Origin: Leptolyngbya sp. FACHB-261
Lineage (GTDB): Bacteria; Cyanobacteriota; Cyanobacteriia; FACHB-261
Length of the DNA stretch: 64,000 bases
Reading direction: 5' to 3'
Assembly: GCF_014696065.1 (NCBI RefSeq)
Contig: NZ_JACJPL010000026.1
Location: forward strand, 248,001 to 312,000
Each line of letters opens with the position of its first letter. Positions within the stretch are counted from its first letter, which is position 1. The notes under the pieces were generated by a model. The model did no database searches, was not told where the DNA came from, and worked only from the letters and a program-made list of their open reading frames with translations. Shown piece by piece: positions 1 through 64,000 of the stretch. The position numbers and the translations under genes are program-made.

Positions 1-2
1 AT

Positions 3-488
3 GCTAGCATCATTTCAACTATCTTAGTTCGCAAGCTGTTTGAAGGTAACAAGGAGAATTTCACCTCGGATGAGCCAGACAAAGTCGTTAATGCTGTCGT
101 CTTTGTGGAAGAGGCTCAAAATGTTCTGTCTCAAGAGTTTGTTAAGTCAAATGCGAATCCATTTGTCAGAGTAGCAAAGGAAGGCCGTAAATTTGGACTC
201 GGCTTAGTTGCTGTAACGCAGCGCCCTTCTGCAATTTCTGATGAAATTCGAACTCAAGCAGAAAATTTCTTTGCTTTTCATATGGGCAATTCTGATGACA
301 TTAAGGCACTTGTGAAGTCCAATATCAACTACGATGGAGTAATCTCAAACTTTATCCAACGTGAGACAATCGCAGGTAATCTCTATATGGTTTCTTCAGA
401 TCAAGCTTTTGCCCTTCCTGTTCGGGTTACTGAATTTGAAAAACTGGTAGAAGAGAAAGTGTATTCAGAGACCAGATTTAAAGATTGA
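3..488 (+). CDS. HerA/FtsK-like P-loop ATPase, C-terminal part (5' end outside window)
   Basis: The frame is open from the first bases of the window, so this is the C-terminal part (about 161 residues) of a larger protein. The Walker B strand is visible as hydrophobic residues ending in VVFVEEAQNVL, followed about 35 residues later by GLVAVTQRPSAI, the sensor-like strand typical of HerA/VirB4/DUF87 translocases. The Walker A part lies upstream and cannot be seen. HerA-type ATPases form hexameric rings that move on DNA and are common in antiphage systems. The next gene, a DUF4338/DruA-like protein, starts about 45 bases downstream on the same strand, so the two probably form one operon. Codon use is AT-richer than the core genes of this window, in keeping with an accessory origin. 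The family call is good; the exact subfamily is uncertain because the N-terminus is missing. Confidence 0.75.
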   Translation, partial: ASIISTILVRKLFEGNKENFTSDEPDKVVNAVVFVEEAQNVLSQEFVKSNANPFVRVAKEGRKFGLGLVAVTQRPSAISDEIRTQAENFFAFHMGNSDDIKALVKSNINYDGVISNFIQRETIAGNLYMVSSDQAFALPVRVTEFEKLVEEKVYSETRFKD

Positions 489-532
489 TTCAGGCTAAGA
501 GTGATATCTTAAAAATTCTTAGATGAGGTGTG

Positions 533-1606
533 ATGGAAGAGAAACACAAGCAATTCCTTAAACGAAAGCTGCTTAAAAATCTAAAAGATTATGGAGTTGT
601 GTGGAACGAAAAAAAACATCAAGTTATTGTTGAAGATTTCAGAGAGGTTCAGCGAAAACTAGCTGAACGGACAAATTCAAAAGGGCAAGAGTATAAAAAT
701 AAAGTTCAAAAGTATCTTGCGCAACCATCAGATATTAATATATCTAAAATCAACCCTCGCCTCGTTGCAGTTGAATCTAGAGCCGAACATCAACGTCTTT
801 GGGCATATGCTACATCTCGTTGGTCTGTACCTGTTACAGTTGGGTATGGGAGACGTCTTCGATACTTTGTCTTCGATCGTCAGAATGATAAGTTGATTGG
901 TATAGTTGGTCTTTGTGATCCCGTCATTGGTTTAGGTACTAGGGATGACAAGTCTATTGGATGGACAAAAGATCAAAAAGTGCAGCGCTTATATAATTGC
1001 ATGACTGCATATATTCTTGGAGCAATTCCGCCTTATAACAAGGTGCTTGGCTCAAAACTGGTAGCTCTTACTTTAATGTTTCCAAGAGTTCGCAAGGACT
1101 TCTATCAAAAATATAAAGATAGTTCCTCTCTTATTAGTGGGGAAAATAAAAAATCTCATCTTATTTATATTGATACATTAGGAGCGTTTGGTAAATCAGC
1201 GATTTATAATCGGTTGACAAATTGGGAATTTATAAATTATACAAAAGGGCAAAGCCATCTCCACATAACGGCTAATGGTAGTTGGGAATTAATCAAGCAA
1301 GTTGTTCCAGAAGATGCTTTTGAAACTTATGAGTTCGGTCAGGGACCAAATTGGAAACTGCGTACATTGAGAAGAGCCTTGCGTGAACTTGGTTTGTCGG
1401 AGGAGATGCTTAGTATTGGCTGGCAGAGAGGTTATTACCGTTGTCCTCTAGCTGAGAATTGGCAAGAGTATTTACTGGGAGAGACAAACCGGGTTATATG
1501 GAAAAGCTTTACTCAAAGAGATTTAGTGAACTATTGGTACGAAAGATGGGTGATGCCTAGATTTGATACTTTACAAGCTAATTTAGAGTCGTACACTGAC
1601 CGATAG
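533..1606 (+). CDS. DUF4338 (DruA-like) protein
   Basis: A protein of 357 residues. An in-frame GTG lies directly before the ATG at 533; I prefer the ATG, which has GAGGTG three bases upstream. Residues from about 75 onward resemble DUF4338, the fold of Druantia protein DruA: a segment with LVAVESRAEH, then LIGIVGLCDPV, GLGTRDDKSIGW and a LIYIDTLGAFGKSAIYNRL strand-helix. In known Druantia systems DruA is a small partner of a very large helicase, DruE; here the neighbour is instead a HerA-like ATPase. No TM segment or signal peptide is visible. The gene is AT-rich, like its upstream neighbour, and the pair is followed by an unrelated minus-strand regulator. Biochemical activity of this domain is not known to me. 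A defence role is an inference from family and context. Confidence 0.7.
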   Translation: MEEKHKQFLKRKLLKNLKDYGVVWNEKKHQVIVEDFREVQRKLAERTNSKGQEYKNKVQKYLAQPSDINISKINPRLVAVESRAEHQRLWAYATSRWSVPVTVGYGRRLRYFVFDRQNDKLIGIVGLCDPVIGLGTRDDKSIGWTKDQKVQRLYNCMTAYILGAIPPYNKVLGSKLVALTLMFPRVRKDFYQKYKDSSSLISGENKKSHLIYIDTLGAFGKSAIYNRLTNWEFINYTKGQSHLHITANGSWELIKQVVPEDAFETYEFGQGPNWKLRTLRRALRELGLSEEMLSIGWQRGYYRCPLAENWQEYLLGETNRVIWKSFTQRDLVNYWYERWVMPRFDTLQANLESYTDR

Positions 1607-1693
1607 GGGGGCTGACTTGTACTTAAGGTGAATTTTGATCTATCCAAGTATTATATGGAAAAAGTTAATCTAATACATTTTCAAAATCTCAAC

Positions 1694-2029
1694 CTACTCT
1701 ACAGGCTCCACTCGCTTCAAATGTTCCTGCCCCCATTCACAAAGAGCTTTCAGCGCAGGCTCAAGGCTTTTACCATAATCCGTAAATGAATATTCAACCT
1801 TGGCAGGAACATCCGGATAAACTTTTCGATTAACAACTCCATCGTTTTCTAATTCTCGAAGCTGTTGAGCCAACACCTTTTCGCTGATCTCAGGCATCAA
1901 TCGTTTTAACTCGCTAAAGCGTCTTGCCTCATCCTTCAATTGCCATAAAATTAAGATCTTCCACTTCCCGCCCAGAACTTTTAAAGTAGCCTGAACAAAT
2001 CTCGTACCCTCAGTTTGCCCTTCCGGCAT
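1694..2029 (-). CDS. HxlR-family transcriptional regulator
   Basis: A 111-residue single-domain winged-helix protein. The HxlR core is clear: VLGGKWKILILWQL near residue 20, then RFSELKRLMPEISEKVLAQQL (recognition helix region) and the wing with VNRKVYPDVPAKVEYSFT. The length is normal for the family. HxlR proteins bind as dimers to short palindromes and often respond to electrophiles or redox stress through cysteines; this one has a single Cys near the C-terminus (ALCEWG). A GGAAG ribosome-binding site precedes the ATG. The gene is divergent from an SDR oxidoreductase, with a CTTAC-A6-GTAAG palindrome between them, the usual arrangement where the regulator controls both itself and the enzyme. 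The inducer is unknown. Confidence 0.92.
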   Translation of the reverse strand: MPEGQTEGTRFVQATLKVLGGKWKILILWQLKDEARRFSELKRLMPEISEKVLAQQLRELENDGVVNRKVYPDVPAKVEYSFTDYGKSLEPALKALCEWGQEHLKRVEPVE

Positions 2030-2065
2030 TTGCGTTCTTCCTTAAAGATCTTCAAGACTTGGAGG

Positions 2066-2081
2066 CTTACAAAAAAGTAAG
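2066..2081. promoter_or_regulatory. Palindrome CTTAC-AAAAAA-GTAAG, probable HxlR operator
   Basis: Perfect five-base arms around an A6 centre, located 37 bases upstream of the HxlR start and 75 bases upstream of the SDR start. It is the only obvious dyad in this 126-base divergent intergenic region. HxlR dimers are known to bind palindromes with short arms and AT-rich centres, so this is the best candidate operator. The assignment is inferred from position and symmetry. Confidence 0.5.
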
Positions 2082-2155
2082 TTCTTCCCAAAAAACAAAC
2101 GTGAGCATACCATGTATCTGTTCAGCAATCACCTCTGTGAACAGGAGCTAACCTC

Positions 2156-2890
2156 ATGTCAGCATTGACAGGAAAAGTCGCAATCGTAACCGGCTCATCA
2201 CGGGGTATTGGACGAGCAATTGCCGAACGCTTAGGCAAAGATGGTGCTAATGTTGTCGTGACTTATGTTGGCAACCGAGACAAAGCAGAAGAAGTTGTGT
2301 CAGCCATCCAAGCAACTGGAGCAGAGGCAATTGCCATACAAGCCGACATGAGAAGTCTGACTGATATTGGCAAGCTATTTCAGCAGACACTTGAACGTTT
2401 CGGAAAGCTAGATATTCTCGTCAACAATGCCGCTGGCAAAAACATCTTCAAACCCACTGCTGAGCTGACCGAAGAAGAATACAACAGCATGTTTGATATC
2501 ACCAGAGGCGTTTACTTCGCATTGCAACAGGCCGCGCAGCACATGTCAGACGGAGGGCGCATCGTCAACATGTCTACCAGCGGTACAGCAATGGCAATTC
2601 CAAGCGGTGGCGCTTATTCAGGCAGTAAAGCAGCAATTGAGCAGTTCAGCATGTGCCTGGCCAAGGAACTTGGTCCCCGTGGTATCACCGTCAATACCGT
2701 TTCTCCCGGCGTGACCGCAACCGATGGACTTGTGCTCGAGCAAGACCAGGTGAATCAAATGATTGCTCAAACTCCCTTGGGACGTTTGGGTCAGCCTGAT
2801 GATGTTGCCAGTGCTGTTGCCTTATTAGTCTCCGATGACGCCCGTTGGGTAACAGGCCAAGGGCTACGAGCAAACGGCGGCATTGTGTAG
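2156..2890 (+). CDS. SDR family oxidoreductase (3-oxoacyl-ACP reductase-like)
   Basis: A 244-residue classical short-chain dehydrogenase. The cofactor motif TGSSRGIG lies near residue 12, NNAAG near residue 90, and the catalytic Ser/Tyr/Lys set is seen as NMSTSG and YSGSKAA around residues 140-160. Classical SDRs use NAD(P)H to reduce carbonyls or oxidise alcohols. The family is too broad to fix the substrate; FabG-like or stress-related aldehyde/quinone reduction are both possible. The ATG at 2156 has AGGAG eight bases upstream. It is divergent from an HxlR regulator, which commonly controls an SDR of this kind in response to reactive electrophiles; that link is inferred. Confidence 0.92.
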   Translation: MSALTGKVAIVTGSSRGIGRAIAERLGKDGANVVVTYVGNRDKAEEVVSAIQATGAEAIAIQADMRSLTDIGKLFQQTLERFGKLDILVNNAAGKNIFKPTAELTEEEYNSMFDITRGVYFALQQAAQHMSDGGRIVNMSTSGTAMAIPSGGAYSGSKAAIEQFSMCLAKELGPRGITVNTVSPGVTATDGLVLEQDQVNQMIAQTPLGRLGQPDDVASAVALLVSDDARWVTGQGLRANGGIV

Positions 2891-2949
2891 CGCCGGATTC
2901 GTCCAATTTGAATGTAAATAATCTCTGTTTCAGAGTTGTTTAGGTATGA

Positions 2950-3111
2950 ATGGCTAGCTCTATAGAATCTCTGTGGCGAGACGTAACAAATTCTGCAAGA
3001 TCTTTAGAGCTAGCCATAAACTTTCAAAGCATCGCGCGGGCAATTGTGAAACGGTTGCCCGATGACGATGATTACCCTACTAAAATCATCAAAAATATGA
3101 AGCTTGTATGA
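2950..3111 (+). CDS. Small hypothetical protein, 53 aa
   Basis: ATG at 2950 to TGA at 3109-3111. The product begins MASSIESLWRDVT and ends IIKNMKLV, with an acidic run (PDDDD) near residue 40 and a basic stretch before it (ARAIVKRL). Composition looks like a real soluble protein rather than random sequence, but the ribosome-binding site is weak. The first codons (2950-2962) and codons 19-23 (3005-3017) form a perfect 13-base inverted repeat, so the ORF overlaps a potential RNA hairpin. It lies 90 bases upstream of the nuclease-ParA gene on the same strand and might belong to that operon. I recognise no family. Treat it as a plausible but unproven gene. Confidence 0.35.
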   Translation: MASSIESLWRDVTNSARSLELAINFQSIARAIVKRLPDDDDYPTKIIKNMKLV

Positions 3112-3201
3112 TTTTCCCGGTAAATAAGTAACGGGCGGCGTGGATATTCATCTTCGAGTGGGCAGACTGGGACTGGACATTGCCTGAGCCGTCCTCACCC
3201 C

Positions 3202-4542
3202 ATGAACACGACAACCATTAGTCTTCGCGCTGCCCTGCGAAGTCTTCCTGAAAATGCCCAGGAACCCATTGTTGAGACGCTTTTTGCAACGCCGCTGCTA
3301 GAAGCATTAGGGTTTCAGTCTGGAGAAATTCATCCAGAGTACAACACTGGCGATGGAGCGGTTGATAAAGCCGCCAGAAAAACCATCGGAGACGATGTTT
3401 TTCTATATACAAAAGCGAATCCCTATCTCCTAGTTGAGTTGAAAGGGAGAGACATCAACCTATCCAGCGAGGCCGCAGACTATCAAAAGACAGTCAAGCA
3501 ATTAAAGCGATATCTGCTTGCGCCTAACTGTCAGACAGTCCAGTGGGGAATTATTACCAATTCTTGCCACATTCAACTATTTCGGAAGCATGGGAGAGTA
3601 ATTTTCCCAGCAACCCAGTGCCTTTCCCTAAACGAAGACAATGTTGATCAAGTCGTTGCTCTCATACGCCAAAAAATTGAAAAGCCAGCCAAGGCCCTGA
3701 CGATTGCCGTTTACAACAACAAAGGCGGCGTTGGGAAAACAACGACAACCGTTAATCTTGCCAGTATCCTAACTTTTCTAGGCAAGAAAGTCTTGGTGAT
3801 TGATCTTGACCCCAATCAGCAAGATTTAACAAGTTCTCTAGGTTTACCAGTGAGCAAGGGAGACGTTCTCAATGCTCTTACCGAACGGGAAGTCAAGCTT
3901 CAGAGCGCTATCCGTCCCTATTCATTTCCCCTGAAGACCAAAAAATCAGAGCTTAGATTTGACATCATTCCGGCTGATGAAGGATTAGTCGAAGAATCTG
4001 AGGCGTTACTAAATCAGCGGATAAAACGCAATGCGCTTTATCGAAAGTTAGAACCGGCAAGACAAGAGTATGACTATATTCTGATAGATGCCCCACCTAA
4101 TTGGCGTTTTTACAGCCAGCTCGCTGTCTACGCAGCTGATGTCGTTCTCATGCCAACAAAGCATAATAATCTTTTCTCCCTGGAGAATGCCGCAACGGCA
4201 ATCAAGAAGTTCATCCCTAAAACGCAAGAGGAAAAGGCTGATGGCACTCCCGTCGCCTTGCCAATTTTCTTCAATGGCGAGAAGATTACCCCACCTCAGC
4301 TAGCGGTTGCACAGCAGGAAATCAACAGCATTATCAAAGCTGTCAAGAAGGAAGAGAAGTTTGATCTGTTGCCTTACTTCTATCCCAGATACACCAACGC
4401 CGTCAGAGATCTCCACATCCATCAAATACCGAGCTACGCTAACATCGCCGGTGCAGCCTTTTCGCGCACGCCCGCAGTCTACCGCGATAGATCGGCTCAT
4501 GAGTATTACAAAAATCTAGCCAAGGAGTACTTCCTGCAATGA
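3202..4542 (+). CDS. Restriction-type nuclease domain fused to ParA/MinD-like ATPase
   Basis: A 446-residue two-domain protein. Residues 1-165 resemble the N-terminal nuclease region of type I restriction R subunits: D65 followed by the strand YLLVELKGR supplies a likely PD-(D/E)XK site with E79 and K81, and the domain continues with GIITNSCHIQLFR. Residues about 167-440 are a ParA ATPase with deviant Walker A NNKGGVGKTTTT, the DLDPNQQDLT switch and IDAPPNW (Walker B). ParA proteins dimerise on ATP and bind DNA non-specifically. The ATG has no strong ribosome-binding site. The stop overlaps the start of the ParB-like gene by four bases (ATGA), so translation is coupled. Replicon partition, defence, or both are possible roles; the nuclease fusion argues against a plain partition ATPase. 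Confidence 0.85.
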   Translation: MNTTTISLRAALRSLPENAQEPIVETLFATPLLEALGFQSGEIHPEYNTGDGAVDKAARKTIGDDVFLYTKANPYLLVELKGRDINLSSEAADYQKTVKQLKRYLLAPNCQTVQWGIITNSCHIQLFRKHGRVIFPATQCLSLNEDNVDQVVALIRQKIEKPAKALTIAVYNNKGGVGKTTTTVNLASILTFLGKKVLVIDLDPNQQDLTSSLGLPVSKGDVLNALTEREVKLQSAIRPYSFPLKTKKSELRFDIIPADEGLVEESEALLNQRIKRNALYRKLEPARQEYDYILIDAPPNWRFYSQLAVYAADVVLMPTKHNNLFSLENAATAIKKFIPKTQEEKADGTPVALPIFFNGEKITPPQLAVAQQEINSIIKAVKKEEKFDLLPYFYPRYTNAVRDLHIHQIPSYANIAGAAFSRTPAVYRDRSAHEYYKNLAKEYFLQ

Positions 4543-5225
4543 GTAATCCCAGAGATATTGGCAACTTGATGCATCTATACCTAGATGAGATCAGCCCTGG
4601 CAACGGAACCGATGCCCCTGAGTTTTTGCTCAAAGCGTCCGCCAATCTGCTCAATCAAAAAGGGGGACGAAACTGGATCCCAGTCATCGTCAAAGAAACC
4701 GGCGAAGACAAGTACGAAGTCATCGGCAACTCCTTCGTCTATGCTGTTGCTGAAAAGGCTGGCTTAGAGCGCATTTGGTGCATTATTGCTGACGACAGCA
4801 GCGATACAGTCGAGATTACCAAAGTACTTGCAGGCGAAGAGGTACCCAAAATCAACCTCTCCAAAGCTTCTAGAGACGAGATTATGGCAGCCCTGCAATA
4901 CTTAATTGAGCAACCCGCCAGCGCTCTCAAGACCGTCAAACTGGCCGTTGCGACCAATAGAATCGATGAAGCTCCCCGTCAATACTGGAAGAACTTCGAG
5001 CCCATCACAAACCTAAAGTGCGGCATCACCAAAGGCAAAAAACTTGACGCTCTCAAGCAAGTGTTTTATCTGACACCTCAAACAATGCCAGACACCATCA
5101 CCGACGCAGACATTCTCAAAACGATGTCAACAGCGGATTTAAAAGGAATGGCCAAGAAACGCGGTATTGCTGGTCTAAGCAAGATGAAAAAGGATGAACT
5201 CGTCGTTGCCCTGAGTAAGAATTGA
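4539..5225 (+). CDS. ParB-like / Rho_N (SAP-like) domain protein
   Basis: A 228-residue protein translationally coupled to the nuclease-ParA gene. Residues about 8-85 look like a ParB/sulfiredoxin-type N-terminal domain: LMHLYLDEISP, WIPVIVKETGEDKYEVIGN and AGLERIWCIIAD. The CTP-binding GERR motif of true ParB is not present; the equivalent position reads IGNSFVYAVAEKA, so a classic CTP-clamp function is doubtful. Residues about 195-228 form a Rho_N/SAP-like helical motif (ADLKGMAKKRGIAGLSKMKK) that usually binds nucleic acid. No helix-turn-helix typical of chromosomal ParB is obvious in the middle. A nucleic-acid-binding partner for the ParA-nuclease is the most natural reading. A probable terminator follows at 5273. 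Confidence 0.75.
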   Translation: MSNPRDIGNLMHLYLDEISPGNGTDAPEFLLKASANLLNQKGGRNWIPVIVKETGEDKYEVIGNSFVYAVAEKAGLERIWCIIADDSSDTVEITKVLAGEEVPKINLSKASRDEIMAALQYLIEQPASALKTVKLAVATNRIDEAPRQYWKNFEPITNLKCGITKGKKLDALKQVFYLTPQTMPDTITDADILKTMSTADLKGMAKKRGIAGLSKMKKDELVVALSKN

Positions 5226-5272
5226 AGTTAATCCGTTTCTGGCCTAACGCTAAGAGCGACACGTTAAGTTGT

Positions 5273-5307
5273 GAGGGTTGAACGCTAGTTCTGACCCTCT
5301 TTCTTTT
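5273..5307 (+). terminator. Terminator-like hairpin after the ParA/ParB-like operon
   Basis: Arms GAGGGT (5273-5278) and ACCCTC (5294-5299) with an inner GAAC/GTTC extension, followed by the pyrimidine run TTTCTTTT. It lies between the end of the ParB-like gene and the convergent HTH-AAA gene, as expected for a factor-independent terminator of the plus-strand operon. Confidence 0.55.
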
Positions 5308-5343
5308 AAAACCTGAAAGGCCTATAACAAGATATCAGTTTAT

Positions 5344-6633
5344 TCATAAATGAGCCTGTAAATACTGCCGATACAAATTGCAGCGTGTCAGTATACTATC
5401 TCCTTGAAATTTCACCAAGCCAAGGCTGTGCAATTTAAATTTATTTACCGTTGATAGTTTGACAGAATCATCGTCAAGCAAATTTTTCATTGCATCTGCT
5501 AATTCTGGCTGCTGTGTCAGAATTAAATATTGACGGCGTAGATGGTCTGCGTAGATACTTGACGAACTCATAGCGTTTTGTAGTATTTGCGCCAAAGTAA
5601 CATCCATATTGGCTAGATGAAAAAGGGTAAGACGCACTAAAAACGGATGTCCGCTAACCAGTTTCATTAATCCTTCAACTTCAGTCTCGTCCAAATTTAA
5701 TTGATGTCTTCGGGCTAAATCTAAAATTTGCTTCTTATCAAATTCAGGCAATTCTACAGATAGACCTACATTAAATGGTGAGTGGTTGATATCAAGAGGT
5801 ACGTACACTTCTGTAGAATGTACAATGACCAATCGCAGTTTCTTCCAAATCTCTCGCCATTTGCCTTCTTCATGCAAAGCGCGCAACAGTCCAAAAAAAT
5901 CTCGGCAAATTTCTGGATATTCAAAAACTTTGTCTACCTCATCCAAGCCAAGCGTTAGTGGTTTGCCGATGGTTGGTAGTAGATATTCCTCAAAATAGGC
6001 TTTGCATGCCATGCTACTACCCAAAATTTCCGCTAGATCCCAATAATCGCTAAGCTTATTGGGTATGTTTAAAGCCAAACTAACACTGGCACAAAACCAG
6101 CGAAAAAATTTATCTGAATTGACAAAAATTTCCTGGGCTGCGAGTTGAAAATCTAATATGACGGTGCAATCACCTTGAGATTTTGATCCCTCAATAATTC
6201 TGAGCAACAGCGAAGTTTTACCCATTTGCTTGGGTGCTTTAATTCTAATTAAAGCGCCAGGTTTTTGAATCTGTTCGTAGCAGCGTTCTTCAATGGGCAA
6301 GCGCTTAATATAAAATGGCGAATCGAGCGGCACTTGCCCGGCTGGGATCTCGCCAGTTGTAGCAGATATTGTGTTGGCAGCAGGCGATGAAAATACATCG
6401 TTCGCACTTTCTACCGTCAGATCAGCAACATTTTGCCATTCCAGTCCCAAAGCCCGACAAATTTCTCTAAAATTAAGGTAATCGACAGGTTTACCATTCA
6501 GAAAACTGCTGATAGTAGATTGAGACATCTGTAAATATTCAGCTAAATCCGTTTGGCGAATGTAGCCATTACGCGGTAGCGCTGATTTTGCTTCTGATAT
6601 GAATTCGGGACGTACTCTAACTGAACGTGGCAT
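5344..6633 (-). CDS. HTH (XRE-type) plus AAA-like (AAA_35) ATPase
   Basis: A 429-residue protein when started at the ATG at 6633, which has AGGTG about nine bases upstream; a GTG at 6645 would add four residues. Residues 1-70 hold a helix-turn-helix with TDLAEYLQMSQSTISSFLNG. The AAA-like ATPase domain follows, with Walker A APKQMGKTSLLL (Lys near 139) and Walker B LTLGLDEVDKV (Asp near 231), and later SGHPFLVRLTLFHLA typical of this family. Such STAND-like proteins are abundant in cyanobacteria and poorly characterised; the same ATPase type recurs in the giant protein at 7995. It is divergent from the TPR gene at 6805. A signal-sensing or antiphage role is possible but not shown by sequence. 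Confidence 0.85.
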   Translation of the reverse strand: MPRSVRVRPEFISEAKSALPRNGYIRQTDLAEYLQMSQSTISSFLNGKPVDYLNFREICRALGLEWQNVADLTVESANDVFSSPAANTISATTGEIPAGQVPLDSPFYIKRLPIEERCYEQIQKPGALIRIKAPKQMGKTSLLLRIIEGSKSQGDCTVILDFQLAAQEIFVNSDKFFRWFCASVSLALNIPNKLSDYWDLAEILGSSMACKAYFEEYLLPTIGKPLTLGLDEVDKVFEYPEICRDFFGLLRALHEEGKWREIWKKLRLVIVHSTEVYVPLDINHSPFNVGLSVELPEFDKKQILDLARRHQLNLDETEVEGLMKLVSGHPFLVRLTLFHLANMDVTLAQILQNAMSSSSIYADHLRRQYLILTQQPELADAMKNLLDDDSVKLSTVNKFKLHSLGLVKFQGDSILTRCNLYRQYLQAHL

Positions 6634-6804
6634 GTTTGATATCACCTAAGATATTCAATCTCGCTACAAAGTCGATACGTACTCGATATACTCCCATGCA
6701 AACTCAAGTGCTGCCAAGGTTACATAGGACTAGTAGGAATAAGGCTCAAGCCGACCCAATACACAGCCCTACTTTAACTGAAAACCTTTCTGGATTGTAT
6801 AGCC

Positions 6805-7812
6805 ATGAAATTCACCTTCAGACCTTCCTTGCTCGCTCCTGCCCTGTCGATTTTGCTGCTAGGTTTTTCGGTGCGATTAGTCGTTGCACAACTACCAGCT
6901 TCTAATGCCTCTGCTGGCTGTCAAACTCTTAAGCCAGCACATCTTAACACAGCAAACGATTTCATCGGCATGGGACACTTTCAAGAGGACTGCCAAAAAG
7001 ACTCTCAAGCTGCGGTTTCTTCTTTCACACAAGCAATTCAGCTCAATCCCACAGCTGAAGAACCCTACTATCATCGGGCAAATGCTTACGCTGCAGTTGG
7101 AAATTATCAAGCCGCAGTGGCAGACTATACTGAAGTTATTAGGCAAAATACAGGTAGATTCGGTTTTAGTAGTCCTGCATATTGGAACAGAGCTAGAGCT
7201 TATGAAAAATTAGGCGAAGAACAGAAAGCAATTTCAGATTTGGATCAATTAATCGGTGATAGTAGTTCCAACGCTGACGAGTACTTTTTTAGAGGTAATA
7301 TGTACCGGGAGCTAGGGAATAAAGAAAGTGCAATCGCCGATTACAAAGCAGCAGAAAAACTCTTTCGGGACTATTTAGATGGAGTTTACGGTAGTGGTCA
7401 TATGGATCCCATGAATCAAGAAAAACTGGATAAAGTCAGAAATGAATTATCCCGCCTGGGAGTAAATACTTCAATGCCACAGATTACGACTGGTCGTATT
7501 TTGCAATCAATCGCCAGAATAGAAGTCGAGCGAGCCTTAAAATTAGCAAGCTTTGAACCTCAACATCCAACGGCTCAGAGTTTTGATGCTCAACTTCAGG
7601 ATTTGTATCAACAATTGTCCGGAGCACAACCGCAACCCTATCAAGGAGTAGTAGAAAACCTGATATCAAATGCTGCATATGAAAAAATGGAAAGTCTTGA
7701 GGCCGAGCGAGCTCAACTCCTAGAAAAGTTTACTCCAAGCCATCCAGCAATATCATTAGTTGATAGCCAGAAAAATCAATTAGAAACCTTAATTCGCCGC
7801 AACAAGGTATAG
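6805..7812 (+). CDS. Exported TPR-repeat protein
   Basis: A 335-residue protein. The N-terminus is a good Sec signal peptide: a short basic start, a hydrophobic core around residues 9-27, and a likely cut after VVA (residue 28). There is no lipobox. Tetratricopeptide repeats occupy about residues 50-190, seen as alternating AVSSFTQAIQLNP, YYHRANAYAAVGNYQAAVADY and AISDLDQLIG segments. The C-terminal 120 residues hold two related helical segments (SIARIEVERALKLASFEPQHP and KMESLEAERAQLLEKFTPSHP), which look like an internal duplication. The protein probably works in the periplasm as a scaffold; partners are unknown. It sits between two AAA-like ATPase genes, but no operon structure joins them. 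Confidence 0.88.
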   Translation: MKFTFRPSLLAPALSILLLGFSVRLVVAQLPASNASAGCQTLKPAHLNTANDFIGMGHFQEDCQKDSQAAVSSFTQAIQLNPTAEEPYYHRANAYAAVGNYQAAVADYTEVIRQNTGRFGFSSPAYWNRARAYEKLGEEQKAISDLDQLIGDSSSNADEYFFRGNMYRELGNKESAIADYKAAEKLFRDYLDGVYGSGHMDPMNQEKLDKVRNELSRLGVNTSMPQITTGRILQSIARIEVERALKLASFEPQHPTAQSFDAQLQDLYQQLSGAQPQPYQGVVENLISNAAYEKMESLEAERAQLLEKFTPSHPAISLVDSQKNQLETLIRRNKV

Positions 7813-7831
7813 GCTTTTGTCGTCTCTAGAG

Positions 7832-7931
7832 TGTGTGGCGGTCTAAAATATAGGTGCAGAACCTGAGTGCTTGTTTACCGTCACGTACCACATAACTGAG
7901 TGCGTGACTTCGTGATTTTACAAGCCACACA
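7832..7931. other. Nested inverted repeats between the TPR and AAA-WD40 genes
   Basis: Outer arms TGTGTGGC (7832-7839) and GCCACACA (7924-7931) enclose inner arms GTCACG (7880-7885) and CGTGAC (7903-7908). Together they could fold into a long stem-loop of about 100 nt that would serve as transcription boundary or leader structure for the gene at 7995. There is no T-run after the outer arm. Confidence 0.25.
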
Positions 7932-7994
7932 AACTGTTTTTGTGATGAGCTAAAAACATTGACAACCTTAACCCATTAGTAATACGGTTAGACA

Positions 7995-10900
7995 ATGAAC
8001 AATAATTTTTCATACAAAGTTGGCGGAAGCCTAGCAGAAGATGCTCCTAGTTACGTAATTAGGCAGGCAGATTCTGATCTTTACAACGAATTGAAAGCTG
8101 GGAACTTTTGTTATATCTTTAACTCTCGCCAGATGGGCAAAACTAGCTTGCAAGTCCGCACAATCAAACGACTGCAAGCAGAAGGAATCGCTTGTACTAC
8201 AATTGATATTTCTGGACGCGTTAGTAAAGACATAAACCCGGAACAGTGGTATGCGGGTATTGTTTACACCTTAGCTGCAAGTTTTGAAATAGCTAATCCC
8301 AGTGAATTTATTAGAACGTGGTGGAAAGAGAACTGCGAATTATCGCCTATACAACGTTTAGACGTATTTATTGAAAAGTTCTTGCTAGAAAAAATTCAAA
8401 GTAAGATAGTCATTTTTATTGACGAGATTGATAGTATTTTAAGCTTGCAGTTTAAAGGTGACGATTTTTTTGCCTGGATTAGAAGTTGCTATGAAAAACG
8501 TAATCTTAATAGCGAGTTCAATAGAATCACTTTTGTCCTTCTTGGCGTAGCAACACCTAGTGATTTAATCGCAGATAAAGTACGAACACCCTTTAATATT
8601 GGCTGTGCAGTCCAACTCGATGGTTTTCAAATCCAGGAAACTTTCCCTTTAGCATCAGGCCTAAAAGGAATTGAAAATCCACAAGCTATTTTGCAAGAAG
8701 TTTTGGCATGGACTGGGGGACAACCCTTACTTACACAAAAAGTATGCGATTTGTTAGTAACTCCCCAAAATCTTATCCATTATCACTCGCTAAAAGCAAA
8801 GGGAGAAATTACAGAAGCCGAATGGGTGGAGAATGTTGTCAGACAGCAAATCATCGAAAACTGGGAGTCACAAGACGAACCCCCCCATTTAAGAACCATC
8901 AAAGATAGAATCTTGATGAGCAGGCATAATACAGGTGCGTTGCTTGGCTTGTATCGGAAAATTTTACAATTAGGACAAATCCCCGCTTCTGATAGCCCAG
9001 AACAAATAGAATTACGGCTATCTGGATTAGTCGTAGAACGACAGGGATACTTAAGAGTTTATAACCGTATTTATGCAACAATTTTTGATTTAAATTGGGT
9101 AGAAAAAGCACTCGCCGATCTAAGGCCTTACTCAGAAGCATTATCAGGCTGGTTTGCTTCAGGCTGTCAAGATAATTCTAGATTGCTGCGTGGTAAAGCA
9201 TTAGAAGATGCAAAAAAATGGATGGCTAATAAAAGCCTGAATCAGCAAGACTACCAGTTTTTAACGGCTAGCCAAGAATTTGAAAAGCAAGAAATAGCTA
9301 CAGCATTATCTCTTCAAGAAGAAGAAAGTCGCATTTTAGCGCTAGCTAATGATACTTTAACCGCAGCCCAGCATCAGGCCAGACGGCAAGTTCGTATTGG
9401 TGGTGGCGTTCTTATTTGTTCTCTTATTGGAGCAGCGATTGCTTTTATATCTGCAACTAATCAGTTACAAGAAGCTCAAGAAGGTACAAGATTAGAACAA
9501 GCAGGAGTAGCAGCCCTACGGCAGTTTGAAACAAAACAAATTGAATCTTTAGTCACAGCGGTAGATGCAGGGCAAAAGTTAAAAAAGCTTGTAAAAGATG
9601 GACGTTCTATAGAAAAATATCCTGCAACAAGTCCAGTTTTAGCTTTGCAAACAATTCTCGATGATATTCATGAAACAAAGCAATTTGTTGCTCATCAAGA
9701 CGATATTACAACGGTGAACTGGAGCCACGATGGCCAGTACATCATCACCGCTTCTAATGATAAAACTGCTCGTGTCTGGAACTTGTCAGGTAAGCTGATA
9801 ACCGACCTAAGAGGACACCAAGAGGGAGTTTTTATTGCTAGCTTTAATCCGGATGATAAACATATTCTCACTGCATCAAATGGTTTAGATAGAACAGTTC
9901 GTATTTGGGATTTTTCTGGGAAGCAATTAGCGATACTTAAACATCAAGAAGATGTAACTGATGCCAGTTTTAGTCCAGATGGAAAACGTGTAATCACTAC
10001 CTCCTTGAAACCGCCTACTGCAACGATTATAAATGGAGAAACTGTGGTTAGTGCCTCTACTGAAAAAAGCGTTCGCGTATGGGATTTGTCTGGCAACTTA
10101 TTGCTGCAACTTAAAAATAGAGTTAATAGTGCCAGTTTTAGCCCGGACAGTAAATATATTCTTACCGCTTCTGATGACAAGACTGCCCGTATTTGGGATA
10201 CATCGGGCAAACTATTGCGAACATTCACAGGACATTCAATGGCCGTTAACAGTGCTAATTGGAGTCCGAATGGGAAATATATTCTAACTAACTCTGATGA
10301 TTCCTATGTTTGGGATCTTTCAGGTAAGCAAATTGCACGATTCAAAGTAGATGATAAGTGGGCAACGACTCAGACTGGTTTTAGTCCCGATAGCCAGCAT
10401 ATCTTTGTAGCAACGCCCCACAAAACTTACATTAGGGATTTATCTGGCAGGCTGATTAGAGAAATAAAAAATGAGAAGGTACTAAATAGTGATGCAGGAT
10501 TTAGTCCAAATGGCAAGAGGTTTTTTACAACTGATGACACTATAAAAGTGTGGGATATAAGAGACGCAGCTGTGAAAACATGGGATCTATCAGGTGATCT
10601 ACTCACCGAACTGACAGGCAATCAAAGGAGCCCCCGCTGGAGTCCCGATGGTAGATATATTGTCACTTTTGGACAAGATCGAATGGTTCGTATCTGGGAC
10701 TTATCTGACAGAACACCAGTAACTATCAAATCAAAAGACGGTGTTATGGGAGCAAGCTGGAGTCCCGATGGTAAATATATTGTTACCCCAACTCAGGAAT
10801 CCGTACTGATTTGGGATAGTTATGGTAAGCAGTTGGCAAGATTTCAAGGACATTCAGATCTTGTTAGTAGTGCTAATTTTAGTCCAGATGGAAAACTAAT

Positions 10901-11801
10901 TGTCACAGCCTCAAGTGATAAAACTGCTCGTGTCTGGAATACATCCGGAGAACAGTTGTTATTGCTTCCTGAACATGAAAATGGAATAGAATATGCTGCT
11001 TTTAGTCCAAACGGCAAGTATATTCTAACGACGACCTATGGTGACAGTAATAGCAAAACTAGAATTTGGTCGAAGTCGGGCAAGTTATTAACTACATTCA
11101 AAGCTAGAGGAATTAATTGGAGTCCTAATAGCAAATATATTATGGCTACGTTTGATTATGACGGCAAAAACTACTCTAGCTTGTGGAGCATTTCGGGTGA
11201 AAAAATAGTAGATTTTAAAGGAAGTAAAAATAGCTATCTTGGTGCCAGCTTCAGCCGAGATGGAGAGCATATTGTTACGACTGACGGAGATACGTTATCC
11301 ATTTGGAATACATCTGGTCAAAAAATATCAGAATTTAAAGCGAACCAAGAGATTTATAGCCCTAGCTTTAGTCCAGATGGAAAACTAATTATTACTACTT
11401 CCCCAGATAACAGGGTGATCATTTGGGATACTTCCGGCAGACAATTGGTTGAAATACCTCATCAAGATATGGTTGCGCTTGCTAAATTTAGTCCAGATGG
11501 GAAGCGTATTGTCACGACTTCAGGCGATAAAGTTTTTCGGATTTGGGATATATCAGGTAAGCTACTAGCACAATTTAAGCATTCATCTGTATTTACATCA
11601 CCAGTAAATTTCAGCCCAGATGGAAAATATATTCTTGCGCAGATAGCTGGTCAATTCTCTCATAATAATGAGGTGCTGATTTGGCCTGTTGACGAATTAG
11701 ATGGGTTACTGGCACGAGGCTGCCACTGGCTAAAAGATTACCTGGACACTCAACCTCAAGTACGAGAAAGATTAAAAGTTTGTCGCGCAGGATCTCTATA
11801 G
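7995..11801 (+). CDS. AAA-like (AAA_35) ATPase with C-terminal WD40 propellers
   Basis: A 1268-residue protein. Residues about 10-330 form the AAA-like ATPase: Walker A FNSRQMGKTSLQ with Lys49, and Walker B IVIFIDEIDSIL. A linker follows with the family signature WFASGCQDNSRLLRG. One transmembrane helix lies at about 468-488 (GGGVLICSLIGAAIAFISA). From about residue 565 to the end there are roughly 15-16 WD40-type repeats with the pattern FSPDGKYILTAS...VWDLSGKLL, enough for two propellers. The layout suggests a membrane-anchored STAND-type protein with its ATPase on the cytoplasmic side and a large repeat sensor. Proteins of this design are frequent in filamentous cyanobacteria; targets are unknown. 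The gene is AT-rich. The repeats are degenerate at DNA level, so recent tandem expansion is not evident. Confidence 0.9.
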   Translation: MNNNFSYKVGGSLAEDAPSYVIRQADSDLYNELKAGNFCYIFNSRQMGKTSLQVRTIKRLQAEGIACTTIDISGRVSKDINPEQWYAGIVYTLAASFEIANPSEFIRTWWKENCELSPIQRLDVFIEKFLLEKIQSKIVIFIDEIDSILSLQFKGDDFFAWIRSCYEKRNLNSEFNRITFVLLGVATPSDLIADKVRTPFNIGCAVQLDGFQIQETFPLASGLKGIENPQAILQEVLAWTGGQPLLTQKVCDLLVTPQNLIHYHSLKAKGEITEAEWVENVVRQQIIENWESQDEPPHLRTIKDRILMSRHNTGALLGLYRKILQLGQIPASDSPEQIELRLSGLVVERQGYLRVYNRIYATIFDLNWVEKALADLRPYSEALSGWFASGCQDNSRLLRGKALEDAKKWMANKSLNQQDYQFLTASQEFEKQEIATALSLQEEESRILALANDTLTAAQHQARRQVRIGGGVLICSLIGAAIAFISATNQLQEAQEGTRLEQAGVAALRQFETKQIESLVTAVDAGQKLKKLVKDGRSIEKYPATSPVLALQTILDDIHETKQFVAHQDDITTVNWSHDGQYIITASNDKTARVWNLSGKLITDLRGHQEGVFIASFNPDDKHILTASNGLDRTVRIWDFSGKQLAILKHQEDVTDASFSPDGKRVITTSLKPPTATIINGETVVSASTEKSVRVWDLSGNLLLQLKNRVNSASFSPDSKYILTASDDKTARIWDTSGKLLRTFTGHSMAVNSANWSPNGKYILTNSDDSYVWDLSGKQIARFKVDDKWATTQTGFSPDSQHIFVATPHKTYIRDLSGRLIREIKNEKVLNSDAGFSPNGKRFFTTDDTIKVWDIRDAAVKTWDLSGDLLTELTGNQRSPRWSPDGRYIVTFGQDRMVRIWDLSDRTPVTIKSKDGVMGASWSPDGKYIVTPTQESVLIWDSYGKQLARFQGHSDLVSSANFSPDGKLIVTASSDKTARVWNTSGEQLLLLPEHENGIEYAAFSPNGKYILTTTYGDSNSKTRIWSKSGKLLTTFKARGINWSPNSKYIMATFDYDGKNYSSLWSISGEKIVDFKGSKNSYLGASFSRDGEHIVTTDGDTLSIWNTSGQKISEFKANQEIYSPSFSPDGKLIITTSPDNRVIIWDTSGRQLVEIPHQDMVALAKFSPDGKRIVTTSGDKVFRIWDISGKLLAQFKHSSVFTSPVNFSPDGKYILAQIAGQFSHNNEVLIWPVDELDGLLARGCHWLKDYLDTQPQVRERLKVCRAGSL

Positions 11802-11803
11802 TC

Positions 11804-12015
11804 ACTTTATGTCGTACATGGCTCGACGTTGACGCTCCCAGCCTTTGCCCTGTCTTAGTTAGTATACCTGTCGGCCCTGACTTACCAACCCCACTTTCTC
11901 GGCCAGGACTTGCGCCCCTTGAGCATCTCCTAGGCTTCTGAGGCGTACCAACAGCGCACCGATCTGAGCCCGAAAACACCCAAAAATGCTCCAAAACTTG
12001 GAGGAGTGTCGGTTC
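11804..12015 (-). pseudogene. Decayed gene fragment beside tRNA-Thr
   Basis: On the minus strand one frame reads a protein-like stretch: FWSIFGCFRAQIGALLV, then RLRSLGDAQGAQVLAEKVG and LVSQGRQVY, a TAA stop, and in the same frame LRQGKGWERQRRAMYDIK before a second stop. There is no plausible start codon, and the frame is interrupted. It looks like the remnant of a gene tail, but I cannot identify the family. A longer open frame through the same DNA runs antisense into the WD40 gene and has poor composition. Its position between the accessory region and a tRNA gene fits debris from an integration or deletion event. Confidence 0.3.
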
Positions 12016-12080
12016 AGTCTGATGCTTCACGCCCTTGCCTGAAACGATAGAAACCTTATCCTAAGCAGGTTTTACTCAAA

Positions 12081-12151
12081 GCCGATGGTGGGATTTGAAC
12101 CCACGACCGCTCGATTACGAATCGAGTGCTCTACCACTGAGCCACATCGGC
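12081..12151 (-). tRNA. tRNA-Thr (anticodon CGU)
   Basis: A 71-nt cloverleaf on the minus strand. The acceptor stem pairs GCCGATG with CATCGGC, the D-arm is GCTC...GAGC, the anticodon stem CTCGA/TCGAG closes the loop TTCGTAA with anticodon CGT, and the T-arm is GTGGG TTCAAAT CCCAC. No CCA is encoded. It reads ACG codons. The 3' end of the tRNA faces the accessory region at 1-12,080, the side on which tRNA-targeting integrative elements usually insert. Confidence 0.95.
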
Positions 12152-12209
12152 ACTCTACGTATAGTAAGTGTTTTGGGGGCACTGAAGCAACTGCCCCTCA
12201 GGTTGCCCC

Positions 12210-13073
12210 TCACCTTTCAGACACGGCGTTTCGCATTAGGGTCAGCAGTCCTTCCCAGAGCGTGCGAGTTAGCGGGCCTGGGCATTTGGGCAGCGGGTAG
12301 TCGTCGATTTGAGCGACGGGCATCAGCAGGCGCACGGAGGAGCTGAGAAATGCCTCTTCTGCTGTCCAGAGGTCCTCTGGCCTCAGCTCAGTTTCCTCAT
12401 GAGGGATGCCCTGCTCGCGCAGCACTTGCAAGAGAAAGTGACGGGTGATGCCATGCAGAATGCCAGCTTCCACAGTTGGCGTACGCACCACACCCTGACT
12501 CACCAGCCAGAGATTGCTGGTAGTCGCTTCAGTCAGTTCACCCCTGGTATTGAGCAACAGCGCATCGTCAGCCCCACTCTGCTGAGCTTCGAGTAAGGCC
12601 AAGATGTTGTTGAGGTAGTTGCCCGTTTTAGCCGCTGGATTAAGGGCCAGACGATCAACCCGTTGGCGTGGTACAAGCCGCAGATGGATTCCCTGCGCAG
12701 GCAAGACAGCTTCAGGGCTGATCGGTCGCACAACAATGATCAGACTAGGCTGAAGCTTAGCGCCAGGGAGTAAACTAATTTCCTCCTCAGCCCCACGCGT
12801 GACCACGATGCGCACGTAGGATTCAGGGTTAGCAGCCTGTTCTAGGGTCCGGGCTACTTCTGTACCAATGTGGTCGTCGCTCCAGGGGACATCGAGATAT
12901 AGATAGGCGGCTGACTGACGCAGACGGTCGAGATGCTCTTGGAGGCCAAAGGGTTTACCAGCTAGGGTGCGTACCACCTCATAAACGCTGTCCCCATAAA
13001 GAAAACCCCGATCCAGGACAGACACCGTTGCTGTGGGGCTGATGACCCCATCCTGATTGACCAGCAAACCCAC
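12210..13073 (-). CDS. Class IV (PLP) aminotransferase, BCAT/ADC-lyase-like
   Basis: A 287-residue fold-type IV PLP enzyme starting at GTG 13073 with GGGGAT upstream. The N-terminal signature VSVLDRGFLYGDSVYEVVRT is typical; the PLP-binding lysine lies in AAKTGNYLNNILAL (about K149), and ALLLNTRGELTEATTSNLW is the conserved cofactor-phosphate segment. Members transaminate branched-chain or D-amino acids (IlvE, Dat) or act as 4-amino-4-deoxychorismate lyase (PabC) in folate synthesis. The sequence does not decide which; the length and EVVRT motif fit the generic class annotated simply as aminotransferase class IV. It is flanked by tRNA-Thr and a divergent oxygenase gene and seems to be monocistronic. 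Location is cytosolic. Confidence 0.9.
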   Translation of the reverse strand: MGLLVNQDGVISPTATVSVLDRGFLYGDSVYEVVRTLAGKPFGLQEHLDRLRQSAAYLYLDVPWSDDHIGTEVARTLEQAANPESYVRIVVTRGAEEEISLLPGAKLQPSLIIVVRPISPEAVLPAQGIHLRLVPRQRVDRLALNPAAKTGNYLNNILALLEAQQSGADDALLLNTRGELTEATTSNLWLVSQGVVRTPTVEAGILHGITRHFLLQVLREQGIPHEETELRPEDLWTAEEAFLSSSVRLLMPVAQIDDYPLPKCPGPLTRTLWEGLLTLMRNAVSER

Positions 13074-13171
13074 TGCAGATCCCCGTTAACGCTCAGCTGA
13101 TTAGATTATGAGTAGGCCCGCTCTTGCCCACCTCATTAGATTATGGGTATTCCTGCTAGCTCCAACGCACC

Positions 13172-14110
13172 ATGACCGCTCAAACCATCCCCGTTCTGAA
13201 TTTGCAAGCTTTCAAGGCCGGTAGTGACAGCCGAGCCCACTTCGTGACAGCCCTAGGCGAGGCTTTGCGAGACACCGGCTTCTTTGCAGTGACTCAGCAT
13301 GGAGTTAACTCGGAGCTGATTCGCTCGGCCTATCAAGCGGCTCAAGCCTTCTTTGAGTTGCCAGAAGTTGTCAAGCGAAAATACGAGCGGCCCGAACTAA
13401 ACGGTCAGAGAGGGTTTACTCGCTTTGGGCGAGAACATGCCAAAGATCACCCTGTCCCCGACCTTAAAGAGTTCTGGCACGTGGGTCGAGAGGATTCTAC
13501 GGTTTATCCAGCTAACCTCTGGCCTAACGAGATATCGACCTTCCAGGTGACCTTGAGTGAACTCTACCGTCAACTGGAGGGCTGTGCCCAAGCCCTGCTT
13601 GCTGCTTGTTCGCTCTACTTAGAGGAATCCCAGAACTTCTTGCCAGCCTTGGCTGAGGAGGGAAACAGCATTTTGCGCATCATTCACTATCCGTCCATTC
13701 CTCCAGATGCCCATCCTTTGAGCCTGCGGGCTGCTCCGCATGAGGACATTAATCTGCTCACCCTGCTTTGTGAGGCAACAGAAGAGGGTCTAGAACTTCT
13801 GCAACGAGATGGCAGTTGGCTGGCGATTCCGGCGCTACCGGGTCAAATTATTGTGGATGCTGGCGACATGTTGCAGCAGCTGACTAATGGTTTGCTCAAA
13901 AGCACGACTCACCGGGTTACAAATCCGACTGGGCTGCGGGAACGACGCTTTTCAATGCCGTTTTTTATCCACCCTCGTCCTGAAGTAGATTTGACGCCTC
14001 TACCTCAATGTGTTGCTGCCACCGGAGGTCAGGCAAAGTTCCCTCAGATCACGGCAGGTCAATATCTAGAAAAACGGTTACGGGAGATTGGCTTGGCTCC
14101 TCAGATCTAA
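13172..14110 (+). CDS. 2-oxoglutarate/Fe(II) oxygenase, isopenicillin N synthase family
   Basis: A 312-residue non-heme iron dioxygenase. The N-terminal DIOX_N domain starts with IPVLNLQAF and contains DTGFFAVTQHGV. The iron facial triad is visible as H190 and D192 in APHEDINLLTLL and H247 in STTHRVTNP, and the 2OG-binding Arg-x-Ser is in RERRFSMPFF. The family hydroxylates or desaturates small molecules using 2-oxoglutarate and O2; bacterial members include isopenicillin N synthase and ethylene-forming enzyme, but substrate cannot be inferred here. No biosynthetic cluster surrounds it, so it is likely a stand-alone enzyme. It is divergent from the class IV aminotransferase with about 100 bases between the starts. 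Confidence 0.9.
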   Translation: MTAQTIPVLNLQAFKAGSDSRAHFVTALGEALRDTGFFAVTQHGVNSELIRSAYQAAQAFFELPEVVKRKYERPELNGQRGFTRFGREHAKDHPVPDLKEFWHVGREDSTVYPANLWPNEISTFQVTLSELYRQLEGCAQALLAACSLYLEESQNFLPALAEEGNSILRIIHYPSIPPDAHPLSLRAAPHEDINLLTLLCEATEEGLELLQRDGSWLAIPALPGQIIVDAGDMLQQLTNGLLKSTTHRVTNPTGLRERRFSMPFFIHPRPEVDLTPLPQCVAATGGQAKFPQITAGQYLEKRLREIGLAPQI

Positions 14111-14420
14111 GCTTGCACTAGGTATAGGGCCTTGGCTGAAAATATGAATCTAGAAGTAGAATAGAGCTAGGGTTCTAATCCAAAAAATGGCTAGATAGAA
14201 GCCAAAAAATGCCTTAATTTAGACTGCTAATCAAACACTCAATTGAATGCTTAAATCAGCACAATTCGTTCTTCAAAATGTCTTGAAAAGACAACCTAGA
14301 AAAAACGGCACATTCGTGGCTTAGAATCGCGCAAGACAACCACACAACTGCTGGCTGAACAGCGATAATAGAGATAGGAATTCAGAACTGTACCCCTCTC
14401 GCTCCCCCGAGTGCCAGTCT
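14111..14420. other. Intergenic region before uvrB; nothing recognised
   Basis: This 310-base AT-rich stretch must contain the uvrB promoter. The nonamer AAGACAACC occurs twice, about 45 bases apart (near 14,289 and 14,333). I see no ORF with good coding features, no strong hairpin and no convincing LexA-like dyad. Confidence 0.5.
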
Positions 14421-16424
14421 ATGACCTCTTTCAAGATTCAGGCTCCCTTTGAACCTACGGGCGATCAGCCCAAGGCGATCAAGCAGTTGGTCGGCGACCT
14501 GCGCCAGGGTCATCGTTTCCAGACATTGCTGGGAGCGACAGGCACAGGCAAAACGTTTACGATCGCCAGCACGATTGCGCAGGTTGGACGCCCGGCGTTG
14601 GTGCTAGCTCATAACAAAACTTTGGCCGCTCAGCTGTGCAACGAGTTGCGGGAGTTCTTTCCAGAAAATGCGGTCGAATATTTCATTAGTTATTACGACT
14701 ACTACCAACCCGAAGCTTACATCCCAGTCACCGATACCTACATCGAAAAAACAGCCTCGATCAACGACGAGATCGACATGTTGCGCCACTCGGCTACCCG
14801 TTCATTGTTTGAACGCCGAGATGTGATTGTTGTTGCCTCAATTAGCTGCATTTATGGTCTAGGGATTCCAGAAGAGTATCTCAAGGCATCGATTCCATTG
14901 CGCGTGGGTGAAACGGTAGATCAGCGCGAGATCCTACGCAACCTCGCCAATGTGCAGTATGAACGCAATGACATTGACCTCACAAGAGGACGTTTCCGAG
15001 TTAAAGGTGACGTGCTGGAAATTGGTCCAGCTTATGAAGATCGCATCATCCGGGTCGAATTCTTTGGTGATGAAATTGATGCAATTCGCTATATTGACCC
15101 AGTCAGCGGATCGACCTTGCAAAGTGTTGAGGGGCTGAACATTTACCCCGCTCGTCACTTTGTGACGCCTGAAGATCGCTTGCAGGAAGCCTGCGATGCC
15201 ATTGAAGCTGAGCTGAAAGAACAGCTGGCCTTGTTAGAGAAAGAAGGCAAATTGCTTGAGGCTCAGCGTTTGCAGCAACGCACCCGTTATGACTTGGAGC
15301 TGTTGCGAGAAGTCGGTTTTTGCAATGGCGTTGAAAACTACTCTCGTCATTTGGCTGGACGGGTTGCAGGTGAACCACCGGAATGTTTAGTAGACTACTT
15401 CCCCGATGATTGGTTGCTAATCGTCGATGAATCTCACGTGACAGTGCCTCAAATTCGAGGCATGTATAACGGCGACCAAGCTCGCAAAAAAGTTCTAATC
15501 GACCACGGTTTTCGTTTGCCTAGTGCTGCTGATAACCGCCCGCTCAAATCCGATGAGTTCTGGTCAAAAGTCAAGCAGTGTATCTTTGTATCAGCCACAC
15601 CCGGCGATTGGGAAGTTGGAATCTCAGAAGGGCGAATTGCTGAGCAAATTATTCGGCCTACTGGTGTAGTTGATCCAGAGATTTTTGTGCGTCCTACGGA
15701 AGGCCAAATTGATGATTTGCTAGGCGAAGTCAGAGAACGGGTTGATCGACAGGAGCGGGTGTTGATTACCACGCTGACAAAGCGGATGGCGGAAGACTTA
15801 ACCGAATACTTCCAGGAGCGAGGGGTTCGGGTACGTTATTTGCACTCAGAAATCAATTCGATTGAGCGTATTGAGATTCTGCAAGATCTACGGGACGGAA
15901 AATTCGATGTGCTGGTTGGGGTCAACTTGCTGCGCGAAGGATTAGATCTGCCAGAAGTTTCTCTGGTGGCTATTTTAGATGCGGACAAGGAAGGCTTTCT
16001 ACGAGCGACTCGTTCGCTCATTCAAACCATTGGGCGAGCGGCTCGTCATGTGCGTGGTCAGGCCATTATGTATGCCGATAACCTGACCGATAGCATGATC
16101 AAAACTATTGAAGAAACGGAGCGGCGTCGGGCGATTCAGCTCAAGTACAACGAAGAACACGGCATCACTCCCCAGCCAATTATCCGACGCGCTGGCAACG
16201 CAATTCTGTCCTTCTTAGAAGTGTCCCGTCGGCTCAGCAGCCAGGAGCTAGAGACGGCCTACGAGCAGCGTGATGAAATCCCATTAGAGGACATTCCGGA
16301 ATTGATTAAGCAGTTGGAAGCGCAGATGAAAGAAAGTTCCAAGAACTTAGAGTTTGAAGAGGCCGCCAAATACCGCGACCGAATTAAGCACTTGCGCGAT
16401 AAGCTCCTAGGACACCGGTCCTAG
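14421..16424 (+). CDS. uvrB: UvrABC excinuclease subunit B
   Basis: A 667-residue protein, full length for UvrB. Helicase motif I is [12 protein letters not shown] (about residues 37-48). The beta-hairpin region that clamps damaged DNA is seen as [12 protein letters not shown], and other motifs are [19 protein letters not shown] and [16 protein letters not shown]. The C-terminal UvrB/UvrC motif is [20 protein letters not shown]. UvrB receives damaged DNA from UvrA, unwinds locally, and loads UvrC for dual incision in nucleotide-excision repair. The gene stands alone and ends before a strong terminator; a DASH cryptochrome follows on the same strand. Confidence 0.98.
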
Positions 16425-16438
16425 TCTGGCCAGGTATG

Positions 16439-16501
16439 AAAACCGCCTGGGACCCTGTTTTTCTATAGGTTTTCTATAGATAATGGTTACAGGCGGTTTT
16501 T
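16439..16501 (+). terminator. Rho-independent terminator after uvrB
   Basis: Arms AAAACCGCCTG (16439-16449) and CAGGCGGTTTT (16490-16500), then another T. The loop holds a second small stem TCTATAG/CTATAGA. The flanking A and T runs make it potentially bidirectional. Confidence 0.8.
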
Positions 16502-16580
16502 ATATCTAAGCCACACTTTTAAGCCACACTGGTATATTAAAAACATTTAAGCTAATCTCAGCGAAATTGGAACAGCGGCG

Positions 16581-18044
16581 GTGACCCAAAAGCGAATTAT
16601 TATCTGGTATCGCAACGATCTGCGGTTGCATGATCATGAGCCCATGTATGTAGCTCTTAAAGCTCAGGCTCAGGTCATTCCTATCTACTGCTTTGACCCT
16701 AGACAGTTCGCCCAAACTTCTTTTGGCTTCGCGAAAACTGGCCCGTTTCGAGCGCAATTTCTCTTGGAAAGCGTTGCTGACTTACGTCAGTCGCTTCAGG
16801 CTTTAGGTAGTGATCTCGTTGTGCGTTGTGCCTTACCTGAAGTTGCGATTCCCCAACTGGCTCAGGAATTAGGAGTTCAAGAGGTTTATGCTCAAGAGGA
16901 GGTCACCTCTGAAGAGATTGCAGTTGACACGGCGCTCAAAGCAGCACTGGAAGCGATTGGCGCTCAGTTGATTTCTTTTTGGGGACATACTCTCTATCAT
17001 CCGGATAATTTACCTTTTAATCTCTATCAACTCCCGGAGATTTTTACCCAGTTTCGCAAGCGGGTGGAAAACTCTGCAACCGTTGATCCAACATTGCCAA
17101 CCCCTAAGCAGCTACTGCCGTTACCCAAGCTTGAAGTTGGACAAATCCCTCAACTCTCGGACTTTGGTTTGGAACCCCCCTTGTTGGATCCAAGAACTGT
17201 AGTGCAGTTCAGAGGTGGAGAAACGCAGGCACAAGCGCGGTTGGATTACTATTTCTGGAAGCAGGATCATTTGCGGGTCTACAAGGAGACGCGAAATGGC
17301 ATGTTAGGAGGCGATTACTCCTCTAAGTTTTCGCCCTGGTTAGCGTTGGGTTGCCTGAGTCCTCGTTATGTGTATGAACATGTCAAAGACTACGAGACAC
17401 AGCGCATCACTAATGACTCAACCTACTGGCTAATTTTCGAATTGTTATGGCGAGATTATTTTCGCTTTATTGCTGCTAAGCATGGGTCTCGCCTGTTTCG
17501 GGCTTCTGGCTTGCGAGGCGTTTCTATTGCCTGGAAGCAAGATTGGGAGCGCTTTGCACTTTGGCAGGAGGGCAAGACTGGCTTTCCCCTAGTTGATGCC
17601 AACATGCGCGAATTAGCTGCCACTGGTTTTATGTCAAACCGAGGCCGTCAAAACGTTGCTAGCTTCCTAACCAAGAACCTGGGTATCGACTGGCGCATGG
17701 GTGCAGAATGGTTTGAGTCACTGCTGCTTGATTACGATGTTTGCAGCAATTGGGCCAATTGGAATTACACTGCTGGTGTGGGTAATGATGCCCGTGGTTT
17801 TCGCTTTTTTAACATCCTGAAGCAGTCTAAGGACTACGATCCACAGGGTGAATATGTGAAGCATTGGTTACCAGAGCTAGCTACTTTACCTGCAGCTAAA
17901 GTCCACGAGCCCTGGAAACTCTTACCAGTGGAGCAGAAGCGCTTCGGTGTGAGATTAGGGGTTGACTATCCCAATCCAATTGTTGATTTGTTCAAATCGG
18001 CTCAAGCCAACGAAAAGATCTACAATGCCGCTTTCTCAAGATGA
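16581..18044 (+). CDS. Cryptochrome DASH / photolyase-family flavoprotein
   Basis: A 487-residue photolyase-family protein starting at GTG 16581. The alpha/beta N-terminal domain begins RIIIWYRNDLRLHDH; GFAKTGPFRAQFLLESVADL is characteristic of the DASH branch. The FAD-binding helical domain carries YKETRNGMLGGDYSSKFSPWL, FELLWRDYFRF, ATGFMSNRGRQNVASFL and DWRMGAEWFESLLLDYDVCSNW. DASH proteins bind FAD and an antenna (usually MTHF) and repair cyclobutane dimers mainly in single-stranded DNA or act in light signalling. The neighbour is uvrB, another UV-repair gene, but a terminator separates them. A classical CPD photolyase is less likely given the DASH-type motifs. Confidence 0.93.
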   Translation: MTQKRIIIWYRNDLRLHDHEPMYVALKAQAQVIPIYCFDPRQFAQTSFGFAKTGPFRAQFLLESVADLRQSLQALGSDLVVRCALPEVAIPQLAQELGVQEVYAQEEVTSEEIAVDTALKAALEAIGAQLISFWGHTLYHPDNLPFNLYQLPEIFTQFRKRVENSATVDPTLPTPKQLLPLPKLEVGQIPQLSDFGLEPPLLDPRTVVQFRGGETQAQARLDYYFWKQDHLRVYKETRNGMLGGDYSSKFSPWLALGCLSPRYVYEHVKDYETQRITNDSTYWLIFELLWRDYFRFIAAKHGSRLFRASGLRGVSIAWKQDWERFALWQEGKTGFPLVDANMRELAATGFMSNRGRQNVASFLTKNLGIDWRMGAEWFESLLLDYDVCSNWANWNYTAGVGNDARGFRFFNILKQSKDYDPQGEYVKHWLPELATLPAAKVHEPWKLLPVEQKRFGVRLGVDYPNPIVDLFKSAQANEKIYNAAFSR

Positions 18045-18141
18045 AGTCGAGATGTGATCTAAGCCACAATATAATCACGATACAAACAGGCACGACACAG
18101 ATAAGCCCAATGCAAAGAGAATGGCTACCTGGAGGGGGTGC

Positions 18142-18585
18142 TTAGTCCAGGTCTGGTTGCCGGTTGAGCGTGAGCCAGTATATGTTGAGCGCCTTCACAG
18201 TTTCTAGCAGAGACTCGAATCCGACTGGTTTGAGTAAGTAAGAGTTAACGCCTAGATCATAGGCACGTTGAAGGTCAGTGTTCTCCTGCGAAGAAGTCAG
18301 CACGACAACCGGCAAACGCCTCAAGGGCGTTTGCTGCCGCAGCCATTCTAGGACTTCTAAACCTGACAAACGGGGCAATTTCAAATCCAGCAGGATTAAC
18401 ACTGGCAGGGGGTGACGTTCCCGATCACCATACTCCGCTGCTCCCATCAGGTAGTCCAGAGCAGACTGACCGTTATTGACCACTTGAGGGAGGGTAAGAC
18501 TAGCCTTGCGAAAAGCCCGTTGGATGAGAAGGACGTCATTAATATCGTCCTCCACCAATAGAATGGTGCGATTGTCAGAGCTCAT
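18142..18585 (-). CDS. Response regulator, single receiver domain (Rcp1-like)
   Basis: A 147-residue CheY-like receiver without an output domain. The acidic pocket is LLVEDD, the phospho-acceptor Asp lies in LILLDLKLPRLSG (about residue 70), the Thr/Ser switch is VVLTSS and the invariant Lys is in YLLKPVG. The inserted loop between helix 2 and strand 3 (AAEYGDRERHPL) is typical of Rcp1-like regulators that work with phytochrome-type kinases. The start overlaps the stop of the upstream kinase by four bases (ATGA), so the kinase is its probable phospho-donor. With no DNA-binding domain, output should be protein-protein. Confidence 0.95.
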   Translation of the reverse strand: MSSDNRTILLVEDDINDVLLIQRAFRKASLTLPQVVNNGQSALDYLMGAAEYGDRERHPLPVLILLDLKLPRLSGLEVLEWLRQQTPLRRLPVVVLTSSQENTDLQRAYDLGVNSYLLKPVGFESLLETVKALNIYWLTLNRQPDLD

Positions 18586-19994
18586 GGTTGTTCAGGTTGT
18601 TCCATCGCTTTGCGTAGCTCTATCCAGAATCGACTCCCCTGCCCCAACTGAGACTCCAATCCGATCCGGCCCCCCATCCGTTCTGTTCCCCTACGAACAA
18701 TGGCTAGGCCAATGCCGGTACCAGGATAGCTCTCAACGCCGTGCAGCCGTTCAAACACGCGAAAGATACGACTGTAATATTGTGGGTCAATGCCAATGCC
18801 ATTGTCTCCAACCCACAGACGAATCCAGTCTCCCTGCTCTTCTGTCCAAAGATGAATTTGAGGTTGCTGATCGGGCGCGACAAACTTAATGGCATTACTG
18901 AGTATATTAGTAACCACTTGGACCAGAATCGGTCGATGCCCCATGACCCGAGGCAGCGTTTCTGCAACTTCAATCTGAGCCTTACGGACCTGCACATCCG
19001 CCTCTAGTTGGCGGAGGGCGTCTTGAATGACTATGGCTAAGTTAACAGGCTGGAGCTGAAAATCAGCCCGGCTTAAGCGGCTGTAGGTCAGCAGATCATT
19101 GATGAGCGTATCCATCCGCTCAGCAGCATCAACAATACGCTGAGTGTACTCCTGAGCGAGTGTGTCCAACTGGTCGGCGTAGTCTTCCTTCAGCGCTAGA
19201 GAGAAGCCTTGCATTGCCCGCAGGGGGGCACGCAGGTCATGGGAGACCGAGAATGCGAAAGCTTCTAATTCTTCATTGGCAGCTTGAAGCTGGCTGGTCC
19301 GCTGCTCAACTCGTTGCTCCAGACTCTGGTTGAGCAGTTGAATCTCCGCTTCAGATTCTAGACGCGCCTTAATATCGCGGTTAATAAAGTAGTAGACTAA
19401 GCACAGAAACAAAACATCGAATGCGGTGGCTAAAGAGAACGTCAGAATCGCCCCTTGACTGCTTTCTCTTGCCCGTTGAGATAAGCGTTGTAACGAAGCA
19501 TTCTCCTCGCGTTGCATCTGATCGATCACTCGACGCACATCGTCCATCTCCCGCTTGCCACGGTCTGATAAAACGATAGGTAGAGCTGCGTCTAAGCCTT
19601 GATCTTTACGTAGGTTGATAGTTTCTTGAAGTTCGGCAAGCTTATTATTAATCTGTTCTTCAAGCAAAGGGATTCTACTGTTTTGCGTGGGCCTATCATT
19701 GGTCAGCCTTTTGAGGTTTTCAAGACGTTGATTGATACTTGAAACAGCCGTTCGATAGGGGTCCAAGTAATTCTCTCGCCCGGTCAGCAAATAACCCCGC
19801 TGACCAGTTTCAGCATCTTTTACAGTTGAAAGAGTTTTCTCCAGTTCCTCGATCGTCTCATGACTATCAGTAACTAACGCTTGATTCCTCGCCAGAGCGA
19901 GGATGTCTTGATAGGAAAGCAGAGCATTTACTAGCAAAATCGTTAGTAATATACCAAAACCTGTTGTAATTTTCTCTGTGATAGACCACTTCAC
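18582..19994 (-). CDS. CHASE3-domain sensor histidine kinase
   Basis: About 470 residues if started at GTG 19994, which has AGGAGA nine bases upstream; a TTG at 20045 would add 17 residues. TM1 lies near residues 8-28 (ITTGFGILLTILLVNALLS). The CHASE3 sensor follows, with the hallmark AETGQRGYLLTGRENYLDPY. TM2 is FSLATAFDVLFLCLVYYFI. A coiled coil (LLNQSLEQRVEQRTSQLQ) leads to HisKA with the phospho-His in SVSHDLRAPLRAMQG (about H252) and a HATPase domain with NAIKFV, GDNGIGID and GTGIGLAI. CHASE3 senses an unknown extracytoplasmic cue. The kinase module resembles cyanobacterial phytochrome-type kinases, and the overlapping Rcp1-like gene is its likely partner. Confidence 0.95.
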   Translation of the reverse strand: MKWSITEKITTGFGILLTILLVNALLSYQDILALARNQALVTDSHETIEELEKTLSTVKDAETGQRGYLLTGRENYLDPYRTAVSSINQRLENLKRLTNDRPTQNSRIPLLEEQINNKLAELQETINLRKDQGLDAALPIVLSDRGKREMDDVRRVIDQMQREENASLQRLSQRARESSQGAILTFSLATAFDVLFLCLVYYFINRDIKARLESEAEIQLLNQSLEQRVEQRTSQLQAANEELEAFAFSVSHDLRAPLRAMQGFSLALKEDYADQLDTLAQEYTQRIVDAAERMDTLINDLLTYSRLSRADFQLQPVNLAIVIQDALRQLEADVQVRKAQIEVAETLPRVMGHRPILVQVVTNILSNAIKFVAPDQQPQIHLWTEEQGDWIRLWVGDNGIGIDPQYYSRIFRVFERLHGVESYPGTGIGLAIVRRGTERMGGRIGLESQLGQGSRFWIELRKAMEQPEQP

Positions 19995-20270
19995 AGTTCT
20001 ATCTCTCCTACTAAAGGGATTGGTTGAAAAACAACGATTTGCCAAATTGAACAGATAAAAGTGGCTAGACTGACCACCTATCCCCCACTAGGAAGTGATC
20101 CTAAAAGCAGCATAGGACAACGATAGGGATACAAAATCTTGTACCCTAATCTCCCAGCCATTGCTAGTGAACGATTTTTGCCCACCTTGGCAAGCAATGC
20201 ACCTATCCTTTGACCTGTTTCGCTAATCGTAGAAAGTTAGAAAAAGTAGAAATTTAGGCAGGGTGATGAG

Positions 20271-20561
20271 TCATGGGTTCAGGCCCCCACCCGCTCCACC
20301 ACGCAGTCCTGTATAGATGGACTGAGCAATTTGCTGGCCTAGACTCGATGGATCTTGGGCTGAAGCTTGAGCTGGCGTAACTGTCAGGTTGGCAGGCAAA
20401 TTGGCGATTGTGCCACCGGCTTGCCAATCTGCTGGCAAGCCCTGAACTGTGAGCAAGTGAGCCAGTTCACCCTCAATTGCCACTTGCAAGCGGCGACGCT
20501 GGCTAGGGGAAAGGTCAATGCCATTTAGGATGAGCCGGTCAATTTGCAAATTGATGTTCAT
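20271..20561 (-). CDS. Small eCIS-associated protein, 96 aa
   Basis: A 96-residue protein, last gene of the injection-system operon, overlapping the AAA ATPase stop by four bases. It starts NINLQIDRLILNGIDLSP, continues with a helical RRRLQVAIEGELAHLL segment and ends with an Ala/Gly-rich tail (LRGGAGGGLNP). No cysteine, TM segment or signal peptide. Small proteins with this kind of start are often found after the ATPase in eCIS loci; their function is not known to me. The coupling to the ATPase suggests a joint role in assembly. Confidence 0.75.
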   Translation of the reverse strand: MNINLQIDRLILNGIDLSPSQRRRLQVAIEGELAHLLTVQGLPADWQAGGTIANLPANLTVTPAQASAQDPSSLGQQIAQSIYTGLRGGAGGGLNP

Positions 20562-22672
20562 GCCACATCTTCAGGGGCTTGCCAGCGAAAATCAGCCTCG
20601 TTGATTGGGCGTTCTAGCTTGCGAAATTCTGTGCGTGCTGCTGATAAAACGTGAGGCATCGTAACTGCCGTTCCCGCCCGCGCAGCCAGAAAAGCAGCAT
20701 TAATTGCAATCGTGTGAATGCTACCCCCTGCTAGATTCAAACGTCCCAGTCGCTCCAGATCTAGAGCTTGAGTGGGAGCATCCTCAGGAAACACTTTCTG
20801 CCACAGACGCTTGCGGTCAGACACGGACGGAAACGGAAATGCAATCACAAAGCGTAGGCGGCGCAGAAAAGCATTATCCAAAGCACTTTTTAAATTAGTT
20901 GCTAGAATCGCCAGCCCACTGTAGGTTTCAAGCCGCTGCAACAGGTAATTAACCTCAATGTTGGCGTAGCGGTCGTGGCTGTCTTTGACCTCGCTGCGTT
21001 TGCCAAATAGAGCATCGGCCTCATCGAAAAAGAGCAGTGCTCCCCCATCTTCCGCCGCGTCGAAAAGACGGCGCAGATTCTTCTCTGTTTCGCCGATGTA
21101 TTTGCTCACTACTGCTGAGAGATCAATGCGATAGAGGTTCAGGCTTAGATCGTTCGCTAGTACCTCAGCCGCCATAGTTTTGCCCGTGCCGCTCTCGCCC
21201 GCAAATAGAGCGTTCACGCCGAGACCACGATTCATGCGACGACGGAAACCCCAATCGTCATACACGGTGCTGCGTTGACGCACCTGATCAGCAATTTGGT
21301 GCAACAGATCCAGCTCCTCAGCCGGGAGCACAATATCGTCCCAGGTTGCTTTGGCATCAAGGCGCTGGGCTAGGGTGTCCAGTTGAGGACGCGTGCTAGC
21401 AAGACAGCCTTGCCATAGCAGGTTGTCTAGCGCAGTTGCCTGATAAGTTGTTCCCGATTGAGCTGCCCCCGATTGAGCTGTCTCTATCTGTACTGTCTCT
21501 ATCTGTGCTGTTTTTTTCCACGCCGACTGCGTAATTTTGGCAATCTCAGCTAAGTTCAAGCGAAATTGATTAGCAAGGCGAGCTGGATTCTGGCCAGCTT
21601 GCTCCCCTAGCGCTAGTTGCCAAAGCTGCCGCTGCTCGGTTGGCGTCGGTTTGGGAATATCCAAGCTGAGCACTGCCCGGTCCAAAGTCAAACCAACGTC
21701 TCGGCTATCAAGAAAGAAAATACCATTACTACGGCTGAGAAAACGGCGGAGCAGAGCTAGTGAACCCGCCTGATCGGGCGCGTTATCTACCGCTTCAAGA
21801 TCTAGATAGAGAGCTAATGGTAGCAAGAGGCTTTCCCGTTGCCACAGACGGCTAAGCAACTCTAAGTCAGACGCCTGAGCAGGCAGCAGTTCTACCGGTA
21901 GCCGATAGGGATGTAAGCCAAGTTCAGTGCAGGTTTGCCAAGCAATCAGCTGCTTACTGGCCGGATCTGCACCCAGCAATTGCAAGACTGGTAAGGGTTG
22001 GTTGGGAGCAGCCTGCCGTAAGTGGTCCACAATTTCCCTTACGATTGCCAGCTGAGAGGGGGGCAGGGGCAGCCCTTCGGCTAAAAGCTGGTGCGGATCG
22101 AAGGAAAACAGCAGGGAGCCCAGCTGCTCATCCAGTTCATTCAGGCCTTTCAAATAATTGACAATGCGCTGATTAGCGCGCATGGAGCTAGTGGTCAGCG
22201 GTTGGGCACTAGTTTGATTGATTTCGATCAGTCGCCAGTAGCGTAACGGGCGTTCTGGAGAGAGCAGGTCCCAAGCCGGTTCGTCAAACAGGGTCAGGGC
22301 CAAGGCCAGCGTGGGATAGGGCCGATTTGGATCATCCTGCGCCTGGGCACAGAGACTGGGAATCCGTGTATCTAGCTCCATTGCTGCGCACAGCAGCAGC
22401 ACCGCTTGCTCGAAGCGGGACAGCCCAAACCGTTGACTTAGAAGCACGAGGGCAGGCGGCGGTTGCAAATCCTCAGGACCGTTGAGCACCGTAATGGCCT
22501 GTGCCAGATCTGCCGCAGATCTGGCTTCTGAGCGGCTGAGTTGGGCCAAACGGGAGCGCAACCAGGCTAGGGCTGAGGTCAGATAACGCTCGTTGCCGAC
22601 TAGCCAGGTGTTGTGCCAAGTATCGGGCTGGGTAGCGGGCCGGGCATGGGGCCAAGGGTCGGACGTGCTCAT
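20558..22672 (-). CDS. AAA+ ATPase of contractile injection system (Afp15/Pvc15-like)
   Basis: A 704-residue protein. The N-terminal 430 residues are a degenerate winged-helix/AAA-like region with VLLSQRFGLSRFEQAVLLLCA, typical of eCIS ATPases. The active AAA+ domain is C-terminal: Walker A FAGESGTGKTMAAEV (Lys near 498), Walker B ALLFFDEADALFGKR (Asp near 550), sensor LAILATNLK and the arginine-finger region FLRRLRFVIAFPFP. Family members are thought to assist particle assembly, or load or remodel components; they are cytosolic. A Gln/Thr-rich repeat (IETVQIETAQSGAAQSGTT) sits just before the AAA domain. Both ends overlap neighbours by four bases. Confidence 0.9.
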   Translation of the reverse strand: MSTSDPWPHARPATQPDTWHNTWLVGNERYLTSALAWLRSRLAQLSRSEARSAADLAQAITVLNGPEDLQPPPALVLLSQRFGLSRFEQAVLLLCAAMELDTRIPSLCAQAQDDPNRPYPTLALALTLFDEPAWDLLSPERPLRYWRLIEINQTSAQPLTTSSMRANQRIVNYLKGLNELDEQLGSLLFSFDPHQLLAEGLPLPPSQLAIVREIVDHLRQAAPNQPLPVLQLLGADPASKQLIAWQTCTELGLHPYRLPVELLPAQASDLELLSRLWQRESLLLPLALYLDLEAVDNAPDQAGSLALLRRFLSRSNGIFFLDSRDVGLTLDRAVLSLDIPKPTPTEQRQLWQLALGEQAGQNPARLANQFRLNLAEIAKITQSAWKKTAQIETVQIETAQSGAAQSGTTYQATALDNLLWQGCLASTRPQLDTLAQRLDAKATWDDIVLPAEELDLLHQIADQVRQRSTVYDDWGFRRRMNRGLGVNALFAGESGTGKTMAAEVLANDLSLNLYRIDLSAVVSKYIGETEKNLRRLFDAAEDGGALLFFDEADALFGKRSEVKDSHDRYANIEVNYLLQRLETYSGLAILATNLKSALDNAFLRRLRFVIAFPFPSVSDRKRLWQKVFPEDAPTQALDLERLGRLNLAGGSIHTIAINAAFLAARAGTAVTMPHVLSAARTEFRKLERPINEADFRWQAPEDVA

Positions 22673-23889
22673 GGCAGAACAACCTTTTGGGCTGGATCGA
22701 AAACTGGCGGCGAGACGGAGCGGTCTACTAGGAGACTATCCACGCCATCGACCCGCAAGCGCAGCCAGTACTCACCCCTGGGAACACTGCGGCGGTCAAA
22801 ACGCAGTTGCTCAAGCTTTTGTGTTGTGACCGGCGCGTCGGGGTCAACCTGTGGGCGCAATTCCCGCTCGCCTAGCAACAGCACCACCTGTTGCTCCGGC
22901 CAGATCTGAGGCCGACAGGTCAGCGTCAGCTGCTCCGGTCCCAAAACTGGTGCTGGCAGAATTTCAGGAGCAAGGGTGAAGGGTAGAGCATTAGTGGTTT
23001 GGATTCTGCCGTCCTGCCTGACCTGTACAGAGACCGTATAAGCTCCAGCAGGCCAGTCTGTAGCTTGGTCCGGCAGGATGACTGTCAAGGCAGTTGCAGT
23101 GCTGTTGGGCTGAGCAGCCAGTTCGATGGGGGCAGCTAAGCGCGGATGGCGAAAGCGCACTACGGGTTCAGGTTCACTATCGAGGTGATTGCCCCGCAAG
23201 ACGAGAGGCTCGCCTAAACGCAGGCTAGGCTGCTGATTGGGCAGTTGCAGCGATTCGAGAGTGGGAAAGGGCGGCGTCAGGCTGGCTTGAGCGAGCACAC
23301 CTCGATCGCTGGTACCACGCGTCAGCACAGGTAGAGGGGTGCGGATCGGACGCTGGCTATCAATTAAGACAACCGAAACTTCGTAGGCGGCCGAGATCCG
23401 GTACTGAGTTTGAAAGGTTGTCCAAAGCTTGGAAAGATCTTCTAGCGAAAGTGGTTGTGGCGTGATGCGTACCCGCTCGATTTGATTGTGCAAGTCACTA
23501 TCAGCCAGAGCGGTTTGGATATCCAGAGGATTGAGCAGGGTGTGGTCGTGCAGAATGCGCATTGCTTGCCCCAACAAGCGATGGCCAATGACATCATCGT
23601 TACCCTGGCTGTAGGCCGTGACTAGGTAGTAAAGGTTTAGGGCAAGGGGCAAGGGACCTGTCTCACCAGGCCGAACCCGCTTGGGCATGCTGGTGTTGCT
23701 CCAGGCTGCATTGGGCAGGGTTTGGTAGAGAAACAAATTGATTTGATTGCCACTGTCGCCGTTCTCGCGAGCTTTGTCTGGTGGCCGGGTAGTGACGCTG
23801 CCACTGCCCAATTCCTCGGTGCTGCCCTGCGCAATCAAGTTACGCAGGGTCGCCGTTACAGCAGCAATTGCCAGAGAATTGCTCATCAC
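22669..23889 (-). CDS. DUF4255 protein (Pvc16/Afp16-like tail-cap protein) with Ig-like region
   Basis: A 406-residue protein. Residues 1-190 match DUF4255: SLAIAAVTATLRNLI, INLFLYQTLPNAAWSN, LALNLYYLVTAYSQ and LGQAMRILHDHTLL. In Afp/PVC particles this protein caps the tube and sheath end and stops polymerisation. Residues about 225-400 look like beta-sandwich IPT/Ig-type modules (GEPLVLRGNHLDSEPEPVVRF; VILPDQATDWPAGAYTVSVQV), a usual extension in this family. It overlaps the ATPase start by four bases and its own start overlaps the preceding stop by one base, within the tightly coupled operon. Confidence 0.88.
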   Translation of the reverse strand: MMSNSLAIAAVTATLRNLIAQGSTEELGSGSVTTRPPDKARENGDSGNQINLFLYQTLPNAAWSNTSMPKRVRPGETGPLPLALNLYYLVTAYSQGNDDVIGHRLLGQAMRILHDHTLLNPLDIQTALADSDLHNQIERVRITPQPLSLEDLSKLWTTFQTQYRISAAYEVSVVLIDSQRPIRTPLPVLTRGTSDRGVLAQASLTPPFPTLESLQLPNQQPSLRLGEPLVLRGNHLDSEPEPVVRFRHPRLAAPIELAAQPNSTATALTVILPDQATDWPAGAYTVSVQVRQDGRIQTTNALPFTLAPEILPAPVLGPEQLTLTCRPQIWPEQQVVLLLGERELRPQVDPDAPVTTQKLEQLRFDRRSVPRGEYWLRLRVDGVDSLLVDRSVSPPVFDPAQKVVLP

Positions 23890-25433
23890 TAGCCTCCATT
23901 GCGCTGTTTCAAGTAGTCATCCAATGAACGTGTGGGACTGCGTCGGGTTGGCTGGGCACGTGAAGTAGCCGGTGGCGTTGGTGGATTAGCCCGAACTTCG
24001 ATCCGACCAATACGAATCTCGACGGTGGGTAGGCTGGCACTGGCTGTCTGCTGTTCTTGACGTTCTGTTGCTCTAGGCTCTGCCTGAACCAAGTTTGGAT
24101 GGGTCAGGTTTTGGCTGTCTGAGGCGATCATTGGAGCTGGCTGCTGGGGTAAGCCGAGCACAGGTTGGGTGAGGCTATGAAGCTGAGCTGCCCCAAGCAT
24201 GCTCGGGCTCTCCGGTGAACCTGTTGGAGATGGTTGAGGATTGCCTGAGAATACTGAAGCCAGTGAATCAGAACCCACATCCCTGGAACGCAGAGACGAG
24301 GAAAGGAGGGGCTCTTGGTGGCTGAGGCCACTTTGCTCCTTGCCTTGCCCCAAGAGGATACCGACCTCAAGTGCTTCAGGTAAGGACAAAGAGCCCTGCT
24401 GATTCAGCGCAACTGGCGGCGATACAGACTCAGAAGCGCCGACTTCAGAAGATTGACGTCGGAGTTCACGCATCTCCTCCGGGTGGGGAGAAACCAATAT
24501 TTGCTCTCTGCGCTGCTCCTGGTTAACGTGCCATACAGGATTGGGAGGAGTTGCAGAAATCAAGGGCAGATCAGTAGAGGTAGCAGTCGAATCCAAAACA
24601 GGCTTGGACTCGAAGCTAGAACTTGATGGCTGGTCCGCAGATAGTGCTAAGTCTGAAGAGACCGAAGCAGATAATGGCTCAACTCCAGCTCGGAAAGAAC
24701 GCTCAGATCTCGGTGGCGCCTCAGTTCCAGAATCGGCTAGGGGTTGAGGCTCGGGCCAAGCTTCGCTACTCCGCAGCTCTGCCGGAGGCGTCTGTAGATC
24801 TGCTGGACTAGAAGGACTTAAGGCTGGGGCTGATGGCAGCAAGGGCGAGGCTGAAGGGGCTAAGCCAGGTGCCGCAGAGGATCGTTGACTGGACGTTGAC
24901 TCAGGTTGTCTTGCAGGAGGGGCAGAGATACTCTCAGTGGAAGCCACTCCCGGAGGTTGGCCAGGGAGCTGCAAACCAGTCTGGATCAACAGGTCCTCAG
25001 TTTGAGTTGGGAAACCAGAGGAACCAGTTTCAACCGGATTTACAAGCGGAGAGGCTGAGTCTGACAACTGCGAAGACTGCGAAGACAACTGCAAAGGCTG
25101 GCCAGAGGTCGACGTCGGGGTTGAAGTGAGAGGGCTTTCTGAACTCTGTCCTGCTGACATCGGGACTTGCCTATCCAGCTGCTGAGACGGTCCAAACTGC
25201 TGCCGACTTGGCGCTGAGTTTGGCGGCAAAGATGGCGCTGAGAAAACTGTTTCCAGCTCAGGGCCAGCCTCATCTGAGGAGGGGACTTGTATTGTAGGTA
25301 CTTGCTGCTCTGACAAAGCCCAGGTGCTGCCGACCATCTCCTGTTGGGGTGCAAACAGGGAGGCGACTACTGGTTGCACTCCTGAGGTCAAGCCCAGTGT
25401 GCGTTGAGTCAGACGAGTGAGAAAGTCCGTCAT
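23889..25433 (-). CDS. Disordered Ser/Pro/Gln-rich eCIS protein with conserved C-terminal tail
   Basis: A 514-residue low-complexity protein. Residues about 30-455 are dominated by Ser, Pro, Gln, Ala and Glu with no hydrophobic core and are probably disordered. The ends are different: the first 35 residues contain the amphipathic start DFLTRLTQRTLGLTSG, and the tail carries VEIRIGRIEVRANPP followed by SLDDYLKQRNGG. A similar tail, as I remember it, recurs in eCIS-linked proteins of other bacteria and could be a docking peptide. Both ends overlap neighbours by one base. Function is unknown; ruler, scaffold or anchoring roles are possible. Confidence 0.75.
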   Translation of the reverse strand: MTDFLTRLTQRTLGLTSGVQPVVASLFAPQQEMVGSTWALSEQQVPTIQVPSSDEAGPELETVFSAPSLPPNSAPSRQQFGPSQQLDRQVPMSAGQSSESPLTSTPTSTSGQPLQLSSQSSQLSDSASPLVNPVETGSSGFPTQTEDLLIQTGLQLPGQPPGVASTESISAPPARQPESTSSQRSSAAPGLAPSASPLLPSAPALSPSSPADLQTPPAELRSSEAWPEPQPLADSGTEAPPRSERSFRAGVEPLSASVSSDLALSADQPSSSSFESKPVLDSTATSTDLPLISATPPNPVWHVNQEQRREQILVSPHPEEMRELRRQSSEVGASESVSPPVALNQQGSLSLPEALEVGILLGQGKEQSGLSHQEPLLSSSLRSRDVGSDSLASVFSGNPQPSPTGSPESPSMLGAAQLHSLTQPVLGLPQQPAPMIASDSQNLTHPNLVQAEPRATERQEQQTASASLPTVEIRIGRIEVRANPPTPPATSRAQPTRRSPTRSLDDYLKQRNGG

Positions 25434-26173
25434 CAGCCGCTCACTAAATCTAGATAGAACTGCCGTCGTAGCGGGCTCATCGCTAAAATGTCAGCCTCAC
25501 GCCAGCCGTAGAATCGCGCTAGGGTATGCACTTCCCGCAATAAGCGTTTAGCCTGCACGCCAAGCTCGGTCCAGAAGAACGAGAGGATGTCAAACAGGGC
25601 TGACCAGCGGTGCTGGCAGGCTGGACATTCGAGGTTCAATTGAATTTCTGCCTGGGGATCCCATTCAGTCATTTGTTCGACTAGTTGCTCCAACACCTGT
25701 GGAGGCAACTCAGCGTAAGTAACCGATGAGCCCTGACGACTAGCTTTAAGCAAACAGCGTTGAAGTAACCAGGGGGAAGGCGTTGCTCTGGCTCGGACTA
25801 AAGCAGCTAAATCCCAGCTATTGGGCAGGCGTAATTCCAACTCAAATTCTGCCAGGGTCAACGAGTAAGTTTGCACTTTAGAGCTAGCAGTATCAGTGGC
25901 GTCTATCAGACGGATATCTGCGGCATTCAGCGCGAATTCCAAGCGTTCTTTGCAACGTGAACATTCAGCTGAACCGGTCAATTGGGAGCCAAATGTGAGT
26001 TCTCTAAGCGTCAACAAGTGAGCATCGCGTTGGCCAATACTCAGCGAGGCGAGTTCAGCCGATGAGCGCTCTGGGTAAGCGAAACGAAGCAGGGTCAACG
26101 CCCTATCTAAAGGATGCTGACCCTGTCCGATTTCCCAGATCTGCAAGATTTGATGGGCAGACAGGGGACGCAT
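25433..26173 (-). CDS. T4 gp26-like baseplate hub chaperone/zinc protein of eCIS
   Basis: A 246-residue protein. The start (LSAHQILQIWEIGQGQHPLDRAL) and the body match the group annotated as T4-type baseplate hub assembly proteins in contractile injection loci. Two CxxC pairs, CSRCKERLEF near residue 70 and CPACQHRWSAL near 190, could hold one zinc ion. The C-terminus WREADILAMSPLRRQFYLDLV is the most typical segment, found in many tail assembly proteins. It presumably helps assemble the baseplate hub, although the baseplate genes are not in this window. It lies between the tube gene (3-base gap) and the disordered protein (1-base overlap). Confidence 0.75.
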   Translation of the reverse strand: MRPLSAHQILQIWEIGQGQHPLDRALTLLRFAYPERSSAELASLSIGQRDAHLLTLRELTFGSQLTGSAECSRCKERLEFALNAADIRLIDATDTASSKVQTYSLTLAEFELELRLPNSWDLAALVRARATPSPWLLQRCLLKASRQGSSVTYAELPPQVLEQLVEQMTEWDPQAEIQLNLECPACQHRWSALFDILSFFWTELGVQAKRLLREVHTLARFYGWREADILAMSPLRRQFYLDLVSG

Positions 26174-26176
26174 GCT

Positions 26177-26707
26177 TTAGCTCGGTTCTGTGAAGCTGGG
26201 TTCAGTGGGCTCGGTTACTTCATAATCCCGTTCCCAGCCTTCGTTTTGCAACTTGATGCTCTGAATCGCAATCGCCTTGCCATTAGCATCTAATTCGGGC
26301 AAAGCCTGAAATTCAGACACCCAACAACGAAAGACTTTGTAGGCAATGGCAACTTGACCTGCTTCGTTGAGAACTTCGATGATAATGTCTTTGCGAAAGT
26401 CCTTGAGTGAGACTTCTGAACCTAAACCAGAACCATAATTCCAAACTTTATTAGCCCACTTTTCGAACTCGGTGTCGTGAGTGACGCCTCGCTCTAAAGT
26501 AATCGGTTCGTATTTAGTCGGTCCTGGTGAATAGCGTTCGCTGCTGAGATCCCCACCTTCGCGATGAGGAATTGCCTCGGTGCTGCGTTTGAGGGAGCCA
26601 ACTTTGCTGACGCCAGCGACATACCTTCCATCCCACTTGACGCGGAACTTGAAGTTTTTGTACGGATCAAAACGGTAGGTGTTGACAGTGAATTGAGGTG
26701 CAGGCAT
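26177..26707 (-). CDS. Contractile injection system tube protein (gp19/Hcp-like)
   Basis: A 176-residue tail-tube protein. It begins YRFDPYKNFKFRVKWDG, followed by VAGVSKVGSLKRSTEAI and the loop YSPGPTKYEPITLERGVTHD, all typical of the phage T4 gp19-like tube family. The C-terminal extension ends in VTEPTEPSFTEPS. Hexameric rings of this protein stack into the inner tube that is pushed out on sheath contraction. The gene follows the sheath gene with a 16-base gap. Only one tube gene is present, while many eCIS have two or three. Confidence 0.92.
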   Translation of the reverse strand: MPAPQFTVNTYRFDPYKNFKFRVKWDGRYVAGVSKVGSLKRSTEAIPHREGGDLSSERYSPGPTKYEPITLERGVTHDTEFEKWANKVWNYGSGLGSEVSLKDFRKDIIIEVLNEAGQVAIAYKVFRCWVSEFQALPELDANGKAIAIQSIKLQNEGWERDYEVTEPTEPSFTEPS

Positions 26708-26723
26708 GACTTGTTCTTACTCC

Positions 26724-28280
26724 TTAAACCGCAACCTGACCGGCCATTTGCTGGAATTTGAGAATCACAAATTCGGCTGGCTTAAGCGGGGCATAACCGA
26801 CCACGATGTTGACAATGCCAAGATTGATATCGTTCTGGGTCGTGGTCTCACTGTCGCACTTGACGAAATAGGCTTCTTTGGGTGACTTGCCTTGAAAAGC
26901 GCCCTGGCGGAACAGGTTGTTCATAAAAGCGCCGAGATTCAACCGAATCTGCGCCCAGAGGGGTTCATCGTTGGGTTCAAAGACAACCCATTGGGTGCCG
27001 CGATACAGGCTCTCCTCTAGAAACAGAGCTAAGCGACGCACCGGGATATATTTCCATTCTGAGGCGAGGCGATCGTCCCCTTGCAGCGTGCGTGAGCCCC
27101 AAACTACCCGTCCGGCGGCGGGAAAGGTGCGCAGGCAGTTGATGCCCAGAGGGTTCAACTCGCCGTTCTCGGCATCAGTAAGCGATACGCTCAGTTCTGG
27201 CACGCCAACCAGCGTAGCTTCTATCCCGGCTGGAGCTTTCCAGACGCCGCGTTGGGTATCTGTGCGGGCAAAGATGCCAGCTACAGCACCACAGGGTGCG
27301 AAGGTTTCCACCTGGTTGCCGCGCATAGGATTGGGCTTGCGCAGGTGGGGGAAGAAAACAGCTGCGTTGCGGCTCTTAGTGCCCAAAGCAGCAACACCCG
27401 TACTCGTACCATCACCCTTGGCTGCGTCCTTATTGGTCCAACTACTAGGCGCATCAATAATCAACATGGCCTGCCGCCTTTCGCAGTAGCTTGCAGCCTC
27501 GCCCCATACGGTGTTGGCAATGTCCTCACCCGGTTTGGGGGGCGGAATACACAACAGATTGAACAAATCTGCTTTCTCTAGAGCGTAGAGACCTTGCTTG
27601 TTGACCTCACTGCCACTGTAGGTGTTGGTGTCCAGATTTTGCCCGTCGGATCCACCACTGCTAGCACCTGCTTCTGATTCACCAACATCGGGGCGACTGC
27701 TTGGGAGCGAACCGGGCAATCGCACTAGTTGCGATTCCCGTTCCAAAACTTTGTCGACTCGGCGCACATCATCCGGACGAACCGAGACATTTCGAATGAC
27801 CTCAACCTGGCCCGTTCCAGCATCTTTGATCGAAAGGTTGAACAGATTAGCCTTGTCGTCATCCGACCCTACAACGTCGTGGTTGACGCTAGCCTGCAAT
27901 TGATTGCCCCAGGCTCCTTCGCTAGCGGCTTCTAGATTGAGCGTGCTGAAAGCGAGTTGGGCCTTAGCAGGTGGGGCAGCAGCAGGAGCAGCAGAATCAG
28001 CAGGTGAGGCATCGCCGCGAAACAGTCGCACAATGACCGCCTGACTGCCACCGTTCAGATAGAAATCTCGCACCGCATAGCCGAGCGTACTTTGAACCCA
28101 CAGCCCACCAAAAACGCGTTCAAAATCACCAAAGCTATTGACCGTAACAGGTTCGTTAACCGGCCCACGTAAGGCACGGCCTAAGAAAGCAGTAATTGAA
28201 GTCGCAACTCCGGTAATGGTGCGCACACCACTCGGAATTTCTTCAATATAAACGCCAGGATAAGTCGGTGTGACAGGCAT
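26724..28280 (-). CDS. Contractile sheath protein (phage tail sheath family)
   Basis: A 518-residue sheath protein starting at ATG 28280 behind GAGAGGAAAA. The N-terminus TPTYPGVYIEEIPSGVRTI and the C-terminal domain AFMNNLFRQGAFQG, EAYFVKCDSETTT and VGYAPLKPAEFVILKF are diagnostic. Residues 95-240 form a variable insertion with an Ala/Pro-rich stretch (DSAAPAAAPPAKAQ). Sheath subunits form the outer contractile cylinder around the tube. This is the first gene of the seven-gene operon running to 20271, and the only sheath gene here. The upstream 840 bases hold no gene, so the promoter should lie there. Confidence 0.96.
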   Translation of the reverse strand: MPVTPTYPGVYIEEIPSGVRTITGVATSITAFLGRALRGPVNEPVTVNSFGDFERVFGGLWVQSTLGYAVRDFYLNGGSQAVIVRLFRGDASPADSAAPAAAPPAKAQLAFSTLNLEAASEGAWGNQLQASVNHDVVGSDDDKANLFNLSIKDAGTGQVEVIRNVSVRPDDVRRVDKVLERESQLVRLPGSLPSSRPDVGESEAGASSGGSDGQNLDTNTYSGSEVNKQGLYALEKADLFNLLCIPPPKPGEDIANTVWGEAASYCERRQAMLIIDAPSSWTNKDAAKGDGTSTGVAALGTKSRNAAVFFPHLRKPNPMRGNQVETFAPCGAVAGIFARTDTQRGVWKAPAGIEATLVGVPELSVSLTDAENGELNPLGINCLRTFPAAGRVVWGSRTLQGDDRLASEWKYIPVRRLALFLEESLYRGTQWVVFEPNDEPLWAQIRLNLGAFMNNLFRQGAFQGKSPKEAYFVKCDSETTTQNDINLGIVNIVVGYAPLKPAEFVILKFQQMAGQVAV

Positions 28281-28435
28281 CGAAAGTTTTTCCTCTCAGC
28301 CAATAAGAGCAAGCCAGCGCCGAATCACCTTGTGGTGAGAGGCGCTAATTCTTTTAGCTAACTGGAGTGCATCTTATGCGAAGAGACAACGGAACCTCAA
28401 GGTTATTACAGAAGTTTGGATTCTTTTTACAAAAA

Positions 28436-28458
28436 GTCATGACTCTGTCTGTCATGAC
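28436..28458. promoter_or_regulatory. Paired GTCATGAC palindromes upstream of the eCIS operon
   Basis: Two identical 8-base palindromes spaced 15 bases start to start, about 155 bases upstream of the sheath start codon. A repeated palindrome at one-and-a-half helical turns is a plausible site for a dimeric regulator, but no regulator is known for it here. Confidence 0.3.
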
Positions 28459-28472
28459 CGCCTAGCCCTATA

Positions 28473-28502
28473 CTCTGTGCAGCTCTGTGCAGCTCTGTGC
28501 AG
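28473..28502. repeat. Three tandem copies of a 10-base unit
   Basis: CTCTGTGCAG is repeated three times without mismatch. A 10-base period matches one helical turn. It may be replication slippage or a regulatory array; nothing in the sequence decides. Confidence 0.7.
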
Positions 28503-29120
28503 AAAGAACTTGCTCAGTTTTTGCTGCCGTTTAGGTTTGAGAGGCGCTAGAACGGGTAAAGATTTGTTTGACTAAGCCTGCAACCCTGGACGGTTAAGAC
28601 TGTGATAGGGTAATAGCCCAGTTAAAACCCTTCTAATAGAGACAACCAGTGAAAGCTGAATTTGAAGGGAGAACCTGGATCTGCTGGTTTGCTAATCGTT
28701 AAGTGAGACTGCAAAGCGTATTCTGCACTATTTTTATAGTAATAGTGTGAATGATTGGGATGGCTAGCCTAGATGCTGTCTATCTGAAATAAACAGTCTG
28801 CCTAATCAACAGTATGTTCAGTCGCACTGATATGCCGTCCCAGCCTAGAACCATCAGATGTTGTAAAACATCAGCCAAAATTAGAGACTAAAAGTCAAGG
28901 ATGAAACGCTGAAAGCTCGGATCAGCAGGATATGGCCTAGGAACGATCAGCAAAGGGCACCGTTTAAATTCACCCTTCCTGAACTTCCTGGATTTTTAGG
29001 GCACCCAAATCGTATCAAAGCCCTGAGTTTCAAGATCTAGCTCGGCTAAAACCCCTGCTTCTTTTCACCCACCTAAACCATACTAGAGGACGGAGTCAAG
29101 CTAAGCACTAGTAACAAAAG

Positions 29121-32100
29121 ATGATGAACGAGGGCGAAGCTGCCGTGCTGCCTCTGATTGAACACCTAGCCGCGGGACTGTTCATCCTGGCTGTCGAGCC
29201 TAAGGTTGAGCCCCTGGTTGAATCGCAGCATGGATCCAGCAGCAGTTTTCGTCTAGTCTTCGCTAACCCTGCTTTTCGGCAACTCCTACCTGTAACTGTG
29301 CCTGACCCAGAAGGTTTGCAGCCATCCCAATATTTGCCACTGGAACTTGCAAATAGTTTCTGTAGAAACGCTAGCCTCTGTGAGCTGCAGCAAGAGACTG
29401 TTCACTATGTGCTTTCTATTGCAGACCCAGTTCAAACTCGCACCGTTTTAGTAACGTTATCACCAGTCCAGGATCCCAGTGGCAGGGTGGTGCAACTCGT
29501 CGGTTGCTGCCAAGTGCAGCCTCTAGCTTCGGCCTCGCCCCGAGATGCCTTGAATTCAAACTCTAATCGGAAAACTCTGGCAGTAGAAATTCAATCTCCA
29601 AGCTATCAAGAACTAGCTCGAATCAATGCTGATTTGCAGCAGAAAATCGCTGAAATGCAACGGCTGGAGGAGGCACTGCGGCAGAGCGAAATTCAGTTCA
29701 GGGCGCAATATAAAGGCATCCCCGTTCCTACTTATACCTGGCAGAAGAGAGGAGAGAACTTTGTTCTAATTGACTATAACGATGCAGCGGCAATCTTTAC
29801 AAACAATCAAATTGCCAATTTTGTTGGCATTACGGCTCAAGTGCTGTTTCATGACGCACCAGAGATTCTGGCTAATCTAACCCAATCTTTCCTAGAGCGG
29901 ACCACAATTCAACGGCGGAATTCTTTTTGTCCGCCTGACCAAGATGAACCCAGGCAGTTCAGGGCAAGCTATGTGTTTGTGCCTCCCGACCAAATCATGG
30001 TTCACACCGAGGACGTTACTCAGCAAGAGCAAACCGAAGCCGAGCTACAGCAAAGTGAAGCTCGTTATCGGGCCATCGTTGAAGATCAAACCGAGCTGAT
30101 TGCCCGCTACCTGCCTGACACCACACTGATTTTCGTCAATGAAGCTTACTGCCGTTATTTTGGTAAGTCTCGGGAGCAATTAATCGGACGGCCCTTTTTG
30201 CAGCTTGTTCCGCCAGAAGAGCACGAATCTCTTCTAGCTTGTATTGAAACTCTGAGCCGGGAAAAGCCAGTTGCAATTTACGAGCACCCCGTCCTATCTA
30301 GTGAAGGTGTGGTTTGGCAACAGTGGGTAGATCGCGCCATCGTTGATGCCCAGGGACAAGTGGTCGAATTTCAAGGCGTAGGACGTGACATCACTGAGCG
30401 CAAGCGGGTAGAGGAAGCCTTACGAGCTAGTGAGGAGAACTTCCGAAGGCTGATCCAAAGTTTGCAAGTGGGGATGTTGCTGCAGGGACCTAATGCTGAG
30501 ATTTTGCTAGGCAATCAAGCGGCCCTTGATCTATTGGGAGTGAGTGAAAGCCAGTTACTCGGTAAAACATCTTTTGATGCCGAGTGGCGAGTAGTCCATG
30601 AAGATGGCTCGCACTTTCCAGGTGAAGAACATCCTGTACCGCGAGCCATTGCCACTCGCCAACCTGTCCGTAATGTGATCATGGGCGTTTATCGTCCTGG
30701 TTCAAGTGATTGGATCTGGTTATTAGTGAACGCAGAACCTCAACTGAGCACAGAGGGTGATATCACTCACGTTATTTGTAGCTTTAGCGATATTACAGAG
30801 CTGAAGCAAGCTGAAAGAGCGCTGCGCACCAGCGAGGAACGCTACCGCAACATCGTCGAACAACAAACAGATTTGGTCTGTCGATTTTTACCAGATGGCA
30901 CTTTGACCTTTGTGAATGAAGCTTACTGTTGCTACTTTGGTCGCTCAAGGGAAGAGCTGATTGGCCAAAGCGCGATTTTATTTGCGGCAGCAGAGGAACA
31001 AGATGCTCTGACCCATTACTTCCATTCGTTCAGTTGGGGCAATCCAATCTCAACCTATGAACATTGGGGAACCAATGCCCAGGGTGAAAAACGTCTGCGG
31101 CGCTGGCGAGATCGAGCAATCTTCGATGAGCAAGGTCATTGCATTGAAATTCAATCAGTCGGACAAGACATCACAGATCGTAGGCAGGCCGAAGAAGCAT
31201 TAATTCGGGCCAGGGTAGCGGAGGCGGCGAATCAAGCTTTAGCGCAGGAAGTTACCGAACGACGCCAAGTGGAGGCTGCTCTACGAGCTAGTGAGGAGCG
31301 CTACCGCCGCATGATCGAAACGACGATTGAGGGCGTTTGGATCCTCGATACGCAAAGCCGGATAACCTTTTTAAACCGACAGATGGCGGCAATGCTGGGC
31401 TATAGCGTTGAAGAAATGCTAGGCCATTTCATCTTTGATTTTGTCAGTGAAGAGAGCCTAGTCGCTAGCCCAATTGAAGGCAATCCCCAGAACAGCTTTG
31501 CCCGTCACGACTCGCTCTTTCAACGCAAAGATGGCTCCCAACTGTGGGCGATTGTGTCGACCAATCCGCTTTGGGATTCTGATGGGCAATATACAGGCAC
31601 CCTAGGCATGGTCACTGATATTACCAAGCGTAAGCAAGCTGAAGACCTAGAGCGGGCCAACTTAGAATTGCAACGAACAAATGCCAGTCTTAAACGCCTA
31701 GAGAAGCTGAAGACTGAGATGGTAGCCACGGTTAGTCATGAAATTCGCTTGCCAATCGCTTCGGTCCGCACTGCGATCTCAGCGCTGCAAATTATGTCAC
31801 TGGAGCTGGATCCTGAAGCTCAAGAGATGCTGGATCTTGCTGATGATGAGTCACGCCGTGTCACACGCTTGGTAAATGAGCTGTTAGATTTTTCGAAACT
31901 TTCTTCCGGCACTTACCGCTGGCGCGAAGAGGCAGTGTCGCTCAATGTGGTCTTAACCCAAGCTGCTCAAGCCACTCGAGCCCTATACGACAGCCGCCAA
32001 TTAGTTTTGCACCACGACAAGACCTTGAACGATCTTCAAGTGTGTGGAGATGCAGACCGTCTTATTCAGGTTGTGGTCAATTTATTAGACAATGCAGCCA

Positions 32101-32390
32101 AGTTTAGTCCACCTCAAAGCCAGGTTTGGCTATCTCTCGTCCAACAAGAAAATGAAGCAGTTGTGTCTGTGCGCGATCAAGGACCCGGCATTGCTGTAGA
32201 ACAGCAAGACCTGATCTTTGAATTGTTCAGGCAGCTGGCTCCCCCCTCTAAAGAACGGCCACAGGGAGTCGGCTTAGGCTTATATCTATGTCGCCAAATC
32301 GTGCACCATCATGGTGGCAGGATCGAGGTCATGACCCAACTGGGAAAAGGCAGTACTTTTAGTGTCTTTTTGCCCTCATTAGATGTTTGA
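29121..32390 (+). CDS. Multi-PAS sensor histidine kinase
   Basis: A 1089-residue soluble kinase with no TM segment. After a divergent N-terminal region (1-150) and a coiled coil, about five PAS/PAC units follow (roughly 187-300, 310-430, 437-560, 565-690, 715-845), seen by repeated EERYRNIVEQQTDLVCRFLP and GQDITDRRQAEEAL-like PAC ends. HisKA has the phospho-His in VSHEIRLPIASVRTAI (about H873); the usual HELRTP is changed to HEIRLP. The HATPase domain shows NLLDNAAKFSP, VRDQGPGIA and GVGLGLYLCRQI. No receiver or partner regulator lies next to it, so it is an orphan kinase. Bound cofactor and signal are unknown. Two PAS units (310-430 and 565-690) are clearly similar, suggesting internal duplication. 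Confidence 0.95.
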   Translation: MMNEGEAAVLPLIEHLAAGLFILAVEPKVEPLVESQHGSSSSFRLVFANPAFRQLLPVTVPDPEGLQPSQYLPLELANSFCRNASLCELQQETVHYVLSIADPVQTRTVLVTLSPVQDPSGRVVQLVGCCQVQPLASASPRDALNSNSNRKTLAVEIQSPSYQELARINADLQQKIAEMQRLEEALRQSEIQFRAQYKGIPVPTYTWQKRGENFVLIDYNDAAAIFTNNQIANFVGITAQVLFHDAPEILANLTQSFLERTTIQRRNSFCPPDQDEPRQFRASYVFVPPDQIMVHTEDVTQQEQTEAELQQSEARYRAIVEDQTELIARYLPDTTLIFVNEAYCRYFGKSREQLIGRPFLQLVPPEEHESLLACIETLSREKPVAIYEHPVLSSEGVVWQQWVDRAIVDAQGQVVEFQGVGRDITERKRVEEALRASEENFRRLIQSLQVGMLLQGPNAEILLGNQAALDLLGVSESQLLGKTSFDAEWRVVHEDGSHFPGEEHPVPRAIATRQPVRNVIMGVYRPGSSDWIWLLVNAEPQLSTEGDITHVICSFSDITELKQAERALRTSEERYRNIVEQQTDLVCRFLPDGTLTFVNEAYCCYFGRSREELIGQSAILFAAAEEQDALTHYFHSFSWGNPISTYEHWGTNAQGEKRLRRWRDRAIFDEQGHCIEIQSVGQDITDRRQAEEALIRARVAEAANQALAQEVTERRQVEAALRASEERYRRMIETTIEGVWILDTQSRITFLNRQMAAMLGYSVEEMLGHFIFDFVSEESLVASPIEGNPQNSFARHDSLFQRKDGSQLWAIVSTNPLWDSDGQYTGTLGMVTDITKRKQAEDLERANLELQRTNASLKRLEKLKTEMVATVSHEIRLPIASVRTAISALQIMSLELDPEAQEMLDLADDESRRVTRLVNELLDFSKLSSGTYRWREEAVSLNVVLTQAAQATRALYDSRQLVLHHDKTLNDLQVCGDADRLIQVVVNLLDNAAKFSPPQSQVWLSLVQQENEAVVSVRDQGPGIAVEQQDLIFELFRQLAPPSKERPQGVGLGLYLCRQIVHHHGGRIEVMTQLGKGSTFSVFLPSLDV

Positions 32391-32428
32391 ACAAGGCATG
32401 TACTACTAAGATTAAGCTAACCCAAAAG

Positions 32429-32455
32429 GCTCCTGATTGCTATCAGGAGCTTTTT
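32429..32455 (+). terminator. Rho-independent terminator after the PAS kinase
   Basis: Perfect stem GCTCCTGAT/ATCAGGAGC around the loop TGCT, followed directly by TTTTT and preceded by AAAAG. This is a textbook intrinsic terminator for the plus-strand kinase gene. Confidence 0.9.
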
Positions 32456-32477
32456 GAAGTTATCGGTTTTTGATGGC

Positions 32478-32510
32478 TTACTAGATTAAGTTGCTTGCTT
32501 AATCTAGTAA
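32478..32510 (-). terminator. Perfect 13-base hairpin downstream of the GlsB/YeaQ-like gene
   Basis: Arms TTACTAGATTAAG and CTTAATCTAGTAA with a 7-base loop, 45 bases beyond the stop of the minus-strand gene at 32555. There is no T-run on the minus side, so it may be an RNA 3'-end stabiliser or a processed terminator rather than a classic one. Confidence 0.45.
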
Positions 32511-32554
32511 TCATTAACTTTTTAATGTCATCTAGTTAATGCCATCTAGTCTAA

Positions 32555-32809
32555 TTAGGCAGAACGTGTAACCAAACCATACAGAAATAGCAGGATGCAA
32601 GCGCCGATGATCGCAACCAGCAAGCCTTGAATGTTAAATCCGGTAAATGCAATTCCTAAAAGAGTGCTACCTACGAAACCACCAATCAATGCACCCAGAA
32701 TGCCAAGAGCCACCGTTGCCAGGATACCGCCACCCTGGTGTCCAGGGTAGACTGCTTTAGCAATCGCACCAGCGATAATACCAACCAAAACCCAAGAAAG
32801 AATACTCAT
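32555..32809 (-). CDS. GlsB/YeaQ/YmgE family stress-response membrane protein
   Basis: An 84-residue, very hydrophobic protein with three predicted membrane segments: ILSWVLVGIIAGAIAKAVYP, GGGILATVALGILGALIGGFVG and FNIQGLLVAIIGACILLFLY. The GxxxG-rich pattern and the size are typical of the transglycosylase-associated/GlsB family of small inner-membrane proteins linked to general stress. Biochemical role is unknown. The gene stands alone between a kinase and a metal permease. Confidence 0.93.
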   Translation of the reverse strand: MSILSWVLVGIIAGAIAKAVYPGHQGGGILATVALGILGALIGGFVGSTLLGIAFTGFNIQGLLVAIIGACILLFLYGLVTRSA

Positions 32810-33030
32810 CTCTTAGCGGTTTCCTATTTACGAATAACGATTGACCAAATCGTAGCTGAGGCAATTTGCCTTTTGGTTCCACCAGAGGGGATATATTGTT
32901 GCCTGCCTTAGGATAGGCGCAAGCCAAAGCGGAGCAATTGCACTAGCAAAGATTAAGAAGATTAAAGGGACTACCTTAGCTTGCTCCAACTCAAATCAAT
33001 TCAGGCCCAAAATTCAGATTAAATAGCAGA

Positions 33031-33864
33031 TTAAACGGCTAATCTAAAGCGTGACAGCACTACCGCCACTAGAAATAGGGCAAATTGTGCCACAACAATA
33101 CTAGGGCCGGAGGCCAGGTTCAGCAGGGCTGATAAAAGCATCCCGATTACTGCACTAACAGCCCCAACACCTGTTGAGAGCAGGACAAACACGGTAAATT
33201 GCCTGCTGATCAGTTTAGCCGTTGCTGCTGGAATCACTAAGAAAGCATTCACCAGCAATACCCCCACCGCCTTGATTGCCACTGCCACTGCCAACGACAG
33301 CAGTACCACAAACCAAGCCCGATGCCAGCGCACAGCTACACCCTGTGCTTTGGCCATACCTTCGTGCAAAGTCAGCAGCATCTGTGACCGCAAGGTTAGA
33401 CCCAGCGAAACCACGCAAATACTCAGAACAGCGAGACATAGCCACAGATCGCGCTCGTTGATTGCCAAAATGTCGCCGAACAGCAGGCTCATCAGGCTAC
33501 CCCGATAACTGCGAATAAAACTGAGAGCAATCACGGCTAGAGCCAGGGAAGCCGAAAAAACAATGTTAAGAACGGTGTCGCTCCAAAGATCTGTTCGATC
33601 TATTAAATAGATCACCCCCAAGCCGAACAGCACGGTGAAAGGCAGCAGCGTTAGCGTGGGATCTAGGTTCAGCAACACTCCCAAAACAATACCCAACAGA
33701 GCTGCATGGCCGACCGTGTGGCTGAAAAAAGAAAGTTGACGCAGAATAGCGAAGCTACCTAATAAACCGCCCAATAATCCTAACAACACGCCTCCTAAGA
33801 GCGCTCGTTGCATGAAGGGTAGTTGCAGTAGCTCCAACTGTTGGGTGAAATCCAGGTTCAGCAT
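33031..33864 (-). CDS. Metal ABC transporter permease (ZnuB/MntB-like)
   Basis: A 277-residue ABC-3 family permease with about eight membrane helices. The start ALLGGVLLGLLGGLLGSFAI and the segment SFFSHTVGHAALLGIVLG carry the usual conserved His/Ala pattern; TLLPFTVLFGLGVIYLID and AVGVLLVNAFLVIPAATAKL are family hallmarks. Such permeases import Zn2+ or Mn2+ with an ATPase and a metal-binding protein. Neither partner gene is next to it: downstream is a GlsB-like gene and upstream ppk1 on the other strand. No clear Zur/Fur-type box is visible in the 440 bases upstream. Zinc is more likely than manganese from overall pattern, but this is not certain. Confidence 0.9.
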   Translation of the reverse strand: MLNLDFTQQLELLQLPFMQRALLGGVLLGLLGGLLGSFAILRQLSFFSHTVGHAALLGIVLGVLLNLDPTLTLLPFTVLFGLGVIYLIDRTDLWSDTVLNIVFSASLALAVIALSFIRSYRGSLMSLLFGDILAINERDLWLCLAVLSICVVSLGLTLRSQMLLTLHEGMAKAQGVAVRWHRAWFVVLLSLAVAVAIKAVGVLLVNAFLVIPAATAKLISRQFTVFVLLSTGVGAVSAVIGMLLSALLNLASGPSIVVAQFALFLVAVVLSRFRLAV

Positions 33865-34304
33865 GGCATGAGGTTTGAGAGGCAGATCTGGTCAAAGAGC
33901 TCTGAGTATGTCTGAGTATGATAGTTGTCCTTGCGAACATTTGAGCGATGGCAGCATTTAGTGCCGTGGGCAATACAAGTAATTAACACTGCGAGGCACG
34001 AGCAATCAGTAACTGCAAATTCAGAGTTTGAAAGGCTTATTAAAACTCACTGAATTATTTCTCTGTATGGCTAATTTCTTAACGCTAGTGATTGCCCTGG
34101 ATACTGTTGATGAAATTGGGGCGAACGACCTAGCGCCTCCGTTCTCAAGAGCAACCCATCAGTGGCAAATACTCTGAATTCTGACCACCGATAGGGTGCA
34201 GCGGTGACAAATATAGGCATATTTGTGATCTGAGGCGCTTGTGGGATAAATCGAGCTGCCCTAAGATCACAGGACTTTGTTCGAGATGCTGAGAACATCG
34301 CTGC
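33865..34304. other. Divergent intergenic region, znuB-like / ppk1
   Basis: 440 bases without a gene. It holds a tandem duplication of TCTGAGTATG (33901-33920) close to the permease start and an ACAAATAT/ATATTTGT dyad (34207-34226) about 80 bases upstream of ppk1. I see no tandem 8-base Pho-box repeat and no Zur-like palindrome. Confidence 0.5.
34207..34226. promoter_or_regulatory. AT-rich dyad upstream of ppk1
   Basis: Perfect 8-base arms ACAAATAT and ATATTTGT around a 4-base centre, 79 bases upstream of the ppk1 start codon. The symmetry fits a dimeric regulator site or a small hairpin; no known cyanobacterial motif is matched. Confidence 0.3.
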
Positions 34305-36578
34305 ATGTCTAGAACTCGTAAATCCGCCGCTAAGAATCACCCTGCTGTCGAAAACGATGAAACCTCTGCCTCTAAACGGGGTGGGGTCAAACAGGATGGC
34401 ATTGAGCAGGAGAACCCCAAGCCGGTCGCAGTCGAGTCACCTGAGCATCCTGCCGACGACATCGAGATTGACTTCTCAGCCCCTCAGTATTTTCTCAATC
34501 GCGAGCTGAGCTGGTTGGAGTTTAACTATCGAGTTTTACGGGAGGGGATGGATGAACGGACCCCTTTGTTGGAACGCCTCAAGTTTTTAGCGATTTTTAG
34601 CTCCAATTTAGATGAGTATTTCATGGTGCGCATTGCTGCTCTGAAGCAGCAAGTAGAAGCTGACGTGCGTCAGCTCACCCCTGATGGTCGCACCCCCGCT
34701 CAGCAGTTGCATGAGATTGCCGCCTACCTACGCGTAATGCTATCTGAGGCACACACGCACTTCGAGCAAGTCCTCCGACCAGTGCTGAGCAAAGAAGGTA
34801 TTCATATTTTGGAATACTTTGATCTCACGCAGGAGCAGCGCGCCTACCTGAACCAGTATTTTGAAGCGCAGCTCTTTCCTGTGCTCACGCCTCTGGCTGT
34901 AGATCCAGGGCACCCGTTTCCCTACATCTCCAACCTCAGCCTGAGTTTGGCAGTACAAATTCTGGATGACAAAACGGGTGAAGAGCACTTCGCACGCGTG
35001 AAAGTGCCCGGTTCTCTGCCCCGCTTTGTGGCGCTGCCTGAGGAACTGCGACGCGGTGTGCAGGGTGAAACCCTCGCTTGGGCTGGCGTACCCCTGGAAC
35101 AGGTGATCGCGCACAATCTCGACACGCTGTTTCCTGGCATGAAGATCCAGGCCTACTACCCGTTCCGGGTGACTCGCAACGCTGATCTGGCCTTGCAAGA
35201 AGATGAAGCGGATGACCTGCTGCTGGCGATCGAAGAAGCGTTGCGCAAGCGACGCTTTGGTCCAGTCGTGCGCATGGAAATCGATGCGCATACGCCGCCA
35301 GAAGTTCGCGAGATGCTGATGCAGGAAATGAAGCTGGCCGAGGACGATGTCTACGAGATTGAGGGTGCCCTGAACTTGGGGGCGCTGATGCCGCTGATGA
35401 GCCTGCCCCTGCCCCACCTGAAAGACCCAGACTGGTCCCCCATCACCCATCCCCGTCTGCGTCGGCTCGACGATCTGAATGATGAGGATGGTGAAGAGAA
35501 AGACATTTTTGCAGTGATTCGTAAGGGTGACATTTTATTGCACCACCCCTACGATTCGTTTGCCACCAGCGTGCAACGCTTCATTACCCAGGCGGCCTCA
35601 GACCCTAATGTATTGGCGATTAAGCAAACCCTCTATCGGACTTCTGGCGACTCCCCGATTGTCAACGCCCTGATTCAAGCCGCAGATAACGGCAAGCAAG
35701 TGGCTGTTCTCGTGGAGCTGAAGGCCCGCTTTGATGAGGCCAGCAATATTGTCTGGACCCGCCGCTTAGAGGAAGTGGGTGTGCATGTGGTTTATGGTCT
35801 GGTGGGCCTCAAAACCCATACCAAAACTGCTCTGGTTGTGCGCCGCGAAGGTTCGCGCATCCGGCGCTATGCCCACATTGGCACCGGCAATTACAACTCC
35901 AAAACGGCTCGACTCTATACCGATTTGGGCATCTTGACCTGCCGCGAAGATATTGGGGCTGACCTCAGTGATCTATTCAATTACCTCACGGGCTACTCGC
36001 GTCAGCGGCAATACCGCAAGCTCATGGTCGCACCGGTCAATCTGCGTCAAGAGATGCTGGCTCTGATCCAACGCGAGATCGAGCATGTTAAAGATGGTCG
36101 CCAAGGGCGTATCGTCGCCAAAATGAACGCGCTTGTCGATCCGGAAACCATTAGTCAGCTCTACCGGGCATCCTGCATGGGGGTCAAAATCGACCTGATC
36201 ATTCGAGGCATGTGTGCCCTGCGTCCGGGTGTGCCTAAGGTGAGCGAGAACATTCGCGTGATCAGCATCATTGGTCGCTTTCTGGAGCACTCGCGCATTT
36301 TCTACTTCCACAACGGCGGGGATGAGCAAATCTTTATCGGCAGTGCCGATTGGATGCGCCGTAACCTGGACCGCCGCGTTGAAGTAATAATCCCAGTTGA
36401 GGAGCCTTATATCGCTAAGGAACTGCAAGAGATTCTGGGCATGATGTTGTCCGACAACCGACAAGCCTGGGAGTTGCAACCGGATGGCACCTACATGCAA
36501 CGTCGCCCTGCTCCTGGCCATCTGGAACGAGGAACTCAGTACATCCTGATGGACCGAACCAGAGCCAACGCAGGCTAG
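34305..36578 (+). CDS. ppk1: Polyphosphate kinase 1
   Basis: A 757-residue Ppk1. A charged N-terminal tail of about 55 residues precedes the N domain (YFLNRELSWLEFNYRVL). The catalytic C-terminal PLD-like domains show the phospho-accepting histidine in HIGTGNYNSKTARLYTD (about H524) and later SADWMRRNLDRRVEVIIP. Ppk1 reversibly moves the gamma-phosphate of ATP onto long-chain polyphosphate, a phosphate and energy store in cyanobacteria; it is cytosolic or membrane-associated. Length is normal for the family apart from the N-terminal tail. It stands alone, divergent from the ZnuB-like gene. Two long antisense frames inside it are shadows of its strong codon bias. Confidence 0.98.
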   Translation: MSRTRKSAAKNHPAVENDETSASKRGGVKQDGIEQENPKPVAVESPEHPADDIEIDFSAPQYFLNRELSWLEFNYRVLREGMDERTPLLERLKFLAIFSSNLDEYFMVRIAALKQQVEADVRQLTPDGRTPAQQLHEIAAYLRVMLSEAHTHFEQVLRPVLSKEGIHILEYFDLTQEQRAYLNQYFEAQLFPVLTPLAVDPGHPFPYISNLSLSLAVQILDDKTGEEHFARVKVPGSLPRFVALPEELRRGVQGETLAWAGVPLEQVIAHNLDTLFPGMKIQAYYPFRVTRNADLALQEDEADDLLLAIEEALRKRRFGPVVRMEIDAHTPPEVREMLMQEMKLAEDDVYEIEGALNLGALMPLMSLPLPHLKDPDWSPITHPRLRRLDDLNDEDGEEKDIFAVIRKGDILLHHPYDSFATSVQRFITQAASDPNVLAIKQTLYRTSGDSPIVNALIQAADNGKQVAVLVELKARFDEASNIVWTRRLEEVGVHVVYGLVGLKTHTKTALVVRREGSRIRRYAHIGTGNYNSKTARLYTDLGILTCREDIGADLSDLFNYLTGYSRQRQYRKLMVAPVNLRQEMLALIQREIEHVKDGRQGRIVAKMNALVDPETISQLYRASCMGVKIDLIIRGMCALRPGVPKVSENIRVISIIGRFLEHSRIFYFHNGGDEQIFIGSADWMRRNLDRRVEVIIPVEEPYIAKELQEILGMMLSDNRQAWELQPDGTYMQRRPAPGHLERGTQYILMDRTRANAG

Positions 36579-36969
36579 CCTACATAACTTTGAGTGAGCT
36601 ACAGTCCCTTATTTAGAATCCTCGGAGGCGCAGCTGAGACATAAGCTGCGTCTCTGATTCCTATATTTGGATGCCAGATTTGTGCCAAATTTGTGGGTCA
36701 GTTTAGGACCCGGCTGATCTGACAGCTTGTGTCGTGTTGCCCAAGCTGGGGAGGTGTCCAGGCACAAGGCGCTTCTTAATATTTTCTTTATAGCATGCCT
36801 GAGTAGGAATACTTAAGATTTCCCTGGTAACGCTCGACACAGGGTTGGCAGAGTGAGTCAGCCTTTGAAGGGAGGCAAATAGACGCAACCGTACATAACA
36901 TTGTCTATAGTCATTATCTGTAGTCACTATGGTTTTGCTTTAGGTGGTGGGGTCCAGAGTAGAAAAGCC
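36579..36969. other. Intergenic region after ppk1
   Basis: 390 bases up to the preferred start of the hybrid kinase. The only clear structure is the hairpin at 36625-36654; no gene recognised. Confidence 0.5.
36625..36654 (+). terminator. Strong hairpin downstream of ppk1
   Basis: An 11-pair stem (GAGGCGCAGCT with AGCTGCGTCTC, one G-U pair) around an 8-base loop, 47 bases past the ppk1 stop. No T-run follows, so it is a probable RNA 3'-end structure rather than a certain intrinsic terminator. Confidence 0.5.
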
Positions 36970-38607
36970 ATGAGCCAGCCAGATATCGCTAATTTGCTGA
37001 CTGACAAGCTAGACACCGTGTTGCAAACCTGGCTGGAGGCAGTGCGTCAGGACCGTCAGATGGCAAGCCCGCTCAGCCTTTCCGAGACGGCTTTAAAAGA
37101 CAATACGCCTCGTGTCTTGAGGGCACTAGCAACTGTGCTCTCCGCTAGCCAAGCTAGCGATGTTGCTACGCTCAGGCAGGCCAGCACTGATCACGGCATC
37201 ACCCGTGCTACCCAAAGCTACAGCCCGGCAGAAGTAAACCGGGAGTACCAACTTCTGCGTCGGGTCATCTTTGATGTTCTGGAGTCGGACTTGGCTCAGC
37301 GCAGCTCCACAGAACTGCTGCGAGTGATTCGTCTGGTGGATGAAACACTGGATGGTGCAACGGCGATCGCATTTCAAAGCTACGAAGAAGAACGCGATCA
37401 ACTGTTGCTGCGCGAGCAACGGGCCCGCAATGAGGCTGAAGCCGCCAATCGTCTTAAGGACGAGTTCCTAGCTACCCTCTCTCACGAGCTGCGTACCCCG
37501 CTTAATGCTGTGCTGGGTTGGGCCCAACTCCTGCGCAGTCGTAATCTCGAGCCTCACATGACTGCTCGCGCCTTGGAGACGATTGAACGCAACGCTAAAT
37601 CCCAAGCCAAGCTTATTGATGACTTGCTAGATGTCTCCCGCATCATTAACGGAAACTTAGCTCTCAATGTTCGCCCGGTGGCATTGCCTCCTTTGATCGA
37701 AGCAGCTCTAGAGGCAGAGCGTTATGCGGCGATGGCTAAGGGGATCCGGGTCGAGCTGATCGTTGACCCAAGCCTTGGTTTAGTCGCAGGCGATCCTGAC
37801 CGCTTGCAGCAAGTGGTCTGGAACCTACTCTCGAATGCCATCAAGTTCACACCAGAGGGGGGACGGGTCGAGGTCCGGGTCGATCGAGTTGACTCCAGAG
37901 CCCAGATTCAAGTTAGTGATACTGGCAAGGGCATCAGTGCTGAGTTCCTGCCCTATGTTTTCGAGCGCTTCCGACAGGCAGACAACACCACTACTCGCGT
38001 CTACGGCGGTTTGGGGCTTGGTTTAGCAATCGTGCGTCACTTAGTAGAGTTGCATGGCGGGACGGTTAAGGCGGAGAGCCCAGGCGAAGGATGGGGCTCA
38101 AGCTTTACGGTGAAGCTCCCGCTGGTGAATAAACGCGATGCTAATCGGCCGGTCAGCAATCTGGAGTACCAATCTTCAGCACTGAATCGAGCAGGTGCTT
38201 TTCCCCCCCCTCCTCCGCCAACTTTGAAAGGTGCGCGAGTGCTGATTGTAGATGACAATAGAGATACGCGCGAGTATCTAACCGCAGCGCTTCAGTCTTA
38301 CGGTGCTGAGGTTACGGTATTCAGCTCGGCCGCAGAGGCATTCCAAGCTGTTCAGGAATTGCAACCCAATGTCATTGTCAGCGATATTGGCATGCCCGAT
38401 GAGGACGGTTACTCTCTGCTACGCAAAGTCAGAGCCCTCCCCGTTGAGCAAGGCGGCAGAATTGCAGCCGTGGCATTGACCGCCTATGCCAGGCAAGAAG
38501 ACCAACGGCAGACTTTAGAAGCCGGTTTTCAGCGGCATCTTACCAAGCCAATAGAGGTCGGTGTGTTAGCTAGCGTAATTGCAGATTTGCTTGAATTACC
38601 CGCTTAA
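36970..38607 (+). CDS. Hybrid sensor kinase, RsbRD-like N-domain + HisKA + HATPase + receiver
   Basis: A 545-residue cytosolic hybrid kinase from ATG 36970; a TTG at 36901 would add 23 residues of doubtful coding quality. Residues about 8-160 resemble the RsbRD N-terminal sensor (LLTDKLDTVLQTWLEAVRQD; SPAEVNREYQLLRRVIFDVL). HisKA holds SHELRTPLNAVLGWAQLL with phospho-His about 172; HATPase motifs are NLLSNAIKFTP, VSDTGKGIS and GLGLGLAI. After a Pro-rich hinge (FPPPPPPTL) a receiver domain follows with LIVDDN, IVSDIGMPDEDGYS and LTKPIE. RsbRD-type domains resemble stressosome sensors. No partner gene is adjacent. Confidence 0.95.
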   Translation: MSQPDIANLLTDKLDTVLQTWLEAVRQDRQMASPLSLSETALKDNTPRVLRALATVLSASQASDVATLRQASTDHGITRATQSYSPAEVNREYQLLRRVIFDVLESDLAQRSSTELLRVIRLVDETLDGATAIAFQSYEEERDQLLLREQRARNEAEAANRLKDEFLATLSHELRTPLNAVLGWAQLLRSRNLEPHMTARALETIERNAKSQAKLIDDLLDVSRIINGNLALNVRPVALPPLIEAALEAERYAAMAKGIRVELIVDPSLGLVAGDPDRLQQVVWNLLSNAIKFTPEGGRVEVRVDRVDSRAQIQVSDTGKGISAEFLPYVFERFRQADNTTTRVYGGLGLGLAIVRHLVELHGGTVKAESPGEGWGSSFTVKLPLVNKRDANRPVSNLEYQSSALNRAGAFPPPPPPTLKGARVLIVDDNRDTREYLTAALQSYGAEVTVFSSAAEAFQAVQELQPNVIVSDIGMPDEDGYSLLRKVRALPVEQGGRIAAVALTAYARQEDQRQTLEAGFQRHLTKPIEVGVLASVIADLLELPA

Positions 38608-38706
38608 CTGGCTTGGGGATTGACTTTTGACTTGTGGGCAATGGCCCAGCCTGAAGCTGTTACTAGGGCTTGCCTTTGCGTCTGGCTGGACTTACGCCTG
38701 CGGTGA

Positions 38707-40248
38707 TTAGTGAAGGAAGTGCCGCACATCGGTTAGCAGCATAGTCACGCCCAGCTCATCAGCTGCCTTGATCGAATCGCCATCCCGTAGGCTGCCCCCA
38801 GGTTGTACGAAAGCACTGATGCCTGCGGCGGTTGCGTTGCGCACTGTGTCGTCAAAGGGAAAAAAGCCATCGCTGGCTAGCACCGCCCCCTGGGCTCGCT
38901 CTCCGGCCTGCTCCAAGGCAATTTTGGCTGAGCCAACTCGGTTCATTTGGCCTGCACCCACGCCTAAAGTCACGCCATCTCGCGCCACAACAATGGCATT
39001 GGATTTGACATGTTTGCAAACTTTCCAGGCAAACTCTAAGTCGCTCAGTTGGGCTGAGGTGGGAGCCTGCTGAGTGACTACGCGCCAGTTCGCAACACCC
39101 GCTTGCAAGTCAGTGCTCTGCTCATCGGAGGCTTGCAACAGAAAGCCTCCCGCAATTACCTTTACGGTTTGGGCTGGACCTTGCTGTAACTCTGGCAAAA
39201 TCAGCACCCGCACTTTCGACTTCTTGGCCAAAATTGCTTGGGCCTCTGGCTCACAACCCGGTGCAACGATGCATTCCAGAAAGGTTTCAGTTAGAGCTTC
39301 GGCTACTGAAGCATCAATGGGACGATTGAGGGCCACAATGCCGCCAAAGGCTGAGGTAGCATCGGCAGCGAAGGCTTTGCGATAGGCATCCACCAGACTG
39401 CTACCTTGTGCAACGCCACAGGGATTGGTGTGCTTGAGAATGGCTGCAGTCGGTGTGTCTTGGGCAAATTCAGCAATCAGGCGACGGGCAGCTTCCAGAT
39501 CCACCAGGTTGTTGTAGCTCAGCTCTTTGCCTTGTAGTAGGTCCGCAGTTGACCAACCAGCTGCTTCGGTTTGATACCAGGTGGCGCTCTGGTGAGGGTT
39601 CTCGCCATAACGGAGCGTCTGGGCAACCTGTCCCACTAGGGCAAAGCTATCTTGTAGCTCAAAGGCCTCGCCTAAATAAGCGGAAATTGCCCGGTCATAG
39701 GCTAGGGTGCGACTAAACGCGCGATAAGCACAGGCGGCTCGAAACTCTGGCGAAGTTTGCCCCGCATTGGTACTCAGTTCCGTTAAATAGCTCTCGTACT
39801 GAGTGGCATCGCAGAGGATTGTGACATGGGCGTGATTCTTCGCCGAGGCCCGAATTAGCGTGGGGCCACCAATGTCAATTTGCTCAATCGCATCCGTCAA
39901 GCTCGCGCCAGGAGCAGCAACCGTTTGCTCGAAGGGGTACAAGTTCACCACCACTAGATCGATGGGGCGAATGTTATTGGCTTGCAAATCGGCCAAGTCC
40001 TGGGGCTGGTCGCGTCGGGCCAAAATGCCGCCGTGAATCTTGGGGTGCAGCGTTTTGACTCGTCCGCCTAGAATTTCAGGTGAGCCTGTGTAGTCAGAGA
40101 CCTTGGTGACCGGCAATCCAGCAGCGATTAAAGCCTTGGCCGTACCACCGCTACTGATCAGCTCAAAGTCATACTGCTCCACTAGGGCACGAGCAAGCTC
40201 TAGGAGGCCAGTTTTGTCAGAGGTGCTCAGAAGGGCGAGGCGAGGCAT
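38707..40248 (-). CDS. purH: Bifunctional AICAR formyltransferase / IMP cyclohydrolase
   Basis: A 513-residue PurH from ATG 40248 (MPRLALLSTSDKTGLLEL); an open frame runs 35 codons further upstream but has no homology-like sequence, and PurH proteins usually start here. The N-terminal IMP cyclohydrolase (MGS-like) domain shows ISSGGTAKAL and GSPEILGGRVKTLHPKIHGG; the C-terminal AICARFT domain shows LRYGENPHQSATWY, ILKHTNPCGVA and DGFFPFDDTV. It carries out the last two steps of de novo purine synthesis. It is divergent from the DUF2555 gene with about 100 bases between the starts, and runs alone. Confidence 0.98.
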   Translation of the reverse strand: MPRLALLSTSDKTGLLELARALVEQYDFELISSGGTAKALIAAGLPVTKVSDYTGSPEILGGRVKTLHPKIHGGILARRDQPQDLADLQANNIRPIDLVVVNLYPFEQTVAAPGASLTDAIEQIDIGGPTLIRASAKNHAHVTILCDATQYESYLTELSTNAGQTSPEFRAACAYRAFSRTLAYDRAISAYLGEAFELQDSFALVGQVAQTLRYGENPHQSATWYQTEAAGWSTADLLQGKELSYNNLVDLEAARRLIAEFAQDTPTAAILKHTNPCGVAQGSSLVDAYRKAFAADATSAFGGIVALNRPIDASVAEALTETFLECIVAPGCEPEAQAILAKKSKVRVLILPELQQGPAQTVKVIAGGFLLQASDEQSTDLQAGVANWRVVTQQAPTSAQLSDLEFAWKVCKHVKSNAIVVARDGVTLGVGAGQMNRVGSAKIALEQAGERAQGAVLASDGFFPFDDTVRNATAAGISAFVQPGGSLRDGDSIKAADELGVTMLLTDVRHFLH

Positions 40249-40346
40249 GACCAGATCGAGAGAACAGCCTAGATAGTTTACTATGGACACCCGAAGACGG
40301 CTTAGCGTCCCTTCTAAAATGGGTCCAGAGGCAAGGGGCTCCCACC

Positions 40347-40562
40347 ATGACACAGAATCCTGAGCAGGCCAAACCCGATCTCTCCAAAATCACAGAGGTG
40401 GAGGTGAGTGAACTCGCTCAACGCCTGGAGCGCGACGACTACAAAAACGCATTTGAATGTCTCAACGACTGGCACTTGCTCAGGAGTTTGGCATTCCAGC
40501 GCCCAGAGCTAGTTGAGTCCTACATGTACTTGTTAGATTTAGAAGCCTTTGACGAGTGCTAA
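40347..40562 (+). CDS. DUF2555 protein, cyanobacterial
   Basis: A 71-residue acidic protein with the conserved pattern LAQRLERDDYKNAFECLNDW followed by LLRSLAFQRPELVESYMYLL. DUF2555 is, to my knowledge, limited to cyanobacteria and often sits directly before coaBC, as it does here with a gap of 33 bases to the preferred coaBC start. It is soluble and helical; its role is unknown. The neighbourhood suggests cotranscription with coaBC. Confidence 0.9.
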   Translation: MTQNPEQAKPDLSKITEVEVSELAQRLERDDYKNAFECLNDWHLLRSLAFQRPELVESYMYLLDLEAFDEC

Positions 40563-40592
40563 TCCAGCTCTGTGCTGTCTTTGCCTCAGCAA

Positions 40593-40622
40593 GTGATGCC
40601 CAAGCGAGTGATGCCTAAGCGA
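40593..40622 (+). repeat. 15-base tandem duplication at the coaBC start
   Basis: GTGATGCCCAAGCGA is followed directly by GTGATGCCTAAGCGA (one mismatch). Each unit carries its own ATG in the coaBC frame, so the duplication adds five residues and gives two possible starts. Confidence 0.85.
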
Positions 40623-41822
40623 GTTTTAGTAGCCCTGTGTGGAGGCATCGCCGCCTATAAGGTCTGCGAAGTGGTGTCCACACTTGCTAAGGCTGGCTTT
40701 GAGGTGCGCGCCCTCCTGACCAAAGCCGCCCAGCAATTTGTAACCCCTCTGACTTTGGCAACGCTGTCGCGCCATCCGGCTTACACGGACCAGGAGTTTT
40801 GGAGTGAGCGGCAGGGGCGTCCTTTGCACATTGAGTTGGGTGAGTGGGCCAATCTGATTGTGATTGCGCCCCTGAGTGCCAATACGCTAGCCAAACTTAG
40901 CTGGGGAGCTGCCGACAACCTGCTCACCAACACAGTTCTAGCCTCGTCAGCTCCCTTACTGCTGGCGCCAGCGATGAACACAACCATGTGGGAGCAGCCC
41001 CAGGTCCAGCGCAACTGGGCGTTGCTTCAGGGTGACGCCAGGATCCATAGCGTTGGTCCTGGCTCTGGGCGTCTTGCCTGTGACGCCGTCGGGGCTGGCC
41101 GGATGGCTGAGCCCGCCGCGATTCTGGCGGCAGTGGAGTCGCTGCTGTGGACCGGTGGACGACGCGATCTGGCGGGCCGTCGCGTGTTGATCAGTGCTGG
41201 TAGTACCCGTGAGCATCTGGATCCGGTCCGCTTCATTGGTAATCCTGCCTCAGGCCGCATGGGCTTTGCGCTGGCTCAGGCGGCCCGAGCCCGAGGGGCT
41301 CAAGTCAGTATTGTGCATGGACCTGCCAACCCAGACTTAATAGAAGTGGCCGAGCAAGCTGGGATCGAGTGCTGTGCGATTACCAGTGCAATTCAGATGC
41401 AGGCAGCCCTAAAGACTCGCTTTATCGATGCCGATCTCACGCTAATGGCAGCGGCGGTTGCCGACGTGCGCCCTGCCCACTGCGCCACCACAAAATTGCC
41501 CAAGCAAGAGTTACCCGACAGCCTTGGTCTAGAGCCTGTGGCAGACATCGTGGCTGACTTAGGCGCACACAAACGCCCAGACCAACTGCTGGTGGGCTTT
41601 GCGGCTCAGACAGGCGAAATCCTAGAGCCCGCCCGCGATAAGTTGCAGCGCAAAGGCCTAGATGCAATTGTCGCCAATGCTGTTGATCAGCCCGAGCGCG
41701 GTTTTGGCACCAGTACCAACGAAGCCATATTCCTAAACCGTCAGGGGCAACAGCAAACTACAGGGCTAGTCAGCAAGCTTGAACTGGCTCATCAGCTGTT
41801 CGATTTCCTGTTAAGGTCATGA
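40596..41822 (+). CDS. coaBC: Bifunctional phosphopantothenoylcysteine decarboxylase/phosphopantothenate-cysteine ligase
   Basis: About 408 residues. The start lies in a 15-base tandem duplication: ATG codons at 40596 and 40611 both begin MPK-R/V and either could be used; GTG 40572 is a third option. None has a clear ribosome-binding site. The N-terminal flavin decarboxylase domain shows VLVALCGGIAAYKV, IVIAPLSANTLAKL and LLAPAMNTTMW; the C-terminal ligase domain shows RVLISAGSTREHLDPVRFI and GFAAQTG, with the N-K motif ANAV. CoaBC makes 4'-phosphopantetheine from 4'-phosphopantothenate and cysteine for coenzyme A. It is downstream of DUF2555 in a cyanobacterial arrangement. Confidence 0.96.
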   Translation: MPKRVMPKRVLVALCGGIAAYKVCEVVSTLAKAGFEVRALLTKAAQQFVTPLTLATLSRHPAYTDQEFWSERQGRPLHIELGEWANLIVIAPLSANTLAKLSWGAADNLLTNTVLASSAPLLLAPAMNTTMWEQPQVQRNWALLQGDARIHSVGPGSGRLACDAVGAGRMAEPAAILAAVESLLWTGGRRDLAGRRVLISAGSTREHLDPVRFIGNPASGRMGFALAQAARARGAQVSIVHGPANPDLIEVAEQAGIECCAITSAIQMQAALKTRFIDADLTLMAAAVADVRPAHCATTKLPKQELPDSLGLEPVADIVADLGAHKRPDQLLVGFAAQTGEILEPARDKLQRKGLDAIVANAVDQPERGFGTSTNEAIFLNRQGQQQTTGLVSKLELAHQLFDFLLRS

Positions 41823-42160
41823 CGGTTTTCCGGATGCAGCAAATTGACGCTTCAGGTTGGAACTGGCATGTGATTGTGCAGTCGGTGCCATAGCTCAGCA
41901 CTCAGAACCAAACTCTGCAATGACATTGGTACTAATGTCCTCGAATCCTGAGTTCAGTAGACTTCACAAAAATTTACGCCAACGGATTTCCCTGGCAGAG
42001 AGGCATCTCAGCTTGAAATAACCGATTTATTTAAGATGATTCCAATCTCAAAAGGTTATACTGAGTACAGATTCAGTTCGGTTTGCAGATTTGCCCAATT
42101 TTACAATTGCTCAATCTTTCTCCGAATCTAGTCCTGTAATTTAGATTGGAGAAATCCTGA
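41823..42160. other. Intergenic and leader region before rbp
   Basis: 338 bases without a gene. It holds a probable -10 box at 42057 and a small GACATT/AATGTC dyad (41922-41939). The transcript leader of the RNA-binding protein would be about 90 nt, within the range reported for cold-induced cyanobacterial rbp genes. Confidence 0.5.
42057..42062 (+). promoter_or_regulatory. Candidate -10 box for rbp-rpsU
   Basis: TATACT, a near-consensus -10 element, about 98 bases before the rbp start. No good -35 hexamer lies at the normal distance, so activity may depend on another factor. Confidence 0.35.
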
Positions 42161-42466
42161 ATGAGTCTCTACGTTGGTAACCTTTCCTACGATGTTACGG
42201 AAGCAGATTTGACTGAAGTTTTTACTGAGTACGGGAAAGTCAAGCGAGTTCAGCTTCCGACTGACCGGGAGACCGGTCGCCTACGGGGCTTTGGTTTTGT
42301 AGAAATGGAAGACGAGGCTAATGAGGAGGCTGCCATTTCTGCTCTAGACGGAGCAGAGTGGATGGGGCGTAGCCTGAAAGTTAACAAAGCGAAGCCTCGC
42401 GAGTCTCGGGGTGGCGGCGGTGGCGGTGGCTACGGCGGAAACTTCTCCGGTGGTCGCCGTTACTAG
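42161..42466 (+). CDS. RRM RNA-binding protein with glycine-rich tail (Rbp)
   Basis: A 101-residue protein with one RRM: RNP2 is LYVGNLSY at the N-terminus and RNP1 is RGFGFVEM near residue 45. The tail after residue 82 is SRGGGGGGGYGGNFSGG followed by RRY, the glycine-rich type. Such cyanobacterial Rbp proteins bind RNA and many are induced by cold. The ATG has GGAG nine bases upstream. The next gene is rpsU on the same strand, a pairing known from other cyanobacteria, and the 144 bases between them contain a strong hairpin. Confidence 0.95.
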   Translation: MSLYVGNLSYDVTEADLTEVFTEYGKVKRVQLPTDRETGRLRGFGFVEMEDEANEEAAISALDGAEWMGRSLKVNKAKPRESRGGGGGGGYGGNFSGGRRY

Positions 42467-42545
42467 GAATTAGCGGCATTTTTCAGCCGGTTTATCCTGA
42501 TCAAAGGTAGGGTCTAGCTTAGAATTCCCTGCCTCCCTTAAGCGT

Positions 42546-42578
42546 TGGCAACCGAAGATAAGCTCGCTTCGGTTGCCA
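42546..42578 (+). promoter_or_regulatory. 12-base perfect hairpin in the rbp-rpsU spacer
   Basis: Arms TGGCAACCGAAG (42546-42557) and CTTCGGTTGCCA (42567-42578) around a 9-base loop, ending 32 bases before the rpsU ATG. There is no T-run, so it is not a normal terminator. It could be a processing or translational-control element in the rbp-rpsU transcript. Confidence 0.6.
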
Positions 42579-42610
42579 TCACTGTTCACCCGAATTCAGG
42601 AGCAGACAGA

Positions 42611-42790
42611 ATGACTCAAATCTCTGTAGGCGAAAATGAAGGAATTGAGTCGGCCCTGCGTCGATTTAAGCGAAAAGTCCTCAATGCAGGCATTTTTTCA
42701 GACATAAAGCGTCAGCGTCAATTTGAGACTCCTCTTGAAAAGCGCAAACGCAAAGCTATTGCCAGAAGACGTAAGCGGCGGATGCGCTAA
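42611..42790 (+). CDS. rpsU: 30S ribosomal protein S21
   Basis: A 59-residue bS21: [18 protein letters not shown], then [14 protein letters not shown] and the basic tail [17 protein letters not shown] start it at ATG 42611 because AGGAG lies eight bases upstream; a longer open frame from 42545 runs through the hairpin and is not homologous. bS21 sits on the 30S subunit near the anti-Shine-Dalgarno sequence. It follows the rbp gene, probably on the same transcript. Confidence 0.97.
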
Positions 42791-42837
42791 GCGGAGCTCT
42801 TGGGTCAGCGATTAACTTAGCAATAGTAAGGATGTCA

Positions 42838-42942
42838 ATGTCGAACGAAAAGCGGAAAGGCAGCAAAGAGGCCAAGAAAAGCAAAAAGGATCCAGAGATT
42901 AAGAAAGAAAAGAAGGATCCTAAAAGGCACGATTCTTTGTAA
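42838..42942 (+). CDS. Lysine-rich 34-residue small protein
   Basis: A short ORF with AAGGA five bases before the ATG; an in-frame ATG also occurs at 42832. The product MSNEKRKGSKEAKKSKKD ends in PKRHDSL and is about 40% lysine, with a KKDP motif used twice. It is highly charged and likely unstructured, which fits a nucleic-acid or ribosome-associated peptide, but no family is recognised. It lies 47 bases after rpsU and before a hairpin, so it may be the third gene of the rbp-rpsU transcript. Confidence 0.5.
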   Translation: MSNEKRKGSKEAKKSKKDPEIKKEKKDPKRHDSL

Positions 42943-42956
42943 CCCTAATAACCGCT

Positions 42957-42993
42957 TGGCAGGCTTAAGCAAATCTAATTGCTTGGCCTGCCA
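42957..42993 (+). terminator. Terminator-like hairpin after the rbp-rpsU group
   Basis: TGGCAGGC/GCCTGCCA arms with an inner AAGCAA/TTGCTT extension and a 6-base loop. No T-run follows. It probably marks the 3' end of the rbp-rpsU-small ORF transcript. Confidence 0.5.
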
Positions 42994-43092
42994 GTCGCCT
43001 TAGGCTCGATGCATCCCCTAGAGAGAAGACTGTACGCCGATCGCTCCTGATGTCGATTTAGTCTCTTATAGCACCTGGTAGAAATAAGCCTG

Positions 43093-43425
43093 ATGAATAA
43101 TAGCCATAGCAGATCCTTCGCGCCCACTTGGGGTGAAGAGCAAAAGTCGAAGGGAGCTACCTGGACAGCGACCGGAGGGCAGGGCAGTTATGCCTTCACT
43201 AGCTTAGATATAGGCACTCAATACATTATAAAGTCTAAAGGCCAGAAGAATGGTCGCAAGGTTGTGCTTTTAGACAGATGGACTTATGACGAAGAAAAGC
43301 ATGGTGATACTCGATATGATCCCCAAGGTTTTTTTTATAACGGTGCTAGAGTTCGCTATCTAGATACTGGCAAAGTAGACAGAATTGAGTGGGCAAAACT
43401 TGCTCCATTACCAACAGAAGCTTAA
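43093..43425 (+). CDS. Hypothetical protein, 110 aa
   Basis: A 110-residue soluble protein of unknown family. It begins NNSHSRSFAPTWGEEQKSKG and continues with beta-strand-like segments TQYIIKSKGQKNGRKVVLLD and FFYNGARVRYLDTG; it is rich in Gly, Lys and aromatic residues and has no Cys, signal peptide or TM segment. It could be a small beta-barrel of the SH3 or KOW type, but this is only an impression. The codon use is normal for the window. A 10-base inverted repeat follows the stop. Confidence 0.7.
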   Translation: MNNSHSRSFAPTWGEEQKSKGATWTATGGQGSYAFTSLDIGTQYIIKSKGQKNGRKVVLLDRWTYDEEKHGDTRYDPQGFFYNGARVRYLDTGKVDRIEWAKLAPLPTEA

Positions 43426-43435
43426 CCTTATTGGA

Positions 43436-43470
43436 CCAAATCTCCAAGCAAAGTATACAAGGAGATTTGG
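43436..43470 (+). terminator. Hairpin after the 110-residue ORF
   Basis: Perfect arms CCAAATCTCC and GGAGATTTGG separated by 15 bases, starting 10 bases after the stop codon. No strong T-run follows. Confidence 0.5.
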
Positions 43471-43526
43471 CATTCTTAAGGTTTAGAGTTTTTAGCTATA
43501 TCAATTAGGCAAGTTTTTCTGGCATT

Positions 43527-43559
43527 CCGCTGTTTAGCTTAACGAAGCTAAACAGGCGG
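43527..43559. terminator. Strong hairpin at the 3' end of the minus-strand ORF
   Basis: TGTTTAGCTT/AAGCTAAACA with an AACG loop, extended by CCGC/GCGG across one bulged G. It overlaps the stop codon of the gene at 43534 and lies between two convergent genes, so it may end transcription from both sides. Confidence 0.55.
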
Positions 43560-44058
43560 ATTTTAACTGTGAAGCTTTGCGTGTCCAAGCTTCGCTTAAT
43601 AAAAGAGTATCTGCTACTCGTTGAAAGTCGAAGGGATGGGGTGGCTCTTGAGCCCAAGTAGTTGCATTGTCACTACTGTGAGTTTTAACAAAGCTGACTA
43701 TCCAAGGGAGAAAATCAAGAATTTCTTCTGGAAGAACCGTCAATTCAAGATGCCAATCTCGATTCAAACCTTGACACTCTTTGCCCCAAGTTGCACGTGG
43801 CGCAATGCCAATGCCCCTGTTCACGCTGACCCGCAGTAGAAACGGACGTTCAGGGATTAATTCATCAGGCGCAGAATGGGCCTGAATACGCACATAATTC
43901 AATTGCTGCTTATCATCTAACCAGGTTGCAATATAAGAATCCCCCGTTTGAGAGTTGCCAGTCAAAGTCACCGGCGTCTTCATGGCGGTTGTAAAGAGAT
44001 TGTAGAACTCGCGCCTGAGACCGACAACAGTCCGGATTGCTTCTGGGGTCACAGTCAA
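43534..44058 (-). CDS. Hypothetical protein, 174 aa
   Basis: A 174-residue protein that starts at TTG 44058 (AGAGG four bases upstream) or at GTG 44052. It begins with a helical segment EAIRTVVGLRREFYNLFTTA, followed by beta-rich segments SYIATWLDDKQQLNYVRIQ and RPFLLRVSVNRGIGIAP, and a helical end. No signal peptide, TM segment or metal motif is visible. I do not recognise the family. Convergent with the 110-residue gene; a shared hairpin lies between them. Confidence 0.65.
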   Translation of the reverse strand: MTVTPEAIRTVVGLRREFYNLFTTAMKTPVTLTGNSQTGDSYIATWLDDKQQLNYVRIQAHSAPDELIPERPFLLRVSVNRGIGIAPRATWGKECQGLNRDWHLELTVLPEEILDFLPWIVSFVKTHSSDNATTWAQEPPHPFDFQRVADTLLLSEAWTRKASQLKSACLASLS

Positions 44059-44553
44059 TTTGCCTCTTAGATAAGACTCGCCAGAACTCGCGCAGCTCAG
44101 CGAACACCTCTAGAATAGCTTGTTTTTCGGGGTTTTCGGGTTCTTATCTCAGCGTTCATTAACCTAGCCCTTCTGTTTTAGGGCTTTACCAGCTGACAAA
44201 AATAACCTAATCGAGTAGGGTAACAACTCTCAACAAAAGCTCGGAATCATACATGCCAAGGACTTTGGAGCTTGCGAAAGAATTCGTATACTTACTAAAT
44301 GCAACGGCCTCTCATAAACCAGCTATACTCAGATCAAGGCTCAAGTCTGTCAAAGACTTTCTCGATCTAAAACTGCTCCATTCCTTTCCGCTCTAGCTCC
44401 TGGCTCTTTAAATGGGATGCCAATTCTATCGGTATTATGATGGGGTCAGCAGTTACTTTTAGAAGCCCGATTTACTAAATTCAGTTGTTTGAGTTAGAGC
44501 GATAACTCAGGCGAACCTCTAAATCACTTAGTTTTCAGATAGGAGCAAAATCA
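44059..44553. other. Intergenic region before the 74-residue ORF
   Basis: 495 bases between divergent genes. The only candidate gene is the weak 47-codon ORF at 44253. No clear terminator or dyad is visible. Confidence 0.4.
44253..44396 (+). CDS. Possible 47-residue ORF
   Basis: ATG to TAG. The product (MPRTLELAKEFVYLLNATAS, then KPAILRSRLKSVKDFL) is helical and basic with a protein-like look, but only GGAA lies upstream as a ribosome-binding site and I recognise no family. Low confidence. Confidence 0.2.
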   Translation: MPRTLELAKEFVYLLNATASHKPAILRSRLKSVKDFLDLKLLHSFPL

Positions 44554-44778
44554 ATGATTTCTGATAACGTTCGCGTTAAGCCTGAGACCCGCAACCATCA
44601 AGGGTATTTCATCCTTGAAGCATCCTACATGCTGATGGATATTGACCAGAACGGTTGGGCTTTGATTTGTATCGATGAGTCTAGTTGCCAGTATGTTGAT
44701 CCCGATGCTCTCCGCATGCCCAAAGGCTGGAAGGCAACGGCTGAGGCTGAAGTAGCTCAGGCGGCTGTCCAAGCCTAA
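44554..44778 (+). CDS. Hypothetical protein, 74 aa
   Basis: A 74-residue acidic protein with AGGAG eight bases before the ATG, so the start is well supported. It contains GYFILEASYMLMDIDQNGW and ALICIDESSCQYVD, then a helical Ala/Glu-rich end. No signal peptide or TM segment. I believe similar short proteins occur in other cyanobacteria but cannot name a family. Structured RNA-like repeats follow between 44813 and 44967. Confidence 0.75.
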   Translation: MISDNVRVKPETRNHQGYFILEASYMLMDIDQNGWALICIDESSCQYVDPDALRMPKGWKATAEAEVAQAAVQA

Positions 44779-44812
44779 GCAGGCTGCGGTCGTAGATTTA
44801 GGATTGAGTGCG

Positions 44813-44868
44813 CACTATGGGCAGATGCTTAGAGCCTGTAGACTGGCTAAAAAGCTTTGCTCATAGTG
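44813..44868 (+). other. Imperfect long hairpin downstream of the 74-residue gene
   Basis: CACTATGGGCA (44813-44823) pairs with TGCTCATAGTG (44858-44868) with one mismatch, enclosing an AGCC/GGCT inner stem. It could stabilise the 3' end of the preceding transcript. Confidence 0.35.
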
Positions 44869-44888
44869 TCACACTTTATTCGGTTATT

Positions 44889-44967
44889 CTCTGCTAAGCA
44901 AATTATCTGTCTTGGCAGAGTTATCCTTTTAGATTGAGTGCTTAAGCTTGAGCATCTTGCTCTTTTT
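44889..44967 (+). terminator. Two terminator-like hairpins in tandem
   Basis: First hairpin: CTCTGCTAAG/CTTGGCAGAG (44889-44920), then TTATCCTTTT. Second hairpin: GAGCA-TCT-TGCTC (44950-44962), then TTTTT. Together they separate the small ORF from the convergent ABC transporter gene. Confidence 0.6.
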
Positions 44968-45026
44968 AAGTCTGGAATCTTAAAATACAATTACTAACTC
45001 GAAACATCCACTGAGGTTCATTGGGA

Positions 45027-46850
45027 TTAGCTACCAGTGGAATTTGTGTACTGGGCTGACTGCTGCTGCCGTCGTAGTTGCCTGGCTTGAATATGATCTA
45101 AATGCACTTCTGGCGTCGCTTGAATGAGCTTGCGCGTGTAATCCTGGGCAGGTGCTTTAAAGATCGTTTCAGCAGGGCCGATTTCTTCAATTTTGCCCCG
45201 GTTCATCACCATAATGCGGTCGCTCATAAATTTCACTACGCTGAGATCGTGGGAAATGAACAGGTAAGTGAGCTGAAACTCGCTCTGCAATTCCTTGAGC
45301 AGATTTAAAACCTGAGCCTGGACAGAGACATCTAGGGCTGAGACAGATTCATCACAGATGATGAATTTGGGACTAACAGCCAAGGCTCGGGCAATACAGA
45401 CGCGCTGGCGCTGACCACCCGATAGCTCATGGGGATAACGACGCATTAAGTCTGGGTTTAAACCCACACGCTCTAGCAAATAGGCGGCTCGTCCTCGGCG
45501 CTGGCGCTCCCCAGCTTCAATGGCATGGATGCGCATAGGCTCGATCACAGCATCGCCAATCGCCATGCGTGAATCTAGGGAACCAAATGGATCCTGAAAG
45601 ATCATTTGTAGATGCCGTCGTAAAGCTCGAAGTGGCTGAGCCTTGAGTGTTGTTAGATTTTGATTATCGAAAATAACTTGGCCCCCGCTGGGTTCGATCA
45701 GCCGCAACAAAGCTCGCCCCAATGTAGTTTTGCCACACCCTGATTCCCCCACCAAACCCAAGGTTTCGCCTGGATGAATTTCGAAAGAAACACCATTGAC
45801 GGCTGCGGTGTAACGAGCAGTTCGTCCCAGCCAAGCTCGGATTGGAAAGAAGACTTGCAGATTCTGCACGGACAAGAGAGGGGCTTGCTGCTGCAATCTG
45901 GTCAAGCGTTGATCCAGCTCAGTTTGGCTGACTACCGGTGGCGCTGCGACGCCAACCCTGGCTTGGAGCATGGGCTCGCCACTGGTTGAAGTAACCACTT
46001 CCATGAAATCGGCAACAGTGGGCAAGTAATCCAGACGTGGCTGCAGTTGGGGCCGGCAATTGAGAAGTCCAGTGGTGTAGGGATGCTGCGGCTTGGTAAA
46101 AATTTGCTCGGCAGAATCGTACTCGACCTGTTTGCCTTGATACATAACGGCAACCGAATCGGCAATCTGAGCAACTACTCCCAAGTCGTGAGTGATAAAC
46201 AGAATAGACATACCGCGTCGCTCCTGCACCTCTTGGAGCAACTGCAAGATCGTGGCCTGCACGGTGACATCTAACGCTGTTGTCGGTTCATCCGCGATGA
46301 GCAAGGCTGGATTGCCACTCAGAGCCATTGCAATCATCACACGCTGAATTTGTCCCCCTGATAATTCATGGGGGTAACGGTTCATAATTGCCCTGGGATT
46401 GGGCAGCTTGACTTCTTCGAATAGAGCAACCGTTCGAGCCTGAGCTTCTCGGTACGATATAGTTTCGTGTAACTGAATCGCCTCAATCACTTGAGAACCA
46501 CAGGTGTAAACCGGGTTCAAGGAAGTAAGTGGTTCCTGAAACACCATTGAGATCTGGCCGCCTCGATAAAGGCGCATTGCCTGATTGGAGAAGGCCAAAA
46601 GATTGACCGGCTCAGGTGAACTTGAACGGGCCGATCGAAATAGAATCTCGCCGGTAACACGAGCCGATTTAGGCAGCAGTCCTAGAAGAGCAAGAGCGGC
46701 AGTTGATTTGCCAGAGCCAGATTCACCGACAATGCCCAAGGTTTCGCCAAGTGCCAGACTAAATGACAAATCTTGAACGGCACGAACTGTCTCGGTTTCC
46801 GTTAAAAACTCAACGGACAAATGACGAACATCCAGAACAGAACCGCTCAT
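45027..46850 (-). CDS. Fused dipeptide/oligopeptide ABC ATPase (DppD-DppF type)
   Basis: A 607-residue protein with two complete ABC ATPase modules. The first has Walker [10 protein letters not shown] (K48), signature LSGGQIQRV and Walker [13 protein letters not shown]. The second has GESGCGKTT (K374), LSGGQRQRV and [12 protein letters not shown]. Each module carries the C-terminal oligopeptide motif ([18 protein letters not shown]). Asp replacing the usual Glu-Pro order in the second Walker B (CDESVS) is common in DppF. It energises an oligopeptide/dipeptide-type importer. It is divergent from the binding protein, amidase and permease genes at 47083-51484, which are surely its partners. Confidence 0.96.
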
Positions 46851-47013
46851 GCTGCTGAGATATCTCGTTCAAAACTAATGGCTAGTTTAGCGGGGCTTGT
46901 CATTTTCGGGCGCTGCTTTAGTAACTTTTGAATTGCCACTCAAAAGGCTTCAGCTTGATTTTGCAAGACCTGCTTCAGCCTGCTCAGCAAACAGTTTTGT
47001 GAAAGGAAAAACT

Positions 47014-47027
47014 GTAGTCTTTAATAC
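47014..47027 (+). promoter_or_regulatory. NtcA-like palindrome GTA-N8-TAC
   Basis: GTAGTCTTTAATAC matches the NtcA consensus exactly. It sits 55 bases before the preferred start of the binding-protein gene and 163 bases from the divergent ATPase start. No TAN3T box lies at the ideal 22-base distance downstream, so the match could be chance; the nitrogen-related function of the operon supports it. Confidence 0.4.
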
Positions 47028-47082
47028 CATTTGCTGCTTCTACTCTGGCAAGATAGTGCCTACTGTGTTCGAAGTATCTATT

Positions 47083-48771
47083 GTGAAACGCGTGAACGTG
47101 AGGATAGGGCAGGGTCTTATCCCAACTCTTGCACTGGCTTTGGTTCTTGCTCTGCAAAGCTGTAATTCTTCCGCCTCCAACCCTCAACCGGCTACCCCTG
47201 CAAACGCGGAAAGTGCGAGTAACCAATGCACAAATGTGGGCGGCAGCATGGTCATGACCTGGAAGGACGATGTCTCTACCCTCGACCCAGCGATTGGCTA
47301 CGACTGGCAAAACTGGTCAATGATCAAAAGCCTGTTTGGCCGTCTACTCGATTATGAGCCGGGAACGACCAAGCTCAGACCAGATTTGGCAGAGAGTTAC
47401 ACTATTTCTGAAGACGGGAAGATTTACACGTTCAAACTACGCTCTGATATCAAGTTTCACAATGGGCGTGCGATGACCGCTGAGGATGTGAAGTATTCCA
47501 TCGAGCGGATGTTGGACCCCAAAACGAAAAGCCCAGGTCAGGGGTTCTATACAGATATCAAAGGTTTTAAAGAATTTGTCGATGGCAAAGCCAAGGAAGT
47601 CAGCGGCGTCAAAGTTGTTGACCCAAGCACAGTCAGCGTTGAACTGAGTCAGCCCAATGCTGCTTTTCTTCACTTGATGGCGATTAACTTCTCGGCAGTC
47701 GTCCCCAAAGAAGAAGTTGAGAAATACGGCGAAGATTTCGGTAAACATCCGGTTGGTACCGGCCCCTACAAACTGGCGAAGTGGGATTTAGGCAAACAAC
47801 TTGTTTTCGAACGTAATGCCACTTACCATCTAGCCTGTGTACCCAAGCTCGATCAAATTACCTTTGAAATCGGCCAGGAACCCACCGTGGCGCTCTTGCG
47901 TTTAGAGCGAGGCGAAGTTGATGCTCTTGGTGATGGCCTACCGCCTTCACGCTTTGTCGATTTCACCAGTAATCCCAAGAACAAAGACCTGTTTGCCAAT
48001 GATGTTCAGATGCAAACAGGTTATGTGGCGATTAACACTCAAATCAAACCGTTTGACAATGTGAAGGTGCGTCAAGCACTGAACATGGCGATCAACAAAG
48101 AGCGCGTCATTCAAATTATCAATGGTCGGGCTAAAGTAGCGACCCAAGTTCTACCACCGATCATGCCTGGTTACGACCCGGCTTACAAAGGCTACGAGTA
48201 CAATCCTCAGAAAGCCAAAGCCCTACTAGCCGAAGCAGGCTTTGCCAATGGCTTCAGTACCCAGTTGTTCGCTAACAATACTGATCCCAATCCCCGGATT
48301 GCTCAGGCCATCCAACAGGATCTAGCCGCCGTTGGCATCAAAGCCGAGCTTAAAACCCAGGCGCAATCGACGGTCATTGCAGCCGGAGGAGAGAAGCAGG
48401 GTGCACCCCTAATTTGGTCGGGTGGCATGGCCTGGATCGCCGATTTTCCGGATCCATCCAATTTCTACTGGCCAATTTTATCCTGTACCTCTGTTGGTCC
48501 AGGCAGCTGGAATTGGGCCTGGTATTGCAACGAATCTTTGGATGCAATGGCCAAACAGGCAGATGCCATGGTCAAACCGGAACAGGCAGAAGCTCGCGCT
48601 GAAATGTATAAGCAGATTTTCACGAAAGTGATGGATGACGCTCCCTGGGTGCCTATTTTCAACGAACAGCGGTTTAACGTTCACTCGGCTAAATTAGCGG
48701 GTCCTGGCAACGTGTGGATCGACCCAGTGCGCACCCCATTTAATTACGACTACATCTATGCAGAAAACTAA
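47083..48771 (+). CDS. ABC transporter solute-binding lipoprotein, family 5
   Basis: About 562 residues from GTG 47083. An open frame extends to 46897, but GTG 47083 places a proper lipoprotein signal at the start: basic KRVNVR, a hydrophobic core and lipobox ALQSC with Cys27. The mature protein has SBP_bac_5 motifs: WKDDVSTLDPAIGYDWQNW, YTFKLRSDIKFHNGRAMTAED, VGTGPYKLAKW and NPRIAQAIQQDLAAVGI. It captures oligopeptides, dipeptides or amide-like solutes outside the inner membrane. The coding end overlaps the next gene, an amidase, by 14 bases, so the operon is coupled. Confidence 0.93.
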   Translation: MKRVNVRIGQGLIPTLALALVLALQSCNSSASNPQPATPANAESASNQCTNVGGSMVMTWKDDVSTLDPAIGYDWQNWSMIKSLFGRLLDYEPGTTKLRPDLAESYTISEDGKIYTFKLRSDIKFHNGRAMTAEDVKYSIERMLDPKTKSPGQGFYTDIKGFKEFVDGKAKEVSGVKVVDPSTVSVELSQPNAAFLHLMAINFSAVVPKEEVEKYGEDFGKHPVGTGPYKLAKWDLGKQLVFERNATYHLACVPKLDQITFEIGQEPTVALLRLERGEVDALGDGLPPSRFVDFTSNPKNKDLFANDVQMQTGYVAINTQIKPFDNVKVRQALNMAINKERVIQIINGRAKVATQVLPPIMPGYDPAYKGYEYNPQKAKALLAEAGFANGFSTQLFANNTDPNPRIAQAIQQDLAAVGIKAELKTQAQSTVIAAGGEKQGAPLIWSGGMAWIADFPDPSNFYWPILSCTSVGPGSWNWAWYCNESLDAMAKQADAMVKPEQAEARAEMYKQIFTKVMDDAPWVPIFNEQRFNVHSAKLAGPGNVWIDPVRTPFNYDYIYAEN

Positions 48772-49699
48772 CCACACGATCCACGCAGGCCACCATCACT
48801 ACGGTTGGGATCGCTCCTTGCCGCCGATCCTAACTGTGGCTCCTGGTGAGACCGTTGAGCTAGACATTCAAGATGCCTCCAGTGGCCAGCTCACCCCTGA
48901 TTCAACTGTGGCGGATGTCCTAGCCTTCGACTTTAGCCGGACGAATCCAGTCACCGGACCCATATACATTGAAGGTGCGGAACCCGGCGATGCGGTCAAG
49001 TTGACGGTACAGCACTTTCAGCCCTCCGGCTGGGGCTGGACGGCGATTATTCCAGGCTTTGGTTTGCTCGCAGACCAGTTTCCTGAAGCCGCCCTTCATA
49101 TTTGGCGCTATGACTCTCAAGCTTTGACCCCTGCGGCCTATGGACCGGGTGGACGAGTTCCACTTAAGCCTTTTGCAGGCACCATTGGTCTCGCCCTAGC
49201 GGAGCCTGGATTGCACAGTGTTGTGCCACCGCGCCGAGTCGGTGGTAACCTGGACATCCGCGATCTCGCTGTGGGGTCAATCCTGTATTTGCCAGTAGAA
49301 GTGGCAGGGGGGCTGCTCTCAATCGGTGACACTCACGCGGCTCAGGGCGATGGGGAAGTCTGTGGAACTGCGATCGAGAGTCCTATGGGTGCCGCATTCA
49401 CCATTGATTTAGTGAAGGGGGCCAATCTCAAGTTCCCCCATTTTGAAACCAGCACACCCGTAACGAATCACTTAGATCGCAAGGGCTACTACGTCACCAC
49501 CGGTATCAGTCCCGACTTGATGATCGGAGCCCGCGAGGCGGTCAGTGGCATGATCGATTGGTTAGGCAAAGCCCATCAAATGGATGCCGCTGAAGCTTAC
49601 ATGCTCTGTAGCGTTTGTGCGGATCTGCGCATCAGTGAAGTTGTGGATATGCCCAATTGGGTTGTGTCCTGTTATTTTCCAAAGGTTGTGTTTGAGTAG
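48758..49699 (+). CDS. Acetamidase/formamidase family protein
   Basis: A 313-residue FmdA_AmdA-family hydrolase. Key segments: HHHYGWDRSLPPILTVAPGE at the start, GPIYIEGAEPGDAVKLTV, GLHSVVPPRRVGGNLDIRDL, LSIGDTHAAQGDGEVCGTAIE and YYVTTGISPDLM. Family enzymes release ammonia from formamide, acetamide or related short amides; they are cytosolic. The gene is placed between the binding protein and the permeases, which suggests that the importer brings in the amide substrate. It is not a classical amidase-signature enzyme. The exact substrate is not visible from the sequence. Confidence 0.93.
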   Translation: MQKTNHTIHAGHHHYGWDRSLPPILTVAPGETVELDIQDASSGQLTPDSTVADVLAFDFSRTNPVTGPIYIEGAEPGDAVKLTVQHFQPSGWGWTAIIPGFGLLADQFPEAALHIWRYDSQALTPAAYGPGGRVPLKPFAGTIGLALAEPGLHSVVPPRRVGGNLDIRDLAVGSILYLPVEVAGGLLSIGDTHAAQGDGEVCGTAIESPMGAAFTIDLVKGANLKFPHFETSTPVTNHLDRKGYYVTTGISPDLMIGAREAVSGMIDWLGKAHQMDAAEAYMLCSVCADLRISEVVDMPNWVVSCYFPKVVFE

Positions 49700-49708
49700 A
49701 CTGCCAAC

Positions 49709-50554
49709 ATGACCTTTTGGCAACGATTCCAACGGGACAAATTAGCAGTGGCAGCGGCTCTGTTGGTTCTACTTTTCAGTCTGGTTGCCATTGCGGCTCC
49801 CCTGCTGGCACCTTACGATCCAACCGAGCAATTTTTTGATGGGTTGAGTTTACAGGGAGCGCCACTATCACCCAGCCCGAAGTATTGGCTGGGGACTGAT
49901 CTCCTAGGGCGGGACTTGTTATCTCGCTTGATTTTCGGTTCACGCGCCTCCTTATTGATTGGCCTAATTGCGAACTCTATAGCCGTGCTACTAGGTACGC
50001 TACTAGGCACGCTGGCAGGTTTTTGGCGCGGGCCGATCGGCGGAGCCATTATGCGCTTCACTGACTTGATGATGGCCTTTCCGGCTCTGTTGTTAGCCAT
50101 TGCTCTGGCAGCAATTTTGCGGCCTAGCCTGTGGATTGTGGCACTGGTGATTGCTTTGGTGAACTGGGTCCAAATCGCCCGTGTGATCTATACCCAGGTC
50201 ACCTCGTTGGTTGAACAAGAGTACATCCAAGCGGCTCGTGGCTTAGGCACCAATTCATGGCAATTGCTGGCCTGGCACCTAGTGCCCCATCTAATCCCAA
50301 CCATGCTGATTTGGGGCACATTGGGCATTTCTACAACGGTCTTACAAGAGGCAACACTCTCGTTTTTAGGGGTGGGGGTGCAGCCGCCTCTAGCGTCTTG
50401 GGGCGGCATCATCAACGAAAGCCAATCTTTTTTGCAAACCGCACCCTGGTTGGTGTTCTTTCCAGGATTTTCCATTGTGCTTTTGGCACTGGCTTTTAAT
50501 GTTCTGGGTGATGGGGTTCGTGATGCGTTGGATCCGACTGAGCGAGGCCGTTAG
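49709..50554 (+). CDS. ABC transporter permease, DppC-like
   Basis: A 281-residue inner-membrane permease with six helices. The DppC-type N-terminus LAVAAALLVLLFSLVAIAAP and GTDLLGRDLLSRLIFGSRAS are diagnostic, and the ATPase-contact EAA loop is QEYIQAARGLGTNSWQLLAWH-like (cytoplasmic). The family also includes NikC and OppC. It follows the amidase gene with a 9-base gap; its stop codon is followed directly by the ATG of the DppB-like gene. The C-before-B order is unusual compared with classical dpp operons. Confidence 0.95.
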   Translation: MTFWQRFQRDKLAVAAALLVLLFSLVAIAAPLLAPYDPTEQFFDGLSLQGAPLSPSPKYWLGTDLLGRDLLSRLIFGSRASLLIGLIANSIAVLLGTLLGTLAGFWRGPIGGAIMRFTDLMMAFPALLLAIALAAILRPSLWIVALVIALVNWVQIARVIYTQVTSLVEQEYIQAARGLGTNSWQLLAWHLVPHLIPTMLIWGTLGISTTVLQEATLSFLGVGVQPPLASWGGIINESQSFLQTAPWLVFFPGFSIVLLALAFNVLGDGVRDALDPTERGR

Positions 50555-51484
50555 ATGAAGCAGTATTGGGAGTATTTGGCACAGCGATTATTGCAGGCAG
50601 TCTTTGTGCTGGTTGGCATTAGTTTGATCACATTTCTGCTCACCTTCCTCATTCCTGCCGACCCTGTTCGCATGATTGCTGGACGTAGTGCCACGGCAGA
50701 AACAGTAGAGTCAATCCGTCGACAATTGGGTCTAGATCAACCTCTACTGCTCCAGTACTGGCACTATTTGCTGCGCTTATTGCAGGGAGATCTAGGCCGT
50801 TCCTACATTCAACGCACCGAAGTGACTGAACTAGTGATGAGCCGTCTGCCAGCCACGTTGTTATTAATGGCTGGTGCGATTGTCTTCGAGTTGCTGATCG
50901 GTTTAAGCGCGGGCATTTATGCGGCCCTACGGCGAGACAGCGGCGTCGACCGCCTAGTCATGGTTGCCTCGTTTGTAGGTGTTTCTGCGCCTCAATTTGT
51001 AGTTGGTCTCATTTTGCTCTACCTGTTTGCCTATCAGTTAGGTTGGTTTCCTCTGGGTGGCTATGGTACTTGGAGACATCTAGTGCTGCCTGCCTTGACT
51101 CTGGGCCTAACCGGAGGCGGCTGGTACTCACGCATGATGCGCTCTTCATTGGTCAATGTCCTACGCCAGGGCTATATCCGTACAGCCTGGGCTAAAGGTG
51201 CATCGGAGCGGCGTGTGATCTTCAAACATGCCTTGCGCAATGCGATTCCCCCAATTGTTGCCATGATTGGCTTGGATGTCGGCGTATTTGCAGCCGGTGC
51301 GGTGGTAGTTGAGAGTGTGTTCGGCTGGCCAGGTCTGGGTCAACTGGCCTGGCAAGCGATTCAAGTGGTTGATATTCCGATTATTACAGGCGTGGTGGTT
51401 GTGGCGGCAGTAGGCATTCTGTTGGGGAATCTCATTGCCGATCTGGTAATGCCCTGGATTGATCCTCGCATTCAGTTGCGCTGA
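50555..51484 (+). CDS. ABC transporter permease, DppB-like
   Basis: A 309-residue inner-membrane permease. The start YLAQRLLQAVFVLVGISLIT, then FLIPADPVRMIAGRSATAE and GLDQPLLLQYWHYLLRLLQG, are typical of DppB/OppB. The EAA loop appears as YIRTAWAKGASERRVIFKHA. It completes the importer with the DppC-like permease, the lipoprotein and the divergent fused ATPase. No start spacing exists (TAG directly followed by ATG), consistent with translational coupling. Confidence 0.96.
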   Translation: MKQYWEYLAQRLLQAVFVLVGISLITFLLTFLIPADPVRMIAGRSATAETVESIRRQLGLDQPLLLQYWHYLLRLLQGDLGRSYIQRTEVTELVMSRLPATLLLMAGAIVFELLIGLSAGIYAALRRDSGVDRLVMVASFVGVSAPQFVVGLILLYLFAYQLGWFPLGGYGTWRHLVLPALTLGLTGGGWYSRMMRSSLVNVLRQGYIRTAWAKGASERRVIFKHALRNAIPPIVAMIGLDVGVFAAGAVVVESVFGWPGLGQLAWQAIQVVDIPIITGVVVVAAVGILLGNLIADLVMPWIDPRIQLR

Positions 51485-51548
51485 GGCTGCCTCTGTAGCA
51501 GCTCAATTGAACCGTATTACAATAAGATCCCGGCCTTGGGAGATCGCC

Positions 51549-51848
51549 ATGTCTGATCCAACTTCTGCCCCCAGCACCTCAACCATCAAACCCCTGCAAA
51601 CCCTGGTTGGAGTGAGCGTGACAGCTGGTATCTCCGTGGGACTTGGCTTCTTAGCTGCTTCAATTGCGCAGAAATTGGGCACCACTCCCCTGCCTCAAGG
51701 TAACGCCACTGCGGCCAATGTTGCTTCAGCCGTCCGCACCTTCCTGTTGGGCTTCTGCATCATGGGGTCAGTGATCTTCGGCGTAGTGGCCCTGGGCGTT
51801 CTGGCCTGGACGATACAGCAACTTCTATTACCCAAGACCAATTCCTGA
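51549..51848 (+). CDS. DUF3082-like small membrane protein
   Basis: A 99-residue protein from ATG 51549; a longer frame from 51459 lacks coding character and runs over the preceding stop. Two membrane helices: GVSVTAGISVGLGFLAASIA and FLLGFCIMGSVIFGVVALGVLA, separated by a polar Asn/Thr loop. The size and layout fit DUF3082, known in cyanobacteria and plastids. No function is known. It is 64 bases after the DppB-like gene but is not obviously part of that operon. Confidence 0.8.
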   Translation: MSDPTSAPSTSTIKPLQTLVGVSVTAGISVGLGFLAASIAQKLGTTPLPQGNATAANVASAVRTFLLGFCIMGSVIFGVVALGVLAWTIQQLLLPKTNS

Positions 51849-51907
51849 ACCTGATTATTTGGGGTCAGTTCGCAACCCGAGTGGTTTGTAAGCCTTTTGG
51901 CTCATAG

Positions 51908-54374
51908 ACCCTGAGACTCAATCCTAACGATCAAGTTATTGAAGAGTTTAACGCCGGTAACGATACCGTTCGCTCTTATGTTAACTGGACTTTAGGGGCT
52001 AATGTCGAGAACTTAACCCTATTGGGAACTGGCTCGACCCAAGGCATTGGCAATAGATTGAACAACGTGATCGCTGGAAATGCTGGCGATAACATCCTCA
52101 ATGGCGGCGGCGGCAACGACAAGATATTTGGGGGTGCTGGCAACGATGTTCTCAATGGCGGTTCTGGCATCGACACACTGTTGGGCGGGGCCGGTGACGA
52201 TACCTACATTGTCGATAACTTTCGGGATCAAACCAACGAGAATATTAATGCTGGCATTGACACTGTTCGCGCTCCTATTCATTGGACATTAAGGTCTAAT
52301 TCAGAAAATTTAACCCTGCTCGGCACCAATGCCATCGATGGCACAGGCAACGAACTGAATAATGTAATCATTGGCAACGCCGCCAATAACATTCTGTCTG
52401 GCGTTTGGGGTGATGATACTCTCATCGGTGGCGGCGGAATAGACAAACTGTATGGTGGCAGCGGCAATGACACCTACATTGTCGAGAATCCTAATGACCA
52501 AGCTATTGAGGTGATCGATTCTGGTATCGACACGGTTCAAGCTTTTGTCGGTTGGGTTTTGGGCGCCAGTCTAGAGAATTTAACCCTGCTGGGAACAGCC
52601 TCAATTAATGGCATTGGCAATGCCCTAAATAACACAATCATTGGCAATGCTGGCGACAACTTCTTAGATGGAGGTGGCAGTAGCGATAGCCTCAGTGGTG
52701 GGGTTGGCAACGATACCTACATTGTTGATGCCGATGATACAGTTACCGAGTTACCTGGAGCCGGTATTGACATCGTTCGCTCGACCGCCAGCTTGAGTCT
52801 AGGTGCCAATCTCGAAAACCTAATTTTGATTGGGCCTGGTAACTTAAGCGGCATCGGTAATGAGTTAAATAACGAGATTACCGGCAACGCTGGCGACAAC
52901 TTCTTGGATGGCAGTGGCGGGAGTGACAGCCTCAATGGTGGTGCGGGTAATGACACTTACCTAGTAGATGGCAGCGACACCGTTACCGAATTGCCAGCCA
53001 GGCGAGGGGATTGATACGGTTCGCTCGACTGCTAGCTCTAGCCTGGGAGCCAATCTAGAAAATTTGATCCTGATTGGCCTTGGCAACCTCAATGGCAGCG
53101 GCAACAATCTGAATAATACGCTGGTGGGTACCTCTAGTAACAACCTGCTATTGGGGGGCGCTGGCGATGACTTCTTAAATGGTAAAGGTGGTAGGGATAG
53201 CTTTGATGGTGGGGCAGGCAATGACACTGTTACTTATGCAGAAGCAACCAGTGGCGTCATTGCCAATTTAGAGACAGGTATTACTCGTCAAAGGCTGCAA
53301 AACTCGCCTAGCAACCCGCTCAAAATTATGCCTTTGGGCGATTCCAACACCCGTGGCAAAGATGCCGATATTGCTGGCTATCGGGATGATTTATGGAACC
53401 TGCTCTTGGGCGATGGCTTCAGCCTTGATTTTGTCGGCTCCCAGTCCCGAGGTCCCGTTAACACTGACCCAGACCATGAGGGCCACGGGGGTTGGACGAT
53501 TGGGGAAATTACAGGCTCTGTCAACGGTTGGTTGAATACCTATCAACCCAATGTTGCCCTGTTAATGATCGGCACCAATGACGTTTTGCAGGACCTCAAT
53601 TTAGGTAATGCACCCAATCGTCTGAGCAATCTGATTGACCAAATTACCAACAGATTGCCAGGTGTTCAGCTCCTAGTCAGCTCGATTCCACCGATTGCAC
53701 GCTCAGCCCAAGATCAACAACAGGTACAGGCTTTCAATGCCACAATTCCTGGCATTGTGCAGACCAAAGTTGACCAAAACAAAAAGGTAACTTTCGTTGA
53801 CATCTTCCCATCGCTGAGTTCCAGTGATTTCTTGGAGGACGCAATTCACTTTAATGAAAATGGCTACAACAAGATCGCCAATACCTGGCACAATGTCATT
53901 CTCAATCTCGGTGAAGATCAAAATACGTTAACCAGCATTGAAAACGTGGTGGGCTCAGCCTTCAACGATATTCTGGTTGGCAATACAGGCGCGAATGTTC
54001 TAGAAGGGGGGCAAGGCCATGACATTCTCACAGGGAGCGGTGGCGCAGATAGCTACGTTCTTCGCGGACCCAATAGCGGCATTGACACAATCACAGACTT
54101 TAGTGCTAGTGACCAGTTGCGCATTTCTGCCTCTGGCTTTGGGGGCGGTCTGGTAGCAGGCATAGCGCTCAGTACCAGTGCCTCGGCAACCGGCGTCTTC
54201 GTCAGTGGCCCTTCTTTAAATCCCTTGGGGACTAGCGCCAATTTTCTGTACAACACCAGCACTGGCACCCTGAGCTTCGACCGTGATGGAGTTGGCTCGG
54301 AATCAGCCCTGGTGCTGGCCCTACTGAGTGGATCGCCTGCTCTGAGTGCTAGCTCGTTCTCGATCATCGCTTGA
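51908..54374 (+). pseudogene. Broken RTX-repeat / SGNH hydrolase gene (5'-truncated and frameshifted)
   Basis: In-frame coding sequence begins right after a TAG at 51905 with no ATG, GTG or TTG until 52022, although RTX-like text (NPNDQVIEEFNAGNDTVRS) is already present; so the 5' end is missing. Several diverged repeats follow (ENLTLLGT, GNALNNTIIGNAGDN, GGAGNDTYIVD). Near 53,000 the frame is lost: LPARRGD and a stop in one frame, GEGIDTVRSTASSS in the next, a net single-base change. The second part contains an SGNH/GDSL-like lipase domain (IMPLGDSNTRG, LLMIGTNDVLQ, DAIHFNENGYNKIA), another RTX unit and a typical C-terminal RTX domain (FNDILVGNTGANVLEGG; ITDFSASDQL). It was a secreted calcium-binding esterase-like protein and is probably no longer functional. 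Confidence 0.8.
51923..53230 (+). repeat. Hemolysin-type calcium-binding (RTX-like) repeats
   Basis: About five diverged units of about 240-310 bases. Each carries the pattern GIDTVRS, LGANLENLTLLGT, GNELNNVIIGNAGDN and GGAGNDTYIV. The glycine/aspartate nonapeptides bind calcium in functional homologues. The DNA repeat explains the high internal similarity and perhaps the frameshift. Confidence 0.8.
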
Positions 54375-54541
54375 GAACATTGCTTGAACCACACTCTGTT
54401 GGTTAGCATCCCTGCCCTTAGCTCGCGCCAAATTTGCCCGTACTAAAATAAAAACTCGGTTGTACAGATCATCTGGTCTGAGCAGGGCAGCGCTTTTGTT
54501 CTCAACTAAGACCAGATGCAGAATATAAGCGCAAAGGTGTT

Positions 54542-56356
54542 ATGGTTCAGTCTCCCAGTGCCCCCATCCTCGAGAACCTCAACCCAGAATGGGATCTTTC
54601 CAATCTGTACCGGGATCTAGAAGACCCCAAGCTCAATAGCGATCTAGAACAGTTGAAGGCGGAGGCTCTAGCCTTCCGCGAGCAATTTCGGGGTAAAGTA
54701 ACCAATCTAGATGCCGCCCAGGTTGCTACCTGCTTAGCGCAATTAGAAGATCTCTCGACTCGTTCTGGGCTGCTCTATGCTTTTCCCAGCCTGATTTTCG
54801 CTGCTGACACCCGCAACACACTGGCGAAACAAGTGCAGGATCGGGTATTGGAAGCGCTCACAGAAGTTGAGAACCAACTCCTGTTTTTTGAACTCGAACT
54901 GCAAGACTTGCCCGAAGCGCAGTTTGCCCGTTTGCAAGCTGACCCAAGCCTCAAGAACTACCAGCACTATCTCAACCGCAGCGCGGTGTTTCGTCCGCAC
55001 AAGCTCAGCGAAGAAGTCGAGCAGTCGCGCAATCAAGCGAATCTAACCGGGCGTCAAGCCTTCATTAAGCTGCGCGAAGTTCATCTCGGCCAGCAAGAAT
55101 ACGAGCCGGTAGAAACGCCCGAAGGCAAGTGCTCCACCGAAGCTGAGTTGGGAGCCCTGTCGTTCCAGCCCAATCGTGAGTTGCGCTATCAGGCATATCA
55201 ATCGATCCGCAAGGTAATCAAAACTCACAACCCGCTCTACGGCTATATTCTCAACACGGTGAGCCAAGATCACCGCATCGAATCTCAACAGCGTGCCTAC
55301 CCGTCTACACTGCACAAGCAATTGTTGGCTGACGAAGCACCAGAGGCTGTTTTCCGAGCTGTCATGGAAGGGACCCACGCTCGGCAAGATCTGTTCCGTC
55401 GTTATTACCAACTCAAGGGCAAAACTCTAGGTCAGCCAATCCGAACTTGCGACCTTTATGCGCCCTGGGCAACTGAGTCTGTAAAACCGATTGAATACGA
55501 TTCAGGCGTCAACACGCTATTGGCGGCGTTGACTCAATTCAGTCCTGATTACGCTCGCCGCGCCGAAGAGTTTTTCATCCAAAACTGGGTGGATGCTAAG
55601 GTGCGTCCGGGCAAGCGAGGGGGAGCATTTTGCTGGCCAGTTTACGGCAAAAATAGCTTTTTGCTGTTGTCTTACACCAGTGATTACAACTCGCTGTTTA
55701 CGCTGGCACATGAGATGGGACACGGTCTGCACTTCACTGAGATCGGCCAGCAACAAAGCTATTTCAACAGCAATCCGCCGATGGTTCTGGCAGAAATTGC
55801 TTCGACTTTCAACGAGCTGCTGCTGCTCGACTATTTGTTGAAAAAAGCCGAAGCCGAAGGGGATACAGCGCTCACTCGGACATTGCTCACCCGACAGCTC
55901 GAAGACCAGCTCAATTTGCTGTTCCGTCAGAGCACGATTAGCCGTTTGGAATTAGCGGTGCACGAACAAGCTCAGCAGGGCAGTTTTGACCACAGCTTTG
56001 TCAATGAGCAATGGCAATCTTTGTACACTGAGCTGTGTGGCGAAGCGGTCGAAGTGTTGCCCGAGCATCAATATGATTGGGCCAGAATTGGACACATCTA
56101 CTTCAAACCCTTCTATTGTTGGCAATACACGGCCTCGAATATTGTCAGCCTCGCCTGCTATCAGCAGTATTTGCGCACTGGTCAAGACTTTATTTCAGGT
56201 TACCTGGGTCTGCTTGGTGCTGGTAGCGCAATGGATCAGGTGGAAGCACTCAAGCATTACGTTGATGTCGATATCACTGATGCTGCAACTGTCACCGATG
56301 CCATTGGCTATGTTGAGGGGCTGATCAATAAGTTAGAGACAGCGTTCAACATTTGA
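54542..56356 (+). CDS. M3-family oligoendopeptidase (PepF-like)
   Basis: A 604-residue zinc metallopeptidase. The catalytic HExxH is LAHEMGHGLH (H390, E391, H394), with the third ligand in the following NPPMVLAEIASTFNE segment. The N-terminal helical domain starts NPEWDLSNLYRDLEDPKL and the C-terminus DWARIGHIYFKPFYCWQY is typical of the PepF/M3B group. It degrades short peptides in the cytosol. It lies near the peptide-type ABC importer but is separated from it by the broken RTX gene, so the link is only circumstantial. Length is normal for the family. Confidence 0.96.
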   Translation: MVQSPSAPILENLNPEWDLSNLYRDLEDPKLNSDLEQLKAEALAFREQFRGKVTNLDAAQVATCLAQLEDLSTRSGLLYAFPSLIFAADTRNTLAKQVQDRVLEALTEVENQLLFFELELQDLPEAQFARLQADPSLKNYQHYLNRSAVFRPHKLSEEVEQSRNQANLTGRQAFIKLREVHLGQQEYEPVETPEGKCSTEAELGALSFQPNRELRYQAYQSIRKVIKTHNPLYGYILNTVSQDHRIESQQRAYPSTLHKQLLADEAPEAVFRAVMEGTHARQDLFRRYYQLKGKTLGQPIRTCDLYAPWATESVKPIEYDSGVNTLLAALTQFSPDYARRAEEFFIQNWVDAKVRPGKRGGAFCWPVYGKNSFLLLSYTSDYNSLFTLAHEMGHGLHFTEIGQQQSYFNSNPPMVLAEIASTFNELLLLDYLLKKAEAEGDTALTRTLLTRQLEDQLNLLFRQSTISRLELAVHEQAQQGSFDHSFVNEQWQSLYTELCGEAVEVLPEHQYDWARIGHIYFKPFYCWQYTASNIVSLACYQQYLRTGQDFISGYLGLLGAGSAMDQVEALKHYVDVDITDAATVTDAIGYVEGLINKLETAFNI

Positions 56357-56422
56357 GGGCTGAGATTTAAGGGTTGAGGGACGGCAACTAATCTCCAGAA
56401 GTAGGGTTGAAGGGCTTAAATG

Positions 56423-57034
56423 CTATTTGAGGAGCCGGGTCAAACCGGCTCCACTTCGCCCTGTTGCAATCCAAAACAAGGCACGAACAGAATCGCGACC
56501 AATTGACAGCCAGGGACCCGGTGCTTGGTTGGAAGGAATGGTAACAGGCGTAAAGGTAATGCCTCGGCTACCCAAGATGAGGGTTGCAATCACTTTTGCT
56601 CGAGGCATGTGCTCTTCGGAGGTAATCAGGTACAAGTGCTGAATACGGCGACGTTCAAAATCATCCACTGAAAGCGTAAAGTTGCTGATGGTATCTACGG
56701 CGTACCAGTCGAAATGTACCCGCTTTTTGTCAATACCCGCCTGCCGAAAAATTTTGGGGCCTTCTGGATAGCGCCCGCCTGAAACCCAAATGTCTAGAGA
56801 GGGATGGTTTAAGCCAAATTGAGCGGCAAATTCCTCTCGCCCAGTGCCACCCCCCAGAACTAACACAGCTTCAGGTTTGGGAGCTTGATGGGCAGCAATG
56901 GCTAAGCGAATAGGAATAACACTAGCCAGAGCTAGTACAGCGCAACTAGTCACACCTAGCCAATGCCAACGTTTGCGGAAGCCTATAAGCTTAGGTACTA
57001 GCTTTAAGGCCTGAGGTTGGTGATGTTCGTTCAT
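56423..57034 (-). CDS. YdcF family (DUF218) membrane-anchored protein
   Basis: A 203-residue protein with one N-terminal TM helix (WLGVTSCAVLALASVIPIRLA) and a DUF218 domain: AVLVLGGGTGREEFAAQFG, DIWVSGGRYPEGPKI, DTISNFTLSVDDF and HLYLITSEEHMPRAKVIA. DUF218 proteins (SanA/YdcF/ElyC) are linked to envelope polysaccharide metabolism. It is the last gene of the polysaccharide operon and overlaps the acyltransferase stop by four bases. Confidence 0.9.
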   Translation of the reverse strand: MNEHHQPQALKLVPKLIGFRKRWHWLGVTSCAVLALASVIPIRLAIAAHQAPKPEAVLVLGGGTGREEFAAQFGLNHPSLDIWVSGGRYPEGPKIFRQAGIDKKRVHFDWYAVDTISNFTLSVDDFERRRIQHLYLITSEEHMPRAKVIATLILGSRGITFTPVTIPSNQAPGPWLSIGRDSVRALFWIATGRSGAGLTRLLK

Positions 57035-58029
57035 CCACTAGTCTCTGGCACTATAACTCTTCTGGAACGTAATGGCAGATCAACGGCATGGTAGAAGAGC
57101 ATACCCACTAACAAGGCCAGAAATAGTAAAGTAAGCGAGTGATTGACTCCTAGTAAAATATGAGAGAGCAAGAAAGTTGGCAGGTGAAATAAGTAAACAG
57201 GGTAGGAGATATTGCCCAGATAGCCGAGAAAGTTCAGCAAAAAGCTTGGCAGTCGGATGGAAGAGGAAAAAATTAGAACTAGACAAGTTAGCCCATAAAC
57301 GGCGACAACCACTATACCAGTTCGCTGTTGATTTAGAATCAACATGAGACAGCCGAACAACAATAGAACTCTAGCCGATAATGTGTGCCGTTCTCGAGAA
57401 TAAAGGAAGCCCAGTAGCCAAACCCATAGGAATAAGCCGAACGGCAAGCCAAAGCGCAGATACGAGTAGTACGGCAATTCTGCGTGATACAGCCAGTGGT
57501 AGAAATAGGGAACTGCAACATATAGAGCTGCGGAGCAGCCAATCAGGCTAAGCAGAATTTTGCTTGGCAATTTAGAGAAGAGAGGGGTCAGGGCATAAGT
57601 TACTGGCAGAACCCCTAGAGGCCATAGAGGGGCATTGGAGGAAAAGGGACCAACAACAAACCCTTGCAAGAAGAAGAGATAGCCTAAGGTTGAGCCTAGA
57701 TCAGCCTGAACTTTCAATTCACCATTGAGCAGGTGAATGGGCGAACCAAAAAGCGCAAAGGGTAACCCTGAAATGATGATTGCACAGAAATACAGAGGGT
57801 AGAGTCTAAGGAGGCGGCGTTTGTAGAACCCCTCAGGATTTTTTTTGATGGAATAGGCAGTCAAGTAGCCAGAGATCAAAATTACCCCGATAACATTGCC
57901 AAGAGGCGTGAGCTTCCGGGCCATGTAGAAAAAATCATGCCCCGGATCTACAATGAAAGGCTTTAGATGCTCACAGATAATGAAAAAAGCTAATAGGAAG
58001 CGCAGGCCAGTGATAACTTGCCAATTCAT
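57031..58029 (-). CDS. Acyltransferase family 3 membrane protein
   Basis: A 332-residue integral membrane O-acyltransferase with about ten helices. The start WQVITGLRFLLAFFIICEHL carries the family His of the catalytic region (EHLKPF), then FYKRRLLRLYPLYFCAII, a typical Arg-rich motif. The family adds acetyl or other acyl groups to surface sugars using the donor acyl-CoA. It is clearly similar to the neighbour at 58049 and probably arose by local duplication. It lies within the polysaccharide operon and overlaps the YdcF start by four bases. Confidence 0.92.
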   Translation of the reverse strand: MNWQVITGLRFLLAFFIICEHLKPFIVDPGHDFFYMARKLTPLGNVIGVILISGYLTAYSIKKNPEGFYKRRLLRLYPLYFCAIIISGLPFALFGSPIHLLNGELKVQADLGSTLGYLFFLQGFVVGPFSSNAPLWPLGVLPVTYALTPLFSKLPSKILLSLIGCSAALYVAVPYFYHWLYHAELPYYSYLRFGLPFGLFLWVWLLGFLYSRERHTLSARVLLLFGCLMLILNQQRTGIVVVAVYGLTCLVLIFSSSIRLPSFLLNFLGYLGNISYPVYLFHLPTFLLSHILLGVNHSLTLLFLALLVGMLFYHAVDLPLRSRRVIVPETSG

Positions 58030-58048
58030 GGTTTCGCTCTAAAAGGCA

Positions 58049-59041
58049 CTAGGCTGGCAGCACAACTCGTCTTGACCGCAAAGGGATATCAACAGCATGG
58101 TAGAACAGCATCGCGACCAAAATAGCGATGAATGCAAGTGTTTCTGGCGTCTTGATACCTAATCCTGCGTAGCAAAAAATTAAAGTTGGGACGTGAAATA
58201 GGTACAGTGGATATGAAATATTTCCCAGATAGTTCAAGCTGTTCAGCAAAAAACTAGGGAGCTTAATTTGGGAAGCAAAGATTAGAACTCCACTACTCAA
58301 GCCATAGGTAAAGATGCCCGCTTTACCAGTATGATTCTGATTCAGTAATAATAACAGGCAGCCCAGGCCAATCAGTGCGATTTTTAAAGCTGTGGCTTCG
58401 TTTTGACGAGCATACAAAAAGCCCAAAAGCCAAGCCCAAAGCAGCAAGCAAAAGGCTATGCCGTATTGCAAACTAGTGTAGAAGGGGAGGCGAGTGGTAG
58501 GAAACAGTGCATTATAGATAAAAGGAAAAGCAAGATAGAACGAAGCCGACAATCCAATCAAAAGAATGAGAACCTTACTGCTCAGTTTAATAAAGACTGG
58601 TGCCAGTAAGTAACATAAAACCTCAATGCTCAACGTCCATAGGACAGGATTGATTTGGATTGTACGTACCGCAAAACCCTGCAACAACAAGAAATTTCCA
58701 AAAGCAGTCCAAATCGTAGGTTGAACAAACTCCTGGCGAGGAACCTGAATTGTATCTCCCAAGATCCAAAAAGGGATGAGCGAAACAAGAACAGCGAAGA
58801 AATATAGAGGATAAATCCTTAAAACTCGGCGCTGGTAAAACTCTTTCGGCTGCTTGATCAGTGAATGAGCAATTGAATATCCAGAAATCAACAGAAAACC
58901 CAGAACAGCGGCCATCGCATTCAGTTTGCTAAATATAAACAGAGGATTGCCATCAGCACCAGGAATAAAGAATCTAGTGTGATCAGAAACGACAATCCAG
59001 GCCAAGAAGAAGCGCAGGCCTGCTAAAACTTTCCATTTCAC
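58049..59041 (-). CDS. Acyltransferase family 3 membrane protein
   Basis: About 330 residues from GTG 59041, which has a perfect AGGAGG seven bases upstream and overlaps the stop of the glycosyltransferase (GTGA); a TTG at 59059 is far less likely. About ten membrane helices; the start WKVLAGLRFFLAWIVVSDHT carries the conserved His (DHTRF), then FYQRRVLRIYPLYFFAVL. It is related to the acyltransferase at 57031 over its entire length. Presumably it acylates a sugar of the surface polysaccharide made by this operon. Confidence 0.92.
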   Translation of the reverse strand: MKWKVLAGLRFFLAWIVVSDHTRFFIPGADGNPLFIFSKLNAMAAVLGFLLISGYSIAHSLIKQPKEFYQRRVLRIYPLYFFAVLVSLIPFWILGDTIQVPRQEFVQPTIWTAFGNFLLLQGFAVRTIQINPVLWTLSIEVLCYLLAPVFIKLSSKVLILLIGLSASFYLAFPFIYNALFPTTRLPFYTSLQYGIAFCLLLWAWLLGFLYARQNEATALKIALIGLGCLLLLLNQNHTGKAGIFTYGLSSGVLIFASQIKLPSFLLNSLNYLGNISYPLYLFHVPTLIFCYAGLGIKTPETLAFIAILVAMLFYHAVDIPLRSRRVVLPA

Positions 59042-60333
59042 AGTTTGGCCTCCTCGCAAAGCACTAGCCTGTTCTTCGGCAGTTGTAATAGGTTTTGATA
59101 TTCACACAGCAGCGTCTCAACAACTTTTTCCCAGGAAAATTCTCTGAGTGCCCGTTGTTGGCTTGCTTGCGCCATACTGGCCCTTAAAGGCTCATCTGAG
59201 AGCAGGCGCAAAATTGCCACTGCCAACATTTCAGCATTGCTGCGCTCTACGAGAAGGCCTGTTTTCCCATCCTCAACGCTTTCGACAATACCGCCAGTCC
59301 GGGTGGCAATCACTGGTAATCCCGCGGCCATAGCCTCAAGCACAGCATTGGGAAAAGGGTCGTCAAAAATCGAAGGATGGATAAAAATGTCTGCATTTTG
59401 CAAATAATGATTTAGTTTCGAGTGAGGTACACCACCAGTGAAGGTAATCTTGTTAGCTACCTCGAGAGAGATCCGGCCTTTCAGATTGGCGAGATAGCTG
59501 CCAGGGTAGAAGTCTGCTAACTCTTTGACTTGAGGATTATCACTCAAATGAATTAATTCGCTGAGAGGTAAGATGGCCTCTTTGCCCACAATTTCAAGTT
59601 GGACTTCAGGGTATTGCTCGACAACCTTTTCAAAGGCGTCGAGTAGAACATGGACCCCCTTCTCTGGCGAAACTCGACCAGTAAATAGAAGCCGTTTGAC
59701 ATTGCCTGGGGCAGAACGCTGTCCATGATTAATACCCAGATAATCCTCAGCTGCAATACCGTTGTGTACCGTTTGGCAACGATCAGCAAGTTGAGGAAAA
59801 CGGTTGCGGATACCTTCAGTTAGGTATTCACTGCAGCCAATAATTAAGTCCACCTGTTGAAGGCGGCGTTCGACCATGGCTCGGTCTAGCAAGGTTAACC
59901 AATCCATGCCCATGCGCAAAACAATTTTGATATTAGGATTGAGGGCTCGAATGACAGGAATAGCCTGAGAGAGATTGAGAATATGAACAACATCACATTG
60001 TTGCGCCTTAAGATCCTTGGCAACCTGCCAAATGTAGTTGGGATAGTAAAAGTCAGAGCCAAAGGGAGGCTTGGTTGGGTCATTGAAACCAGAGAGCTTT
60101 CGCCAGCCTTTGAGCGCTTTAAGTAGCCACTTATCAATGCCAACGGGCATTCCCTGATAATGCACACCCTCTTCGTTTACAACTCGCTTTTCAAAATCGC
60201 GACCAGCTGCGTAAACCAGAACCTCATGGGATTTGGCCAACCGTCGCGCAATCTCATGGGTGAGCATAGGCACTGAGATTGACCGAGTGATGGGAACATA
60301 AAAGATCGGTTGATGGACGAAGGCTATTTTCAT
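59038..60333 (-). CDS. Glycosyltransferase family 4
   Basis: A 431-residue GT-B fold transferase. The N-terminal domain begins MKIAFVHQPIFYVPITRSIS; the C-terminal donor-binding domain shows LLFTGRVSPEKGVHVLLDAF, ADIFIHPSIFDDPFPNAVLE and AMAAGLPVIATRTGGIVE, with the E-x7-E type motif of GT4. It transfers an activated hexose to a growing surface glycan at the cytoplasmic membrane. The start overlaps the end of the RfbC-like gene by four bases. The acceptor and donor cannot be deduced. Confidence 0.95.
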   Translation of the reverse strand: MKIAFVHQPIFYVPITRSISVPMLTHEIARRLAKSHEVLVYAAGRDFEKRVVNEEGVHYQGMPVGIDKWLLKALKGWRKLSGFNDPTKPPFGSDFYYPNYIWQVAKDLKAQQCDVVHILNLSQAIPVIRALNPNIKIVLRMGMDWLTLLDRAMVERRLQQVDLIIGCSEYLTEGIRNRFPQLADRCQTVHNGIAAEDYLGINHGQRSAPGNVKRLLFTGRVSPEKGVHVLLDAFEKVVEQYPEVQLEIVGKEAILPLSELIHLSDNPQVKELADFYPGSYLANLKGRISLEVANKITFTGGVPHSKLNHYLQNADIFIHPSIFDDPFPNAVLEAMAAGLPVIATRTGGIVESVEDGKTGLLVERSNAEMLAVAILRLLSDEPLRASMAQASQQRALREFSWEKVVETLLCEYQNLLQLPKNRLVLCEEAKL

Positions 60334-60920
60334 GTTCCTTGAAGGGGCTCTAATACGTCAGTCCTAGTATTTCCAATGAAGCTGTCTATGTTCTTGTCAA
60401 AGTCTGGGTACTGCTGGTCGCGCTCAGAGATGACCTGGACCTCTAAAGGCCAATTAATGTTGAAGGCCGGATCATTCCAGCGGATGCCTCTAGCAGACTC
60501 AGCATGATAGAACTCCGAGATTTGGTAGAAAACTTCTGTGTCATCTTCTAGAGTTTGAAACCCGTGGGCGAAGCCTTCTGGAATGTAGAGCATTTTGTAG
60601 TTCTCAGCAGAAAGAACCACACTGTAGTGCTGCTTAAACGTGGGGGAACCTGGGCGCAAATCGATGATGACATCACAGATAGCGCCCTTGAGACAACGCA
60701 CTAATTTAGTCTCCTCATAGGGAGAAATCTGATAGTGCATTCCTCGCAAAGTAGCCTGTCTTTGGTTGTGAGAGATGCTGCATTGGGCTAGCTGGATGTT
60801 GAGACCATGCACTGCAAATTCACGTTGACACCAGGTACGGGCAAAGAAACCTCGTTGATCCTGCAATTTCTCCAACTCAATCAGGAAGGCCCGCTTGAGG
60901 GAAGTTTCAGTAAAGATCAC
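60330..60920 (-). CDS. rfbC: dTDP-4-dehydrorhamnose 3,5-epimerase-related protein
   Basis: A 196-residue RmlC-like cupin starting at GTG 60920. Family motifs: DQRGFFARTWCQREFA, QCSISHNQRQATLRGMHYQ (catalytic His region) and YIPEGFAHGFQTLEDDTEV. In the classical path RmlC epimerises dTDP-4-keto-6-deoxyglucose. Here the other enzymes are CDP-linked (RfbF) and a C-methyltransferase, so it may act on a CDP-4-keto sugar instead. Overlaps both neighbours by four bases. Confidence 0.9.
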   Translation of the reverse strand: MIFTETSLKRAFLIELEKLQDQRGFFARTWCQREFAVHGLNIQLAQCSISHNQRQATLRGMHYQISPYEETKLVRCLKGAICDVIIDLRPGSPTFKQHYSVVLSAENYKMLYIPEGFAHGFQTLEDDTEVFYQISEFYHAESARGIRWNDPAFNINWPLEVQVISERDQQYPDFDKNIDSFIGNTRTDVLEPLQGT

Positions 60921-62194
60921 GGATAAACTTGTACTTCAGGAATTGGAACGACAAACTGCCCACCCCATTCTCGGATGTAAGACATCTGCGTCATAATCTC
61001 GTCCTTTAAATTCCAGGGCAGAATCAGGACATAGTCCGGCTTAGTTCGTTGGATCTCGTCAGGATGGCAAATGGGAATGTGGGTTCCTGGCAAGAATCGT
61101 CCCTGTTTATGAGGACTGCGATCTACGGTGTAGTCTACGAAATCAGTCCAAATGCCACAGTAATTCAGTAACGTGTTGCCTTTGCCAGGGGCTCCATAGC
61201 CTACCACTGATTTTCCAGCCTGTTTAGCTGTGATCAGGAAATCGAGTAATTTGCGTTTGGTTGCTCTAACTTGTTCACCAAAGACGAAATAGTGCTGAAG
61301 TTGGGTCAGATTGGCGGCTGCTTCTCTGGCTTTCAACTCGCTCACTCGTGGGCTAATGGGATAAGTGTCATTCTCCACATGACGAGCGTAAATCCGTAAA
61401 GAGCCACCGTGAGTTGGCAATTCCTCTACATCAAAAAGAGTCAGGCCATGATGCGCGAAAACTTTTTCGACCGTCGTGAACGAGAAATAGGAGAAATGCT
61501 CGTGGTAAATAGTGTCAAATTGGTTCTCCGCCATCAAGCGCATCAGATGGGGAAACTCCATGGTAATGACCCCTTGGGCCTTGAGGATAACCTTCATCCC
61601 CGCCACAAAGTCATTTAAGTTTGGCACATGAGCCAGCACATTATTGCCTAGCAATAGATCGGCTTGTTTGCCTTCAGCAACTAAGGCCTGCGCAGTTTCT
61701 TGACCAAAGAACTTGATAACAGTTGGAATGCCCTTACCAATCGCAACCTCAGCCACATTGGCGGCTGGCTCAACTCCAAGAACTGGGATTCCTTGCTCGA
61801 CAAAATATTGAAGCAGGTAACCATCGTTACTTGCAAGTTCAATGACCTGACTCTGCGCATCTAAATGGAAGCGCTCAGTCATGGCTTGAGTGTAATTTTT
61901 GGCGTGGCGTAGCCAGGAATCAGAGTAGGAAGAGAAGTAGGAGTAGTCGCTAAAAATCTCTCCAGGGCTCACATACTCCAACAGTTGAACTAGCAAGCAT
62001 TGATCGCACACAAAGACCTGCAAGGGATAGAACGGCTCCATCCCATTCAGTTGCTCAAACTTCAAAATGCTATTACAGGGCGGCGACATCCCCAGATCAA
62101 CCATCGTGTGCTTTAGCGGCGTCTCACAGAAGCGGCAGCAACCCCGGGTAGTTACAGCTTGCGCTTCTTGCAGTTTTTCGGTTAGTGCGGTCAT
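60917..62194 (-). CDS. Sugar C-methyltransferase (class I SAM-dependent, NovU/TylCIII-like)
   Basis: About 425 residues from ATG 62194, which lies downstream of GGAGGAG; a longer frame to 62230 has little support. The zinc-binding N-domain shows CRFCETPL and CDQCLLVQLLE; the SAM domain shows VIELASNDGYLLQYFVEQGI, and the C-terminal domain VVGYGAPGKGNTLLNYCGI. Enzymes of this type C-methylate nucleotide-linked 4-keto sugars to make branched sugars. The coding start lies within the last 71 bases of the upstream epimerase frame, a longer overlap than normal in this operon. Confidence 0.9.
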   Translation of the reverse strand: MTALTEKLQEAQAVTTRGCCRFCETPLKHTMVDLGMSPPCNSILKFEQLNGMEPFYPLQVFVCDQCLLVQLLEYVSPGEIFSDYSYFSSYSDSWLRHAKNYTQAMTERFHLDAQSQVIELASNDGYLLQYFVEQGIPVLGVEPAANVAEVAIGKGIPTVIKFFGQETAQALVAEGKQADLLLGNNVLAHVPNLNDFVAGMKVILKAQGVITMEFPHLMRLMAENQFDTIYHEHFSYFSFTTVEKVFAHHGLTLFDVEELPTHGGSLRIYARHVENDTYPISPRVSELKAREAAANLTQLQHYFVFGEQVRATKRKLLDFLITAKQAGKSVVGYGAPGKGNTLLNYCGIWTDFVDYTVDRSPHKQGRFLPGTHIPICHPDEIQRTKPDYVLILPWNLKDEIMTQMSYIREWGGQFVVPIPEVQVYP

Positions 62195-63227
62195 AGCTGA
62201 CGTAGCTCCTCCAACGCAGGGTATTATCAATCCGGTTCGTGCTGATCAGCTGTTTGATGTGATCAATGCGCTTGTAGTACGGTCCCTCGAAGTCCTCAAC
62301 CCGGAGGCTAACCTGCTGGTAGGCCTCGTATAACTGTTTTGCTCCCAAACGCGCATTCCATTGCGGTTGAAAGCTGGGCAAAACCCGTGAGATTTTGCTG
62401 AAATCTACTCGATAGCAGCGCTTGTCAGGTCCACCATCTTCGGCATATTCGATTTGGCAACCTGGCACTGTTTCACGCGCAATTTCAGCTAGATCTCGAA
62501 TTTGGTAGTTTTCCTCACTGCTGCCGACGTTAAAAGCCTGATTGTGTACCAGTTCCTGCGAGGCCTGCAGCACTGCAACAAAGGCTCTGGTGATGTCCTC
62601 AATATGAACAATGGGTCGCCAGGGAGAGCCATCACTCTTGATATAGACACGTCCTGTAGTCGCAGCCCAAGCTACTAGATTGTTGAGTACCAGATCAAAG
62701 CGCAGGCGTGGCGATACTCCATAGGCAGTTGCATTGCGTAGGAAGGTGGGGCTGAAGCTATCGTCAGCCAGCTTCGCGACATCCTGCTCCACCAGCACTT
62801 TGGAATAACCGTAGGGAGTGACTGGATTGAACTCAGCCTCCTCTGTTACTTTATCTTCGCCTGCTGCTCCATAGGTGCTACAGGAAGACGAGAACAGAAA
62901 GCGTGGAACCCCCGCTGCTTTTGCCAGTTCAGCAAGACGAACTGAGGCTAGATGGTTAATCTCGTAAGTGAGTTTTGCATCCAAATTACCCAGAGGATCA
63001 TTAGATAAACCGGCCAGGTGCAGAACTGCATCAAAACCTTCTAGATCTTCAACTTCAACATCTCGAAGATCTTTAGTGATTTGAGGGATCTCAGGAGCGG
63101 AGTTACCAAAGGTGCAAAGTTCAAACAGGTTACTATCTAGCCCAACAACCTCATATCCTGCTGCCAACAGCATAGGTACCATTGCTGTGCCGATGTAGCC
63201 CTGGTGTCCTGTTACCAATAGTCGCAT
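62124..63227 (-). CDS. NAD-dependent epimerase/dehydratase (nucleotide-sugar SDR)
   Basis: About 367 residues from ATG 63227, nine bases after GGAGG; ATG 63236 directly abuts that site and is less likely. Cofactor motif VTGHQGYIGTAMVP; catalytic SSSCSTYGAAG and YGYSK; late domain VHIEDITRAFVAVL. It works on a nucleotide-linked sugar, probably CDP-linked given the adjacent RfbF. The C-terminus continues past the usual LRWR end (TNRKTARSASCNYPGLL) and overlaps the methyltransferase by 71 bases, which is odd and may be an indel at the 3' end. Confidence 0.92.
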   Translation of the reverse strand: MRLLVTGHQGYIGTAMVPMLLAAGYEVVGLDSNLFELCTFGNSAPEIPQITKDLRDVEVEDLEGFDAVLHLAGLSNDPLGNLDAKLTYEINHLASVRLAELAKAAGVPRFLFSSSCSTYGAAGEDKVTEEAEFNPVTPYGYSKVLVEQDVAKLADDSFSPTFLRNATAYGVSPRLRFDLVLNNLVAWAATTGRVYIKSDGSPWRPIVHIEDITRAFVAVLQASQELVHNQAFNVGSSEENYQIRDLAEIARETVPGCQIEYAEDGGPDKRCYRVDFSKISRVLPSFQPQWNARLGAKQLYEAYQQVSLRVEDFEGPYYKRIDHIKQLISTNRIDNTLRWRSYVSYDRTNRKTARSASCNYPGLLPLL

Positions 63228-63999
63228 TCTGTTCATCCTCCCAAATTTTCCATGGTGCTTTGTTGCTTTGCCACAGTGCTTCTAGGGCACGCTTGTCCCG
63301 TAGAGTATCCATGCACTGCCAGAAAGAAGTGTGTTGATAGGCCATTAGTTGACCATCTTCTGCAAGTCGCTCTAGGGGCTCTTTCTCCCAGGTTGTTTCA
63401 TCGCCATCGATGTAGTTGAATACTTCTGGCTCTAGTACAAAGAAGCCGCCATTGATCCAACCCTCACGGGTTTGGGGTTTCTCAGAGAACTCCATCACCT
63501 GACCACTGCCCCGCACTTCTAAATAGCCAAAACGAGTGGGAGGATGAACGACGGTGAGAGTCGCTAATTTGCCATGGGAGCGATGGAAAGCTAATAACTC
63601 CTGCAAATTAACATCTGAAACCCCATCGCCGTAGGTCAGCATAAAGGTTTCGTTGCCTAGGTGAGGGGCGAGCCGTCTAATGCGTCCCCCAGTCATACTT
63701 TGAATGCCGGTGTCCACCAGCTCAATTTGCCAATCAGGGCGATAGCCACCGTGGGTTTTAATTTCCCCTGTTTGCAACTTAATGGTGAGATTACTATTCA
63801 GCGAACAATAATCGGCCATGTATTTCTTGATGACTTCGCCTTTGTAGCCCAAAGCCACAGCAAAGTCTTTGAGACCATAGTGGGCGTAGTGCCTCATGAT
63901 ATGCCAGAGAATTGGCTGGCCCCCGACTTCCACCATTGGCTTGGGCTTGACTTCAGTTTCCTCAGACAGGCGAGTGCCTAGCCCTCCGGCAAGTATGGC
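63151..63999 (-). CDS. rfbF: Glucose-1-phosphate cytidylyltransferase (start just outside window)
   Basis: The frame is open to the right window edge, starting AILAGGLGTRLSEETEVKP, so only two to four N-terminal residues seem missing. Nucleotidyltransferase motifs: KPKPMVEVGGQPILWHIM, TYGDGVSDVNLQELL and WINGGFFVLEPEVF, all characteristic of RfbF. It makes CDP-glucose, first step toward CDP-linked deoxy or branched sugars. The C-terminus extends beyond the usual WKIWE end (about 25 more residues) and overlaps the epimerase start by 77 bases. Confidence 0.93.
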   Translation of the reverse strand, partial: AILAGGLGTRLSEETEVKPKPMVEVGGQPILWHIMRHYAHYGLKDFAVALGYKGEVIKKYMADYCSLNSNLTIKLQTGEIKTHGGYRPDWQIELVDTGIQSMTGGRIRRLAPHLGNETFMLTYGDGVSDVNLQELLAFHRSHGKLATLTVVHPPTRFGYLEVRGSGQVMEFSEKPQTREGWINGGFFVLEPEVFNYIDGDETTWEKEPLERLAEDGQLMAYQHTSFWQCMDTLRDKRALEALWQSNKAPWKIWEDEQNATIGNRTPGLHRHSNGTYAVGSRI

Positions 64000-64000
64000 T

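Follow-up and report, generated by a model that had tools for sequence, protein, structure and literature searches.

ParA and ParB are standard tools of DNA segregation, and a cyanobacterial operon in which a ParA-type ATPase is fused to a nuclease-like domain and followed by a ParB-like gene raises the question of whether such a pair segregates DNA or inspects it. The two genes, here called A and B, lie in a window of 64,000 nucleotides (the whole stretch of DNA that was analysed) on an 857-kb contig of a 6.9-Mb cyanobacterial genome. An earlier sequence-only reading had proposed DNA surveillance for them. Both open reading frames were recovered where that reading had placed them, with a 4-bp ATGA overlap (Table 1).

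Table 1 Coordinates of the operon, its leader and the domains of its products within the window
Feature	Position	Strand	Remarks
58-nt leader directly 5' of gene A	3144..3201	+	conserved in 14/16 aligned close homologues; single copy
Gene A, nuclease-ParA fusion	3202..4542	+	446 aa
N-terminal HSDR_N/PD-(D/E)XK-like domain of A, residues 1-165	3202..3696	+	PF13588 E=5.1e-7; E21, D55, E79, K81 conserved
ParA/AAA_31 ATPase domain of A, residues 167-446	3700..4539	+	PF13614 E=7e-36
Gene B, ParB_N-like protein with Rho_N/SAP tail	4539..5225	+	228 aa; start overlaps A stop by 4 bases
ParB_N-like domain of B, about residues 8-100	4560..4838	+	GN replaces GER(R); ParB_N in 20/26 homologues
Middle module of B, about residues 104-180	4848..5078	+	conserved WKxLxPIxxLKCGITKGKKLxxL (alignment)
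Rho_N/SAP-like DNA/RNA-binding tail of B, residues 193-227	5115..5219	+	PF07498 E=3e-8

Gene A joins a nuclease domain to a ParA ATPase

We investigated the domain composition of A with Pfam. The HSDR_N_2 profile (PF13588) matched residues 27-128 above cutoff and was found in 16/29 A homologues at E<=0.01, and the AAA_31/ParA match covers residues 167-342, with a deviant Walker A motif that reads NNKGGVGKTT. Residue conservation was counted over 63 non-redundant homologues, reaching down to ~24% identity. The ParA residues K174, K179, D203 and D296 are kept in 63/63, and the nuclease part conserves E21 (61/63), D55 (61/63), E79 (62/63) and K81 (60/63) together with G116 and N120 (each 62/63). 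E79 and K81, picked out as catalytic from the sequence alone, are nearly invariant, whereas D65, proposed as the catalytic Asp, was rejected as a metal ligand because only 40/63 homologues keep it; the metal-binding Asp is D55. Judged from these alignments, A carries a complete set of predicted nuclease and ParA ATPase residues.

The N-domain profile of A, in whose building no outside restriction enzymes were used, also picks up Type IIG-like restriction-modification enzymes of 1.3 kaa. This independent retrieval supports a true nuclease relationship of the domain, and the Pfam matches together with the conserved residues bear out the joining of a type I restriction-like PD-(D/E)XK domain to an intact ParA. 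Structure prediction gave uninformative models, with a pLDDT of 52 for A and 56 for B, from shallow alignments of 16 sequences each. A PDB search with B returned nothing below E=0.001 except a local Rho_N likeness, and the profiles of B and of the A N-domain retrieved no solved relative.

Gene B is a ParB-like protein without the CTP motif

In the window protein the ParB_N match (residues 48-91) is sub-threshold in Pfam (E=0.0065), but ParB_N is recognised in 20 of the 26 B homologues, with a best E of 1.5e-5; the ParB_N relation is therefore carried by the family rather than by the window protein. At the GERR position the 26-row alignment reads GNxxxxxA, with Asn64 invariant (26/26), in agreement with the ParB-like N-domain without the GERR CTP motif that had been described from the sequence. 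Canonical ParB proteins activate ParA through an N-terminal tail. The ParB_N-like domain of B begins about eight residues from the N-terminus, and most B members have, by their sequences, no room for the usual ParA-activating tail.

The Rho_N/SAP-like tail was likewise confirmed, the Pfam match to Rho_N (residues 193-227) being above cutoff. Across the 26 homologues, the family scan found Rho_N in 15, SAP in 11, HeH in 4 and HhH in one, and no HTH family. The CGIT-type middle module matched no Pfam family of its own in the domain scans. In some homologues (the C-termini of L099, L100 and L101) this module is duplicated, replacing Rho_N, as seen from second partial matches to B model positions 105-182.

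Leader and borders of the cassette

The leader profile matches only directly before A, with a score of 32.9 bits in the window, and nowhere else in the loci; no second copy was found elsewhere in the genome itself. In the close clade the leader is conserved while everything farther upstream differs, and no conserved sequence was found 3' of B. An RNA structure was rejected since the fold received no support (z-scores -1.2 to +0.9), and a coding-frame part was discarded because of in-frame stops in the homologue L029, seen by eye. The leader is thus no multi-copy centromere, and is probably a promoter/operator or a translational control element, promoter/operator being the best reading. Between the neighbouring SDR gene and the leader, at 2950-3017 of the window, lies an inverted repeat with 17-nt arms (94%) and 34 nt between them; the 272 bases around it occur once in the genome.

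A and B form a conserved, patchily distributed pair

A strong match to the N-domain of A was found in 39/292 genomes drawn across Cyanobacteria, and B is present in 34 of these 39, against a random expectation of about 5. The five genomes with A and without B comprise four of one family with a lone A and one in which A lies at a contig end. Over 53 loci the A and B distances are correlated with r=0.94, a value reached in 0/1000 permutations. A and B are a conserved cyanobacterial pair, far beyond chance, and the coupling read from this one stretch of DNA extends to the family as a co-occurrence of the exact pair. Fifteen close full-length loci (67-79% identity) lie in cyanobacterial genome contigs, with a few cyanobacterial plasmids besides. 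No published description of the pair was found in the open-licence literature, where absence is no proof of novelty.

Within genera the distribution is patchy (2/16, 2/13 and 10/12 in three genera), and the pair occupies many unrelated sites, mostly chromosomal, including single-contig chromosomes. No third gene is conserved beside it across loci, and A-B behaves as a stand-alone accessory cassette. No relative was found in viral contigs, and phage records match mainly the ParA part.

Several loci depart from this arrangement. In four genomes of one family (L106-L108 and L166) the lone A keeps the nuclease and ATPase residues where aligned, and there it may act alone or with another partner. 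Looser relatives (L161-L163) share the plan: they encode an HSDR_N-ParA protein, and at least two of them have behind it a gene whose product is ParB_N-like or ends in a Rho_N or other tail. Broken copies of A, with an in-frame stop in L200 (G331), a split frame in L105 (G058) and a truncation next to an ABC permease in L150 (G187), show repeated loss of the system.

A and B evolve unevenly in some lineages

In the genus g59, where 10/12 genomes carry the pair (at one site where checked), pooled dN/dS over the ten genomes, at similar dS, was 0.645 for A as against 0.29 for a flanking gene and 0.125 for B. Within A, dN/dS was 0.53 for the nuclease and 0.71 for the ParA part, and in windows around residues 241-300 and 361-420 dN was about equal to or above dS. 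One g59 genome has a stop inside A, so part of the high dN/dS of A in this genus may reflect relaxed constraint. In a pair of g47 genomes, dS reached 1.15 for A as compared to 0.28 for B and 0.27 for the neighbouring methyltransferase gene, which indicates that A was swapped in place while B stayed; this pair is a clear outlier in the family-wide distance comparison. The contrast in rate is lineage-specific: A and B show similar distances when the family is taken as a whole. That one subunit is swapped or changes fast while its partner stays constant would be typical of conflict systems and unusual for partition pairs.

Defence-type genes at or near the site of the pair in some genomes only

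In g47, A-B is present in 2/16 genomes, beside the methyltransferase gene. When this position was compared in ten genomes, two held A-B, G150 a Type IIG-like enzyme, G280 and G328 an McrB-like ATPase, G324 and G113 vWA and PP2C (TerY-like) genes, and the remainder other genes. The family libraries were run on a single genome of each kind, and the identification of the second McrBC gene and of a Type IIG remnant in G195 is by eye only. In the window itself, DruA ends 1.6 kb before A, with HxlR and SDR genes lying between.

At most loci examined, A-B is flanked mainly by housekeeping genes, and the PADLOC scan found no enrichment of defence models near the pair (101 proximal versus 102 distal families, distal neighbours being genes 4.5 kb or more away). 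A general defence-island context was thus looked for and not found, and the defence context of A-B is suggestive rather than general. The accessory setting invoked in the sequence-only reading is seen at the g47 site and, through NurA, HerA and DruA, in the window, but it does not hold generally. Another site, in Nostoc and 3' of ndhJ, is variable and not clearly defence-rich, and PIN/HicB-type genes were noticed by eye beside A-B at several sites.

Other genes of the window were also inspected. Positions 1-1606, together with the upstream sequence (L090 5583-9606), encode NurA-like and HerA-like proteins and then DruA (PF14236, E=2.8e-67), probably a three-gene defence set with NurA outside the window. 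Directly downstream of the pair, a TPR gene lies between two genes for AAA_35 proteins (5344-6645 and 7995-11801), of which one has an HTH and the other many WD40 repeats. Contractile-injection-like genes (an AAA ATPase, sheath- and tube-like proteins) were recognised by eye from the ORF list on the minus strand at 20558-28280.

Relation to known systems

The nuclease domain of A belongs, by Pfam and profile matches, to the HSDR_N family of Type I and Type IIG enzymes and conserves their D..E-x-K residues. In contrast to these enzymes, no SF2 motor (translocase), N6-methyltransferase or specificity domain or subunit was found in A or B, nor does a conserved third gene supply one; the ParA ATPase stands instead. 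In ParB/Srx proteins such as GmrS, DndB, Osa and DpdB a ParB-like domain serves outside partition, for restriction of DNA or in plasmid conflict (PMC5512222, PMC12839542, PMC10853773), and one such class was noted to be without ParA partners (PMC5512222). B resembles them in having a ParB-like domain. They differ in being described without a ParA partner or with an HNH or other nuclease, whereas B shows no fused nuclease domain, and neither A nor B gave an HNH match, which separates the pair from the Type IV system GmrSD (ParB-HNH). The plan of nuclease plus ATPase is shared with NurA-HerA systems, although A-B uses other nuclease and ATPase families and forms a separate transcription unit. 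Among the PADLOC models, the sole match of A is to PDC-M28B, and there to the generic ParA part (1.3e-8, 46 residues), and B matches none; A and B together correspond to no described PADLOC defence system.

Possible roles: partition, cargo positioning, addiction or immunity

With ParABS (ParA/Soj and ParB/Spo0J) the operon shares a complete deviant-Walker-A ParA ATPase and a ParB_N-like partner in a two-gene arrangement. This would be accounted for by a ParAB module for partition or stabilisation that came from plasmids, was modified and now often sits on chromosomes; its nuclease domain would clear competing or unsegregated DNA or bind the operator, a task that the N-terminal HTH serves in type Ia ParA; the single conserved leader could be that operator. 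A-B is found on Nostoc, Pseudanabaena and Leptolyngbya plasmids and holds the sole annotated ParA-type gene of a 12.6-kb Pseudanabaena plasmid; the pair may have a maintenance role on some plasmids. However, two Nostoc plasmids carry A-B together with a ParM/StbA partition system, and on a third plasmid a distant A-B adjoins a ParA/ParB pair. Most copies are chromosomal, and B starts directly with the ParB_N domain and has a Rho_N/SAP tail in place of the centromere-binding HTH domain of ParB. The nuclease domain is fused to ParA, a difference from ParABS, and its triad is conserved far beyond the needs of DNA binding. No centromere-like multi-copy repeats were found at the window operon or in its own genome, and the short tandem repeats seen close to two homologues are not shared. 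The pair shows no conserved association with replication genes or centromere repeats; lacking GERR and parS-like repeats, it is not a ParABS member, and we regard the modified partition module, with a clearing or operator-binding role of its nuclease, as unlikely.

Housekeeping flanks, the mostly chromosomal location, the near-universal presence in g59 and the lone A of four genomes would also suit an orphan-ParA system whose nuclease serves to process or repair DNA and whose cargo, to be positioned or regulated, would be the nucleoid, a repair focus or something else. The patchy occurrence at unrelated sites and the in-place exchange of A are unlike housekeeping, and the DNA/RNA-binding-type tail of B speaks against McdAB-like cargo positioning, which makes this explanation rather improbable. 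More improbable still would be a selfish, addiction-type cassette that lacks a dedicated immune role, in which A is a potentially harmful nuclease checked or directed by B and which persists because losing it carries a cost: the tight operon, the PIN/HicB-type neighbours, the want of other partners and a conserved leader with nothing conserved downstream fit it, but B resembles a nucleic-acid-binding ParB protein and not an antitoxin, and some genomes tolerate A alone.

The most likely explanation is a two-gene system that stands alone, moves horizontally and would target foreign DNA (plasmids or phages) in a restriction-like immunity, and we consider its chances to be close to even. It is supported by the retention of D55, E79, K81 and all ParA motifs in the 63 homologues, by the independent retrieval of Type IIG-like enzymes, by the patchy distribution at unrelated sites, by the g47 site, where A-B alternates with restriction- or defence-type genes, together with NurA-HerA-DruA 1.6 kb upstream in the window, and by the unequal evolution of A and B with the exchange of A in g47. 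It is weakened by the absence of general defence enrichment and the mostly housekeeping flanks, by hotspot evidence that comes from one genus only, by the lineage-specific rate contrast, in which high dN/dS could be relaxed constraint, and by the four genomes of one family with A and no detectable B. Of the earlier proposal of DNA surveillance instead of segregation, which is partly supported, the nuclease-ParA fusion, the missing CTP motif and the want of conservation beside replication genes or centromere repeats stand, and D65 as catalytic residue and the general accessory setting do not.

In such a foreign-DNA system, A would bind DNA as an ATP-loaded ParA-type dimer, while B, with its Rho_N, SAP or HhH tail, would be a ParB-like adaptor placed on the DNA under attack or on protein complexes of that DNA. 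Contact of B with A would trigger ATP turnover, by which the N-terminal nuclease domains would be paired and activated and the DNA cut. Arms-race recognition would reside in two variable stretches of A, at about residues 241-300 and 361-420, with B kept constant. We put forward only tentatively that this might be the first immune system driven by a ParA ATPase, in which the ParA-nuclease would search DNA by ParA-type ATP cycling and be fired by a non-CTPase ParB-like adaptor, A being replaced or diversified again and again while B stays constant.

If true, partition machinery would have been turned into DNA surveillance, ParA by acquiring a nuclease and its ParB-like partner by doing without the CTP switch. 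The faster change of A than of B would offer a direct handle on what A recognises, and cyanobacteria would possess an extra, testable barrier to plasmid uptake.
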